A stretch of DNA of 43,372 nt from Bacteroidales bacterium (GTDB lineage Bacteria; Bacteroidota; Bacteroidia; Bacteroidales; UBA932): assembly GCA_017465225.1 (NCBI GenBank), contig JAFTWQ010000027.1:1-43372 (forward strand). Direction: 5' to 3'. The translations under genes and the position numbers were made by a program. Positions within the stretch are counted from its first letter, which is position 1. Each line of letters opens with the position of its first letter. This document shows positions 1 to 43,372 of this stretch, one piece after another. The notes beneath the pieces are model-generated. The model was not told where the DNA came from. It searched no databases and saw only the letters and a program-made list of their open reading frames with translations.

Positions 1-1
1 G

Positions 2-1171
2 CAGCAGAAGAGCGAGATCATCGGCAAGCTCGAGAAGGGTCAGGTACTCGAGGGTACTGTCAAGAACATCACAGGTTACGGTGTATTCGTTGACCTCGGC
101 GGTGTTGACGGTCTCATCCACATCACAGACCTTTCATGGGGACGTATCAACCACCCAGAGGAAGTTGTCGCTCTCGACCAGAAGATCAACGTTGTTATTC
201 TCGACTTCGATGAGTCAAAGAAGAGAATCGCTCTCGGTCTCAAGCAGCTCACAGTTCATCCTTGGGATGCACTTGACGCAAACCTCAAGGTTGGCGACAA
301 GGTTAAGGGTAAGGTAGTTCTCATCGCTGACTACGGCGCATTCGTAGAGATCGAGCCAGGTGTTGAGGGTCTTATCCACGTATCAGAGATGTCATGGTCA
401 CCAAGACTCCGCATCGCTTCTGACTTCCTTAAGGCTGGTGACGAGGTTGAGGCGCAGATCCTTACTCTCGACCGCGAGGAGAAGAAGATGTCTCTTGGTC
501 TCAAGCAGCTCGTTGCTAACCCATGGGAGAACATCCGTGAGAAGTATGCAGTAGGCTCAAAGCACACAGCAACTGTTCGCAATATCACTAACTTCGGCGT
601 ATTCGCAGAGCTCGAGGAGGGTATCGAGGGTCTCGTACACATCAGCGACCTCTCTTGGAACAAGATCAAGCATCCGTCAGAGCTCGTAGCAGCTGGTGAC
701 GCTATCGAGGTTGTTATCCTTGACTTCGATGAGGAGAACCACAAGCTTTCACTCGGCCACAAGCAGCTCCTTCCTAACCCATGGGATGAGATCGAGGCTA
801 AGTATGCAGTTGGTACTGTAGTTGAGGCTAAGATCGCTTCAGTAAACGAGAAGGGTGCAGTAGTTGAACTCGAGGGTGACGTTGACGCATTCTGCTTCAA
901 CCGTGAGCTTGCTAAGGAGGACGGCACAATGCCTGTAGCAGGTGAGACTCTCTCATTCAAGGTTACTGAGCTCAAGCGCAGCGCAAAGAAGGTTACTCTT
1001 TCACACGCAAAGACTTACGCTGCAGCAGTAGAGGCACGTGCAGAGCGCGCAGCTTCTGAGGCTGACAACACTAAGAAGGCTGTGAAGAAGATCAACTCTA
1101 ACATCGAGAAGACAACTCTTGGTGACATCGACGCACTCGCAGCTCTCAAGAGCCAGCTCGAGAACAAGTAA
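2..1171 (+). CDS. rpsA: 30S ribosomal protein S1, 3' part (5' end outside window)
   Basis: This is the C-terminal 389 residues of ribosomal protein S1, the mRNA-binding protein of the small subunit. The reading frame is open from base 2, so the start lies outside the window. Four S1 (OB-fold) RNA-binding repeats are visible, at about nucleotides 40-255, 290-510, 545-765 and 805-1010. The first three carry the family pattern GxF/GxxV with a following GL[IV]H[IV]S/T-[DE][LM]SW. The fourth is degenerate (EKGAVVELEGDVDAF). A charged, Lys/Ala-rich tail ends in SQLENK. Codon use is very restricted (GAG, AAG, CTC and GTT dominate), as expected of a highly expressed gene. RNase Z begins 6 bases after the stop, so the two are probably co-transcribed. 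Identification is secure; only the N-terminus is missing. Confidence 0.97.
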   Translation, partial: QQKSEIIGKLEKGQVLEGTVKNITGYGVFVDLGGVDGLIHITDLSWGRINHPEEVVALDQKINVVILDFDESKKRIALGLKQLTVHPWDALDANLKVGDKVKGKVVLIADYGAFVEIEPGVEGLIHVSEMSWSPRLRIASDFLKAGDEVEAQILTLDREEKKMSLGLKQLVANPWENIREKYAVGSKHTATVRNITNFGVFAELEEGIEGLVHISDLSWNKIKHPSELVAAGDAIEVVILDFDEENHKLSLGHKQLLPNPWDEIEAKYAVGTVVEAKIASVNEKGAVVELEGDVDAFCFNRELAKEDGTMPVAGETLSFKVTELKRSAKKVTLSHAKTYAAAVEARAERAASEADNTKKAVKKINSNIEKTTLGDIDALAALKSQLENK

Positions 1172-1177
1172 TTCATA

Positions 1178-2110
1178 ATGAATTTCACTCTTAATGTACT
1201 GGGCACGGCTTCGGCCCTGCCCACTACAGAAAGATATCCAAGCGCCCAGGTACTGGATGTACGTGGGCGCTTGTTTATGATAGATTGTGGTGAAGGGGCC
1301 CAGATGCAGATGCGAAGGGCAAGGATTTCTTTCCTGAAGATAGAGCATATCTGCCTTTCTCATATTCATGGTGACCATCTCTTCGGCCTTTTCGGCCTCC
1401 TTTCCACTATGGGCATGCTCGGCCGTTCCGCACAGCTGAATATATATGCTCCGTCTGGATTCCGCCCTGTCCTTGATTTCTTCATGTACCATTTCGGAGA
1501 CGGGATCCGCTTCGAGATCAATTATGTTGAATTGATGATGGATGCTCCTGAAACAGTGTATGAGAACAGGCATGTGGAGCTACTTGCATTCCCCTTGAAC
1601 CATCGCGTCGAGACATTCGGTTTCATGATCCGTGAAAAGATGCCGCCTTTCAATGTGCGCAAAGAGGCGATTGCGGAATATGGACTTTCTCTGGCCGAGA
1701 TAGGTACACTCAAGAGGGGAGAGGATGTTGAAAGGGAGGATGGCAGCGTGATCAGGAACGTGGATGCGGCTTACAAGCCTTATATTCCTCGCAGCTATGC
1801 ATATTGCAGCGATACCGCACCATTCCCGGAACTTGCTGAATGGGTGAAGGGAGCTACCCTTATGTATCATGAGTCCACTTTCCCGGAAGAAATGAGTGAA
1901 ATGGCGGAGAAGACATTCCATTCCACTACGCTTCAGGCTGCAAAGACGGCACGTGATGCCGGAGTGGGACGTCTGCTTGTCGGACATTATTCTTCCCGTT
2001 TCCCGTCCGTGGACTTCTTCCTTGACGAGATCCGTTCCGTCTTCCCGAACGCAGACCTTGCCCATGACCTTGATGTGATTGAAATTCCATTTCCTTCTGA
2101 TGAGGAGTGA
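1178..2110 (+). CDS. rnz: Ribonuclease Z (tRNA 3' endonuclease)
   Basis: The 310-aa product is a metallo-beta-lactamase-fold RNase Z, which removes 3' trailers from tRNA precursors. The zinc motif HxHxDH is at residues 62-67 (SHIHGDHLFG). Other expected elements follow in order: GEGAQ near residue 39, CSDTAPF, YHESTF, HSTTLQAA and GHYSSRF near the C-terminus. Length matches the short bacterial form (about 300 aa). The start ATG lies 6 bases after the rpsA stop, with A-rich sequence and no Shine-Dalgarno. The tRNA genes in this window do not encode the complete CCA end, which fits a cell that needs RNase Z to expose the 3' end. No anomalies are seen. Confidence 0.96.
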   Translation: MNFTLNVLGTASALPTTERYPSAQVLDVRGRLFMIDCGEGAQMQMRRARISFLKIEHICLSHIHGDHLFGLFGLLSTMGMLGRSAQLNIYAPSGFRPVLDFFMYHFGDGIRFEINYVELMMDAPETVYENRHVELLAFPLNHRVETFGFMIREKMPPFNVRKEAIAEYGLSLAEIGTLKRGEDVEREDGSVIRNVDAAYKPYIPRSYAYCSDTAPFPELAEWVKGATLMYHESTFPEEMSEMAEKTFHSTTLQAAKTARDAGVGRLLVGHYSSRFPSVDFFLDEIRSVFPNADLAHDLDVIEIPFPSDEE

Positions 2111-2135
2111 TAGGGCTTCTTTCATTAAAAATGTT

Positions 2136-2143
2136 TATATTCG
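2136..2143 (+). promoter_or_regulatory. Possible -7 box upstream of the glucosaminidase gene
   Basis: TATATTCG matches 7 of 8 positions of the TAnnTTTG box and is followed by CAG, as at several other promoters in this window. It lies about 14 bases upstream of the chosen ATG at 2157, which argues against the longer upstream reading frame. It is weak, and the gene could instead be read from the rpsA-rnz transcript. Confidence 0.35.
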
Positions 2144-2156
2144 CAGAATATCTGAT

Positions 2157-3209
2157 ATGCAAATGAAAAAGATATTTTTATTGTTTCTTGTCGTCTTCGG
2201 CATTACAGCGGCGGCAGGGCCTGGAACAGACAAGTCACCGCAGGCTGTCTACATCGAGAAATACTCATCTCTTGCAGTCGAGGAAATGTACCGCAGCGGT
2301 GTACCTGCCAGCATTACCCTGGCTCAAGGTCTTCTTGAGTCCGGATATGGCCTTTCCGAGCTTGCAGTAGAGGCGAACAACCATTTCGGCATAAAGTGCC
2401 ATAACTGGGCTGGAGCTAAGATCTTCTATGACGATGATAAGAGAAATGAATGTTTCCGTCGTTATGCGTCGCCAGAAGAATCTTTCCGCGACCATTCGGA
2501 TTTTCTGCGTTATCGTGACAGATACAAGTTCCTGTTCAATCTTGAACCGGGAGACTACAAAGGCTGGGCTCATGGCTTGAGGAAGGCCGGCTATGCGACA
2601 GATCCTGCATATCCGCAGAAACTTATCAGGCTTATCGAGGAATATGAACTGTATAGGTTTGATGTTCTTGAGGAGGAACCTGTCATTGCAGAGCAGCAGC
2701 CTGTAGAGAAGACCAGGCTTACGAAAGAGGAGCGCAGAGCCTTGAGGCAGAGCCGCAAGGAGGCAAGAAAGGAAGCGCGCAGAGAGCTCCCTGAAGCTCC
2801 TGACCAGATCGAACAGCCTAAGCCGGTACGCCCGGAGGAGGGCGAGGTCTTCCGTTTCCCTTTGTCAAGGCAGCTGTATTCGCTTAACGGAGTGCCTTTC
2901 ATATATGCCGCAAAGGGAGAGACATATGCTGCCATAGCAGAGGCTAACAATCTGTTCCTTAAGGAGATATTGAAGTATAACGATCTCGATCATGAGGCTC
3001 ATCTCGAACCGGGAACGATCGTCTACCTCCAGGCGAAGAAGAAACAGGCTGCTCCGGGTATGAACATGTATATCGTGGACGGCGAGGATGTCGGTCTTTG
3101 GGAACTCTCGCAGAGGTTTGGCGTGAAGGTCCAGAATCTGGCCCGAATGAATAATGTCACGGTCAATCATGTCTTCAGCGACGGACAGATAATCAAATTA
3201 AGAAAATAA
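2157..3209 (+). CDS. Exported glucosaminidase (GH73-type) with two LysM domains
   Basis: The 350-aa secreted peptidoglycan hydrolase is predicted to cleave N-acetylglucosaminyl bonds in the cell wall. Residues 1-20 form a signal peptide. The catalytic domain spans about residues 30-170 and carries the GH73 signature QGLLESGYGLSELA, with the likely catalytic Glu at residue 61, then NNHFGIKC and a YR/FRxYxSxxES region. A Lys/Arg/Glu-rich linker (about 180-225) leads to two LysM-like domains at about 250-291 and 305-349, which would bind peptidoglycan. An ATG at 2157 was chosen rather than an in-frame upstream start inside rnz, because it gives a clean signal peptide. mltG follows after 9 bases, so the two wall enzymes form an operon. 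Confidence 0.9.
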   Translation: MQMKKIFLLFLVVFGITAAAGPGTDKSPQAVYIEKYSSLAVEEMYRSGVPASITLAQGLLESGYGLSELAVEANNHFGIKCHNWAGAKIFYDDDKRNECFRRYASPEESFRDHSDFLRYRDRYKFLFNLEPGDYKGWAHGLRKAGYATDPAYPQKLIRLIEEYELYRFDVLEEEPVIAEQQPVEKTRLTKEERRALRQSRKEARKEARRELPEAPDQIEQPKPVRPEEGEVFRFPLSRQLYSLNGVPFIYAAKGETYAAIAEANNLFLKEILKYNDLDHEAHLEPGTIVYLQAKKKQAAPGMNMYIVDGEDVGLWELSQRFGVKVQNLARMNNVTVNHVFSDGQIIKLRK

Positions 3210-3218
3210 ACGAAGGTC

Positions 3219-4274
3219 ATGACTAAAAGGACAAAGATATTGCTGTCGGTGGCCGCAGTGGCGCTGATTCTTGCCGGAATAGCCGCATTTGTTCTCGGCA
3301 GATATTACATCGACAACAGGAAACCGAACTTTACGGAGAAATATGTGCTTTATGTCCATCCGGACATGACTGCGGCCCAGGTGATGGATTCGCTTTCTGC
3401 AGGAGCCGGAACAATCCGTCCCAAAAGTGTGGAAAGGGCATTCTCAAAGATGGATGTGGCGAAGGCAATGAAGCCTGGAAGATATGTCGTGGAACCGTCT
3501 TCAACCAGTATATATGTGGCCAGAATGCTGGTGTTCGGCTGGCAGACCCCGCAGAACATGACCCTCTCGGGAACATTGCGCTCGAAGGGAAGGATCGCCC
3601 AGAGGATCGGCTCGCAGATGATGGTGGATTCGGCAGAGGTCGCTGATGCATTGAATGACCATGAATTCCTTGCCGGATATGGCTTCACTCCGGAGAACGT
3701 CTTCGCGCTCATCCTTCCGGATACATATGAGATGTACTGGACATCTTCAGTCAAGGAGATCTTCGACAGATTCAAGAAGGAATATGATGCATTCTGGACA
3801 TCGGAGCGACTTGCAAAGGCAGATGCGCAGGGACTCAGCCGTATGGAGGTGTCGGTAATGGCTTCGATCGTAAGCGGAGAGACCCTCAAGGCCTTCGAGT
3901 ATCCTATCATTGCCGGTGTATACCTCAACAGATATAAGAAAGGGATGAAGCTTCAGGCCGATCCGACCATCGCGTTCTGCTATGACTACACTCTCGACCG
4001 TATTCTGAAGAAGCATCTTACGGTAGATTCACCTTACAATACATACATGCATGCAGGTCTCCCTCCTGCACCTATCAACGTGCCTCCTAAGGCATGTCTT
4101 GATGCAGTCCTGAATCCTGAAAAGCACGGATACATTTATTTCTGCGCTAGTCCGGCTTTTGACGGAACACATCGTTTTGCCGTGACATATAACGAGCATC
4201 TGAAGAATGCCCGCGCATTCCAGAGAGAGCTTACGGCGCGCAGGAAAGCTAAAGCGGCTGCTGCGAAACAGTAA
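3219..4274 (+). CDS. mltG: Endolytic peptidoglycan transglycosylase MltG
   Basis: The 351-aa product is an MltG/YceG family lytic transglycosylase, anchored in the inner membrane, that cuts nascent glycan strands. A single N-terminal membrane segment covers about residues 8-27. The catalytic region reads MASIVSGETLKAFE; the Glu at residue 221 aligns with the catalytic Glu of E. coli MltG (E218). The usual first Glu of the ExET motif is replaced by Ser. Later motifs are AGVYLNRYKKGMKLQADPT, SPYNTYMHAGLPP, and a C-terminal YFCAS block. The gene sits 9 bases behind the glucosaminidase gene. Its last 26 bases overlap the end of the convergent deacetylase gene, with no intrinsic terminator between them. 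Confidence 0.95.
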   Translation: MTKRTKILLSVAAVALILAGIAAFVLGRYYIDNRKPNFTEKYVLYVHPDMTAAQVMDSLSAGAGTIRPKSVERAFSKMDVAKAMKPGRYVVEPSSTSIYVARMLVFGWQTPQNMTLSGTLRSKGRIAQRIGSQMMVDSAEVADALNDHEFLAGYGFTPENVFALILPDTYEMYWTSSVKEIFDRFKKEYDAFWTSERLAKADAQGLSRMEVSVMASIVSGETLKAFEYPIIAGVYLNRYKKGMKLQADPTIAFCYDYTLDRILKKHLTVDSPYNTYMHAGLPPAPINVPPKACLDAVLNPEKHGYIYFCASPAFDGTHRFAVTYNEHLKNARAFQRELTARRKAKAAAAKQ

Positions 4275-5211
4275 TCTCCCCTCCGAAAGGATCGAATGAA
4301 AAATATGCCTTGCCGTCCTTGCAGGTCACGGCAAGGTCTTTTTTATCCTGCTGTGCCTGAATCTCCATGTCTGTACATGGCATCTCCATGGTGAGAAGAC
4401 CTCCATAGAGTTCCGGATCCAGATCTGTTGACGGCTCGATGATGACCTTCCTGCCTCTTTCCTTGAATGACAATGAGGTGCCTGCGGCAGCCTTTGTATA
4501 GGCTGCGACCTCGCGGAAGGTGCCTACCCATACCTTGTCCTCCATGGATTTCAGGTAATCGAGGAAAGCGGTGAATTCAGAAGGATCTTCATAGCAGTCG
4601 TAACCGTAGTTGATTCCATGTGTCATTCCTGCAATCCAGCTTCCTGCAGCAATGGCATCCTCGATCTGCTTGTGGAGATAGTCCATCGGCGAGTGCTGAC
4701 CTCCAAGCCAGAATTCCTTGAGACGGGCTCCTATCCTGCCCTCCATGGCCATCGCCACGGCCTCATCGTTATATGAGTTATACGGGAAGCAGAAAGTCAG
4801 CGGCTTGATGCCGATATGCTTTTCAATCGCTTCGTCATTGAGTCTTATCTCCTTAAGCGCCTCTTCCGCAGGCAGCTGTGTCAGGTTCGGATGAGACCAG
4901 CTGTGATTTGACATTTCATGTCCGTTACGTGCCATCTCGACGGCCTCCTGCCATGTTATGTGGGTCGTATCGATCTGCGGATCATCATGTATCCATGCGC
5001 AGCAGAGCCAGAAGGTGCCCCTCCAGCCTCTTTTCTCGAGTTCGGGAGCGACGATGGTATAATGCTCCTTCATTCCGTCATCGAAGGTAAGGCTGACAGC
5101 GCAGTCTTTGCCGTCCTTGTAGCTGCTGATCTTTATCTCATTCATGTCAATGTCTGATGCGCAGCTCATTGCCATGACGGCAGCTGCAGTTGAAAGTATG
5201 AACTTCTTCAT
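4249..5211 (-). CDS. Lipoprotein polysaccharide deacetylase (CE4 family)
   Basis: The 320-aa product has a lipoprotein signal with Cys at residue 17 (AVMAMSC), so it should be tethered in the envelope. A NodB/CE4 deacetylase domain follows. The metal and catalytic Asp pair is at residues 44-45 (LTFDDGM) and the metal-binding His pair at 103 and 107 (SNHSWSHPNL). This family removes N- or O-acetyl groups from peptidoglycan or other polysaccharides; the substrate cannot be told from sequence. The C-terminal 80 residues look like a small beta-sandwich. The start is 2 bases after the murI stop, so it is the last gene of the aldo/keto reductase-murI operon. It converges on mltG with a 26-base overlap. 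Confidence 0.88.
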   Translation of the reverse strand: MKKFILSTAAAVMAMSCASDIDMNEIKISSYKDGKDCAVSLTFDDGMKEHYTIVAPELEKRGWRGTFWLCCAWIHDDPQIDTTHITWQEAVEMARNGHEMSNHSWSHPNLTQLPAEEALKEIRLNDEAIEKHIGIKPLTFCFPYNSYNDEAVAMAMEGRIGARLKEFWLGGQHSPMDYLHKQIEDAIAAGSWIAGMTHGINYGYDCYEDPSEFTAFLDYLKSMEDKVWVGTFREVAAYTKAAAGTSLSFKERGRKVIIEPSTDLDPELYGGLLTMEMPCTDMEIQAQQDKKDLAVTCKDGKAYFSFDPFGGEITVSQQPL

Positions 5212-5213
5212 GG

Positions 5214-5969
5214 CTATAATAATTTTCCGTATGCGTTTTCAAACTGTTCCGGATTTCCGGAAGAATCCAGCTCGATGCTGAATCCGTCTTTTCTGATGAG
5301 ACCTTCCATCTCCATGGTTTCGTAAAGATGTCTTGCGACTGCCGGGGCTGGATCAATGATTTCCACAGTTCTTTCAGGAACCAGTTTCGAAGCGACCTTT
5401 GCGATTGTGTCCGAAAGGAAAGGGTAGTGGGTGCATCCGAGCACGATCCTGTCGGCTCCCTCATCCAGAAGAGGTTTCAGGCTTGCCCGTACGATGTCCT
5501 CCGCTTCCTTTCCGGATGTGCATCCCTTCTCGACAAGCTCCACGAATCCCTGTCCCACATGTTCGGCAATCCGGACTCCCTCTGCCCATTTCTCTCTGGT
5601 GTTCAGGTATTTGTCTGCCTTGAGGGTGCCGGCTGTGGCGAGTACTCCGACGGTTCCGGTCTTCGTGCTCATTACCGCCGGTTTCACAGCGGGCTCCATG
5701 CCTATGAACCTTATAGGGAATTCCTTGCGCAGTTCGGCGATCGCTGCCGCTGTGGCTGTGTTGCAGGCTACTACGATGATGTCTGCACCTTTGTCCAGAA
5801 GAAAACGTGTGATGGACCGGGCTCTTTCAATTATGTATTCCTTTGACTTCTCGCCGTATGGGCAATGGGCGCTGTCGGAAAAATAGACGTATTTTTCCTC
5901 GGGAAGAACCTTGCGTATCTCCCTGAAGACGGAAAGCCCGCCAACTCCCGAGTCAAAGATTCCTATCAT
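5214..5969 (-). CDS. murI: Glutamate racemase
   Basis: The 251-aa cytosolic enzyme converts L-glutamate to D-glutamate for peptidoglycan. The signature FDSGVGG is at residues 5-11. The two catalytic cysteines are visible: Cys69 in VVACNTATA and Cys179 in LGCTHYPFL. The SDSAHCPYG block at about 31-39 is also typical. Length is normal for the family. The start codon overlaps the stop of the upstream aldo/keto reductase by 4 bases (ATGA), and the deacetylase follows after 2 bases, so all three are probably translated from one message. Confidence 0.97.
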   Translation of the reverse strand: MIGIFDSGVGGLSVFREIRKVLPEEKYVYFSDSAHCPYGEKSKEYIIERARSITRFLLDKGADIIVVACNTATAAAIAELRKEFPIRFIGMEPAVKPAVMSTKTGTVGVLATAGTLKADKYLNTREKWAEGVRIAEHVGQGFVELVEKGCTSGKEAEDIVRASLKPLLDEGADRIVLGCTHYPFLSDTIAKVASKLVPERTVEIIDPAPAVARHLYETMEMEGLIRKDGFSIELDSSGNPEQFENAYGKLL

Positions 5970-6967
5970 ATTGTCAGATCGTTTATTATTTTAATTTCCT
6001 CCTCACAGAAATCGGTGTTCTGGACAGCCTGCAGATTGTCGTCAAGCTGGCTGATGCTGCTGGCTCCCACGATCACGGAAGTCACAAGATCGTCCTTCAG
6101 TACCCATGAAAGGGCCATCTGCGCGAGGCTCTGGCCTCTGTCAGATGCTATCTCATCAAGCTTCTTCAGCTTTTCCATAAGTTCTGCAGTGATTGATGAT
6201 CTCTTGAGCGTGAAGTCTCTTGCCGCTCTTGAATCTTCCGGTATGCCGCCAAGGTATCTGTCTGTAAGCAGGCCCTGGGCGAGTGGCGAGAATGCTATGA
6301 ATCCGCTGCCGGCCTCCTTCGCCTGCTGCAGAAGTCCTTCGTTTTCAGGAACCCTGTGCAGGATGCTGTACTTGAGCTGATGCAGGAGACATGGGGTGTC
6401 GTGATATCTGAGATAATTGTATGCGTATTCCGCGGCCTCGACAGGATAATTCGATATGCCGGCATACAGTGCCTTTCCGCTGCGGACAATGTCGACAAGA
6501 GCCTGCATGGTCTCTTCGAGCGGAGTGTCCGGATCATAGCGATGTGAGTAGAAGATGTCGACATAGTCGACCTTCATCCTTTTGAGGCTCTGGTCAAGGC
6601 TGCTGATCAGGTACTTGCGCGAACCATGGTCCCCGTATGGCCCCGGCCACATGTCATATCCGGCCTTGGTGGAGATGAATAACTCGTCCCTGTATGGCTT
6701 GAGGTCCTTGTCCATTATGGCTCCGAATGTTGATTCGGCGCTTCCGTATGAAGGTCCGTAATTGTTCGCAAGGTCGAAATGGCAGATGCCTCTGTCGAAT
6801 GCATGGAGGATCATCTCCCTGCTGCGGGCAAGGGGGGCGGTATCGCCGAAGTTCTGCCAAAGTCCGAGGGATAATTCCGGAAGCATTATTCCGCTTCTTC
6901 CGCATCTGCGGTACTTCATGCCGCTGTCATAGCGGCCTTTGTCTGCTGTGTATACAGGGTTGATCAT
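5966..6967 (-). CDS. gpr: Aldo/keto reductase, L-glyceraldehyde 3-phosphate reductase type
   Basis: The 333-aa protein closely follows E. coli Gpr/YghZ, an NADPH-dependent aldo/keto reductase acting on L-glyceraldehyde 3-phosphate and related aldehydes. Matching blocks include YRRCGRSG, LPELSLGLWQNFGD, STKAGYDMWPGPYG and SGKALYAGISNY. The catalytic tetrad is Asp65, Tyr70 (FDLANNYGPSYG), Lys101 and His142 (FYSHRYD). The ATG at 6967 was preferred over an in-frame TTG at 6982, because a -7 box at 6990-6997 would put the transcription start close to that TTG. It is the first gene of an operon with murI and the deacetylase. No clear metabolic link to MurI is known, so grouping may be incidental. 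Confidence 0.9.
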   Translation of the reverse strand: MINPVYTADKGRYDSGMKYRRCGRSGIMLPELSLGLWQNFGDTAPLARSREMILHAFDRGICHFDLANNYGPSYGSAESTFGAIMDKDLKPYRDELFISTKAGYDMWPGPYGDHGSRKYLISSLDQSLKRMKVDYVDIFYSHRYDPDTPLEETMQALVDIVRSGKALYAGISNYPVEAAEYAYNYLRYHDTPCLLHQLKYSILHRVPENEGLLQQAKEAGSGFIAFSPLAQGLLTDRYLGGIPEDSRAARDFTLKRSSITAELMEKLKKLDEIASDRGQSLAQMALSWVLKDDLVTSVIVGASSISQLDDNLQAVQNTDFCEEEIKIINDLTI

Positions 6968-6989
6968 AGCTTTAAATGTCAAGTTACTG

Positions 6990-6997
6990 CAAATATA
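6990..6997 (-). promoter_or_regulatory. -7 promoter box for the reductase-murI-deacetylase operon
   Basis: On the minus strand this reads TATATTTG, a perfect TAnnTTTG box, followed by CAGTAAC. It lies 22 bases from the ATG at 6967. A divergent box for asnA is 12 bases away on the other strand, so the two operons share one short regulatory region. Confidence 0.7.
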
Positions 6998-7009
6998 CTC
7001 TTTTTTGCT

Positions 7010-7017
7010 TAATTTTG
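7010..7017 (+). promoter_or_regulatory. -7 promoter box for asnA
   Basis: TAATTTTG fits TAnnTTTG exactly and lies 22 bases before the asnA ATG at 7040. It is back to back with the promoter of the divergent reductase operon. Confidence 0.65.
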
Positions 7018-7039
7018 TCTTGTATATGAAACTGTGCTT

Positions 7040-8077
7040 ATGTCATTGATGATACCTCAAGGCTACCGCAATCTCCTGGGAAGTCTTGAAAATACGGAAA
7101 AGGCCATCAAGGCCGTCAAGGAAATGTTCCAGGACAATCTGTCCGCGCAGCTGGCCCTGCTGAGGGTGACGGCTCCCATGGTGGTGATGAGCGGTATGGG
7201 CCTGAATGATGACCTGAATGGCGTGGAAAGCCCTGTGGCTTTTCCGGTTAAGGATATGGAAGGCCGAAGTGCCGAGGTCGTGCATTCGCTTGCAAAATGG
7301 AAAAGGCTGAAGCTCGCGCAGATGGGTGTGCCTCAGGGAAGAGGCATATATACCGATATGAATGCTTTGAGGCCGGAAGAGGATCTTGATAACATCCATT
7401 CCATATATGTGGATCAGTGGGACTGGGAGAAGGTCATCACTGAAGATCAGCGTAACCTGGATTTCCTGAAGAAGACCGTCCGCAGGATATATGAGGCGAT
7501 AAAGGTGACAGAGAACAAGCTTTATGTGGAGTTCCCGCAGATCGAGCCTATGCTTCCGGAGAATGTCTTCTTCATTCATTCTGAAGAACTTCTTCAGAGA
7601 TATCCGGACATGACTCCGAAGGAAAGGGAGGACGCCGTTACGAAGGAATATGGGGCTGTCTTTGTCATAGGCATAGGAGGAAAGCTGTCGGACGGGTCTG
7701 TCCATGACGGGCGTTCGGCCGATTATGATGACTGGACCACTCCGAATGAGGATGGGTATCTTGGTCTGAACGGTGACCTTCTTCTGTGGAATCCTGTGCT
7801 CGGCCATGCCTTCGAGATATCAAGCATGGGAATAAGGGTGGATGCAGATGCTCTCGCGCGGCAGCTTGAACTTCGCGGGGAGACCGGCAAGTCCGGCCTG
7901 CTGTATCACAGGCTCCTGCTGGAGGGCGGACTTCCGCTTACTGTCGGCGGCGGTATCGGCCAGTCCAGATTGTGCATGTTCCTTTTGAGGAAGGCCCATA
8001 TCGGTGAGATACAGAGCAGCGTGTGGCCGGAAAGGATGAGGAAAATGTGCCATGAGGCAGGGATTGACCTTGTATAG
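7040..8077 (+). CDS. asnA: Aspartate-ammonia ligase (asparagine synthetase A)
   Basis: The 345-aa product makes asparagine from aspartate, ammonia and ATP. It belongs to the class II aminoacyl-tRNA synthetase-like AsnA family. Diagnostic blocks are VVHSLAKWKR, MNALRPEED, YVDQWDWEKV, IGIGGKLSDG, PDYDDW-type ADYDDWTTP, ISSMGIRVD and the C-terminal GGGIGQSRLCMFLL. Length is close to E. coli AsnA (330 aa). An in-frame GTG at 7034 is possible; ATG at 7040 was chosen for its distance from the -7 box. A weak 5-bp hairpin (8078-8095) followed by T5 may end the transcript just before prfB. Confidence 0.95.
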   Translation: MSLMIPQGYRNLLGSLENTEKAIKAVKEMFQDNLSAQLALLRVTAPMVVMSGMGLNDDLNGVESPVAFPVKDMEGRSAEVVHSLAKWKRLKLAQMGVPQGRGIYTDMNALRPEEDLDNIHSIYVDQWDWEKVITEDQRNLDFLKKTVRRIYEAIKVTENKLYVEFPQIEPMLPENVFFIHSEELLQRYPDMTPKEREDAVTKEYGAVFVIGIGGKLSDGSVHDGRSADYDDWTTPNEDGYLGLNGDLLLWNPVLGHAFEISSMGIRVDADALARQLELRGETGKSGLLYHRLLLEGGLPLTVGGGIGQSRLCMFLLRKAHIGEIQSSVWPERMRKMCHEAGIDLV

Positions 8078-8092
8078 ATAGGTAAAAATGCC

Positions 8093-8100
8093 TATTTTTG
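8093..8100 (+). promoter_or_regulatory. -7 promoter box for prfB
   Basis: TATTTTTG fits TAnnTTTG and lies 19 bases before the prfB ATG. It overlaps the T-run of a small hairpin (ATAGG/CCTAT, 8078-8095) that may end asnA transcription, so termination and initiation are packed together. Confidence 0.55.
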
Positions 8101-8119
8101 TATGATTTAAAGACTTGAA

Positions 8120-9184
8120 ATGATTAGCATTGAACAAATAAAGGATCTGCAGCAGAGAGTCGATACCCTCGGGAGATGTATCGATGTGGAAGGAAAGCGT
8201 GCGGATGTGGCGGCAAGACAGGAGAAGACTCTTGCTCCTGATTTCTGGGATGATCCCAAGGAGGCGGAAAAGTTCCTGAAGGAGCTTGCCGGGGTGAAGT
8301 TCTGGGTGAATGGTTATGACAAGGTGGCAGGTGCGGTGGAAGACCTCAATGTGCTTCTGGAGTTTGAGGATGAGGAGATAGATCAGGCATATGCTGCGGC
8401 CGTGTCCGAACTTGAGACGTTGGAGCTTCGTAACATGCTTGGAGAAGAGGGTGACAATCTCGGTGCTGTGCTTACGATCAATTCAGGAGCCGGCGGTACA
8501 GAGGCGAATGACTGGTCCGCTATGCTCATGAGAATGTATATCCGATGGGCGGAGCGAAACGGATACAAGGTTACAGTCACGGATGAGCTTGAAGGCGAGG
8601 ATGCCGGCATCAAGTCCGTGACCATGCAGGTCGAGGGTGACTATGCCTTCGGTTATCTCAAGGCGGAGAGCGGAGTGCACCGTCTTGTGCGCATTTCTCC
8701 GTTCAATGCGCAGGGAAAGCGTCAAACCACATTCTCGTCAGTCTTCGTGTATCCGCTGGTGGATGATTCTATCGAGATCGAGATCAATCCGGGAGACCTG
8801 GAGTGGGATACATACCGTTCAAGCGGAGCCGGCGGACAGAATGTCAACAAGGTGGAGACCGGAGTTCGCGTGAAGCATATCCCTTCCGGTATAGTCGTGG
8901 AAAATACAGAGACACGCTCGCAGCTTGACAACAGGCAGAATGCCCTCCGTATCCTGAAGTCGCGTCTCTATGACATCGAGCTCAAGAAACGTCAGGAAAA
9001 GCAGGCGGAACTTGAAGGCCAGAAGAAGAAGATTGAATGGGGCTCGCAGATCCGAAGCTATGTCCTGCATCCTTACAAGATGGTCAAGGATCTCCGTACG
9101 GGTCATGAGACGTCTGATACTCAGGGAGTTCTCGATGGAGATCTCAATGACTTCATGAAAGTCTTTCTGATGGAAAACAATTAA
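8120..9184 (+). CDS. prfB: Peptide chain release factor 2 (no programmed frameshift)
   Basis: The 354-aa product recognises UAA/UGA stop codons and triggers peptide release. The stop-codon recognition tripeptide SPF is at residues 193-195 and the catalytic GGQ at 238-240 (SSGAGGQNVNK). The N-terminal helical domain and the GSQIRSYVLHPY block near the C-terminus are typical. In E. coli and many other bacteria prfB needs a +1 frameshift at an internal UGA near codon 26. Here the equivalent region is one open frame with no in-frame stop, so synthesis is not autoregulated that way. A 12-bp inverted repeat follows 27 bases after the stop. Confidence 0.97.
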   Translation: MISIEQIKDLQQRVDTLGRCIDVEGKRADVAARQEKTLAPDFWDDPKEAEKFLKELAGVKFWVNGYDKVAGAVEDLNVLLEFEDEEIDQAYAAAVSELETLELRNMLGEEGDNLGAVLTINSGAGGTEANDWSAMLMRMYIRWAERNGYKVTVTDELEGEDAGIKSVTMQVEGDYAFGYLKAESGVHRLVRISPFNAQGKRQTTFSSVFVYPLVDDSIEIEINPGDLEWDTYRSSGAGGQNVNKVETGVRVKHIPSGIVVENTETRSQLDNRQNALRILKSRLYDIELKKRQEKQAELEGQKKKIEWGSQIRSYVLHPYKMVKDLRTGHETSDTQGVLDGDLNDFMKVFLMENN

Positions 9185-9211
9185 AATTGTTACGATATTG
9201 TTAATTCTTGT

Positions 9212-9238
9212 AAATGGCTGCAACGTTTGCAGCCATTT
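9212..9238 (+). terminator. Hairpin downstream of prfB
   Basis: Perfect 12-bp inverted repeat AAATGGCTGCAA / TTGCAGCCATTT with a 3-base loop (CGT). The downstream tract is not a clear T-run, so termination is likely but not certain; it may instead protect the 3' end. Confidence 0.55.
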
Positions 9239-9280
9239 GTGCATCTATATGTCCGTTAGTTATTATTGAAAGTGTATAAG

Positions 9281-10588
9281 ATGTACAAGAAACGAATATC
9301 CCTGTTTATCCTTCTGGCGACAATATTTGCCGGTTCATTATCAGCACAGACAAAAGAAAACCCCAAGCACCCGATAGCGATCAAGGCATATCCTTTCAGA
9401 GGAATGTATCTTGACAAGAATACCCATTATGAGAAGTTCGGCCCAATCAATCCTGCCGGTGTGCATATGGGCATCGAATTCCCTTCGCTCCAGCAGCGCC
9501 CATGGCAGCAGTATCTCGGTAACTCGACTGTCGGTGTGGGTATTTCATGGCTCGATTTCGGACAGCCGCAGGACCCTGCAATGGCGAAGCTGGGAATGGG
9601 AGTTGCGGTATATCCGTATATCCTGCTGGATGCGATCGATACGGACCATTTCCAGATGAGGTTCAAGATTGCCGGAGGCCTTGGCGCCGTAACCGAGCAC
9701 TGGTATACTCAGGAAGATACTGATCCGGATCATTATTATGAACCGACAGTAAATACGATCTTCGGATGTACCCTTAATGCATATCTGAATGCCGGCATCA
9801 ATCTGAACATGCCGATCACTAGATATCTTGCCGTAGGAGGCGAGTTCGGATATTTCCATATGAGCAACGGACGAGTGTGCATGCCGAATATCGGTGTGAA
9901 TGCACTGTATGGCTCGGTCGGACTGACAGCTACGCTTAATTCTGAGGTCAAGAAGGAGCCGGTCAAGTTCCCTGACCTTCCATATGACTGGAGTCTGAAC
10001 ATCACAGGAGCGGCAGGTGCTCATAAGGCTGCTATTGCAGACAAGCACAGATTCCTCATATCATCCTTCCATGCCGGAGCTGTGTATCATGCGACTAACT
10101 GGTATGGAGTGGGAGTCGGAGTGGATGCATTCTACAATGGTGCCATTGACAATGACACAGACCGCTCGCTCTACGTCAAGAGACCTGAAGGATACAGCAC
10201 AATTGATAAGATCCGTGTAGGTGTGTCGCTGAACAACGAGTTCAAGTTCGGTGCAGTCACAGCTATCGTTGACTGGGGAGTATATCTGTTCAATCCTTCA
10301 CGTCACTATTATGATTGCAACCATCCTATATACGGTTATGGCAAGCGTCCTCTGTTCTATAAGAATGAAGGGGCCGGCATGGATGAGGCCTTCCACTACA
10401 TCCGCTTCGGAATGAAGTACCGTGTGTGGGACAATATCTACCTTCAGGCAAGCGCAAAGACCCACCTGCACATCGCAGAGTACATAGAGTTCGGTATAGG
10501 CTACCAGATCCCGTTCCTGAAGAAGCAGAACCGTAAGGAAGGCAAAAGCTCCATCTTCCACTATCGCAGGAACTGGTGGAAGGAATAA
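9281..10588 (+). CDS. PagL-like outer-membrane lipid A 3-O-deacylase (acyloxyacyl hydrolase family)
   Basis: The 435-aa product has a signal peptide (residues about 1-22, ending SLSA|QT). The following barrel-like domain carries the PagL motif FHMSNG, then PNIGVNALYG. The putative catalytic His is residue 193 and Ser 195, with Asn196 next. PagL enzymes remove the 3-O-linked acyl chain from lipid A in the outer membrane. The protein is much longer than PagL (about 150-170 aa): roughly 200 residues follow, with alternating aromatic strands and a Tyr/Trp-rich end, so a second barrel or dimer-like half is possible. ATG at 9281 was chosen over an in-frame TTG at 9266 because it gives the better signal peptide. 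A strong terminator follows. Confidence 0.72.
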   Translation: MYKKRISLFILLATIFAGSLSAQTKENPKHPIAIKAYPFRGMYLDKNTHYEKFGPINPAGVHMGIEFPSLQQRPWQQYLGNSTVGVGISWLDFGQPQDPAMAKLGMGVAVYPYILLDAIDTDHFQMRFKIAGGLGAVTEHWYTQEDTDPDHYYEPTVNTIFGCTLNAYLNAGINLNMPITRYLAVGGEFGYFHMSNGRVCMPNIGVNALYGSVGLTATLNSEVKKEPVKFPDLPYDWSLNITGAAGAHKAAIADKHRFLISSFHAGAVYHATNWYGVGVGVDAFYNGAIDNDTDRSLYVKRPEGYSTIDKIRVGVSLNNEFKFGAVTAIVDWGVYLFNPSRHYYDCNHPIYGYGKRPLFYKNEGAGMDEAFHYIRFGMKYRVWDNIYLQASAKTHLHIAEYIEFGIGYQIPFLKKQNRKEGKSSIFHYRRNWWKE

Positions 10589-10618
10589 TCACTCAGGCGG
10601 TTCCGAACCCCAAAGTCT

Positions 10619-10655
10619 AGCCATCGCATTCTCACTGCGGTGGCTTTTTCTTTTC
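10619..10655 (+). terminator. Intrinsic terminator of the PagL-like gene
   Basis: AGCCATCGCA / TGCGGTGGCT form a 10-bp stem with one G-T pair and a 7-base loop, followed by TTTTCTTTT. It begins 30 bases after the stop codon. Confidence 0.85.
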
Positions 10656-10738
10656 CTGGCCAGAAAATCGGCCATTTCCCTGGCCAAGGATGGAAAAATG
10701 AGAGTGCCGTCCAGAAAAGAGGCCTTTTTTATGGACGG

Positions 10739-10869
10739 GGTCCGGGATATTTGTTATATCTGCATGATTTAGGTGTCATCCTGAGCATGCCCCTGTCATC
10801 CTGAGCGTCAGCGAAGGATCTGTAAATAGGAAATACAAACTAACACTATACAAAATAGCTGAATTTAAA
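10739..10869 (+). repeat. Decayed second copy of the fumarase promoter, leader and first codons
   Basis: Two blocks repeat the region just upstream of the fumarase gene. Block A (10739-10772) matches 13292-13325 at 33 of 34 positions. Block B (10815-10869) matches 13391-13445 at 53 of 55 and includes the position of the fumarase start and four further codons. Between the blocks lie different versions of a GTCATCCTGAG-type repeat. Of the three substitutions, one changes the -7 box TATATTTG to TATATCTG (10755-10762) and one changes the ATG to ATA (10855-10857). This copy therefore looks like an inactive relic. Similarity beyond position 10869 stops at once. Confidence 0.85.
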
Positions 10870-10941
10870 GATTAAATACCCATTTTGATACACCTTTTTG
10901 ATGTTAGTTCGTACAGGTTTTGCAATTAGAGAAAAACTGCA

Positions 10942-10949
10942 TATCTTTG
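10942..10949 (+). promoter_or_regulatory. -7 promoter box for a small RNA
   Basis: TATCTTTG fits TAnnTTTG exactly and is followed by CAGCA, like the stable-RNA promoters elsewhere in the window. A TTG at 10919-10921 lies 20 bases upstream of the box. No coding sequence follows on this strand before the terminator at 11064. Confidence 0.7.
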
Positions 10950-10955
10950 CAGCAT

Positions 10956-11088
10956 AAACAGTAAGTCGTGGACGGACGATGTAATGGGTAGTGCGAAGTC
11001 CCCGCCCGCATCGCATCACACCTCAGGGCGTAAATCTCCGCCACGCATAAGGGGCAAAAGTTAAGCATCTCACACGAGATGCTTTTTA
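10956..11088 (+). ncRNA. Candidate structured small RNA, about 130 nt, unidentified
   Basis: The segment is bounded by a good -7 box at 10942-10949 and an intrinsic terminator at 11064-11087, and has no convincing reading frame. It is G+C-rich against an A+T-rich surrounding. A long-range stem pairs CGTGG(A)CGGA at 10967-10976 with TCCGCCACG at 11037-11045, giving 9 bp with one bulge. Inside it CGATG (10977-10981) can pair with CATCG (11009-11013). An alternative stem pairs CGCCC (11003-11007) with GGGCG (11026-11030). CCCC at 11000-11003 could reach GGGG at 11051-11054 as a pseudoknot. It shows none of the conserved sequences of SRP RNA, RNase P RNA or tmRNA that I know. 6S RNA or a regulatory RNA remains possible. 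The 5' end is estimated from the box. Confidence 0.6.
11064..11087. terminator. Bidirectional intrinsic terminator
   Basis: AGCATCTC / GAGATGCT form a perfect 8-bp stem with an ACAC loop. T5 follows on the plus strand, and a looser T-rich tract follows on the minus strand. It ends the small RNA on the plus strand and lies 5 bases past the stop of the convergent frameshifted gene. Confidence 0.82.
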
Positions 11089-11092
11089 TATT

Positions 11093-11426
11093 TTACTCAC
11101 TCGATATTGCAGTAATACAGTATTGGACTTTCTCCAGAGTTCGTCTTCTCACGCCTACAGTCATCTTGATTTTTCCGATTCCAGTCAGTTCATACTCCAT
11201 GATCATAATACGCTCAAATGGTTTCTGGTTTGCATTTCCGGGTTTCGGCTTCTTGACAGATACTTTTCTAGCTCCGGTCAAAATGGAATCCAATTGTAAT
11301 ACTGCAAGAGTTGAAAGGTTATACTTCCTCTGCGAAGGATTTTTTCTCTTTCCACTCTCGGTAAAAGTCTCTGATGATTTGTTCTCTCTTCTTGATGTCT
11401 TCAATTGTGTGCCCTTCAGGTATCAT
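11093..11426 (-). pseudogene. Small Bacteroidota-type gene split by a one-base frameshift
   Basis: Two overlapping minus-strand frames read as one protein. The first starts with ATG at 11426 (MIPEGHTIEDIKKREQII) and stops after 35 residues at 11319. The second frame continues to 11093 (NPSQRKYNLSTLAVLQLD, then MEYELTGIGKIKMTVG and a C-terminal EKVQYCITAISSE). Removing one A from the run of six at 11340-11345 joins them exactly as REWKEKNPSQRKYNLS, giving about 110 residues. A -7 box (TAATTTTG) lies upstream and a terminator downstream, so the unit is otherwise intact. From memory it resembles a small conserved Bacteroidota protein of unknown function; I cannot verify that. The cause could be mutation, sequencing error at a homopolymer, or slippage used by the cell. 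Confidence 0.65.
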
Positions 11427-11449
11427 AATAGGTTCATATTAATTTCATG

Positions 11450-11457
11450 CAAAATTA
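11450..11457 (-). promoter_or_regulatory. -7 promoter box for the frameshifted small gene
   Basis: The minus strand reads TAATTTTG followed by CATG, 23 bases before the ATG at 11426. This supports that ATG as the original start. Confidence 0.55.
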
Positions 11458-11635
11458 ATATGTCTATGTGCCAGAGCGCGATACGATGGATTGTTTTCTG
11501 TGAGATGTTTCGTATATTTACACAGTTAAATCGGGATTTTATGCATGAGAATTCTATTACTTTGTTAGATGATAATATCTCAACGGCCAGATCTTATTTT
11601 ATAAGCATCAGTTTAATGTCATTTTCAGTAACTTA

Positions 11636-13186
11636 ATGAAACCAATATTAAATATACGCATCTTCATATATGCAATTTCAGTATATGTCGCCAGTTCATG
11701 TTATCATGTGCAAAGGTTTGAATCACTGGAGTTTGTTGCAAGTTACGACACCTTATGCCTTGACACATATGCTTATCCATTATCACGTCTTTCAATTGGA
11801 CATGCTGCAAAATATAATGACAGTTATTATTGTTTACTCACCAAAAGTGGTGCATACCCTGACATGTATGACTGGGGTGGTGAGACGTTTATGCTTAAAA
11901 TATCCGGCAATAATACTACAATTCTTCAGTTGCCTTCGCCAGACGAGCATCTTCAATGGTACGATTTTTTTGTCAGGTCGGATACCTTATTCTGGAAGGA
12001 TCAGTCATTCGAGGCCAGTTATTGGGACGATGCTGTGGCTGAATGGATTCCGGTCGAATATTTACCTGATATAGTATATGAAGATCAGGATTGGCAAGTT
12101 GCTGTCAGAAACGGAGGAGAATTTGGAGTTTTCACATGGTTTATAGACAGGCATTCTGATAAGCAGTATATCTATCCGATGCTTCCTGAGAAGATTAATC
12201 GAATTGACAGTGTTTTCTATTTGACAGGCAAGAAAGCAATTACGACCCTGCAAAACCCTAGGCAGGGTCTATTATGCAATTCAGATCTTAGATATGAAAA
12301 TACGCTGAATGACACGGAATATAGAAATTCAACCTCGGTACGACTCAGTGTAAATATAATATGCAACGGATTCCAAACATCTATGCTTCCGGATACATTG
12401 CTTAGCGTAGATTCTGTTGAACTTATCACTTCTTTCTCTATAGATACTACTCTTTATTCTGTAGTTAACTCCAAAGACAGGACGTTTATTACCAGTTTAA
12501 CCGGGTCGCAGCTTAAAGAAGTATTTAACTTCAATGAAAAGTTTGAGTTTGTAGATAATAGTACAAATATGAAATCACGTAATCTCCCTGAATCGGGAGT
12601 ACAATTGACATATCGTAAAGGAAAATCTGAAATGGGACTTCTAAACATTGAGGATTACTCTGTGCATCAACTGCATTTGTACTACAATCCGGATACTTTG
12701 ACATTCAGCGGAAACGATCATTTTAAAATGGTAATGAATCATATCAGGGACAGGTGGGATACCCTATCGTTCCATACGGTTTATGATATTGAAAGTAAAA
12801 CAGGAAGTAGAGAGGTGAATTCTCTTATACAAAATGGCTATATACCAGATTCAGTTAAAGATAGGAGTATACGCAGACGGTTTATCCAGCAAGTGGATAG
12901 TTCCCTAGTATGCGAACGCTCTTACTGGATATCAGACGATAATGAGACAGTCATGGCTTGCTTCGTGGATTTTTATTTGAATGATGTGTACAAGAAGATG
13001 CCGGAAGAGTTCTTTGAATCTATTTCAGATACAATAAAGAATGTTATGGGATGCGAGGCTCATCGAACAATACATAAACCACGCAATTGCATAATGAAAT
13101 CATGGGAAACACCGACAATGGTATTAGAGTACTATCCATATCATTATGAAGACAACATAAGAATTGCTTTGTGGCGTAAGGAATAA
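11636..13186 (+). CDS. Hypothetical lipoprotein, A+T-rich accessory gene
   Basis: The 516-aa product begins with a short hydrophobic signal and a lipobox-like VASSC with Cys at residue 22, so it is probably a lipoprotein. The rest is rich in Asp, Tyr, Trp and Ser, with strand-like alternation (for example YDFFVRSDTLFWKDQSFEAS), which suggests a beta-propeller or sandwich. No catalytic motif is recognised. The gene is clearly richer in A+T than the core genes around it and uses codons such as ATA and TTA freely. It lies between the two copies of the fumarase leader, in a segment that looks inserted. A weak -7-like TATATTTA is about 125 bases upstream. No clear terminator was seen. Function is unknown. 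Confidence 0.8.
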   Translation: MKPILNIRIFIYAISVYVASSCYHVQRFESLEFVASYDTLCLDTYAYPLSRLSIGHAAKYNDSYYCLLTKSGAYPDMYDWGGETFMLKISGNNTTILQLPSPDEHLQWYDFFVRSDTLFWKDQSFEASYWDDAVAEWIPVEYLPDIVYEDQDWQVAVRNGGEFGVFTWFIDRHSDKQYIYPMLPEKINRIDSVFYLTGKKAITTLQNPRQGLLCNSDLRYENTLNDTEYRNSTSVRLSVNIICNGFQTSMLPDTLLSVDSVELITSFSIDTTLYSVVNSKDRTFITSLTGSQLKEVFNFNEKFEFVDNSTNMKSRNLPESGVQLTYRKGKSEMGLLNIEDYSVHQLHLYYNPDTLTFSGNDHFKMVMNHIRDRWDTLSFHTVYDIESKTGSREVNSLIQNGYIPDSVKDRSIRRRFIQQVDSSLVCERSYWISDDNETVMACFVDFYLNDVYKKMPEEFFESISDTIKNVMGCEAHRTIHKPRNCIMKSWETPTMVLEYYPYHYEDNIRIALWRKE

Positions 13187-13291
13187 ACACATTTTAGATT
13201 TTCATTTCCCGTCCATGAAAACGGCGGTTTTCGTGGATAAGACCATTAAAATGAGCCTGCCGTCCAATAAAAGGGGCGTTTTTGTGGATGT

Positions 13292-13445
13292 GGTCCGGGA
13301 TATTTGTTATATTTGCATGATTTAGATCTCTCGACTCCCTGCGGTCGCTCGAGATGACACTCTTGTCATCCTGAGGAGCGTAGCGACGTGAGGATCTGTA
13401 AACAGGAAATACAAACTAACACTATACAAAATGGCTGAATTTAAA
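13292..13445 (+). repeat. Intact copy of the duplicated fumarase leader
   Basis: This is the functional counterpart of 10739-10869. Block A is 13292-13325 and block B is 13391-13445. Between them, 13326-13390 holds a palindromic element (GACTCCCTGCGGTCGCTCGAG and GTCATCCTGAG units) that is longer than in the relic copy. The repeat distance is 2576 bases, measured start codon to start codon. Confidence 0.85.
13308..13315 (+). promoter_or_regulatory. -7 promoter box for fumarase
   Basis: TATATTTG fits TAnnTTTG exactly. It predicts a 5' untranslated region of about 110 bases that contains the palindromic GTCATCCTGAG-type element. Confidence 0.6.
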
Positions 13446-15053
13446 TACGCACCAATGTTTCAGCTTGGCGAGGACAAGACTGAATACTACAAGATTCCGG
13501 GTTCGGAGCAGTATGTAAGCACAGGCGAATTCGAGGGACACGAGATGCTCAAGATCGCCAAGGAAGGTCTTACAGTTATGGCTAATACAGCTTTTCGTGA
13601 TGTTTCATTCATGCTTCGTCCTGAACATAATGAGATGGTGGCGAAGATTCTCCACGATCCTGAAGCTTCAGAGAACGACAAGTATGTGGCTCTGACATTC
13701 CTTCGCAATGCAGAGGTAGCATGCAAGGGCAAACTTCCATTCTGCCAGGATACCGGTACCGCCATCATCCATGGTGAGAAGGGACAGCAGGTATGGACAG
13801 GCTACTGCGACGAAGAGGCTCTCTCTCTCGGAGTCTACAAGACTTATACTGAAGAGAACCTCCGTTATTCGCAGAATGCTCCTCTTACGATGTATGAAGA
13901 GGTCAACACAAAGTGCAATCTTCCTGCACAGATCGATATCGAGGCTACTCATGGCGCTGAATATCACTTCCTTTGCGTGACAAAGGGTGGTGGATCGGCA
14001 AACAAGACATATCTCTATCAGGAGACAAAGGCGATCCTCAATCCGCAGACTCTCGTTCCGTTCCTCGTTGCAAAGATGAAGACACTCGGAACTGCAGCAT
14101 GTCCTCCATATCACATCGCATTTGTGATCGGTGGTACTTCGGCAGAGAAGAACCTCCTTACAGTGAAGCTCGCTTCAACCAAGTTCTATGACGAGCTTCC
14201 TACAACAGGTGACGAGACAGGACGCGCATTCCGCGATGTAGAGCTCGAGAAGCTCGTCCTCGAGGAGGCTCACAAGATCGGCCTCGGCGCACAGTTCGGC
14301 GGTAAGTATTTCGCACATGATGTACGTATCATCCGTCTTCCACGCCACGGCGCAAGCTGCCCTGTAGGTCTCGGCGTAAGCTGCTCTGCAGACCGCAACA
14401 TCAAGGCGAAGATCAACAAGGACGGTATCTGGATCGAGAAGCTCGACGACAATCCTGCACGCCTCATCCCTGAGGAGCTCCGTCAGGCAGGCGAGGGCGA
14501 GGCAGTGAAGATCAACCTCGACCAGCCTATGGCAGACATCCTCAAGGAGCTTACAAAATATCCTGTATCTACACGCCTCAGCCTCAACGGTACTATCATC
14601 GTAGGCCGTGACATCGCTCACGCGAAGATCAAGGAGCGCCTTGACAGGGGAGAGGAGATGCCTCAGTACCTCAAGGATCACCCTATCTATTATGCAGGCC
14701 CTGCAAAGACTCCTGCAGGAATGCCTTGCGGCTCTATGGGCCCTACAACAGCAGGCCGTATGGACTCATATGTAGACCTGTTCCAGAGCCACGGCGGCAG
14801 CATGATCATGCTTGCGAAGGGTAACAGAAGCCAGCAGGTTACTGATGCCTGCCACAAGTACGGCGGATTCTACCTCGGCTCTATCGGAGGTCCTGCAGCG
14901 ATCCTCGCGCAGAACAACATCAAGAGCATCGAGTGCGTAGAGTACCCTGAGCTCGGAATGGAGGCTATCTGGAAGATCCACGTTGAGGACTTCCCTGCAT
15001 TCATCCTCGTTGACGACAAGGGTAACGACTTCTTCAAGAAGCTCGGTCTTTAA
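13431..15053 (+). CDS. Fumarate hydratase, class I (iron-sulfur, FumA/FumB type)
   Basis: The 540-aa enzyme hydrates fumarate to malate in the reductive or oxidative TCA branch. It follows E. coli FumA almost end to end: [91 protein letters not shown] and [16 protein letters not shown]. Cys105 (LPFCQDTG) corresponds to one [4Fe-4S] ligand; the others lie in the ACPPYH and SCPVG/SCSADRN regions. The start is ATG at 13431 with A-rich sequence ahead of it. Codon use is strongly biased, suggesting high expression. The gene has its own promoter, a long leader and a strong terminator, so it is monocistronic. Confidence 0.96.
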
Positions 15054-15087
15054 TATCAGAAGAGATTCTCAAATAATCTCGAAATAA

Positions 15088-15135
15088 CAATGATGTGTCA
15101 GGAAAAATCAATATCTTGGCACATCATTGCTTTTT
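15088..15135 (+). terminator. Intrinsic terminator of fumarase
   Basis: CAATGATGTGTCA (15088-15100) pairs with TGGCACATCATTG (15117-15129), 13 bp with one G-T, followed by C and T5. It rules out a GTG start at 15095 for the next gene, since that codon lies in the stem. Confidence 0.85.
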
Positions 15136-15148
15136 AATGGAAAACCTT

Positions 15149-16957
15149 ATGAAAAGATTGCTCCTTCTGTTGGCCGTTCTTCTGGTGTCAACAATTTCCT
15201 ATGCCGGCGAAGATGCTCCGGCGCCGCAGATCGTGAATGTGCCTGGACGACAGACCATTTCCCTTGACGGACTCTGGAAGACCATCGTGGATCCGTATGA
15301 AAACGGATATTACAATTACAGGATGCATCCGCATGGAGAGGCGTCGTCTTATTTCGCGGACAGGGACTTCGATGCAGACCGTACGGTGCTGTACGAGTAC
15401 AATTTCAATACGGACAGGAACCTGATTGTGCCGGGAGACTGGAACACCCAGCGCGAGAATCTCTATTATTATGAGGGTACGGTGTGGTACAGGAACATCT
15501 TCGATTATGAGATGAAGCCAGATACACGTACATTCATTTATTTCGGTGCCGCCAATTATGAGGCTATCGTCGGACTCAACGGAAAGAAGATCGCTAAACA
15601 TGTCGGAGGCTATACCCCTTTCAATGTGGAGGTGACCGGAAAACTGAAGGAAGAGGGTAACTCGCTGATAGTCAAGGTGGATAATAAAAGACATGCGGAC
15701 GGCGTGCCTACATTGAATTCCGACTGGTGGAATTATGGAGGCCTGACCCGCAGCGTGATGATCGTGGAGACTCCAATGACTTTCATCCGCGACTATTGCG
15801 TGCAGCTGAAGAGTGGAGAACCCAAGAGGATCGAGGGATGGATCCAGCTTGACGGTGAGCAGGCTCAGCAGGATGTGACTGTTGCGATTCCGGAGCTGAA
15901 GGCGTCGGTGAAGGTACGTACTGACGCTGAAGGACGTGCATCCTTTGAAATGAAGGCGAAGCCTGAATATTGGTGCCCGGGCAATCCGAAGCTTTATGAT
16001 GTGACGATAACATCAGAGACCGACAGCGTTACTGACCGCATAGGCTTCAGGACAGTCGAGACCCGTGGAACTGAGATTCTGCTGAACGGGGAACCGGTTT
16101 TCTGCAAGGGAGTCAGCATACATGAGGAAATGCCTTATTCGGAAAGCGGAAGAGCTTACTCGGAGGACCATGCCCGCATCCTGCTGGGATGGGCGAAGGA
16201 GATGGGCTGCAACTTCGTAAGACTTGCGCATTATCCTCATAACGAGCATATGGTCCGTGTCGCAGAGGAGATGGGGCTCATGGTATGGTCGGAGATCCCT
16301 GTATACTGGACGATCCAGTTCGAGAATCCTGAAACATATGCAAATGCAGAAGCACAGCTGGTGGATATGATTACGAGAGACAGAAACAGGGCTAATGTCA
16401 TCATATGGTCGGTAGCCAATGAGACTCCGCATGGGAAGCCACGTCTTGAGTTCCTCAAGAAACTGATTGACAAGACTCGCCAGATGGATCCGACAAGGCT
16501 TGTAAGTGCGGCAATGGAGAAGGATAACATTGATGCAGTGACCGTTACGGTAAAGGATGAACTGGTTGATTATGTGGATCTTATAAGCTTCAATCAGTAT
16601 GTGGGATGGTATGACGGTTCGACAGAGAAATGTGACAGGATGAACTGGGTGTTCGACATAAAGAAACCTGTGTTCATCTCGGAGTTCGGAGGCGGTGCCG
16701 TGTATGGAAGGCATGGCGATGTGACCGAAAGGTTCACGGAGGAATATCAGGAGGATCTTTATCAGAGAAGCGTGAACATGTTTGACCGCATCGAAGGTCT
16801 TGCCGGTACGACTCCATGGATCCTGAAGGATTTCCGTTCTCCTCGCCGGCAGATCGTCGGCATACAGGATGATTTCAACAGGAAAGGTCTCATATCTGAC
16901 CAGGGCGGCAAGAAGAAGGCCTTTTATGTAATGAAGAAGTGGTACGAAAGTAAGTGA
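15149..16957 (+). CDS. Exported beta-glucuronidase (GH2)
   Basis: The 602-aa product has a signal peptide (MKRLLLLLAVLLVSTISYA) and should be periplasmic. Family GH2 layout is clear: jelly-roll sugar-binding domain (about 30-200), immunoglobulin-like domain (about 200-290) and TIM barrel (about 290-595). The acid/base Glu is residue 425 (SVANETPHG) and the nucleophile Glu 512 (ISEFGGG). Near the C-terminus FNRKG gives an N-x-K motif (Asn577, Lys579), which in beta-glucuronidases contacts the glucuronate carboxylate. That favours glucuronidase over galactosidase. It would release glucuronic acid from conjugates or glycans. ATG at 15149 was chosen; 15137 is also possible. A perfect terminator follows at 16969. 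Confidence 0.88.
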   Translation: MKRLLLLLAVLLVSTISYAGEDAPAPQIVNVPGRQTISLDGLWKTIVDPYENGYYNYRMHPHGEASSYFADRDFDADRTVLYEYNFNTDRNLIVPGDWNTQRENLYYYEGTVWYRNIFDYEMKPDTRTFIYFGAANYEAIVGLNGKKIAKHVGGYTPFNVEVTGKLKEEGNSLIVKVDNKRHADGVPTLNSDWWNYGGLTRSVMIVETPMTFIRDYCVQLKSGEPKRIEGWIQLDGEQAQQDVTVAIPELKASVKVRTDAEGRASFEMKAKPEYWCPGNPKLYDVTITSETDSVTDRIGFRTVETRGTEILLNGEPVFCKGVSIHEEMPYSESGRAYSEDHARILLGWAKEMGCNFVRLAHYPHNEHMVRVAEEMGLMVWSEIPVYWTIQFENPETYANAEAQLVDMITRDRNRANVIIWSVANETPHGKPRLEFLKKLIDKTRQMDPTRLVSAAMEKDNIDAVTVTVKDELVDYVDLISFNQYVGWYDGSTEKCDRMNWVFDIKKPVFISEFGGGAVYGRHGDVTERFTEEYQEDLYQRSVNMFDRIEGLAGTTPWILKDFRSPRRQIVGIQDDFNRKGLISDQGGKKKAFYVMKKWYESK

Positions 16958-16968
16958 TTATAAAAATT

Positions 16969-16997
16969 GGGGCAGCTGAAATCCAGCTGCCCCTTTT
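16969..16997 (+). terminator. Intrinsic terminator of the beta-glucuronidase gene
   Basis: GGGGCAGCTG / CAGCTGCCCC, a perfect 10-bp stem with a 5-base loop, followed by T4. It lies only 5 bases from the 3' end of the convergent tRNA-Gln gene. Confidence 0.9.
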
Positions 16998-17001
16998 GCG
17001 G

Positions 17002-17072
17002 TTGAGATACCAGGATTCGAACCTGGACAGAGGGAACCAAAATCCCTAGTGCTACCATTACACCATACCTCA
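17002..17072 (-). tRNA. tRNA-Gln (anticodon TTG)
   Basis: A full cloverleaf can be drawn. The acceptor stem is TGAGGTA/TATCTCA with one G-T pair and discriminator A. The anticodon stem-loop is AGGGA-TTTTGGT-TCCCT with anticodon TTG. The T arm is CCAGG-TTCGAAT-CCTGG. CCA is not encoded, so RNase Z and CCA-adding enzyme would finish the end. A promoter lies directly upstream. Confidence 0.96.
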
Positions 17073-17082
17073 ATTCCGGCTG

Positions 17083-17114
17083 CAAAGATATTACTATTTT
17101 TGTTCTTCTGCAAA
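17083..17114 (-). promoter_or_regulatory. Promoter of tRNA-Gln
   Basis: On the minus strand TTTG (17111-17114) is followed after 20 bases by TATCTTTG (17083-17090) and then CAGCCGG. It starts 5 bases after the yqaA stop codon boundary, so the tRNA is independently transcribed. Confidence 0.78.
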
Positions 17115-17118
17115 TAGT

Positions 17119-17556
17119 TTAGAATAGTCCGTAAATCAGATTCCAGACAAGGAATCGGGCGAATTTTCCGATCAGCAGCAGGACCATCGTCCAGCCTGGT
17201 CGCGTCTTATAGAATCCCAGGGCGATGGCTATCACGTCTCCTATGAACGGGATCCATGCTGTCAGGGCAAGCCATACGCCCCATTTGTCGATCTTCTCTT
17301 TCTGCTTCTGAAGAGTCTCCGGCTTTACCTTGAACCATCTCTCTATCCATTCCCATTTGCCTATCCAGCCGATCCAGTAGGTCAGTACGCTTCCGAGCCA
17401 GTTGCCTAGAGTGCCGACCAGAAGGCATCCTACAGGATTTGCAGTTGCGGCAAGAACAGCAAGGTACAGTGCATCCGAGCTGAACGGGAATATGGTTGCG
17501 GCCAGAAATGTTCCGACAAACAGGCCGAAAAGCCCCAGTCCTTCAAGCCACTCCAT
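17119..17556 (-). CDS. yqaA: YqaA family membrane protein (DedA/SNARE-associated superfamily)
   Basis: The 145-aa integral membrane protein matches the small YqaA family, part of the DedA-like superfamily linked to membrane lipid handling. Hydrophobic segments are at about residues 5-35, 40-65 and 95-140. Conserved features include FPFSSDALYLAVL (E. coli YqaA has NSEVVLV at this point), TLGNWLGSVLTYWIG, and WIPFIGDVIAIALGF. The longer in-frame start at 17778 lies inside tadA and is rejected; ATG at 17556 follows the tadA stop by 2 bases, implying coupling. The exact transported or modified substrate is unknown. Confidence 0.85.
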   Translation of the reverse strand: MEWLEGLGLFGLFVGTFLAATIFPFSSDALYLAVLAATANPVGCLLVGTLGNWLGSVLTYWIGWIGKWEWIERWFKVKPETLQKQKEKIDKWGVWLALTAWIPFIGDVIAIALGFYKTRPGWTMVLLLIGKFARFLVWNLIYGLF

Positions 17557-17558
17557 AT

Positions 17559-18002
17559 TTACTTTCTTTTGTTCCTGAAGAATCCTGTGACAAGATCTCC
17601 GCATTCGTCTGCAAGAACGCCGGAAACCACCTCTGTCTTGGGGTGCATGAGCGATGGAGAGAACATCGAGAATCCTCTTTTCGGATCCGCCGCCCCATAT
17701 ACGACTCTTCCGATCTGTGACCATGCAAGAGCGCCGGCACACATCGGACATGGCTCTACGGTCACATAAAGCGTGCATTCATTAAGGTATTTGCCTCCCA
17801 TTGCCTCGGTTGCGGCTGTGATGGCTATCATCTCCGCATGGGCTGTCGGATCGTTGAGCCTTTCCGTCATGTTGTATCCCTTGCCGATGATGCGGCCCTT
17901 GCATACGATGACGGCACCGATAGGAACCTCGTCTTCCCCGGCGGCACGGTTGGCCTCCCTCAAGGCCTCACGCATGTATCTTTCGTCCATTTCCATGTTC
18001 AT
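17559..18002 (-). CDS. tadA: tRNA-specific adenosine deaminase (A34 to I34)
   Basis: The 147-aa enzyme belongs to the cytidine/adenosine deaminase fold and matches TadA, which converts adenosine 34 to inosine in tRNA-Arg(ACG). The zinc site is His55 and Glu57 (DPTAHAEMIA) with Cys85 and Cys88 (EPCPMCAGALAWSQI). VPIGAVIV and RVVYGAADPKRG are also typical. Start ATG at 18002 was chosen; the longer frame to 18047 would run back through the rpmH terminator and stop codon. yqaA follows after 2 bases. Confidence 0.92.
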   Translation of the reverse strand: MNMEMDERYMREALREANRAAGEDEVPIGAVIVCKGRIIGKGYNMTERLNDPTAHAEMIAITAATEAMGGKYLNECTLYVTVEPCPMCAGALAWSQIGRVVYGAADPKRGFSMFSPSLMHPKTEVVSGVLADECGDLVTGFFRNKRK

Positions 18003-18007
18003 TGCAA

Positions 18008-18034
18008 CAAAAAACCCGGCCTTGCGGTCGGGTT
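18008..18034 (-). terminator. Intrinsic terminator after rpmH
   Basis: On the minus strand AACCCG-A-CC / GG-C-CGGGTT with a GCAA loop is followed by a T-run. It sits between the rpmH stop (18041) and the tadA ATG (18002), so tadA is either read through or has a promoter I could not see. Confidence 0.75.
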
Positions 18035-18040
18035 GTTTTC

Positions 18041-18193
18041 TTACCACCTGTCCTCAGATGATACAGTCAGTTTCTTGCGGCCGCGACGACGGCGAGCTGC
18101 CAATACACGACGTCCGTTAGGAGTCGACATGCGCTCGCGGAAGCCATGCTTGTTGCGACGCTTGCGCTGTGATGGTTGGAATGTTCTTTTCAT
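18041..18193 (-). CDS. rpmH: 50S ribosomal protein L34
   Basis: The 50-aa very basic protein starts [20 protein letters not shown] and continues with [20 protein letters not shown], the near-invariant L34 sequence. It ends [10 protein letters not shown]34 binds 23S rRNA. The gene has its own strong promoter (18233-18264) and terminator. The usual dnaA-rpmH-rnpA neighbourhood is absent, which is common in Bacteroidota. Confidence 0.98.
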
Positions 18194-18232
18194 ATCTAGA
18201 TATTTTTATATTATTCTATAAAATTGGGAGTG

Positions 18233-18264
18233 CAAAGGTAGTCTTTTTCAATTGAATTGCAAAA
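18233..18264 (-). promoter_or_regulatory. Promoter of rpmH
   Basis: On the minus strand TTTTG (18260-18264) is followed after 19 bases by TACCTTTG (18233-18240) and then CACTCCC. This is one of the clearest Bacteroidota-type promoters in the window. It predicts a leader of about 30 bases. Confidence 0.8.
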
Positions 18265-18303
18265 TATTTTTAAAGATTCTTCGCTTTCGTTCAGAATGGC
18301 AGC

Positions 18304-18990
18304 TTACTTTTCTATGTAAATGACCTGTTTTGTCTCGAAAAACTCGTCAGAAGTCCAGCTTGATATAGGCCAGACATGGACTGAACCCTTCCTCATCTTG
18401 AATCTCGCCATAGCTGTGGAAATCTCTTCTGCGAGATCTCCGCCCTTGAGATAGAGGATGCCATCGTTGTATTTGCCCTTTACCCATGGCATGAAGTTCT
18501 CCAGAGAAGTTACAGCTCTTGAAACGATGAAGTCGAATGTTTCAGGCAATGATTCCGCACGGGCATTCACTGTCTTCACGTTCTTCAGCCCGAGTCCTTT
18601 GCTCACCTCGGTGGCTACGATTATCTTCTTTCCGATCGAGTCGCATAGTGTGAAGTCTGCATGAGGAAAGATCACGGCCAGAGGAATGCCAGGGAAACCG
18701 CCTCCGGTGCCGAGGTCGAGTATCTTCAGCGGCTCAGCCACGCTGTAAGGGCCATCTCCGCGAAGTTGGTCATAGACATCCGGCATCTGCTGCCTGATGT
18801 ATGCGGCGATGCCGAGCGAGTGCAGCACATGATGTCTGTAAAGCTCATCTATGTCCTTGCGTGACACTACATTTATCTTTGAGTTCCAGTCTCTGTACAG
18901 GTCTTCCATCCTGCGGAACTGCTCCATCTGCTCCGGAGTCACTTCCGGAAACTTTTCGTTGATTATGTTCTTGAATTCTTCGAATTTCAT
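18304..18990 (-). CDS. rsmG: 16S rRNA (guanine527-N7)-methyltransferase RsmG
   Basis: The 228-aa enzyme (also called GidB) methylates G527 of 16S rRNA using S-adenosylmethionine. The SAM-binding motif LDLGTGGGFPGIPLAV is at residues 91-106. WNSKINVVSRKD (35-46), HHVLHSLG (53-60) and FDFIVSRAVTSL are also family blocks. A palindromic repeat occupies the short gap to the upstream sigma factor gene, and polA-sigma-rsmG may be one transcript. Confidence 0.95.
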   Translation of the reverse strand: MKFEEFKNIINEKFPEVTPEQMEQFRRMEDLYRDWNSKINVVSRKDIDELYRHHVLHSLGIAAYIRQQMPDVYDQLRGDGPYSVAEPLKILDLGTGGGFPGIPLAVIFPHADFTLCDSIGKKIIVATEVSKGLGLKNVKTVNARAESLPETFDFIVSRAVTSLENFMPWVKGKYNDGILYLKGGDLAEEISTAMARFKMRKGSVHVWPISSWTSDEFFETKQVIYIEK

Positions 18991-19003
18991 TTCATTTCGG
19001 GTT

Positions 19004-19031
19004 TAGATCCCTCGGCAAGCTCGGGATGACA
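19004..19031. repeat. Copy of a dispersed GATCC...GGATGAC palindrome
   Basis: ATCCC and GGGAT arms enclose CTCGGCAAGCTC, followed by GACA. The same kind of element occurs at 10773-10822, 13326-13397 and 30503-30535. It fills almost the whole space between the sigma factor stop and rsmG. Confidence 0.6.
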
Positions 19032-19631
19032 TTATAACAGTTCGTCTGAATAGTCCATCATTTTGAGCAGCTGCGCCTTTGCGCGGCGGATCTTCGTCTT
19101 GACAGTGTTTATAGGCATGTCGAGGGCGTCAGCGATCTCCTTGTATCCGAAGTTGTCGATCAGGTTCATCTTCGCTACAATCCTGTAGTCTTCCTTGAGC
19201 TTCTCGATGTTGGTCAGCCATTTGTCATATTCCTGCTGGTTGATTATATCCTCTTCAGGATTGTGCATGGATGCAGGAAGTTCCTTCAGTTCAGCGATAT
19301 CCTCGTTGATTGATGTCGTAGGCATGTTGTTCTTCTCCCTGTCATGCTTGCTCAGATGGTCGAAGGCCGTGTTTCGGGCTATCCTGTACAGCCATGTCGA
19401 GAATTTATATTCCGGATTGTATGACCCGATCTGGCTGAATGCTTTCTGGAAGCTTTCAAGGCATATGTCCTCAATGTCCTCCTTCTGGACGACATAACGT
19501 GAAATATGACTCTTCACACCGGCATTGTAGCGGGTGTAAAGCACGATGTAGGCCGCCTGGTTCTGCTCGATCGCGAGCTTCACAAGGTCATAGTCCGTAA
19601 GATTAGTGAGCTTCGAGCCAGTTGTTTCCAT
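19032..19631 (-). CDS. RNA polymerase sigma factor, ECF (sigma-70 family)
   Basis: The 199-aa protein has region 2 at about residues 25-95 (AYIVLYTRYNAGVKSHIS, then FSTWLYRIARNTAFDHL) and region 4 at about 140-195 (GYKEIADALDMPINTVKTKI). This is a typical extracytoplasmic-function sigma factor that would redirect RNA polymerase to a special promoter set. No anti-sigma gene adjoins it. ATG at 19631 was chosen over an in-frame TTG at 19643; even so the gene overlaps the end of polA by 29 bases, implying translational coupling. Region 4 ends in a basic RRAKAQLLKMM segment. The target regulon is unknown. Confidence 0.9.
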   Translation of the reverse strand: METTGSKLTNLTDYDLVKLAIEQNQAAYIVLYTRYNAGVKSHISRYVVQKEDIEDICLESFQKAFSQIGSYNPEYKFSTWLYRIARNTAFDHLSKHDREKNNMPTTSINEDIAELKELPASMHNPEEDIINQQEYDKWLTNIEKLKEDYRIVAKMNLIDNFGYKEIADALDMPINTVKTKIRRAKAQLLKMMDYSDELL

Positions 19632-22263
19632 AGTTGCATTCAACGGTTAAAGGTACAGACAGTTTCATTACATTCTCCATCTCTTCGGATACTATCTTCT
19701 GAAGGATTTCAGCTTCTTCCCTGACGGCGTCAAAGACAAGTTCGTCATGGATCTGAAGGACCATGCGGCTCTGAAGGCCTTCGGCATCAAGACGCTTCCT
19801 GACATTGATCATGGCCAGCTTGATTATATCGGCCGAAGTGCCCTGGATAGGGGCGTTTATGGCATTTCTTTCGGCGAGAGACCTTACTGTGCCGTTCTTC
19901 GAGTTGATGTCCGGCAGGTATCTGCGGCGTCCGAATATGGTCTCGACATAGCCGGTTTCACGTGCCGCAGCTATTGTGTCGTCGATATATGATGATATCG
20001 CAGGGAAGTTGGCGAAATAATCGTCGATGATCTTTTTCGCTTCGGCTCTGCCTATATGCAGACGCTGAGCCAGACCGAATGCGGAAATTCCGTACATTAT
20101 GCCGAAATTGGCGGTCTTTGCGATACGCCTGTGGTCGGCTGTGACTTCCTCGAGAGGGATGCCGAATATCTTTGCGGCTGTCATTGCATGGACGTCCTGT
20201 CCGTTTCGGAATGCCGCTATCAGGTGCTGGTCGCAGCTCAGATGGGCCATGATCCTGAGTTCGATCTGCGAATAGTCGGCAGACACGATCACTCCGTCAG
20301 GATGGCTCGGGATAAAGGCCTTCCGGATCTCCTTGCCTCTTTCTGTGCGGATAGGGATGTTCTGGAGGTTAGGCTTGGATGAACTGAGCCTTCCGGTGGC
20401 TGTAAGTGCCTGATTGAAAGTTGTGTGTATCTTGCCTGTGGCAGGGGATATGTAGCTTGGGAACGGCTCTATGTATGTCGAGAGCAGCTTCTTCACGCCC
20501 CTGTATTCCAGAATCTCATTGATGATCGGATGCTTGTCCGCGAGGGTATTGAGCGTGTCCTCATCTGTAGGATAGCTGGATTTTGCTCCACCCTTCGGCT
20601 TCATCTTCGGATCGAGGTTCATCTTCTCGAACAGAAGTATTCCTATCTGCTTCGGCGACATGATGTTCAGGGCCGGCTCGTCCGCCATCTCACGGACTCT
20701 GTCCTGGATCTCATTCATCTCTGTGGCAAGTGCGGATGCATAACGGCGGAGCTGTGGAAGGTCGATCCTGACTCCTTCCATCTCCATGCCGGACAGTACC
20801 TTCAGAAGAGGTTCCTCCATTGTGTCATACAGACCGTTCAGCTCCATCTTTTCCATCTCCTCGCGGATCTTGTCGCCGAGAAGAAGTGTGGCCGCGACTT
20901 CCGGGAAACGGTCAGCCGCATCCGTCTCCTCTTCAGGGACTTCGTCGAAAAGGGACAGCGGAGCCTCCTCCTTCTTTTCAGGAAGACAGTCCTCAAGGTT
21001 TATCTCAAGATATGTCTTGGAAAGGATTTCGATCTTGTGGCTCTTCTCCGGATTTATGAGATAATGCATGAGCTCGATGTCCATGAATCTGCCCTGAAGG
21101 TCTATCCCGTTAAAGGACAGTATGTTGCGCTGAAGCTTCAGGTCGTAGCCGTATTTGGTTACAGATGAATCCGAAAGCATGTTCCTGAACTCTTCTGCAT
21201 TTCCTGATGCTGTGATGCATTCTTCCCCGTCATATGTGGCGGCCGTGATTCTCTTTACCGGAGTGAAAATGCCGGTCTGCTCTCCCTCGACAAGTATTGC
21301 GGCTTTTCCGCATGCAACGGCCTTTGCGCATACGGAAGCCGCGTCGGTCGCTGTGAAGCAAAGCTTCTTTTCTTCCTTGACGGAAGTAGGCTTTACATCT
21401 CCGATGAATCTTCTCAACGAACCGAATTCATATTTCTCGAAAAGGTCGGCTACAGCCGGGTCATATGTGCAGTCAACAGCCATGTCCTCGCTCTTCACGT
21501 CAAGGTCGATGTCGGTCTTGATCGTCACCAGAGTGTGGCTCAGGCCGATATGGTCTTGGGCATTGATGAATGCTTCCTTCTGCTTCGGTGTGAGTTCGTC
21601 GATGTGCCTGTATATGTTCTCTACATTGTCATATTTCGCGATGAGCTTGCCGGCTCCCACTTCTCCCACGCCCTTGACGCCGGGGACATTGTCGGACGAG
21701 TCTCCGCATAATGTGAGTATCTCGATGACCTGCTCAGGCCTTGAGATGCCATATTTCGCACAGATCTTCGCAACGTCGATAAGTTCGTTGTCGCTTCCTG
21801 ACTTGCCTGGCTTGTACTGGGTGATATGATCCGAGATCAGCTGGCCGTAATCCTTGTCCGGAGTGACCATGAATACTTCAAACCCCTCTTTTTCAGCTCT
21901 TTTCGCCATCGAACCGATCACGTCGTCAGCCTCGAATCCCTTTACCATCAGTACCGGGAAACGCATGGCGCGGCAAAGCTCGCAGAGCGGCTCCAGTGAA
22001 TCGATTATAAGCTGCGGGGTCTCCTGCCTCGTGCCTTTGTATTCAGGATACATTTCATGTCTGAAAGTGCCTCCCGGAGGGTCGAAGGCTATGGCAAGAT
22101 GGGTCGGCTTCTCCTTTTCGATCAGCTCGAGTATGTATTTGGTGAATCCGAAGAGGATGGACATGTCGGCTCCCTTGGAATTGATCATCGGATGGCGCAG
22201 GAATGCGTAGTACATCTTGAAGATCAGGGCATGTCCGTCTATCAGGAATAGTCTTTTGTTCAT
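19603..22263 (-). CDS. polA: DNA polymerase I, proofreading site apparently lost
   Basis: The 886-aa enzyme fills gaps and removes RNA primers. The 5'-3' exonuclease domain is intact (about residues 1-290: AFDPPGGTFRHE, EADDVIG, TPDKDYGQL, GDSSDNVPGVKGVG). The polymerase domain has motif A VSADYSQIELRIMAHLS, motif B RRIAKTANFGIMYG and motif C LQIHDELVFD. In the middle domain the carboxylates used for 3'-5' exonuclease in E. coli are mostly missing: the DTE motif reads EGE (AAILVEGEQ), D424 is Gln (YDLKLQRN) and the YxxxD block is absent (FPEVAATLL). Start ATG at 22263 was chosen; the TTG at 22284 lies in the promoter box. Confidence 0.96.
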   Translation of the reverse strand: MNKRLFLIDGHALIFKMYYAFLRHPMINSKGADMSILFGFTKYILELIEKEKPTHLAIAFDPPGGTFRHEMYPEYKGTRQETPQLIIDSLEPLCELCRAMRFPVLMVKGFEADDVIGSMAKRAEKEGFEVFMVTPDKDYGQLISDHITQYKPGKSGSDNELIDVAKICAKYGISRPEQVIEILTLCGDSSDNVPGVKGVGEVGAGKLIAKYDNVENIYRHIDELTPKQKEAFINAQDHIGLSHTLVTIKTDIDLDVKSEDMAVDCTYDPAVADLFEKYEFGSLRRFIGDVKPTSVKEEKKLCFTATDAASVCAKAVACGKAAILVEGEQTGIFTPVKRITAATYDGEECITASGNAEEFRNMLSDSSVTKYGYDLKLQRNILSFNGIDLQGRFMDIELMHYLINPEKSHKIEILSKTYLEINLEDCLPEKKEEAPLSLFDEVPEEETDAADRFPEVAATLLLGDKIREEMEKMELNGLYDTMEEPLLKVLSGMEMEGVRIDLPQLRRYASALATEMNEIQDRVREMADEPALNIMSPKQIGILLFEKMNLDPKMKPKGGAKSSYPTDEDTLNTLADKHPIINEILEYRGVKKLLSTYIEPFPSYISPATGKIHTTFNQALTATGRLSSSKPNLQNIPIRTERGKEIRKAFIPSHPDGVIVSADYSQIELRIMAHLSCDQHLIAAFRNGQDVHAMTAAKIFGIPLEEVTADHRRIAKTANFGIMYGISAFGLAQRLHIGRAEAKKIIDDYFANFPAISSYIDDTIAAARETGYVETIFGRRRYLPDINSKNGTVRSLAERNAINAPIQGTSADIIKLAMINVRKRLDAEGLQSRMVLQIHDELVFDAVREEAEILQKIVSEEMENVMKLSVPLTVECNYGNNWLEAH

Positions 22264-22281
22264 ATCTCTGTAATTGAACCC

Positions 22282-22289
22282 CAAAGATA
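22282..22289 (-). promoter_or_regulatory. -7 promoter box for polA
   Basis: On the minus strand TATCTTTG, a perfect TAnnTTTG box, 18 bases before the polA ATG. The ABC gene ends 46 bases upstream. Confidence 0.65.
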
Positions 22290-22334
22290 TAAAAAGTTTC
22301 GTTTCCGGAAATGCCCGGATATGAAAAAATGAAA

Positions 22335-23003
22335 CTATTTTCGGTTTCGGGTTTCGTTCCGGCGGAAAATGCTGCCGATGACGCCATCCATGTCATCTTC
22401 GGAACTTCTGAATATGCCGTCAGCTCCGATTGCGCATACCTTTGTGGCGGCATTGCGCCCGTCATGAAGATCATGGGTGGAGAATATGACGGCGGTGCCG
22501 GAACCATCACACAATTCCCGGAGGGTGCGCAGTACGGCTATGCGGTTTTCTGCGTCAAGAAATGCTGTAGGTTCATCCAGAAGCAGTATCGAGGCTTTGC
22601 GTACGAGTGCGGATGCTATCCCTGCCTTCTGGAACTCGCCGTCGCTCAATGTGGAAATGTCCTGATCGGCGATATGGCTGATTCCAAGCTGATGCAGGGC
22701 ATTGTCGAGCGTCTTCTCGTCCTGGACGGACAGTCTTCCGCCCATGTCTGTCTGCCTGTAGCAGCCTATGCGCACGAATTCCTTCAGGGTGAATCCGCCT
22801 GTCTTCGGAATGCCTGTAGGTATCATCACTATATCCTCGGACATGGCTGTCAGGGCCTTGAGAAGCGTTGTCTTGCCGCTTCCGTTCGCTCCGCACAGCA
22901 TGATGCAGTCTCCCTTGCATATGTCGAAGCATATGCCGCTGCAAAGTGGCTTGCCCTTGTGCCCGATTGTCAGGTCTCTGATTTTCAGCAGTGTCTCTTT
23001 CAT
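22335..23003 (-). CDS. ABC importer ATP-binding protein, iron-siderophore/cobalamin type
   Basis: The 222-aa ATPase powers an importer of the FepC/BtuD type. Walker A is CGANGSGKTT, the signature is LSDGEFQKAG, Walker B is ILLLDEPTAFLD and the switch His lies in FSTHDL. Its start overlaps the end of the permease gene by 4 bases (ATGA). The pair lacks a substrate-binding protein here, so the ligand (heme, siderophore or cobalamin) cannot be assigned. The last residues are basic and show no extra domain. Confidence 0.9.
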   Translation of the reverse strand: MKETLLKIRDLTIGHKGKPLCSGICFDICKGDCIMLCGANGSGKTTLLKALTAMSEDIVMIPTGIPKTGGFTLKEFVRIGCYRQTDMGGRLSVQDEKTLDNALHQLGISHIADQDISTLSDGEFQKAGIASALVRKASILLLDEPTAFLDAENRIAVLRTLRELCDGSGTAVIFSTHDLHDGRNAATKVCAIGADGIFRSSEDDMDGVIGSIFRRNETRNRK

Positions 23004-23938
23004 AATACGGGCTTCTTGATGAGGATGTATAATATTATTGGAATGCCGACAAGGGCCATTGTGCTGGCTATCGGGACAGGGGCAGGGGAGAGCTGAGATA
23101 TGAGGTCGGCTCCTATGCTTATGATGGCGCCTGTCATGAGTGTCGCAGGCAGGACGGTCCTGTGGGCGGATGTCCCGAATGCGGCCCTTGCTATGTGAGG
23201 AGCGACGATGCCGGCGAATCCGAGGGGGCCGCAGAATGCGGTTGCCGCTCCTGTCATGATGCAGCAGCTCATGAGCGCTGAAAGCCTGATCCTGGATGTG
23301 TCTGCTCCTGCCATCTCTGCGAATTCGTCTCCGAAAAGTATGATGTCCAGGCCTTTACGGCTGCTGAAGGCAATGGCGGAACCGATGATGACGGCTCCCA
23401 GCATGATGAATATCTGCGGCCATGTTGAGGTCGAGAAACTGCCGGCCGACCAGCTGTAGAATATCTTGAGACTCTCGGCGTCTGTGGTGAACTGGAGGAT
23501 GGAGACGATGGCGTTGACGATGAATCCGAGCATGATGCCGAAGATCAGAAGTGTCGCTGCATGACGGAATTTCCTTGATACAGCCAGAATTATCATTGCG
23601 GAGCATGCGGCTCCGATGAATGCTGCAAGTGCGGTTGAGATTCCGCTTCCCGCAGCCGGGCCTCCGACCATTGTCGCTACCGCAGCTCCCAGGGATGCTC
23701 CGGCGCTCACTCCCATGATATGCGGATCGGCGAGGGGATTGCGGAAGATGCTCTGCATCTGTGCTCCGGACAGAGCCAATGCCGCTCCGGCAAGCAGCGC
23801 GGTCACTGTCCTGGGGGCTCTCAACCGTGACATGATCTCGAAATCGGCGCTGCCGCCGCAGAAGAGGTCCGCAATGACCATGACGGCCAGAATGCAGATC
23901 CCTGAGATGCATGCTATGGTGTTCCTCCTGGATTTCAT
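23000..23938 (-). CDS. FecCD-family ABC permease
   Basis: The 312-aa multi-spanning inner-membrane protein belongs to the FecCD/BtuC permease family. Conserved blocks are RLPR-like RLRAPRTVTALLAGAALAL, SGAQMQSIFRNPLADPHIMG, GVSAGASLGA and GPLGFAGIVAPHIAR. About nine to ten hydrophobic segments are visible. It works with the ATPase overlapping its 3' end. ATG at 23938 was preferred over a TTG at 23968. A -7-like box (TAAATTTG, 23944-23951, minus) sits only 5 bases before that ATG, so the message could be nearly leaderless if the box is real. No binding-protein or TonB-receptor gene adjoins it. Confidence 0.9.
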   Translation of the reverse strand: MKSRRNTIACISGICILAVMVIADLFCGGSADFEIMSRLRAPRTVTALLAGAALALSGAQMQSIFRNPLADPHIMGVSAGASLGAAVATMVGGPAAGSGISTALAAFIGAACSAMIILAVSRKFRHAATLLIFGIMLGFIVNAIVSILQFTTDAESLKIFYSWSAGSFSTSTWPQIFIMLGAVIIGSAIAFSSRKGLDIILFGDEFAEMAGADTSRIRLSALMSCCIMTGAATAFCGPLGFAGIVAPHIARAAFGTSAHRTVLPATLMTGAIISIGADLISQLSPAPVPIASTMALVGIPIILYILIKKPVL

Positions 23939-23993
23939 GGGCGCAAATTTAAGAAAATCGCTTGTCAAAATAGCAGGTTTGTCCGGATTTCAT

Positions 23994-24001
23994 TATATTT
24001 G
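23994..24001 (+). promoter_or_regulatory. -7 promoter box for the two-component operon
   Basis: TATATTTG fits TAnnTTTG exactly, 20 bases before the response regulator ATG. It is divergent from the permease gene within an 83-base gap. Confidence 0.6.
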
Positions 24002-24021
24002 ATGTCCTTATATGCAAGACT

Positions 24022-24702
24022 ATGAAACTTCTTATCATCGAGGATGAGGCTTCTCTCCAGGAGCTGATGACCAGGACTTTGAAGCAGGAAGGCTATGTCG
24101 TGGAAAACGCCATGGACTTTTCTTCCGCCATGGACAAGCTCGGCGCATATGCCTATGACTGCATTCTTCTTGACATAAATCTGCCGGGCGGCAGCGGCTT
24201 CGACATACTTGAACATGTAAAGAAATCCGGCAACAGGGCTGATGTGATCATCATTTCCGCCCGCGATTCCATCGATGACAAGGTCAGGGGACTGGAGCTT
24301 GGGGCAGATGATTATCTGGCCAAACCGTTCCATCTGGCCGAACTCGTGGCAAGGATCCGAAGCGTTGCCCGCAGGAGCAGGAACGGCGGCGAACTGGCGT
24401 ACAAGGCCGGTAATGTCGTCCTTGAGGATGCTTCCCAGAAGCTTACGATAGACGGAAAGCCGGTCACCCTTCTCAAGAAGGAGTTCGATATCCTGAAATA
24501 TTTCCTTATGCGTCCGGGACATACTGTCGACAAGGCGGTCCTGGCTGAAGCGGTATGGGGCGACCATGTCGACCAGTCGGATGATTTCCAGTTCGTATAT
24601 GCCCAGATGAAGAATCTCCGCAGAAAACTGTCCGAGGCAGGCGCGGATATAGAGATCAAGGCCGTCTACGGCTTTGGCTACAGACTTGTCATACCTGATT
24701 GA
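24022..24702 (+). CDS. Response regulator, OmpR/PhoB family
   Basis: The 226-aa DNA-binding regulator has a receiver domain at about residues 1-115 with acidic pocket IIEDE (5-9), phospho-acceptor Asp51 (LLDINLPGG), a switch Ser near IIISARD and Lys in YLAKPF. A winged-helix effector domain follows at about 130-224 (LLKKEFDILKYFL, VYGFGYRLV). The sensor kinase gene starts 2 bases after its stop codon. Two PepSY-like genes lie downstream and are the natural candidate targets. Confidence 0.95.
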   Translation: MKLLIIEDEASLQELMTRTLKQEGYVVENAMDFSSAMDKLGAYAYDCILLDINLPGGSGFDILEHVKKSGNRADVIIISARDSIDDKVRGLELGADDYLAKPFHLAELVARIRSVARRSRNGGELAYKAGNVVLEDASQKLTIDGKPVTLLKKEFDILKYFLMRPGHTVDKAVLAEAVWGDHVDQSDDFQFVYAQMKNLRRKLSEAGADIEIKAVYGFGYRLVIPD

Positions 24703-24703
24703 T

Positions 24704-25987
24704 ATGAAACTTGTATACAGGATAACCCTTTCTCTCATCGTCCCTCTGGTCATTACGCTCGGCCTTTGGGGATGGCTCTCGTATCGTACCATGGCAAGGA
24801 AGATCCATGCGGATACCGATATGATCCTGAAGGAGTATTCGGATGATATAATCTCGCGCATGCTTTCCGGCCGTGAACTTCCGGAGCGTTTCAACGGCGC
24901 TTATAATACATATTATATAAAGGAGGTGACTCCGGAATATGCGGCGTCCAATCCTGCCGTGTGCTATGGTGAGGCGGAAGCATTCCTGAAAAGTCAGGAG
25001 GATTTTGCAAGCTCGAGGGTCAGGAAGCAGGTGTTCATGGACAGGGAAGGACAGTATCACGAGATTGCCGTGTCGCTTCCGACGTTCGAGCAGGATACCC
25101 TTGTCGAACATGTCCTGTGGTGGACCGGCATCCTTTTCGTCGTGCTTCTTGTAGCCCTGCTCATCATCGGCGTCATTGTCGTGGAGTATAATATGAGGCC
25201 TTTCAAGGCCTTGATGGCGTGGATAGACGGATATGAGCCCGGCAGGAAAACAGCCCCTGTGCCGGATGATACGGATATCGTCGAGTTCAGGAAACTTGCC
25301 GATACGGTGAGGAAGGCGGTCGACCGTTTCGAACATGAGTATGAAGAGCGCAAGATATTCATAGGCAATGCGTCTCATGAGCTTCAGACCCCTCTGGCGG
25401 TATGCAGCAACAGGGTGGAGATGATGCTGGACAGGCCGGATCTGGATGAGGAGATGGCGGCGGAACTGGTCAAGCTCCATCGCAGTCTTCAGCATATGGT
25501 ACGTCTCAACAAGACAATGCTCCTTCTTGCGAAGATTGAGAATGACAGGTTCCCTGACAAGGTGAAGGTGGATCTTTCCGACATGCTTGTCAAGGCAGTG
25601 GAGCTCAATGACGAGATATATTCATATAAGGAGATCTCATCTTCGCTGTCGCGTGAAGGGGATTTCATCCATGAGATGAACGAACAGATGGCCTCGGTTC
25701 TGGTCACGAATCTTGTGAAGAATGCTTATGTCCATTCTCCGGAAGGCTCCGGGATATCAGTCACAGTGTCGGGTGATGGATTCAGCATAAGCAATCCTGG
25801 AGATATGCCTCTCGATCAGGATAAGCTTTATCATCGTTTCTATCAGCCGGGAGGGCGCAAGGAAGGCTCTACCGGTCTTGGCCTGGCCCTTGCATATTCC
25901 GTGTGTGAGAGAAACGGCCTGGCTCTTTCATATGATTTCAAGGAAAATCGTCATATTTTTCGTGTAATTTTGAAAAATTCCAGATAA
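24704..25987 (+). CDS. Sensor histidine kinase
   Basis: The 427-aa membrane kinase has a first transmembrane helix at about residues 6-28, an extracytoplasmic sensor of about 110 residues, and a second helix at about 140-162. The dimerisation and phospho-acceptor helix carries His225 (ASHELQTPLAV). The ATP-binding domain shows the N box (NLVKNAYVHS) and the G2 box GLGLALAYSV. The first ATG after the regulator's stop was used. The sensed signal cannot be told; the sensor domain shows no familiar motif. Confidence 0.94.
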   Translation: MKLVYRITLSLIVPLVITLGLWGWLSYRTMARKIHADTDMILKEYSDDIISRMLSGRELPERFNGAYNTYYIKEVTPEYAASNPAVCYGEAEAFLKSQEDFASSRVRKQVFMDREGQYHEIAVSLPTFEQDTLVEHVLWWTGILFVVLLVALLIIGVIVVEYNMRPFKALMAWIDGYEPGRKTAPVPDDTDIVEFRKLADTVRKAVDRFEHEYEERKIFIGNASHELQTPLAVCSNRVEMMLDRPDLDEEMAAELVKLHRSLQHMVRLNKTMLLLAKIENDRFPDKVKVDLSDMLVKAVELNDEIYSYKEISSSLSREGDFIHEMNEQMASVLVTNLVKNAYVHSPEGSGISVTVSGDGFSISNPGDMPLDQDKLYHRFYQPGGRKEGSTGLGLALAYSVCERNGLALSYDFKENRHIFRVILKNSR

Positions 25988-26083
25988 TTTCAGTTTCTTT
26001 TCAAAATTGTGTCTGACATTTGCATTGTAAAACTTACGGCAGAGCCGTGAAATGAATATGTAAATGTTTAAAAAGATACGATT

Positions 26084-26518
26084 ATGAAAAAGATTTTTGC
26101 ACTCCTTGCCATCTCTGTGGCATTCCTTTCGACAGCAAAGGCTGATGACAGGCCTGTAACTTTCGAGCAGCTCCCTGCAGCGGCGCAGGCGTTCATCGCA
26201 GAAAACTATCCTGCGGACAAGATTTCGTATGCAACCATTGATGACGACCTGATCAGGCCGGACTATACCGTGGTTCTGGTAAGCGGGGTGAAGATAGAGT
26301 TCGATAACAGCGGTGCGCTGGAGAAGATTTCTTCAAAGCCGGACGGAGTCCCTGCTGAAATCATCCCGGTTCAGATCCGCGAGTATGTAAGACATCATTA
26401 TCCGGATGCTGCATATGTCGAGTACGAGATCGGCCGCAAGTCATACGAGGTGACACTTTCCAACCGTCTTGAACTGAAATTCAACAGAAATTTTGCCCTC
26501 ATCGGGATTGATGACTGA
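26084..26518 (+). CDS. Periplasmic PepSY-like protein
   Basis: The 144-aa protein has a signal peptide (MKKIFALLAISVAFLSTAKA). Two tandem PepSY-like (DUF2874) units follow: about residues 25-85 (FEQLPAAAQAFIAENYP, VKIEFDNSGALEKI) and 92-144 (IPVQIREYVRHHYPD, LELKFNRNFALIGID). In this family the fold resembles PepSY/BLIP-like inhibitors, but no enzyme activity is known. It lies 96 bases behind the histidine kinase gene, and a second PepSY-like gene follows after 49 bases. A role as an envelope-stress buffer or as a signal for the kinase is inference. Confidence 0.82.
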   Translation: MKKIFALLAISVAFLSTAKADDRPVTFEQLPAAAQAFIAENYPADKISYATIDDDLIRPDYTVVLVSGVKIEFDNSGALEKISSKPDGVPAEIIPVQIREYVRHHYPDAAYVEYEIGRKSYEVTLSNRLELKFNRNFALIGIDD

Positions 26519-26567
26519 GTATCCGCTGAAAGAAAATCAGAATTGAAAATTTAGAATTGTGTGAACT

Positions 26568-27032
26568 ATGAAAAAGTTGATTGTAATCATTGCCTCTCTG
26601 GCAGCAGCGCTGGCTATTGTGTCATGCGACAAATATGAGGACGGAAAGCCGTCGAAGGATGTAAGGAATGAGTTCAACCGTATGTATCCGTCCGCTTGGG
26701 ATGTGGAGTGGGAAAACCTGGGGACGTATTGGGAAGTGTCTTTCGAGACAGGCTCCCGTCCGGATGGTACGGATCATAAGGCCTGGTATGACAAAGGTGG
26801 AAACTGGATCCAGACCTGCACGGAAGTGCTTTTGAGTGCCGTACCACAGTCTGTAAAGGATTATCTCATGGCTTCCGAGTTCGGTACCGGACAGTTCGAA
26901 GATAATGATGCTGAATTTTTCGAGACGCAGTCCGGAAATTTCTACAGGTTCGATATCAGGATGGGCGGACGTGAAATAGATGTGGATGTGACAGAAGACG
27001 GTAAAGTATCGCAGGCCATGTACGGTTTTTGA
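26568..27032 (+). CDS. PepSY-like lipoprotein
   Basis: The 154-aa product carries a lipoprotein signal with Cys at residue 20 (LAIVSCDKYEDG). Two PepSY-like repeats follow: DVRNEFNRMYPSAWDVEWE near residue 31, and AVPQSVKDYLMASEF near 88, each followed by beta strands. It is a relative of the preceding protein but lipid-anchored and more diverged. The conserved WYDKGGNW loop replaces the FDNSG of its neighbour. It is the last gene before a terminator and probably belongs to the two-component regulon. Confidence 0.8.
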   Translation: MKKLIVIIASLAAALAIVSCDKYEDGKPSKDVRNEFNRMYPSAWDVEWENLGTYWEVSFETGSRPDGTDHKAWYDKGGNWIQTCTEVLLSAVPQSVKDYLMASEFGTGQFEDNDAEFFETQSGNFYRFDIRMGGREIDVDVTEDGKVSQAMYGF

Positions 27033-27043
27033 TAAAGATTTAT

Positions 27044-27051
27044 TACCTTTG
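27044..27051 (+). promoter_or_regulatory. -7 promoter box upstream of the C1B peptidase gene
   Basis: TACCTTTG fits TAnnTTTG, 79 bases before the peptidase ATG. A terminator-like hairpin (27072-27102) lies inside the leader this promoter would make. Confidence 0.55.
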
Positions 27052-27071
27052 TACACCTTACAGGTGCAGTG

Positions 27072-27102
27072 GGAGCTGGCTCTTGGGGCCGGCTCCTTTT
27101 TT
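27072..27102 (+). terminator. Intrinsic terminator between PepSY-like and peptidase genes
   Basis: GGAGCTGGC / GCCGGCTCC, a 9-bp stem with one G-T and a 7-base loop, followed by T6. It ends the PepSY-like operon, but since it is downstream of the TACCTTTG box it could also attenuate the peptidase gene. Confidence 0.82.
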
Positions 27103-27130
27103 AATGTACTGTATGAATAATCAGGACTAT

Positions 27131-28600
27131 ATGAAAAGATATGCTTTTATTGCGGCTCTTGCCGCTTTGTCTGCAGGAACAGCTGCATATGCACAGCAGC
27201 CTGCCGGTGCTCCGGAAGGAGGTATTTCGCCAGAGATGCTGGCAGAGATCAGCAAGGGATATGAAGGCGATGCTGATGACAAGGCCATCAGGAACGCCCT
27301 CGCCTTGACTCCTATAGGAACTTTGGCTATCAATGCCGAGAATGCGGCCATGATAGACACCCATTTCTCTGACAGGGTCAGGACAAAGGGCATCACAGAC
27401 CAGAAGTCTTCCGGAAGATGCTGGCTTTTTACCGGACTCAATGTGCTCAGGGCCAAGATGATAGATAAGTATGAACTTCCTGGGATGGAGTTCTCGCAGA
27501 ATTACCTCTTCTTCTATGACCAGCTTGAAAAGTCGAATCTTTTCCTTCAGGGAATCATCGATACCAAGGAACTGCCGTTTGACGACAGGAAGGTGGACTG
27601 GCTGTTCTCCAACCCGCTCAGCGACGGAGGTCAGTTCACAGGTGTGTCGAATCTGATTACAAAGTATGGTCTTGTGCCTGCCGAGGCGATGCCGGAGACA
27701 TATCAGTCGGACAATACATCCCAGATGGCGACCCTCCTCAAGCTGAAGCTTCGTGAGGACGGACTCGCTTTGCGCGAGGCCTATGAAAGCTGGGTTGCGA
27801 CGACTTCAGGAATGTCTTCGAGAAAGAAGGCCATAGCTATGGAGAACCTTGAAAGGCAGCTTCAGGACATGAAGGTGCAGCAGCTCTCGGAAATCTACAG
27901 GATGCTCGCGCTCTGCCTTGGCGAGCCTGTGAAGGAGTTCGAGTGGACAAGATGCGACAAGGACAACAATGTCGTGAGCCGCAAGACATATACTCCGAAG
28001 TCTTTCTATGATGAATTCATCGGTGAGGACCTCGAGAACAACTATGTCATGATCATGAATGACCCGTGCCGCGAATATGGCAAGGTCTATGAAATCGATT
28101 ATGACAGACATGTGTATGACGGCCATAACTGGCTGTATGTCAATCTCCCTGTGGAGCGCATCAAGGAAATGGCGATTGCTTCGATCAAGGACAATGTGGC
28201 AATGTATTTCTCATGTGATGTGGCCAAGTTCTACAGCCGCAGCAAGGGTGTCCTCGATCTTGCGAACTTCGACTATGAGTCGCTTATGGGTGTTTCATTC
28301 GGCATGGACAAGAAGGAAAGGGTCCAGACTCATGCCAGCGGTTCGTCACATGCCATGACTCTTATCGCTGTGGATGTATGTCCGGAGACCGGAAAGCCTG
28401 TGAAGTGGATGGTGGAGAACAGCTGGGGCCCGGCTTCAGGATACAAGGGATGTCTCATCATGACTGACGAGTGGTTTGACGAGTACATGTTCCGTCTTGT
28501 GGTCGAGAAGAAATATGTACCTGCTGACGTACTCAAGATGCTCGAGCAGGAGCCTGTACAGCTCCCTGCATGGGATCCTATGTTCCAGCCTGAAATATGA
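27131..28600 (+). CDS. Exported C1B cysteine peptidase (aminopeptidase C / bleomycin hydrolase family)
   Basis: The 489-aa product has a signal peptide (MKRYAFIAALAALSAGTAAYA) and is predicted to act in the periplasm, unlike the cytosolic PepC enzymes of Gram-positive bacteria. The papain-like triad is visible: Cys97 (SSGRCWLFTGLN), His407 (GSSHAMTLIAV) and Asn430 (VENSWGPASG). The long insert between them is usual for C1B peptidases, which trim N-terminal residues as self-compartmentalised hexamers. An earlier in-frame start at 27029 would cross a terminator and is rejected. The next gene overlaps its stop by 4 bases. Confidence 0.9.
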   Translation: MKRYAFIAALAALSAGTAAYAQQPAGAPEGGISPEMLAEISKGYEGDADDKAIRNALALTPIGTLAINAENAAMIDTHFSDRVRTKGITDQKSSGRCWLFTGLNVLRAKMIDKYELPGMEFSQNYLFFYDQLEKSNLFLQGIIDTKELPFDDRKVDWLFSNPLSDGGQFTGVSNLITKYGLVPAEAMPETYQSDNTSQMATLLKLKLREDGLALREAYESWVATTSGMSSRKKAIAMENLERQLQDMKVQQLSEIYRMLALCLGEPVKEFEWTRCDKDNNVVSRKTYTPKSFYDEFIGEDLENNYVMIMNDPCREYGKVYEIDYDRHVYDGHNWLYVNLPVERIKEMAIASIKDNVAMYFSCDVAKFYSRSKGVLDLANFDYESLMGVSFGMDKKERVQTHASGSSHAMTLIAVDVCPETGKPVKWMVENSWGPASGYKGCLIMTDEWFDEYMFRLVVEKKYVPADVLKMLEQEPVQLPAWDPMFQPEI

Positions 28601-29040
28601 TGCATATGATCAGGAAATTGTTTTTTGCGGCAGCGTTTGCCGTATTGTTTGTCTTGACCGGCTGTAACAAGCCTGGTGATCAGGACTGGACCGGAATGGA
28701 ATATATCACCTTTGATGTCAAGGGACGTGTGACTGATGCGGCCGGCAATACCCTGGAAGGCATCGGCGTGAAGACGGTATATGGCGAAGAGGTGTTCACC
28801 GATGCTTCGGGTTTCTTTCAGGTGTCCGGTTCATGCAAGCCGTTGACAGAGGTCAACGTGGAGTGCGTGGACAGGGATGGAGAGGCCAACGGAGTGTTCA
28901 TGAAGACAGTGAAGAAGGTCAAGCTTGAATTCGTCGGGGGAGCGCATGGCCCATATCAGGGTAAGTATGAAGCAACCGGTGTGGTGATTGTCATGCAGAT
29001 TGAGGCGGAGATTACTCCCGGAAATCCTGAAGTGATGTAA
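28597..29040 (+). CDS. Small lipoprotein with carboxypeptidase-regulatory-like domain
   Basis: The 147-aa product has a lipoprotein signal (FVLTGCNK). A beta-sandwich of the carboxypeptidase regulatory/CnaB-like type follows: FDVKGRVTDAAGNTLEGIGV then VFTDASGFFQVSG. Small lipoproteins of this sort are sometimes annotated in Bacteroidota as radical-SAM-associated, but no radical SAM gene is nearby, so I do not use that name. Three closely spaced ATGs (28597, 28600, 28606) can serve; the first overlaps the peptidase stop by 4 bases. Its role is unknown; coupling suggests it travels with the peptidase. Confidence 0.75.
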   Translation: MMHMIRKLFFAAAFAVLFVLTGCNKPGDQDWTGMEYITFDVKGRVTDAAGNTLEGIGVKTVYGEEVFTDASGFFQVSGSCKPLTEVNVECVDRDGEANGVFMKTVKKVKLEFVGGAHGPYQGKYEATGVVIVMQIEAEITPGNPEVM

Positions 29041-29055
29041 TTAACTGATTTTTGC

Positions 29056-29063
29056 TAAATTTG
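29056..29063 (+). promoter_or_regulatory. -7 promoter box for hisS
   Basis: TAAATTTG fits TAnnTTTG, 29 bases before the hisS ATG, and is followed by CGAATTC. Confidence 0.6.
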
Positions 29064-29092
29064 CGAATTCAAAAATAAAGTAGATAACGATA

Positions 29093-30502
29093 ATGGCACA
29101 GAAACCATCTATCCCAAAGGGAACAAGAGATTTCGGACCTGCTGAAATGGCGGGAAGAAACTATATATTCGATACAATCCGTTCAGTATTCAAGACATAT
29201 GGATATGCTCCTATCGAGACTCCGTCTATGGAGAACCTCAGCACCCTCCTTGGAAAGTACGGAGAGGAAGGAGACAAGCTCCTGTTCAGAATCCTGAACT
29301 CCGGAGATGCATTCTCCAAGATCAACTATGACGAATATCGTGTTGAGGGCACAGAGGATGGCTACAACAGCAAGGCGCTTTCTCTCAAGGTGTGCGAGAA
29401 AGGTCTCCGCTATGACCTTACAGTGCCGTTTGCGCGCTTTGTCGTACAGCATCAGAATGACATCACCTTCCCTTTCAAGAGGTTCCAGATACAGCCAGTA
29501 TGGCGTGCTGACCGTCCGCAGAAGGGACGTTACAGAGAGTTCTATCAGTGTGACGTGGATGTGATCGGTTCTACATCGCAGCTCAACGAGCTCGAGCTTG
29601 TGCAGATCGTCGACAGAGTGTTCACGCTTTTCGATGTGAATGTGTGCATCAAGATAAACAACCGCAAGGTCCTTACCGGTATGGCGGAGATCTGCGGATT
29701 CCCGGACAAGGTCGTTGACATTACCGTCGCAATCGACAAGATCGACAAGATCGGTCTTGATGCAGTTGAAGCAGAAATGCTTGAGAAGGGGCTTACAGCG
29801 GAAGCCGTTGAGGTTATCCGCCCTGTTCTCCAGCTTTCAGGAACAACAGCTGAGAAACTTGCGGTTATGCGTGAGCTCATGAGCGGAAAGTCTGCTTCAG
29901 GAATCGTTTCCGAGACAGGTCTCAAGGGACTTGATGAACTCGAGGAACTTTTCGGATTCATCGATGCTGCAGGCATCCGTCACGATGTGGAGATCGACCT
30001 TTCGCTTGCGCGCGGTCTCAATTATTATACTGGAGCCATCTTCGAGGTGAAGGCAAAGGATTTTGCCATCGGAAGCATCTGCGGTGGTGGCCGCTATGAC
30101 AATCTCACAGGCATCTTCGGTCTTCCGAACATGTCGGGCGTAGGCATATCGTTCGGTGCAGACCGTATCTACGATGTGCTCAAGGGCCTTGACAAGTTCC
30201 CGTCGGAGGTTACTTCAACAACGAAGCTTCTTTTCGCGAACATGGGTGTCGAGGAGCTCAAGTACCTTATCCCGGTGGTGAAGTCTCTCCGTGAGGCAGG
30301 AGTGCCATGCGAGATCTATCCGGAGCAGACAAAGCTGAAGAAGCAGTTCGATTATGCGGACAAGAAGGCAATCCCGTTCCTTTCCATTGTCGGTGGCAAT
30401 GAGATTGCAGAAGGAGTGGTCAACGTAAAGAACCTTACAACAGGCGAGCAGAAGTCATTCGCAAAGACAGATGTGAACGGAATTCTGGCATTCCTTTCGT
30501 AA
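29093..30502 (+). CDS. hisS: Histidyl-tRNA synthetase
   Basis: The 469-aa class II synthetase charges tRNA-His. Motif 2 region reads [20 protein letters not shown]. The histidine-specific blocks are [15 protein letters not shown] and [13 protein letters not shown]. Motif 3 is [15 protein letters not shown]. The C-terminal anticodon-binding domain covers about residues 375-469. It is longer than the E. coli enzyme (424 aa), consistent with the longer form in this phylum. The N-terminus [13 protein letters not shown] is typical. A palindromic repeat immediately after the stop can act as a terminator. Confidence 0.97.
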
Positions 30503-30535
30503 TGTCATCCTGAGCGAAGTCGAAGGATCTTTTTC
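30503..30535 (+). terminator. GTCATCCTGAG-type repeat acting as hisS terminator
   Basis: ATCCT / AGGAT arms enclose GAGCGAAGTCGA and are followed by CTTTTT. It is the same dispersed element seen at 10773-10822 and 13326-13397, here placed directly after the hisS stop. Confidence 0.55.
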
Positions 30536-30553
30536 GAAAAAAGTGAAATAAAA

Positions 30554-30584
30554 TTTGCAGTTTCAAAAAATGTCCGTATATTTG
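30554..30584 (+). promoter_or_regulatory. Promoter of initiator tRNA-Met
   Basis: TTTG (30554-30557), a 19-base spacer, then TATATTTG (30577-30584) and CAGTCC. Both boxes match the Bacteroidota consensus, and the box ends 11 bases before the mature tRNA. Confidence 0.85.
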
Positions 30585-30595
30585 CAGTCCAATAT

Positions 30596-30668
30596 CGCGG
30601 GATAGAGCAGTTGGTAGCTCGTCGGGCTCATAACCCGGAGGCCGGAGGTTCGAGTCCTCCTCCCGCTA
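30596..30668 (+). tRNA. Initiator tRNA-fMet (anticodon CAT)
   Basis: The cloverleaf is complete at 73 nt. The anticodon loop is CTCATAA. Two initiator hallmarks are present: three consecutive G-C pairs in the anticodon stem (GGG/CCC next to the loop) and an unpaired first acceptor position, here C1 opposite T72. The discriminator is A and CCA is not encoded. T arm is GGAGG-TTCGAGT-CCTCC. Confidence 0.96.
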
Positions 30669-30674
30669 CTACGA

Positions 30675-30708
30675 AGAGAGATTCTTAATTTAGGAATCTC
30701 TCTTTTTT
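30675..30708 (+). terminator. Terminator of initiator tRNA
   Basis: AGAGAGATTC / GAATCTCTCT, a perfect 10-bp stem, followed by T5. Confidence 0.9.
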
Positions 30709-30756
30709 GTTTATGGCAATTTATGTATTTTTACACCGGATAAACTATTTATAGAT

Positions 30757-31875
30757 ATGAATTCAAATTCTAGCCGTGTGGTATTTCTTGACTGGCTGCG
30801 TTTCATCGCATGCTTCATGGTCATGCTTGTACATTGCATCGAACCTTTTTATCTGGGAGGTCCCGGTACTTTCATAGCATCAGAAGGTGATTCATTCTGG
30901 GTTACGTTCATCAATTCGGCATTGCGTCCTGCGGTTCCTCTCTTTGTGCTGGCCTCCAGCTATCTGCTTTTTCCGGTCAAGACTGATACAGCGACCTTCT
31001 TCAAAAGGAGGCTGGTGCGAGTTTTCGTGCCTTTCCTCATATGGACATTGCTGTACATATTCATACCTCCTATCGGATCGGGGGCGGCTTCGGATATAGC
31101 AGGCGGCCTGAAGGAACTTCCGTTCAATTTCGTTATGACCAGCAGCGGACACCTGTGGTTCGTGTATATGCTCCTTGGTGTGTATCTTCTCATGCCGCTT
31201 CTCTCGCCATGGATCGAGAAGGTATCGAAGAAGGAAGAGAAAGCCTTCCTTTATCTCTGGGCCTTTACGACGATTCTGCCGCTGCTTCGCCCTGTAGCGG
31301 AGGCGGTTACCGGAAATGCCAACCTTTGGGGAGAATGTCCGTGGAACCCTTTCGGAACATTCTATTATGTCAGCGGATTCATCGGATTCCTGGTTCTGGG
31401 ACATTATATCCGCACATATGCGGGTGAGGTGTCGTGGAAAAAGACATTGGCATATGCTATCCCGTTCTGGATCATCGGATATGCGGTTACAGCCGGAGGC
31501 TTCTGGCATTTCATGCCTCGCCAGCAGGGATTCCCTATTTCTGCACCATACGAAACTGCAGTCCTGATGGAAACCACATGGAATTTCTGCACCTTCGGAG
31601 TGATGCTCCAGACTGTCGCATATTTCCTTGTCATTAGGAAGATCACAGCTTCAGGATGGTTCTATGAGCATATCGTATTCCCGATCTCAAAATTGAGCTA
31701 TGGAATGTATCTCATGCATATGTTTGCATTGGTTCCTGTATTCGCATGGGTGAAATCATGGGGAATAGCGACTCCGCTTGTCATCCTCATCTCTGCAGCC
31801 ATCACTTATGTGATATGCGCTGTAGCTGCAAGGCTTCTTGCATTCCTGCCTAAAAGCAAATACATTGTCGGATAA
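30757..31875 (+). CDS. Membrane acyltransferase, acyltransferase 3 family
   Basis: The 372-aa protein has about ten hydrophobic segments and the acyltransferase 3 N-terminal pattern FLDWLRFIACFMVMLVHC, with the conserved His at the end of the first helix region. LVRVFVPFLIWTLLY and HLWFVYMLLGVYLLMP are further family blocks, and KLSYGMYLMHMF marks the C-terminal part. Such enzymes O-acetylate or O-succinylate surface glycans or lipids; the substrate is not determinable. It stands alone between two tRNA genes with terminators or promoters on both sides. A poor TATTTTTA about 25 bases upstream is the only candidate promoter. Confidence 0.88.
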   Translation: MNSNSSRVVFLDWLRFIACFMVMLVHCIEPFYLGGPGTFIASEGDSFWVTFINSALRPAVPLFVLASSYLLFPVKTDTATFFKRRLVRVFVPFLIWTLLYIFIPPIGSGAASDIAGGLKELPFNFVMTSSGHLWFVYMLLGVYLLMPLLSPWIEKVSKKEEKAFLYLWAFTTILPLLRPVAEAVTGNANLWGECPWNPFGTFYYVSGFIGFLVLGHYIRTYAGEVSWKKTLAYAIPFWIIGYAVTAGGFWHFMPRQQGFPISAPYETAVLMETTWNFCTFGVMLQTVAYFLVIRKITASGWFYEHIVFPISKLSYGMYLMHMFALVPVFAWVKSWGIATPLVILISAAITYVICAVAARLLAFLPKSKYIVG

Positions 31876-31880
31876 ATAGT

Positions 31881-31911
31881 TTTGCAAATCTCATAAATTG
31901 TAGTACATTTG
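31881..31911 (+). promoter_or_regulatory. Promoter of tRNA-Leu
   Basis: TTTG (31881-31884), a 19-base spacer, then TACATTTG (31904-31911) and CAGTCC. The layout is the same as at the initiator tRNA promoter. Confidence 0.85.
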
Positions 31912-31922
31912 CAGTCCGATTC

Positions 31923-32004
31923 GCGGGCGTGTTGAAATTGGTAGACAAGCCAGACTTAGGATCTGGTGCCGTGAGGCGTATGGGTTCGATTCCCTTCGCC
32001 CGCA
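31923..32004 (+). tRNA. tRNA-Leu (anticodon TAG)
   Basis: An 82-nt class II tRNA with a long variable arm (TGCCGTGAGGCGT). Acceptor stem GCGGGCG/CGCCCGC, discriminator A. Anticodon stem-loop CCAGA-CTTAGGA-TCTGG gives anticodon TAG. The T stem ATGGG/CCCTT contains one T-T mismatch. CCA is not encoded. Confidence 0.95.
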
Positions 32005-32007
32005 CTC

Positions 32008-32045
32008 AAAAATGACTCAGCTTTCCAGCTGGGTCATTTTTGTTT
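32008..32045 (+). terminator. Terminator of tRNA-Leu
   Basis: AAATGACTCAGCT (32010-32022) pairs with AGCTGGGTCATTT (32027-32039) with one G-T pair and a TTCC loop, followed by TTG and TTTT. Confidence 0.88.
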
Positions 32046-32220
32046 TCGGCACAGCCGAAAATCGTGCGGTCGAAGGGAATCCGTCTTAACCCCAGTCAGC
32101 TGCGCTGACAGCCCCTATTAGGGGCATACCGACCACTCCCTTTGGTCGGGTCGGGCGGCCCCGCTGCTTCAACTTTCTGCGAAAGTCTCGCTGACGCGGA
32201 TACCGCGGCGCTGATGCGCC
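32043..32220. repeat. Cluster of seven short perfect hairpins downstream of tRNA-Leu
   Basis: In 178 bases there are seven near-consecutive inverted repeats. Their arms are TTTTCGGC (32043-32061), GTCAGC (32095-32109), GCCCC (32111-32125), CCGACCA (32129-32149), ACTTTC (32172-32186), CGCGG (32195-32207) and GGCGC (32207-32220). Most have 3- to 5-base loops. At 32064-32082 there is also an inverted, 17-of-19 match to the 3' end of the tRNA-Leu gene (31987-32005). No reading frame of coding character was seen. The segment is G+C-rich, while the following 32221-32384 is more ordinary and shows nothing I recognise until a promoter box at 32385. It could be a structured RNA, a repeat element, or debris of an integration site. 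Confidence 0.6.
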
Positions 32221-32384
32221 TTGTGTGTTACTGACAATTCGGGCGGAGTCAATGGGTACTATACCTTGGACGTTTTTAGCGGAAAATCTTGCCGTGGTGT
32301 CATGTAAATCTATTCAAAGTCATTGTTTTCAACACACCTCGGTCGTTTTTATGCACTTTTATGGACAAGGTGAACGAATTTTTA

Positions 32385-32392
32385 TAACTTTG
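32385..32392 (+). promoter_or_regulatory. -7 promoter box for the surface-protein operon
   Basis: TAACTTTG fits TAnnTTTG, 32 bases before the ATG of the 36-aa peptide. It probably drives the peptide, the large lipoprotein and possibly the next gene. Confidence 0.6.
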
Positions 32393-32424
32393 ACTTTTCT
32401 GGCCGTAGAAATTATATTATTAAT

Positions 32425-32535
32425 ATGGAAGATAAAAGGTATGAGACTCCGGAGATTGAAGTTCTGGAGATTGATGCAGAGGGAGTTCTCTGCGCGAGTA
32501 ATGAGATCCTTGATGAGAATGAAGGAGAATGGTAA
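32425..32535 (+). CDS. 36-residue acidic peptide upstream of the surface lipoprotein
   Basis: The frame reads MEDKRYETPEIEVLEIDAEG then VLCASNEILDENEGEW. It has 14 acidic and 2 basic residues, no signal peptide and one Cys. Short peptides with a central P[EST][IV]xV[LV]E[IL] motif and a Gly- and acid-rich tail are common in Bacteroidales, often next to fimbrillin-like or secreted-protein genes; their role is unknown. It has its own promoter box and ends 15 bases before the lipoprotein ATG. That spacing and the coding-like base pattern support a real gene. Confidence 0.7.
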   Translation: MEDKRYETPEIEVLEIDAEGVLCASNEILDENEGEW

Positions 32536-32550
32536 ACCTACGATAATTTG

Positions 32551-34437
32551 ATGAATATGAAAAAGTTATTGCTGGCTCTCGCTGCGGTGGCAGTGATGTC
32601 TTCTGCCTGTCATAAAGCCGAGGTTGAAGCTCCGGTAAATGAGCGCAGAGTGCTTGATGCAACTATAGAAAATATTGCCGTGACCAGGACTGTGATGGAT
32701 GAAGACAACAATATCCGTTGGTCGGAGGTGGATCAGATTGTGGGCTTTATGAAATCTACATTTGGTGCGAAATTCCAGGTGACCGGATCAAGTGTCGGCG
32801 AGACATCGGCAAGTTTTGAGGAGGTAAGCAGTGACGGGCTGAATGCCGGTACTGAACTTGACCATATCATCGCCTATTATCCATATTCATCTTCGGTAAA
32901 GATCGCAAAGTCGGGTCCCAACTATGCTCTGGATGTCGTTCTTCCTGCGGAGCAGACATATGTCCAGGAAAGTTTCGGCAATGGTGCAATGCCAATGGTT
33001 GCTGTAAGCGAGACTAACAACATCACCTTCAGGAATGTTTGCGGCGGCATGAAGCTCCAGCTTAAGGGAACACAGAAAGTCGCATCCGTAAAGGTAGAAG
33101 GCAAGAATGGCGAAATCCTTTCCGGCGCTGCTGTCGTTATCGCCTATACAGATGGAACCAAGCCTTCCATCACAATGTCCGACGAGACGTCCACATCAGT
33201 AACTCTCAATTGTGGTTCGGGGGTACAGCTCAATGAAAACGATGCAACAGAGTTCATCATTTCTCTCCCTCCTGTATTTTTCAGCCAGGGCTTTACCGTC
33301 ACAATTACAGATTCTGATGGAGAAACGCAAACAATAGAAACGGATAAAGCTAATGAGGTCAAAAGATCTTCAATTCTCGTGATGCCATATGTTACACTTG
33401 AATCATCAGATTCTTCCGTTTCTGAAGGGATAGATCTTGGACTTGTCGGAACCGCAAATTGTTATATTGTATCAGAGATCGGAATATATAGATTCACTCC
33501 TACCAAGGGTAATAGCAATGAATCCGTGGGAGACATCGCGTTTGCAGAGACTCTTTGGGAAACATTCGGAACAGATGTGACTCCGAATGTGGGTGATCTT
33601 GTCAAGAATGTGAAATATGCAGATGGAGCGATCAGTTTCGAGACTCCATCCCCATTCAAGGAAGGTAACGCCGTCATCGCAGCGAAGGACGCGTCAGGTA
33701 ATATTCTTTGGTCATGGCATATCTGGCTTACCGATGAGCCTCAGGGACAGGTTTATTACAACAACGCCGGCACAATGATGGATCGCAACCTCGGTGCTAC
33801 TTCTGCAACTCCGGGCGATGTGGGGGGGCTTGGTCTTCTGTATCAGTGGGGAAGGAAGGATCCTTTCTTGGGGTCTTCCTCAATAAACGAGGACATTTTT
33901 GCTAAATCTACAGCAAGATGGCCCTCATCCGTTTCGTCAGATTCAAGAGGAGCGATTGAGTACGCCATCTCTCATCCTATGACTTTCATTTCTGCTAATG
34001 AAAGTAATTGTGATTGGTATTATACAGGAAATGATGTAACCGACAATACACGTTGGACAACCTCTGATAAGCCCAAGTCAATTTACGATCCTTGTCCAGT
34101 AGGTTGGCGTGTTCCCGATGGTGGTGGTGATGGTATATGGTCAAGCGCTTGTGGATCTACATTATCCTTTGACGGTTATCCATACGACAGCTCAAACGAG
34201 GGCATGAATTTCTCAGGTAAGTTCGGACCAGCTACTACCATCTGGTATCCGGCTTCTGGTTTTCGCAACGATAGCGATGGCAGTCTCCGTTATGTAGGTT
34301 ACTACGGTTTTTGTTGGTCAGCATCGCCTTCCGTTTACAATGCGCACTACCTGTATTTCTACAAACTCGGTCGCGTCTATCCGTCTGACAGTAACTGGCG
34401 CGCGTTCGGCCATTCTGTTCGTTGTCTTCAAGAATAA
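32551..34437 (+). CDS. Surface lipoprotein: fimbrillin-like N-terminus with C-terminal FISUMP domain
   Basis: The 628-aa product starts with a lipoprotein signal (MKKLLLALAAVAVMSSAC). Residues about 30-290 resemble a fimbrillin-like (Mfa/FimA-type) domain: TRTVMDEDNNIRWSEVDQI, AYYPYSS and ITFRNVCGGMKLQLKG. From about 290 a Fibrobacter succinogenes major paralogous (FISUMP) domain follows, with MDRNLGATS, GLLYQWGRKDPF, DPCPVGWRVP and the closing SVRCLQE. Such two-part proteins are likely adhesins, possibly at a pilus tip. The last 40 codons have an unusual make-up (see the separate entry). ATG at 32551 or 32557 can serve as start. The 36-aa peptide precedes it, and a small barrel-like gene follows 125 bases later. 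Confidence 0.82.
   Translation: MNMKKLLLALAAVAVMSSACHKAEVEAPVNERRVLDATIENIAVTRTVMDEDNNIRWSEVDQIVGFMKSTFGAKFQVTGSSVGETSASFEEVSSDGLNAGTELDHIIAYYPYSSSVKIAKSGPNYALDVVLPAEQTYVQESFGNGAMPMVAVSETNNITFRNVCGGMKLQLKGTQKVASVKVEGKNGEILSGAAVVIAYTDGTKPSITMSDETSTSVTLNCGSGVQLNENDATEFIISLPPVFFSQGFTVTITDSDGETQTIETDKANEVKRSSILVMPYVTLESSDSSVSEGIDLGLVGTANCYIVSEIGIYRFTPTKGNSNESVGDIAFAETLWETFGTDVTPNVGDLVKNVKYADGAISFETPSPFKEGNAVIAAKDASGNILWSWHIWLTDEPQGQVYYNNAGTMMDRNLGATSATPGDVGGLGLLYQWGRKDPFLGSSSINEDIFAKSTARWPSSVSSDSRGAIEYAISHPMTFISANESNCDWYYTGNDVTDNTRWTTSDKPKSIYDPCPVGWRVPDGGGDGIWSSACGSTLSFDGYPYDSSNEGMNFSGKFGPATTIWYPASGFRNDSDGSLRYVGYYGFCWSASPSVYNAHYLYFYKLGRVYPSDSNWRAFGHSVRCLQE
34318..34434 (+). other. Possible diversity-generating retroelement variable region
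   Basis: The last 39 sense codons of the lipoprotein gene alternate between a conserved scaffold (SASPS, NA, LYF, PS, RA, SVRCLQE) and positions whose codons nearly all end in C or T. Examples are TAC, CTC, GGT, CGC, TTC and CAT. Each can arise from AAC or AAT by changes at adenines only, the fingerprint of DGR mutagenesis. A TGG and one AAA do not fit that rule. No template repeat or reverse transcriptase is present in the window, so this is an inference from codon pattern and from known DGR targeting of C-type-lectin-like C-termini. Confidence 0.4.
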
Positions 34438-34562
34438 TATTAAATCAGAGTATTTATTGCTCGTACTAAAAAAGGAGAGACGTCAGACCATTTCCACTTT
34501 TTTGTTTGTTCTAGTTCTTTTTTATTCTTACCTTGCAGAATCAACCTGACAAATAGAGACTT

Positions 34563-35174
34563 ATGAAAAAACTGATGCTTTTGAGTGTGGCGCTCTTTCT
34601 GTTTCTGCAATTGGGAACCTATGCGCAGGAGATTTCGGATGGAACCGCAAGGGGGCGTGAAAGGGAGAATGTGGATTATCTGAATTCGGTGAAGATCACT
34701 TTTCTTTCGTGGCTGAGCGGCAGTACCAAGATTTCCTATGAGCGCGCTTTCCCGGATGTGAGGCAGAGCGGGGAGATATGCGGAAGCCTTATCTGCGCGG
34801 GATATGACAAGTACCATAATGATCCGCTTGGCTTTACTGTCCGATATGGGCATAAATTCTTCATGCCTGATAAGGACGGCATTTCATTGAAGGGGTTCTA
34901 CCTTCGTCCTGAGGTCATGTATTCACATTATAATTACAGCCGCAGGATGGATGGCGGGCGTACACTTGCCAATATGGGAGCTGTGCTGGGTACGGTCGGT
35001 TATCAGTATGTCTACCGCCGCTTCCTTGCAGATTTCTGGGTTGGTGGCGGCTATGCCTTCGGAAATCCTGCCGAGACCCATTATCACCATGGCTTTGAGC
35101 TGTGGCACTGGTTCGACAGGGTGAATACCAATATCGCGATGAGCTTCAGCATCAGGCTCGGTATCTGCTTCTGA
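34563..35174 (+). CDS. Small outer-membrane beta-barrel-like protein
   Basis: The 203-aa product has a signal peptide (MKKLMLLSVALFLFLQLGTYA) and then amphipathic strand-like stretches rich in Tyr, Gly and Arg. Examples are SVKITFLSWLSGSTKISYE, GFYLRPEVMYSHYNYS and YRRFLADFWVGGGYAFG. It ends in Phe (SIRLGICF), as many outer-membrane barrels do. It resembles the DUF3575-type proteins of Bacteroidota, though I cannot confirm the family. It follows the FISUMP lipoprotein by 125 bases, with only an imperfect -7-like TTACCTTG in between, and could be part of the same surface structure. No catalytic motif is visible. Confidence 0.72.
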   Translation: MKKLMLLSVALFLFLQLGTYAQEISDGTARGRERENVDYLNSVKITFLSWLSGSTKISYERAFPDVRQSGEICGSLICAGYDKYHNDPLGFTVRYGHKFFMPDKDGISLKGFYLRPEVMYSHYNYSRRMDGGRTLANMGAVLGTVGYQYVYRRFLADFWVGGGYAFGNPAETHYHHGFELWHWFDRVNTNIAMSFSIRLGICF

Positions 35175-35316
35175 TACAGACCAATCGGTAAAAATCTCTG
35201 TGTTTCTACCTGTTGATAGCCGTTTCTCTCGTTTTTTGGCGGTTTTTCCGTAGCAAGAGGTAAAAAACTGCTCGGAATTGCCTTTTGACAATCCCGGGCT
35301 GTTTCGGTTTCCTACT

Positions 35317-36105
35317 TTATTTCTTTTTGGCTTCGCGGACCAGCGGACGGAAGTAGCTGGTAGTGGTGTCGTACCAGAAGTCTATGGCCAGGACGTCGGA
35401 CGCGTCCTTGACGCCTCTGAAGTTGCAGTATACTGTCTTTCCGGATGCATTCACATAATAGTAGCCGTTCTTGTCGGCATTGATGGTGAATCCCTTGTAT
35501 TCCGCAGGCAGTACCACTCCGTTGGCATCCGGCTTGACCTCCGGTACAACAGGCTCTTCAGGTACTTCAGAACCATCACCTCCTTCCGGATCCTCCGGGT
35601 CGTCCGGATTTTCAGTATCTCCCGTTTCTCCTGGATTCTCCGGCACGACAGCCGGTCCGTCATCCTCCGGTGTCTCAACTTCTCCCGGAGTCTCTGTATC
35701 ACCAGGCCCTGCAGGCTCTGAAGGCTTCTCCGGCTCTACAGGCTGCTCCGGTACAACCGGCTCAGGCGGCAGGATACGGTCGATGAATTCCATGACCATT
35801 TCAGCTCCTGTCAAAGTCGTGACATTCCATCGGGTGGAATCGATCTGGAGGTCGCCGCTGGCATGGTCGTAGGTGTATGGGAATGCACCTTTCACGTTCT
35901 CGATGCAGCAGAAGCCCTGCTTGTAGAACGATATGGCCTTGATCGAACAGCTGTCCAGCTCGGCGACCTTCTCCCCGTTGAAATAGAATTCCCCCTTGTA
36001 GCCTTCCCAGTTTCCGACAGGGGAGTCAAGCGGCCCCAGATAAGCGTCTGGCTTGCAGGCTGCCAGCAGCAGGACCGATAGTATGATTGCGAATCTTTTC
36101 ATCAT
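35317..36105 (-). CDS. Lipoprotein with a Pro/Glu/Gly-rich linker
   Basis: The 262-aa product has a lipoprotein signal with Cys at residue 17 (LSVLLLAACKPD). Residues about 20-110 form a compact domain (SPVGNWEGYKGEFYFNGEKV). A low-complexity linker of roughly 80 residues follows, dominated by Pro, Glu, Gly and Asp (for example PPEPVVPEQPVEPEKPSEP), then a C-terminal beta-rich domain (GFTINADKNGYYYVNASGK). The linker would hold the last domain away from the membrane. The first ATG overlaps the prmA stop by 4 bases. Function unknown; the coupling to prmA looks incidental. The 142 bases between its end and the convergent gene hold nothing recognisable. Confidence 0.78.
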   Translation of the reverse strand: MMKRFAIILSVLLLAACKPDAYLGPLDSPVGNWEGYKGEFYFNGEKVAELDSCSIKAISFYKQGFCCIENVKGAFPYTYDHASGDLQIDSTRWNVTTLTGAEMVMEFIDRILPPEPVVPEQPVEPEKPSEPAGPGDTETPGEVETPEDDGPAVVPENPGETGDTENPDDPEDPEGGDGSEVPEEPVVPEVKPDANGVVLPAEYKGFTINADKNGYYYVNASGKTVYCNFRGVKDASDVLAIDFWYDTTTSYFRPLVREAKKK

Positions 36106-36956
36106 TTCCTGAATTTGATACAGCACCAGTTGTCGATAGAATCATGACTTACATATTCCAGACCGGCAGCAGCAGCTGTCCCTATGAGCATCGGCATGTC
36201 CTCGACATAGAAGCCGCTTACAAACAGCAGGCCTCCCTTGTGGAGCGAATGCGCGTATGTCGGCATGTCCTGGATAAGGATGTTGCGGTTGATGTTCGCG
36301 AGAATGACGTCGTATGTATTCCTCTGGAGGAGCGATGCATCTCCGCAGTATGTCTCGATCCTTGTGCCTACCTTGTTGAGCCTAGCGTTGTCATATGCAG
36401 AGATGGCAGCAACCGCATCGATGTCGATGCCGTAGACCTTGGCGGCCTTCATCTTTGCGGCGAGGATGGCGAGAATGGCGGTACCGCAGCCCATGTCAAG
36501 CACGACCTTGTCTCTTACCTCATCTTCATTCTGGAGGAGGGCACGGCACATCATATATGTGGTCTGGTGGTGACCGGTACCGAAGGCCATCTTCGGGTCG
36601 ATGGTGATATTGAATCTCGTCTTCTTGAGGCCTTCATGGAAGGATGCCTTTATAGTGCACTTCCCGTCTACCACGATAGGGGTGAACTGGCTTTCCCAGA
36701 CGGCGTTCCAGTTCACGGCAGGCATAAGGCTGGCGTTGAATTCCACATCGAAGCCCATGCCTTCAAGCCCGCTCAAGACGATCTTTAGAGCGTGTGCGTC
36801 ATATAATTCCTTCTGTATGTAGCATTTGAGGAAAGGGTCTTCCATAGTGAAGGACTCGAATGGCAGTTCGCTGATCTCTGCCGTAACAATTTCAGCGTTC
36901 TCTTCGCTGAACGGTGCGATCTTTATCGCAACCTCAATGTATTCCTGGCTGTTCAT
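36102..36956 (-). CDS. prmA: Ribosomal protein L11 methyltransferase
   Basis: The 284-aa enzyme trimethylates ribosomal protein L11. The Rossmann-fold SAM site is VVLDMGCGTAILAILAAKM, preceded by the family block DPKMAFGTGHHQTTYMM and followed by VYGIDID. The catalytic-loop equivalent reads VILANINRNIL. The N-terminal substrate-binding part (about residues 1-60) is present. The 5' end overlaps the end of the AsmA-like gene by 23 bases, and the next lipoprotein overlaps its stop by 4, so the three genes form one operon. Confidence 0.95.
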   Translation of the reverse strand: MNSQEYIEVAIKIAPFSEENAEIVTAEISELPFESFTMEDPFLKCYIQKELYDAHALKIVLSGLEGMGFDVEFNASLMPAVNWNAVWESQFTPIVVDGKCTIKASFHEGLKKTRFNITIDPKMAFGTGHHQTTYMMCRALLQNEDEVRDKVVLDMGCGTAILAILAAKMKAAKVYGIDIDAVAAISAYDNARLNKVGTRIETYCGDASLLQRNTYDVILANINRNILIQDMPTYAHSLHKGGLLFVSGFYVEDMPMLIGTAAAAGLEYVSHDSIDNWCCIKFRK

Positions 36957-39900
36957 TATATAATGTATCCTTTATTTCCTGTATTTCATTTTCTGTTTCC
37001 GGGGGTCCGGCTTCCTCCGTCTGCGCCTCTTCAAGCTGCTTCTGTTCCTCAGCCGAAAGCTCTTCCATCTGCTGTTCTGCGGCATTCACATAGCCGATCT
37101 GCTGCTTGAGTTCCTCGATGGCCTCCTGCTTCTCGTTCTCCCTTACGGCGAGATCCACACCCTTCTCGAAGATGCTCCTGATGGATTCCACAAGGTTTAT
37201 CCTGGTCTCATCGATCACTGCCGAGAAGACAGGTACATTGATGTTCTTGTATTTCGGCTTTCCGATCCTGAACTTCATCTTGTCGAAGTTCGGTCCGTAC
37301 ATGTCCACACCAATCTTGAATACCATAGGTGACCTGATTATCGAAGCATGGTACTTGAAAGACATGTCGAGATTGTGCAGGCCGCTCAGCGCAAGGGTGT
37401 ATCTGTCCAGCTCGACCACGAACGGGAACACTTCGATTGTGTTGTCCTTGATGACTCCCTCCACTGTCATCCGGTCGATCTTACCTTCCTTGCTGTTCTT
37501 GAACTTCAGTTTCTTTGCAAGGTCGCTGAATACCTCGTTGTCGCTCATGGTCAGGTTCTCACCCTCTATGCGGAGGACACCGTTGATGCTTGGTGTGATG
37601 ATGTTCATGCATGTGTCAAGGCTTGCGGTAGCGGCTATATCACAGTCTACCAGGCCTTTGAAGGAATTCAGGAGAGGCATTATCGTGTCGATCGCCGGCA
37701 TCATGGCAATCACCTTTTCTGTGGTCACGTCCGTCAGGTTGAAGTCGAATCCTGTTCTGATGTCCTGCTTGCTTCTGGTAGCGTAGAAGCCCTCGAATGC
37801 AGCCGTTCCCATGTTGGTCACAGCCTTTGAATCAACGATCTGCAGGCAGCGCTCCTTCATGACCATGTCTGCTGTGAAGCTGCTGATCTCGAGGTCGGAG
37901 AAAGTGATGTTCTGCGCATCAAGCCTGATGTCTGCATTAAGATTTGAAGGTACTACGATCAGGGTGTTGAGCTCCTCAGTATCAAGACTGTCGGCCACGA
38001 CCATCTGGAGGAACTCCGAATCCGATACATCAGCCATCTTGTCCGCATCTTTCGGCGGGGTATATGATGCTCCGGTGTTGTATGCGGCAAGCAGTTCGTC
38101 GGCATTCATCTTGTCGGATGAAATGTCGAGATCGAGCATGTATGTGCCTCTTCCGAGGAGGGCGCGCCTGAGGCCGGACAATGATCCGCGTGCGGAAAGG
38201 ACTGACTCTCCGGCATTTATCTTGATGTTGTCGATCTTGAGCTCGTTGTTGTCCAGGCTTATGTCGATGCCCTTGATGATGTTTCTCAAAGGCAGGTATG
38301 GGGTCATGAGGATACCGGTGCGCACGTCAAGATCGCAGCGGAGATCCCATTCGCGGAAATACTTGGCCATACTGCCGTCGAGCTTGAAGCTGATATCCTT
38401 TGCCTTGAAATCCTCTTCGACCATCCATGACGGAACCTCCCTTGCCTGACGTCGCGACCGCAGCATCGCCATGAGGGAGTCTCGCGGCATGTCAGGATAG
38501 GCGAGTGCGAGCGAGTCCATGAATGCCTTTCTCTTCTGCCTCCTTTCGACAGAATTCATTGCGGCATTTCCCTTGACTGTGGCGTCGGTCAGGATGGCAC
38601 GGTTGGTCTCGTCCCTGAGGTAGATCCTCTTGTTGGTGCTCGACAGACTCAGGACAGGAATTTCCGGATTGTCCTTTTTCGGAACCATCTGGAAAGTGTT
38701 GAGGGTGTTGTCCAGCATTACGGACATGCCTTCCCCGTCCTCTACGGTAAGGCTCTTGGCCTTTATGTGTCCTCCAAGAGGGTAGACCTTGGTAGTGTCT
38801 GCGAATGCGTTTACCGAGTTCTTTGCAGAGAATGAGATGCCTTCTCCGTTTGCCGTGAGGGCATCCTTGAAGTTCATGTCTGCCTTTGAAATGCTTCCGT
38901 TTATGGCAAGCAGCCTAAATTCGCTGCCTGGATCCTTTATGGATGTCTTTGTCTCCGGCCCGATGGTGATCCTGACGGCTCCGATGGCTATGTCGACTGT
39001 GTCCTCCGGCGATTTCATGATGATGCCGTCGCTGATCAGTGTGCCCGACAGATCTGCCTGTCCGAAGTTATATATGTCCATCTGGGACATCCTGAGGCTG
39101 CCTTCAAGCTCTGCCGACATGCTGCCGGAAGCCTGTATCCCGGAATTCTTCGGAAGGAATGTCAGGAGAGAGTCCGCTGATGCCCGGAGCTTGCCGTCAA
39201 TACCTATGACAGGATCGTCTCCAAGCAGGTCGGTGATGCTTGCGCTGGCGTTGAGGTCGAGGCCGTATGTGCTGACATCGGCTTTGCTGACCGTTATTCC
39301 GAGCTTCCCGTCTTCCTGTGTCCTGGCGTTTACTGCGAGGGCCAAGGCTATGTCATGCTTTATGTCCTTGTGGCTTAACGAGGTTTCAGGAACGGTCAGT
39401 GTCGCGTCGATTGAAGGCAGCTGTCCGTTTCCGATGTTTCCGACGCATGTGCCATCGAGGTTGATGACAGCGCCGGTCCTTACCTTCGCCGCTTCCGGTA
39501 TGAAGTTCTTTACGAAGCCGTCAATCATGTCCTCGACCTTGCATTCCTTGACGTTGAAGCTTGCATCTACTTCCGTCATCCCGTCAATGCGCCGGAGCTC
39601 CGCGTCGAATCCGATAGGGATGGCTGCGATCTCAGCCTTGAATCCATGCATTGCGATTGCAGGAACGCTGTCTTCTGGGAATGCCGCCGTGCCTTTGACC
39701 GAGATGGGCACATTGATGCGGCCGAAGGCCCTTGTGGCGAGAAGCGCCTTTGCTTCTGCGTGCACGTCAAGATGGTCATGGTGTTCATGGAGATGAAGCT
39801 TGTTCAGCCCGAGGGCTACTGTGTCGGCTGCAATCCTTCCTGCCACCATGAGGCTGTCGATGGTGAGTCCGATCCTGTTTCTCGAAGCCCTCCTTGTGTC

Positions 39901-40575
39901 GAGCTTGCCGTCGAAGGCCATCCTTTTCACATTGATCATGGCGAAGAGGGTGTCTTCGCTGTCAGTATATACGATGTGCGGTCTTCCGGTAAGCCTTACC
40001 TTGCCTACAGATATAGGAGGCAGCCCGGAAGAAGTCGTGTCCTCTTCGGCCTCGAACCTGAAGATGTTCCAGTTCGCATTCAGACTGTCGTATGAATGAG
40101 CGAAGATGCGTGGCTTTACGAGCACAGCGTGCGGTATGCTGATCTTTCCTGCAAGCAGGGCTCCTGCATTGATTCCTACGGACATGTGGCGGAAAGAGGC
40201 CAATGTGTCGGCGGATTCTCCGCAGCCCTGATAGAGAAGGCGTCCTTGCGCTCCTTTCGCCTCAAGGGAGTCGAAACGCTCGGCAGGGTATGTGAGATGT
40301 CCGTCCTCGATGCTGATGCCGACATTGGGGAAGTGGCGGAACATGGACACCTTAACCTTGCTGAATGACAGGTCTCCGTCGATGTATCCGGCGGCGAATT
40401 TGTCCACGACCTTTGTAAGTACGGCAGGGGAGAGTGCTATCTGGAGTATGAGGAGAAGGGCGGCCCAGATGCCGGCGATCCACAGGAGGATCTTGAAGAT
40501 TCTCTTCAGAATCCCCTTTCTTCCATGCTGTGCGGCCGTTCCGGCAGCGGGTTCCATTGTCTTTTCTTTGTCCAT
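36934..40575 (-). CDS. Giant AsmA-like inner-membrane protein
   Basis: The 1213-aa product has a basic N-terminus, one membrane helix at about residues 25-50 (ILLWIAGIWAALLLILQIAL), and an AsmA N-terminal region (LTKVVDKFAAGYIDGDLSFS, FRHFPNVGISIEDGHL). The long middle part is repetitive beta-rich sequence expected to form a bridge-like groove, and an AsmA C-terminal region follows at about 900-1110. Proteins of this group (AsmA, TamB, YhdP) are linked to phospholipid movement to the outer membrane. The tail (about 1140-1213) is a Glu/Gln-rich coiled-coil-like segment (QQMEELSAEEQKQLEEAQ). A -7 box lies 36 bases upstream. prmA overlaps its 3' end. Confidence 0.87.
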   Translation of the reverse strand: MDKEKTMEPAAGTAAQHGRKGILKRIFKILLWIAGIWAALLLILQIALSPAVLTKVVDKFAAGYIDGDLSFSKVKVSMFRHFPNVGISIEDGHLTYPAERFDSLEAKGAQGRLLYQGCGESADTLASFRHMSVGINAGALLAGKISIPHAVLVKPRIFAHSYDSLNANWNIFRFEAEEDTTSSGLPPISVGKVRLTGRPHIVYTDSEDTLFAMINVKRMAFDGKLDTRRASRNRIGLTIDSLMVAGRIAADTVALGLNKLHLHEHHDHLDVHAEAKALLATRAFGRINVPISVKGTAAFPEDSVPAIAMHGFKAEIAAIPIGFDAELRRIDGMTEVDASFNVKECKVEDMIDGFVKNFIPEAAKVRTGAVINLDGTCVGNIGNGQLPSIDATLTVPETSLSHKDIKHDIALALAVNARTQEDGKLGITVSKADVSTYGLDLNASASITDLLGDDPVIGIDGKLRASADSLLTFLPKNSGIQASGSMSAELEGSLRMSQMDIYNFGQADLSGTLISDGIIMKSPEDTVDIAIGAVRITIGPETKTSIKDPGSEFRLLAINGSISKADMNFKDALTANGEGISFSAKNSVNAFADTTKVYPLGGHIKAKSLTVEDGEGMSVMLDNTLNTFQMVPKKDNPEIPVLSLSSTNKRIYLRDETNRAILTDATVKGNAAMNSVERRQKRKAFMDSLALAYPDMPRDSLMAMLRSRRQAREVPSWMVEEDFKAKDISFKLDGSMAKYFREWDLRCDLDVRTGILMTPYLPLRNIIKGIDISLDNNELKIDNIKINAGESVLSARGSLSGLRRALLGRGTYMLDLDISSDKMNADELLAAYNTGASYTPPKDADKMADVSDSEFLQMVVADSLDTEELNTLIVVPSNLNADIRLDAQNITFSDLEISSFTADMVMKERCLQIVDSKAVTNMGTAAFEGFYATRSKQDIRTGFDFNLTDVTTEKVIAMMPAIDTIMPLLNSFKGLVDCDIAATASLDTCMNIITPSINGVLRIEGENLTMSDNEVFSDLAKKLKFKNSKEGKIDRMTVEGVIKDNTIEVFPFVVELDRYTLALSGLHNLDMSFKYHASIIRSPMVFKIGVDMYGPNFDKMKFRIGKPKYKNINVPVFSAVIDETRINLVESIRSIFEKGVDLAVRENEKQEAIEELKQQIGYVNAAEQQMEELSAEEQKQLEEAQTEEAGPPETENEIQEIKDTLYNEQPGIH

Positions 40576-40610
40576 CTGGTCTTTAAAATTCTGCTAATGT
40601 TCGTAACATA

Positions 40611-40618
40611 CAAAGATA
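40611..40618 (-). promoter_or_regulatory. -7 promoter box for the AsmA-like/prmA operon
   Basis: On the minus strand TATCTTTG, a perfect TAnnTTTG box, 35 bases before the ATG at 40575. Confidence 0.65.
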
Positions 40619-40699
40619 TGTAAAATATTCGATGATTTATCCACAATGGGTTGTTAATATCTATGTAACATTTTTGTTGCATGAAAGGGCCGGCATGGT

Positions 40700-40707
40700 T
40701 AATTTTG
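40700..40707 (+). promoter_or_regulatory. -7 promoter box for the ATPase-Sir2 operon
   Basis: TAATTTTG fits TAnnTTTG, 24 bases before the ATG at 40732. This box rules out the in-frame ATG at 40681, which would lie upstream of the transcription start. Confidence 0.65.
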
Positions 40708-40731
40708 CACTCGGAAACGTTAAGACATCAG

Positions 40732-41889
40732 ATGGATACACCATTTATTTACGATAGATATGTGACCGGAAAGAACTTCATCGGTCGCAAGACGGAATGC
40801 ATGATCCTTGGCAATCTGCTGAAGGCGGGGGAGCATGTATCCATTTATGAACCTCCCAAGACGGGAAAGATGTCGGTTATCCACCAGACTTTCTACAACC
40901 TGAGGAATTCGGGTTTTCAGTTCATGGTCGCTTTCGTGGACATGCTGAATGTCAGGACATTGAGCGATTTTCTCATAAAGTTCGGGGCTTCCGTGATGAA
41001 GTCCGTCGCAACGACTCCCGATGACTTCGCACGTATAGTCTCGACCCATCTTGCCGACACACATTTCGTTTTCGACAGAGTCCGTTTCATGACATGCGGA
41101 GAGGTGGTGTCGCTCAACTGGGTTCCGGACAGGAATGATATAGCCAGGATGACCGCGCTCCCGCAGAAGCTTGCGAAGGAGCGTGCCATGCCTTTCCTGG
41201 TGGTTCTCAAGGAGTTCCACAATCTCATGAATGCCGACGAGTACGAGGATGTGTTCAAGATCATGGAGACGCAGATGCGCGAGAGAGACCGTTCGGAACA
41301 GTTCCAGGCCGTTTACGTGATGACCGGCGCCATGGTGAACGCGATGAAGTTCATTTTTGAAGAGAAGAGGTTCTTCTACCGTCAGGTGAATCATGTGGCT
41401 TTCACTCCTGTTGATGAGAAGGAGATAATAGAGCATATTGTAAAGGGCTTCCTGAACGGAATGGGAAAGTCGTTCGACAGGAATCTTGCGATGGGTGCAT
41501 GCGAACTTTTCAAATGCAACCTGTGGTATATGAATCATCTGGCGGCGATCTGTGACGCTCTCTCGAAGGGATTCGTGACGGAAAACATGATGACAGATGC
41601 GCTTAATTCGATGATTTCGGTGCATGAGCCTCGCTTTGTCTCGATCGTGAACGACCTCACCGACCATCAGCTCAGCCTCATGAAGGCGGTACTTGACGGG
41701 GTGGTGAAGTTCAGCGCTTCGGATGTGATCGAGAAGTATCATCTCAATTCGTCGGCTAACGTCAGGAGAGTGAAGGATGCCTTGAAGAAGAAGGAGGTCA
41801 TTACATTCAACGAGAAGGACGAACCGGTGGTTCTTGACCCGCTTTTTGAATATTGGATAAGACGGTATTATTTTGAAATGACAGAATGA
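40732..41889 (+). CDS. Archaeal-type/STAND-like ATPase with degenerate P-loop
   Basis: The 385-aa protein has the layout of the archaeal ATPase (PF01637-like) family: NFIGRKTE at residues 15-22, then a P-loop region, and a C-terminal winged-helix part (about 310-380, SANVRRVKDALKKKEVITFN, DPLFEYWIRRYY). The P-loop reads YEPPKTGKMS: the first Gly is Glu40 and the Ser/Thr after Lys46 is Met47. The Walker B region reads FLVVLKEFHNL, with Lys160 where Asp is usual, although Glu161 is kept. It may bind nucleotide poorly or not hydrolyse it. The Sir2 gene overlaps its stop by 4 bases. Function unknown. Confidence 0.8.
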   Translation: MDTPFIYDRYVTGKNFIGRKTECMILGNLLKAGEHVSIYEPPKTGKMSVIHQTFYNLRNSGFQFMVAFVDMLNVRTLSDFLIKFGASVMKSVATTPDDFARIVSTHLADTHFVFDRVRFMTCGEVVSLNWVPDRNDIARMTALPQKLAKERAMPFLVVLKEFHNLMNADEYEDVFKIMETQMRERDRSEQFQAVYVMTGAMVNAMKFIFEEKRFFYRQVNHVAFTPVDEKEIIEHIVKGFLNGMGKSFDRNLAMGACELFKCNLWYMNHLAAICDALSKGFVTENMMTDALNSMISVHEPRFVSIVNDLTDHQLSLMKAVLDGVVKFSASDVIEKYHLNSSANVRRVKDALKKKEVITFNEKDEPVVLDPLFEYWIRRYYFEMTE

Positions 41890-42599
41890 AAAGGAAGAGA
41901 TTGACAGTTCTTACAGGCGCGGGAGTGAGCGCCGAGAGCGGAATCAGCACTTTCAGGGACAGCGACGGTCTCTGGGAGAACCATAATGTAGAGGATGTCG
42001 CATCTATCGAGGGCTGGTACAGGAATCCGGCTCTCGTGCTTGATTTTTATAATGCACGTCGTGCCCAGCTTTTCACGGTGAAGCCGAATGCGGCCCATGA
42101 GGCCATCGCTTCGCTTGAAAATGAGTATGACGTGACGGTCGTGACCCAGAATGTGGACAATCTCCACGAGAGGGCCGGAAGCACGAGGGTCATTCATCTT
42201 CATGGCGAGCTGACCAAGGTGCGCCCGGAGAACTGCTGCAACGACAGGGACGGCTATTCTGAGGAGACCGTATTTGACATCGGTCCGGAAGCCATCCATA
42301 TCGGAGACATGGCCCCTAACGGTGCCCAGCTGAGACCTCATATCGTGTGGTTCGGAGAGGCTGTGCCAAAGATAGAGTCGGCGATTGATGCTGTCGAGGC
42401 TGCGGACATCCTTCTTATAGTAGGTACATCACTTCAGGTCTACCCTGCTGCCGGACTGTACAGATATGCAAAAATGACCACACCTATCTATATCATAGAC
42501 CCGAAGGATGTGGCTGTGCGTGACGGAAGGCTGACTCATATTAAGGATGTGGCTACCAAAGGAATGGAAACCTTCAAAAATCTCATAAATTCAAAATAA
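41886..42599 (+). CDS. NAD-dependent protein deacylase, Sir2 family (CobB/SIRT5 type)
   Basis: The 237-aa enzyme removes acyl groups from lysines using NAD. GAGVSAESGISTFRD (residues 11-25), TQNVDNLH (87-94), catalytic His106 (IHLHGEL) and GTSLQVYPAA are all present. Tyr55 and Arg58 (FYNARR) form the YxxR pair that binds acidic acyl groups in SIRT5-like enzymes, so desuccinylation or demalonylation is plausible. The four zinc-binding cysteines are absent: only an adjacent Cys117-Cys118 pair remains in that region, as in other Bacteroidota members I recall. It is translationally coupled to the upstream degenerate ATPase by an ATGA overlap. Confidence 0.92.
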   Translation: MKRKRLTVLTGAGVSAESGISTFRDSDGLWENHNVEDVASIEGWYRNPALVLDFYNARRAQLFTVKPNAAHEAIASLENEYDVTVVTQNVDNLHERAGSTRVIHLHGELTKVRPENCCNDRDGYSEETVFDIGPEAIHIGDMAPNGAQLRPHIVWFGEAVPKIESAIDAVEAADILLIVGTSLQVYPAAGLYRYAKMTTPIYIIDPKDVAVRDGRLTHIKDVATKGMETFKNLINSK

Positions 42600-42626
42600 G
42601 AGGCTTGGAAATTAAAATATTATGCC

Positions 42627-42634
42627 TATCTTTG
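42627..42634 (+). promoter_or_regulatory. -7 promoter box for rpsU
   Basis: TATCTTTG fits TAnnTTTG, followed by CAGCCC, matching the tRNA promoters here. It lies 32 bases before the rpsU ATG. Confidence 0.75.
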
Positions 42635-42649
42635 CAGCCCTATAATGAA

Positions 42650-42660
42650 AAGGAGGTGAT
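42650..42660 (+). promoter_or_regulatory. Unusually strong Shine-Dalgarno site of rpsU
   Basis: AAGGAGGTGAT gives an 11-base match to the 3' end of bacterial 16S rRNA, 6 bases before the ATG counting from its end. Most genes in this window have only A/T-rich sequence in front of the start. In Bacteroidota bS21 helps hide the anti-Shine-Dalgarno, so ribosomes lacking bS21 can read this site, giving autoregulation. Confidence 0.9.
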
Positions 42661-42666
42661 TTAGAC

Positions 42667-42861
42667 ATGATTATAGTTCCAGTAAAGGATGGTGAGAGCA
42701 TCGAGAAGGCTCTTAAGAAGTTCAAGAGAAAGTTCGAGAAGACAGGTGCAATCCGTGAGCTTCGCGCAAGAAAGAACTTCGTTAAGCCGTCAGTGAAGAA
42801 GAGAATACAGATGCAGAAGGCTATCTATGTTCAGCAGCTTCAGCTCCAGGACGAGCAGTAA
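42667..42861 (+). CDS. rpsU: 30S ribosomal protein S21
   Basis: The 64-aa basic protein begins MIIVPVKDGESIEKALKKFK and continues with RKFEKTGAIRELRARKNFVK, the conserved bS21 core. It binds the 30S platform near the 3' end of 16S rRNA. The strong Shine-Dalgarno just upstream fits the known special control of this gene in Bacteroidota. A -7 box at 42627 gives it its own promoter. rplU follows 103 bases later. Confidence 0.97.
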   Translation: MIIVPVKDGESIEKALKKFKRKFEKTGAIRELRARKNFVKPSVKKRIQMQKAIYVQQLQLQDEQ

Positions 42862-42894
42862 TTTTATTTACATAGAAGATTATTTACAGATTGT

Positions 42895-42932
42895 CAAGCC
42901 GATGATAAAGAGCTGTCAGGGACAGCCGCTTG
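42895..42932 (+). promoter_or_regulatory. Hairpin in the rplU leader
   Basis: CAAGC (42895-42899) can pair with GCTTG (42928-42932) around an inner stem GCTGTC/GACAGC (42912-42926). It could be an L21 leader that binds ribosomal protein, or a weak terminator of rpsU; there is no clear T-run directly after it. Confidence 0.35.
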
Positions 42933-42964
42933 CTTTCTAAAACTTTTAATATTTTTAAGTTTTT

Positions 42965-43276
42965 ATGTACGCAATCGTAGACATTGCAGGCCAGCAGTTC
43001 AAGGTAGAGGCTGGTATGGAAATCTTCGTCAACCGCCTTGCGGCTGAGAAGGGTGCTGCTGTCGAGTTCGACAAGGTACTCCTTATCGACGCAGACGGCG
43101 CAGTAAAGGTCGGTGCACCATACGTTGAGGGTGCCAAGGTTACAGCAACCGTACTTGACGACACTTGCAAGGGCAAGAAGGTCCTTGTTTTCAAGAAGAA
43201 GCGTCGTAAGGGTTACCAGAAGTGTAACGGTCACCGTCAGTATCTTACTAAACTTCAGATCAATGCGATCGCTTAA
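42965..43276 (+). CDS. rplU: 50S ribosomal protein L21
   Basis: The 103-aa protein starts [17 protein letters not shown] and shows [17 protein letters not shown] and [20 protein letters not shown], all typical of bL21, which binds 23S rRNA. A/T-rich sequence and no Shine-Dalgarno precede the ATG. rpmA follows after 21 bases, the usual rplU-rpmA arrangement. Confidence 0.98.
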
Positions 43277-43297
43277 TTAATTGAGGAGGAACAGAAT

Positions 43298-43372
43298 ATG
43301 GCACATAAAAAAGGCGTCGGTAGTTCTAAGAACGGTCGTGAGTCACATAGCAAACGACTCGGTATCAAGAAA
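43298..43372 (+). CDS. rpmA: 50S ribosomal protein L27, 5' part (3' end outside window)
   Basis: Twenty-five codons are visible: [19 protein letters not shown] then RLGIKK, the conserved start of bL27, whose N-terminal tail reaches the peptidyl transferase centre. The sequence begins MAHKKG directly, without the cleaved extension seen in some Firmicutes. A GAGGAGGA Shine-Dalgarno-like stretch (43283-43290) lies 7 bases upstream, again unusual for this phylum. The gene runs off the window. Confidence 0.95.

Follow-up and report, generated by a model that had tools for sequence, protein, structure and literature searches.

Does the surface lipoprotein gene treated here, from a Bacteroidales bacterium, end in the variable region (VR) of a diversity-generating retroelement (DGR), and if so, where are the template repeat (TR) and the reverse transcriptase (RT) that diversified it? 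The window, i.e., the whole stretch of 43,372 nucleotides that was analyzed, corresponds to contig C37 of a 2.35-Mb assembly of 90 contigs that is 78% complete. An earlier note on this DNA had read the last 39 codons of the gene as a DGR variable region on which a core would have to act from elsewhere, having seen neither RT nor template within the window. The latter observation is borne out.

The features of the gene are collected in Table 1. Its open reading frame opens with TTG at 32548, and the likelier start on reading the sequence is an ATG at 32551 or 32557. The motif SSAC, with its Cys codon at 32608-32610, is presumably the lipobox. All Pfam and NCBIfam matches of the protein are sub-threshold. 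Fib_succ_major (PF09603) shows a weak resemblance of 14.5 bits, which does not reach the gathering cut-off of 33.9, and the fimbrillin-like N-terminus proposed previously finds no support in the family models of either database. One sequence search against the PDB returned two chance-level matches and another none, and Foldseek against the PDB gave nothing at E 0.001. The predicted domain that carries the variable region is probably C-type-lectin-like and may bind a ligand. In the open-licence literature searched, no paper on this protein family was recognized; it may have been published elsewhere. At 28597-29037, the window also encodes a protein that scores 59.6 bits with TIGR04134 (radical SAM-associated putative lipoprotein family; cut-off 39.8).

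Table 1. Features of the target gene and of the template remnant in a relative.
Feature	Position	Strand	Basis
Target gene, 629-aa ORF, secreted lipoprotein	32548..34437	+	ORF list; start and lipobox read from the sequence
C-terminal domain, conserved scaffold part	33712..34248	+	Homology with relatives
DGR variable region, 62 codons, gapless against the SIG150 and SIG151 templates	34249..34434	+	Template alignment
Stretch singled out in the earlier note: last 39 codons of the region, holding 15 of its 23 template-AAY codons	34318..34434	+	Codon alignment
Stop codon and 3' flank, without hairpin	34435..34521	+	Folding z of -0.5 for the 90 bases 34432-34521
RGIG7684 template stub, 50 bases	L268, about 2170-2219	-	Comparison with SIG151

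The case for a variable region had been built on codons that almost all end in C or T and could arise from AAC or AAT through changes at adenines alone. As a description of 34318-34434 this is accurate, including the TGG and AAA exceptions, but the coordinates are too short: the region begins at 34249, and eight of the 23 codons that align with AAY codons of a relative's template lie upstream of 34318. As evidence the criterion is weak, because the codons with such a possible origin are simply all those that end in C or T. It holds for 28 of the 39 codons, compared with 321 of the 565 that precede the variable region in the gene (p = 0.07); 28 C/T-ending codons are also reached in 5 of 527 other 39-codon stretches. 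The raw count was dropped as evidence for a DGR. More telling are the 23 window codons that pair with AAY codons of the SIG150 template (the closest complete system, see below), 21 of which end in C or T (one-sided p = 0.0004). The two that violate the third-base rule are AAA at 34363 and TGG at 34396. AAY templates do not account for them; they may go back to a difference in the region's own template or to subsequent point mutations.

The C-terminal 241 residues have a match (E ≤ 1e-10) in 62 of the 150 relatives' genomes searched, and the domain occurs at a maximum of 18 places per genome (in G039). They also match 78 loci in named genomes, the closest of which, among those whose titles state a source, come from the rumen, cecum or rectum of ruminants. 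A search of viral contigs found no relative of the domain. Apart from the target itself, the own genome yields a single weak domain match (E 2.8e-4). The only relative of the domain found there besides the target is L011 (C10:19991-20479), an 874-aa ORF with two distantly related parts resembling the C-terminal domain. Compared with window positions 32554-33711, the N-terminal halves of L041, L046 and L060 are about 37% identical, while their C-terminal domains reach 61-69%. The diversified domain looks modular from such comparisons.

For a codon alignment, we kept from 98 distinct C-termini those that contain a [VI]RC motif, lack a stop codon and are at least 55% identical, which left 25 plus the window. 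Its last 62 codons divide into scaffold and hypervariable columns. Across the 25 relatives, the 23 template-AAY columns have mean entropies of 1.72, 1.43 and 0.75 bits at bases 1, 2 and 3, compared with 0.47, 0.50 and 0.89 bits in the other VR columns and 0.71, 0.71 and 1.27 bits in the upstream columns. The third base is C or T in 521 of 559 cells of the template-AAY columns, in 648 of 961 of the other VR columns and in 728 of 1108 upstream. Free first and second bases with a third base fixed as a pyrimidine are the pattern left by adenine mutagenesis of AAY codons.

Members of the same domain family occur within complete DGR cassettes. RVT_1 is found in 60 of the 150 relatives (E ≤ 1e-5), a DGR RT alignment matches in 31 of them (1e-10), and at least two RTs, in G013 and in G054, follow directly on a family member. 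The loci L149 (G013), L150 (G054) and L154 (G084) each comprise target, accessory gene, template and RT. With the edges omitted, the TR/VR mismatches within the repeats proper lie at template adenines in L149 and L150, and L154 has one non-adenine mismatch inside. L149 encodes a 119-aa protein with a match to Pfam bAvd (4.4e-15) and a further one, below the cut-off, to the NCBIfam Avd model. When 14 RT loci were scanned automatically for TR/VR pairs, ten gave a candidate pair and L153, L158, L159 and L161 gave none. In L157 and L160, the RT is on the minus strand and the scan read the plus strand, which interchanges its TR and VR labels at these two loci. The weak pair proposed for L155 was rejected; the true L155 template is seen in other comparisons. 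Other DGR-like loci of the genus (L151 in G066:C168, L152 in G032:C8, L156 in G073:C14 and L162 in G029:C5) also have their TR/VR mismatches inside the repeat at adenines, and their targets look different. RT relatives with 38-47% identity are found at ten loci of viral contigs.

The closest complete system is that of the genome SIG150 (L051), where a MutS-I/Avd protein is followed by the template (7790-7975) and then the RT. The accessory protein (6859-7560) resembles MutS domain I in its N-terminal part (PF01624, 2.2e-5) and Avd in its C-terminal part (phrog_3206, 2.2e-7); these two parts, fused in L051, are separate genes in L149. The RT (RVT_1, 2.7e-17) carries YVDD and IGNLTSQ motifs and has relatives in Bacteroides and Bordetella phages, all below 60% identity. 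As in a DGR, an RT with the SQ motif, Avd and a TR stand beside a target. A SIG150 target on a separate contig of only 10 kb (L050) deviates from the template at 30 of its 56 adenines and at 1 of its 130 other bases. In total, the template has 13 matches in its own genome, namely itself, ten aligned VRs and two short unaligned ones (65 and 46 bases). The ten VRs mismatch the template at 21-34 of 53-56 adenines and at 2-21 of 129-130 other bases, counts that vary by one or two with the alignment ends. They are spread over six contigs, and eight of the VRs lie off the template's contig. L050 alone is near-perfect at non-adenine sites. In the VR that lies closest to the core, 18 non-adenine differences and a deletion are seen.

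Set against the SIG150 template, the window's variable region is identical at 126 of 186 bases. At codon positions 1 and 2, it differs at 29 of 53 template adenines but at 5 of the 71 remaining bases (p = 6e-9), the latter made up of 1 of 23 C, 2 of 29 G and 2 of 19 T. This is a specificity measured with the template of another species rather than the region's own. The SIG151 template gives the same picture (A 30/53, non-A 9/71, p = 2e-7). As a control, the upstream part of the same domain compared with L050 shows no such bias (A 22/100, non-A 46/256, p = 0.45). Non-adenine third bases differ from the SIG150 template at 25 of 59 sites, against the 5 of 71 at first and second bases; all third bases taken together differ at 26 of 62 in the variable region (SIG150 template) and at 97 of 178 upstream (L050), as expected between species. 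The gene thus has a variable region at its 3' end that aligns to a template repeat and whose differences concentrate at template adenines, albeit of cross-species templates. Given also that homologous C-termini of relatives sit in DGR cassettes, we are highly confident that the C-terminus is a DGR-derived variable region, as the earlier note had read it.

The core itself is another matter. A search of the whole genome for template and RT, the check proposed beforehand, found neither in the assembled 78%. For the template, BLAST with the own VR, the G013 TR and the SIG150 TR gave nothing above chance. No RT was found with PF00078 (E 0.001), the DGR RT alignment (to E 10) or the SIG150 RT (E 0.001), and the SIG150 MutS-I/Avd protein had no match at E 0.001, all in this 78% complete assembly. 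In positive controls, the G054 VR finds its own template (E 2e-66), and the SIG151 template is found with the templates of G013 (73% identity, E 7e-25) and SIG150 (88% identity, E 5e-61). The SIG150 template search (E 0.01) missed the window's own VR, which means that it detects relatives' templates but not every VR. Since template, RT and Avd were sought in the own genome and not found, the locus is not filed as a complete DGR. As 22% of the genome is missing from the assembly, the core may be absent by chance, and mobile loci bin badly.

With moderate confidence, we interpret the gene as a DGR target that was left behind when its core was lost and whose variant has since been frozen. In an ancestor (or in an unassembled part of the genome), an AAC/AAT-rich template RNA would have been copied by an error-prone, adenine-misreading RT. 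The cDNA would have replaced the 3' end of the target gene, so that about 23 residues were randomized on a fixed scaffold. The target gene does not lie beside a core; it would have been a remote target, or the core would have been deleted. Most likely, the core is now gone from this genome, and the last variant would be retained, drifting like an ordinary gene. True absence of the core and a halt in diversification are inferred here.

Relatives show how such a loss may proceed. SIG151 (G039), an assembly that is 94% complete, keeps MutS-I/Avd and the template without an RT, and the homology with SIG150 stops at the template end; no RT was found in it by RVT_1 (1e-5), the DGR RT alignment (1e-10) or the SIG150 RT (0.001). 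At this locus (L209, G039:C2, 3246-4387), MutS-I/Avd is again a fusion. Six SIG151 VRs differ from their own template at 24-29 of 54-56 adenines and at 9-13 of 129-130 other bases, none of them being fresh; these six still share about 90% or more of the template's non-adenine bases, and further copies have about 29% or more non-adenine differences. In RGIG7684 (L268), the two flanks run collinear with those of SIG151, at 90% and 85% identity, and the exception is a 1,002-base deletion, which takes MutS-I/Avd and all of the template but its last 50 bases. Via the graded series SIG150, SIG151 and RGIG7684, the order of core loss becomes readable from sequence. Among 13 genomes selected for having the domain, several of them incomplete assemblies, an RT is found in one and not in 12, and a whole template in two and not in 11 (19-30-base matches and a weak partial RT match in G153, 4e-4, were left out). 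This pattern across relatives favors a target left behind over a core that acts from elsewhere.

Action from elsewhere is the main rival, though a less likely one: a core situated in the unassembled 22%, or borne by a mobile element, would continue to rewrite 34249-34434 in trans. The SIG150 VR on another contig agrees with its template at 129 of 130 non-adenine bases, SIG150 VRs are also found at a depth of 28 kb or more within a different contig of 111 kb, and cassettes persist in G013, G054 and G084. RT relatives on viral contigs and in phages, together with the 78% completeness of the own genome, likewise leave room for an active core. Yet a single domain-bearing genome of the 13 has an RT, the 94% complete SIG151 has none, the locus decays stepwise in relatives, and no Avd was found in the own genome at its 78% completeness. 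One observation weighs against the main reading: in G013, the cassette VR alone fits the template (non-adenine differences 3/136), while eight aligned remote copies differ from it at 25-42% of non-adenine bases, so that not every DGR of the genus now acts on remote copies.

The sequence downstream of the variable region also bears on activity in trans. Strong inverted repeats lie 3' of many relatives' VRs, e.g., with 14-bp stems in SIG151 and RGIG7684, and a Bordetella phage target also has a hairpin downstream. Downstream of VRs in L051, L209, L267, L268 and L271, inverted repeats are in several cases followed by CATGCGTTTTG, and they are commoner after young VRs. A hairpin z of -2 or below is seen for 17 of 26 VRs with at most 20 non-adenine differences from the nearer template vs. 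one of eight with more (Fisher p = 0.014), in an exploratory test whose cut-offs were picked after the table was seen and for which two templates, the window and the RGIG7684 stub were dropped from 38 rows. One VR (L255, 8834) was scored as hairpin-less even though a 14-bp stem, cut by the 90-base fold, is present. Downstream of the window's variable region, the 90-base fold reveals no hairpin, which speaks against ongoing rewriting, although 9 of the 26 young VRs also fail the cut.

Alternatively, the gene may have been acquired, or recombined, in an already diversified state from a DGR-bearing relative, in a lineage that never had the core. This is unlikely as a separate history, though it overlaps the other readings. 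It would account for the one close copy in the own genome and for the higher identity of L041, L046 and L060 in the C-terminal domain (61-69%) than in the N-terminal half (about 37%). In addition, none of the seven other window genes queried matches the retrieved relatives' loci at 1e-8, a comparison that covers the locus flanks. On the other hand, the third-base divergence of the VR (26/62) is near or below the value for the rest of the domain (97/178), in line with descent alongside the genus. Finally, the gene could encode an adhesin without any DGR history, shaped by codon usage or by common diversifying selection. This would agree with the non-significant raw count (28 of 39 codons, p = 0.07) and with the lack of template and RT in the assembled genome, but is very improbable, as such selection would neither hold the third base as a pyrimidine with the first two free nor place the differences on adenines of another species' template, and homologues in cassettes show TR/VR pairs. 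Loss of the core with a frozen variant is favored over activity in trans, separate acquisition being possible and overlapping with both.

The gene resembles those of SIG150 (L051), G013 (L149), G054 (L150) and G084 (L154) in the C-terminal domain family, a similar VR scaffold and an AAY-rich template, and differs in that these have template, RT and an Avd-type accessory, which the window's genome as assembled lacks. Orphan and remote DGR targets are already known. Isolates of Treponema denticola carry two to seven targets, including remote targets, and leftover ones occur in strains without RT or TR (PMC4891356). The targets there are lipoproteins with VRs, and VRs of strains devoid of RT and TR differ from templates mostly at adenines, as here. 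The systems are dissimilar in host (a spirochaete, as opposed to Bacteroidales of, by the titles of named relatives, the animal gut) and in accessory gene (HRDC, as opposed to the MutS-I/Avd fusion in the closest core here), and intermediate stages of core loss at an orthologous locus are found here (PMC4891356). DGRs with multiple VRs and distant targets, including that of Pseudogulbenkiania NH8B, were described in 2012 (PMC3521204), trans activity in Thiohalocapsa PB-PSB1 (PMC10907252) and remote targets in cyanobacteria (PMC7517822). In these systems, remote VRs likewise match one template at non-adenine sites and incomplete loci occur, in other phyla and with other target types. Against this background, as far as these sources extend, the window gene is another orphan DGR target.

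Roux et al. (2021) state of their own survey that searching for VRs beside RTs misses remote and orphan targets (PMC8144416). An orphan variable region is recognizable by conservation of the third base together with the templates of relatives. For the genus as a whole, we tentatively propose that the DGR serves as a short-lived engine for building a repertoire: at least ten dispersed VRs would be diversified from a single template by a single RT, after which the core would be lost piecewise, the RT first and then Avd and template. The diversified surface proteins, the window gene among them, would be kept as fixed inherited variants, and a 3' hairpin may mark those copies that can still be rewritten.
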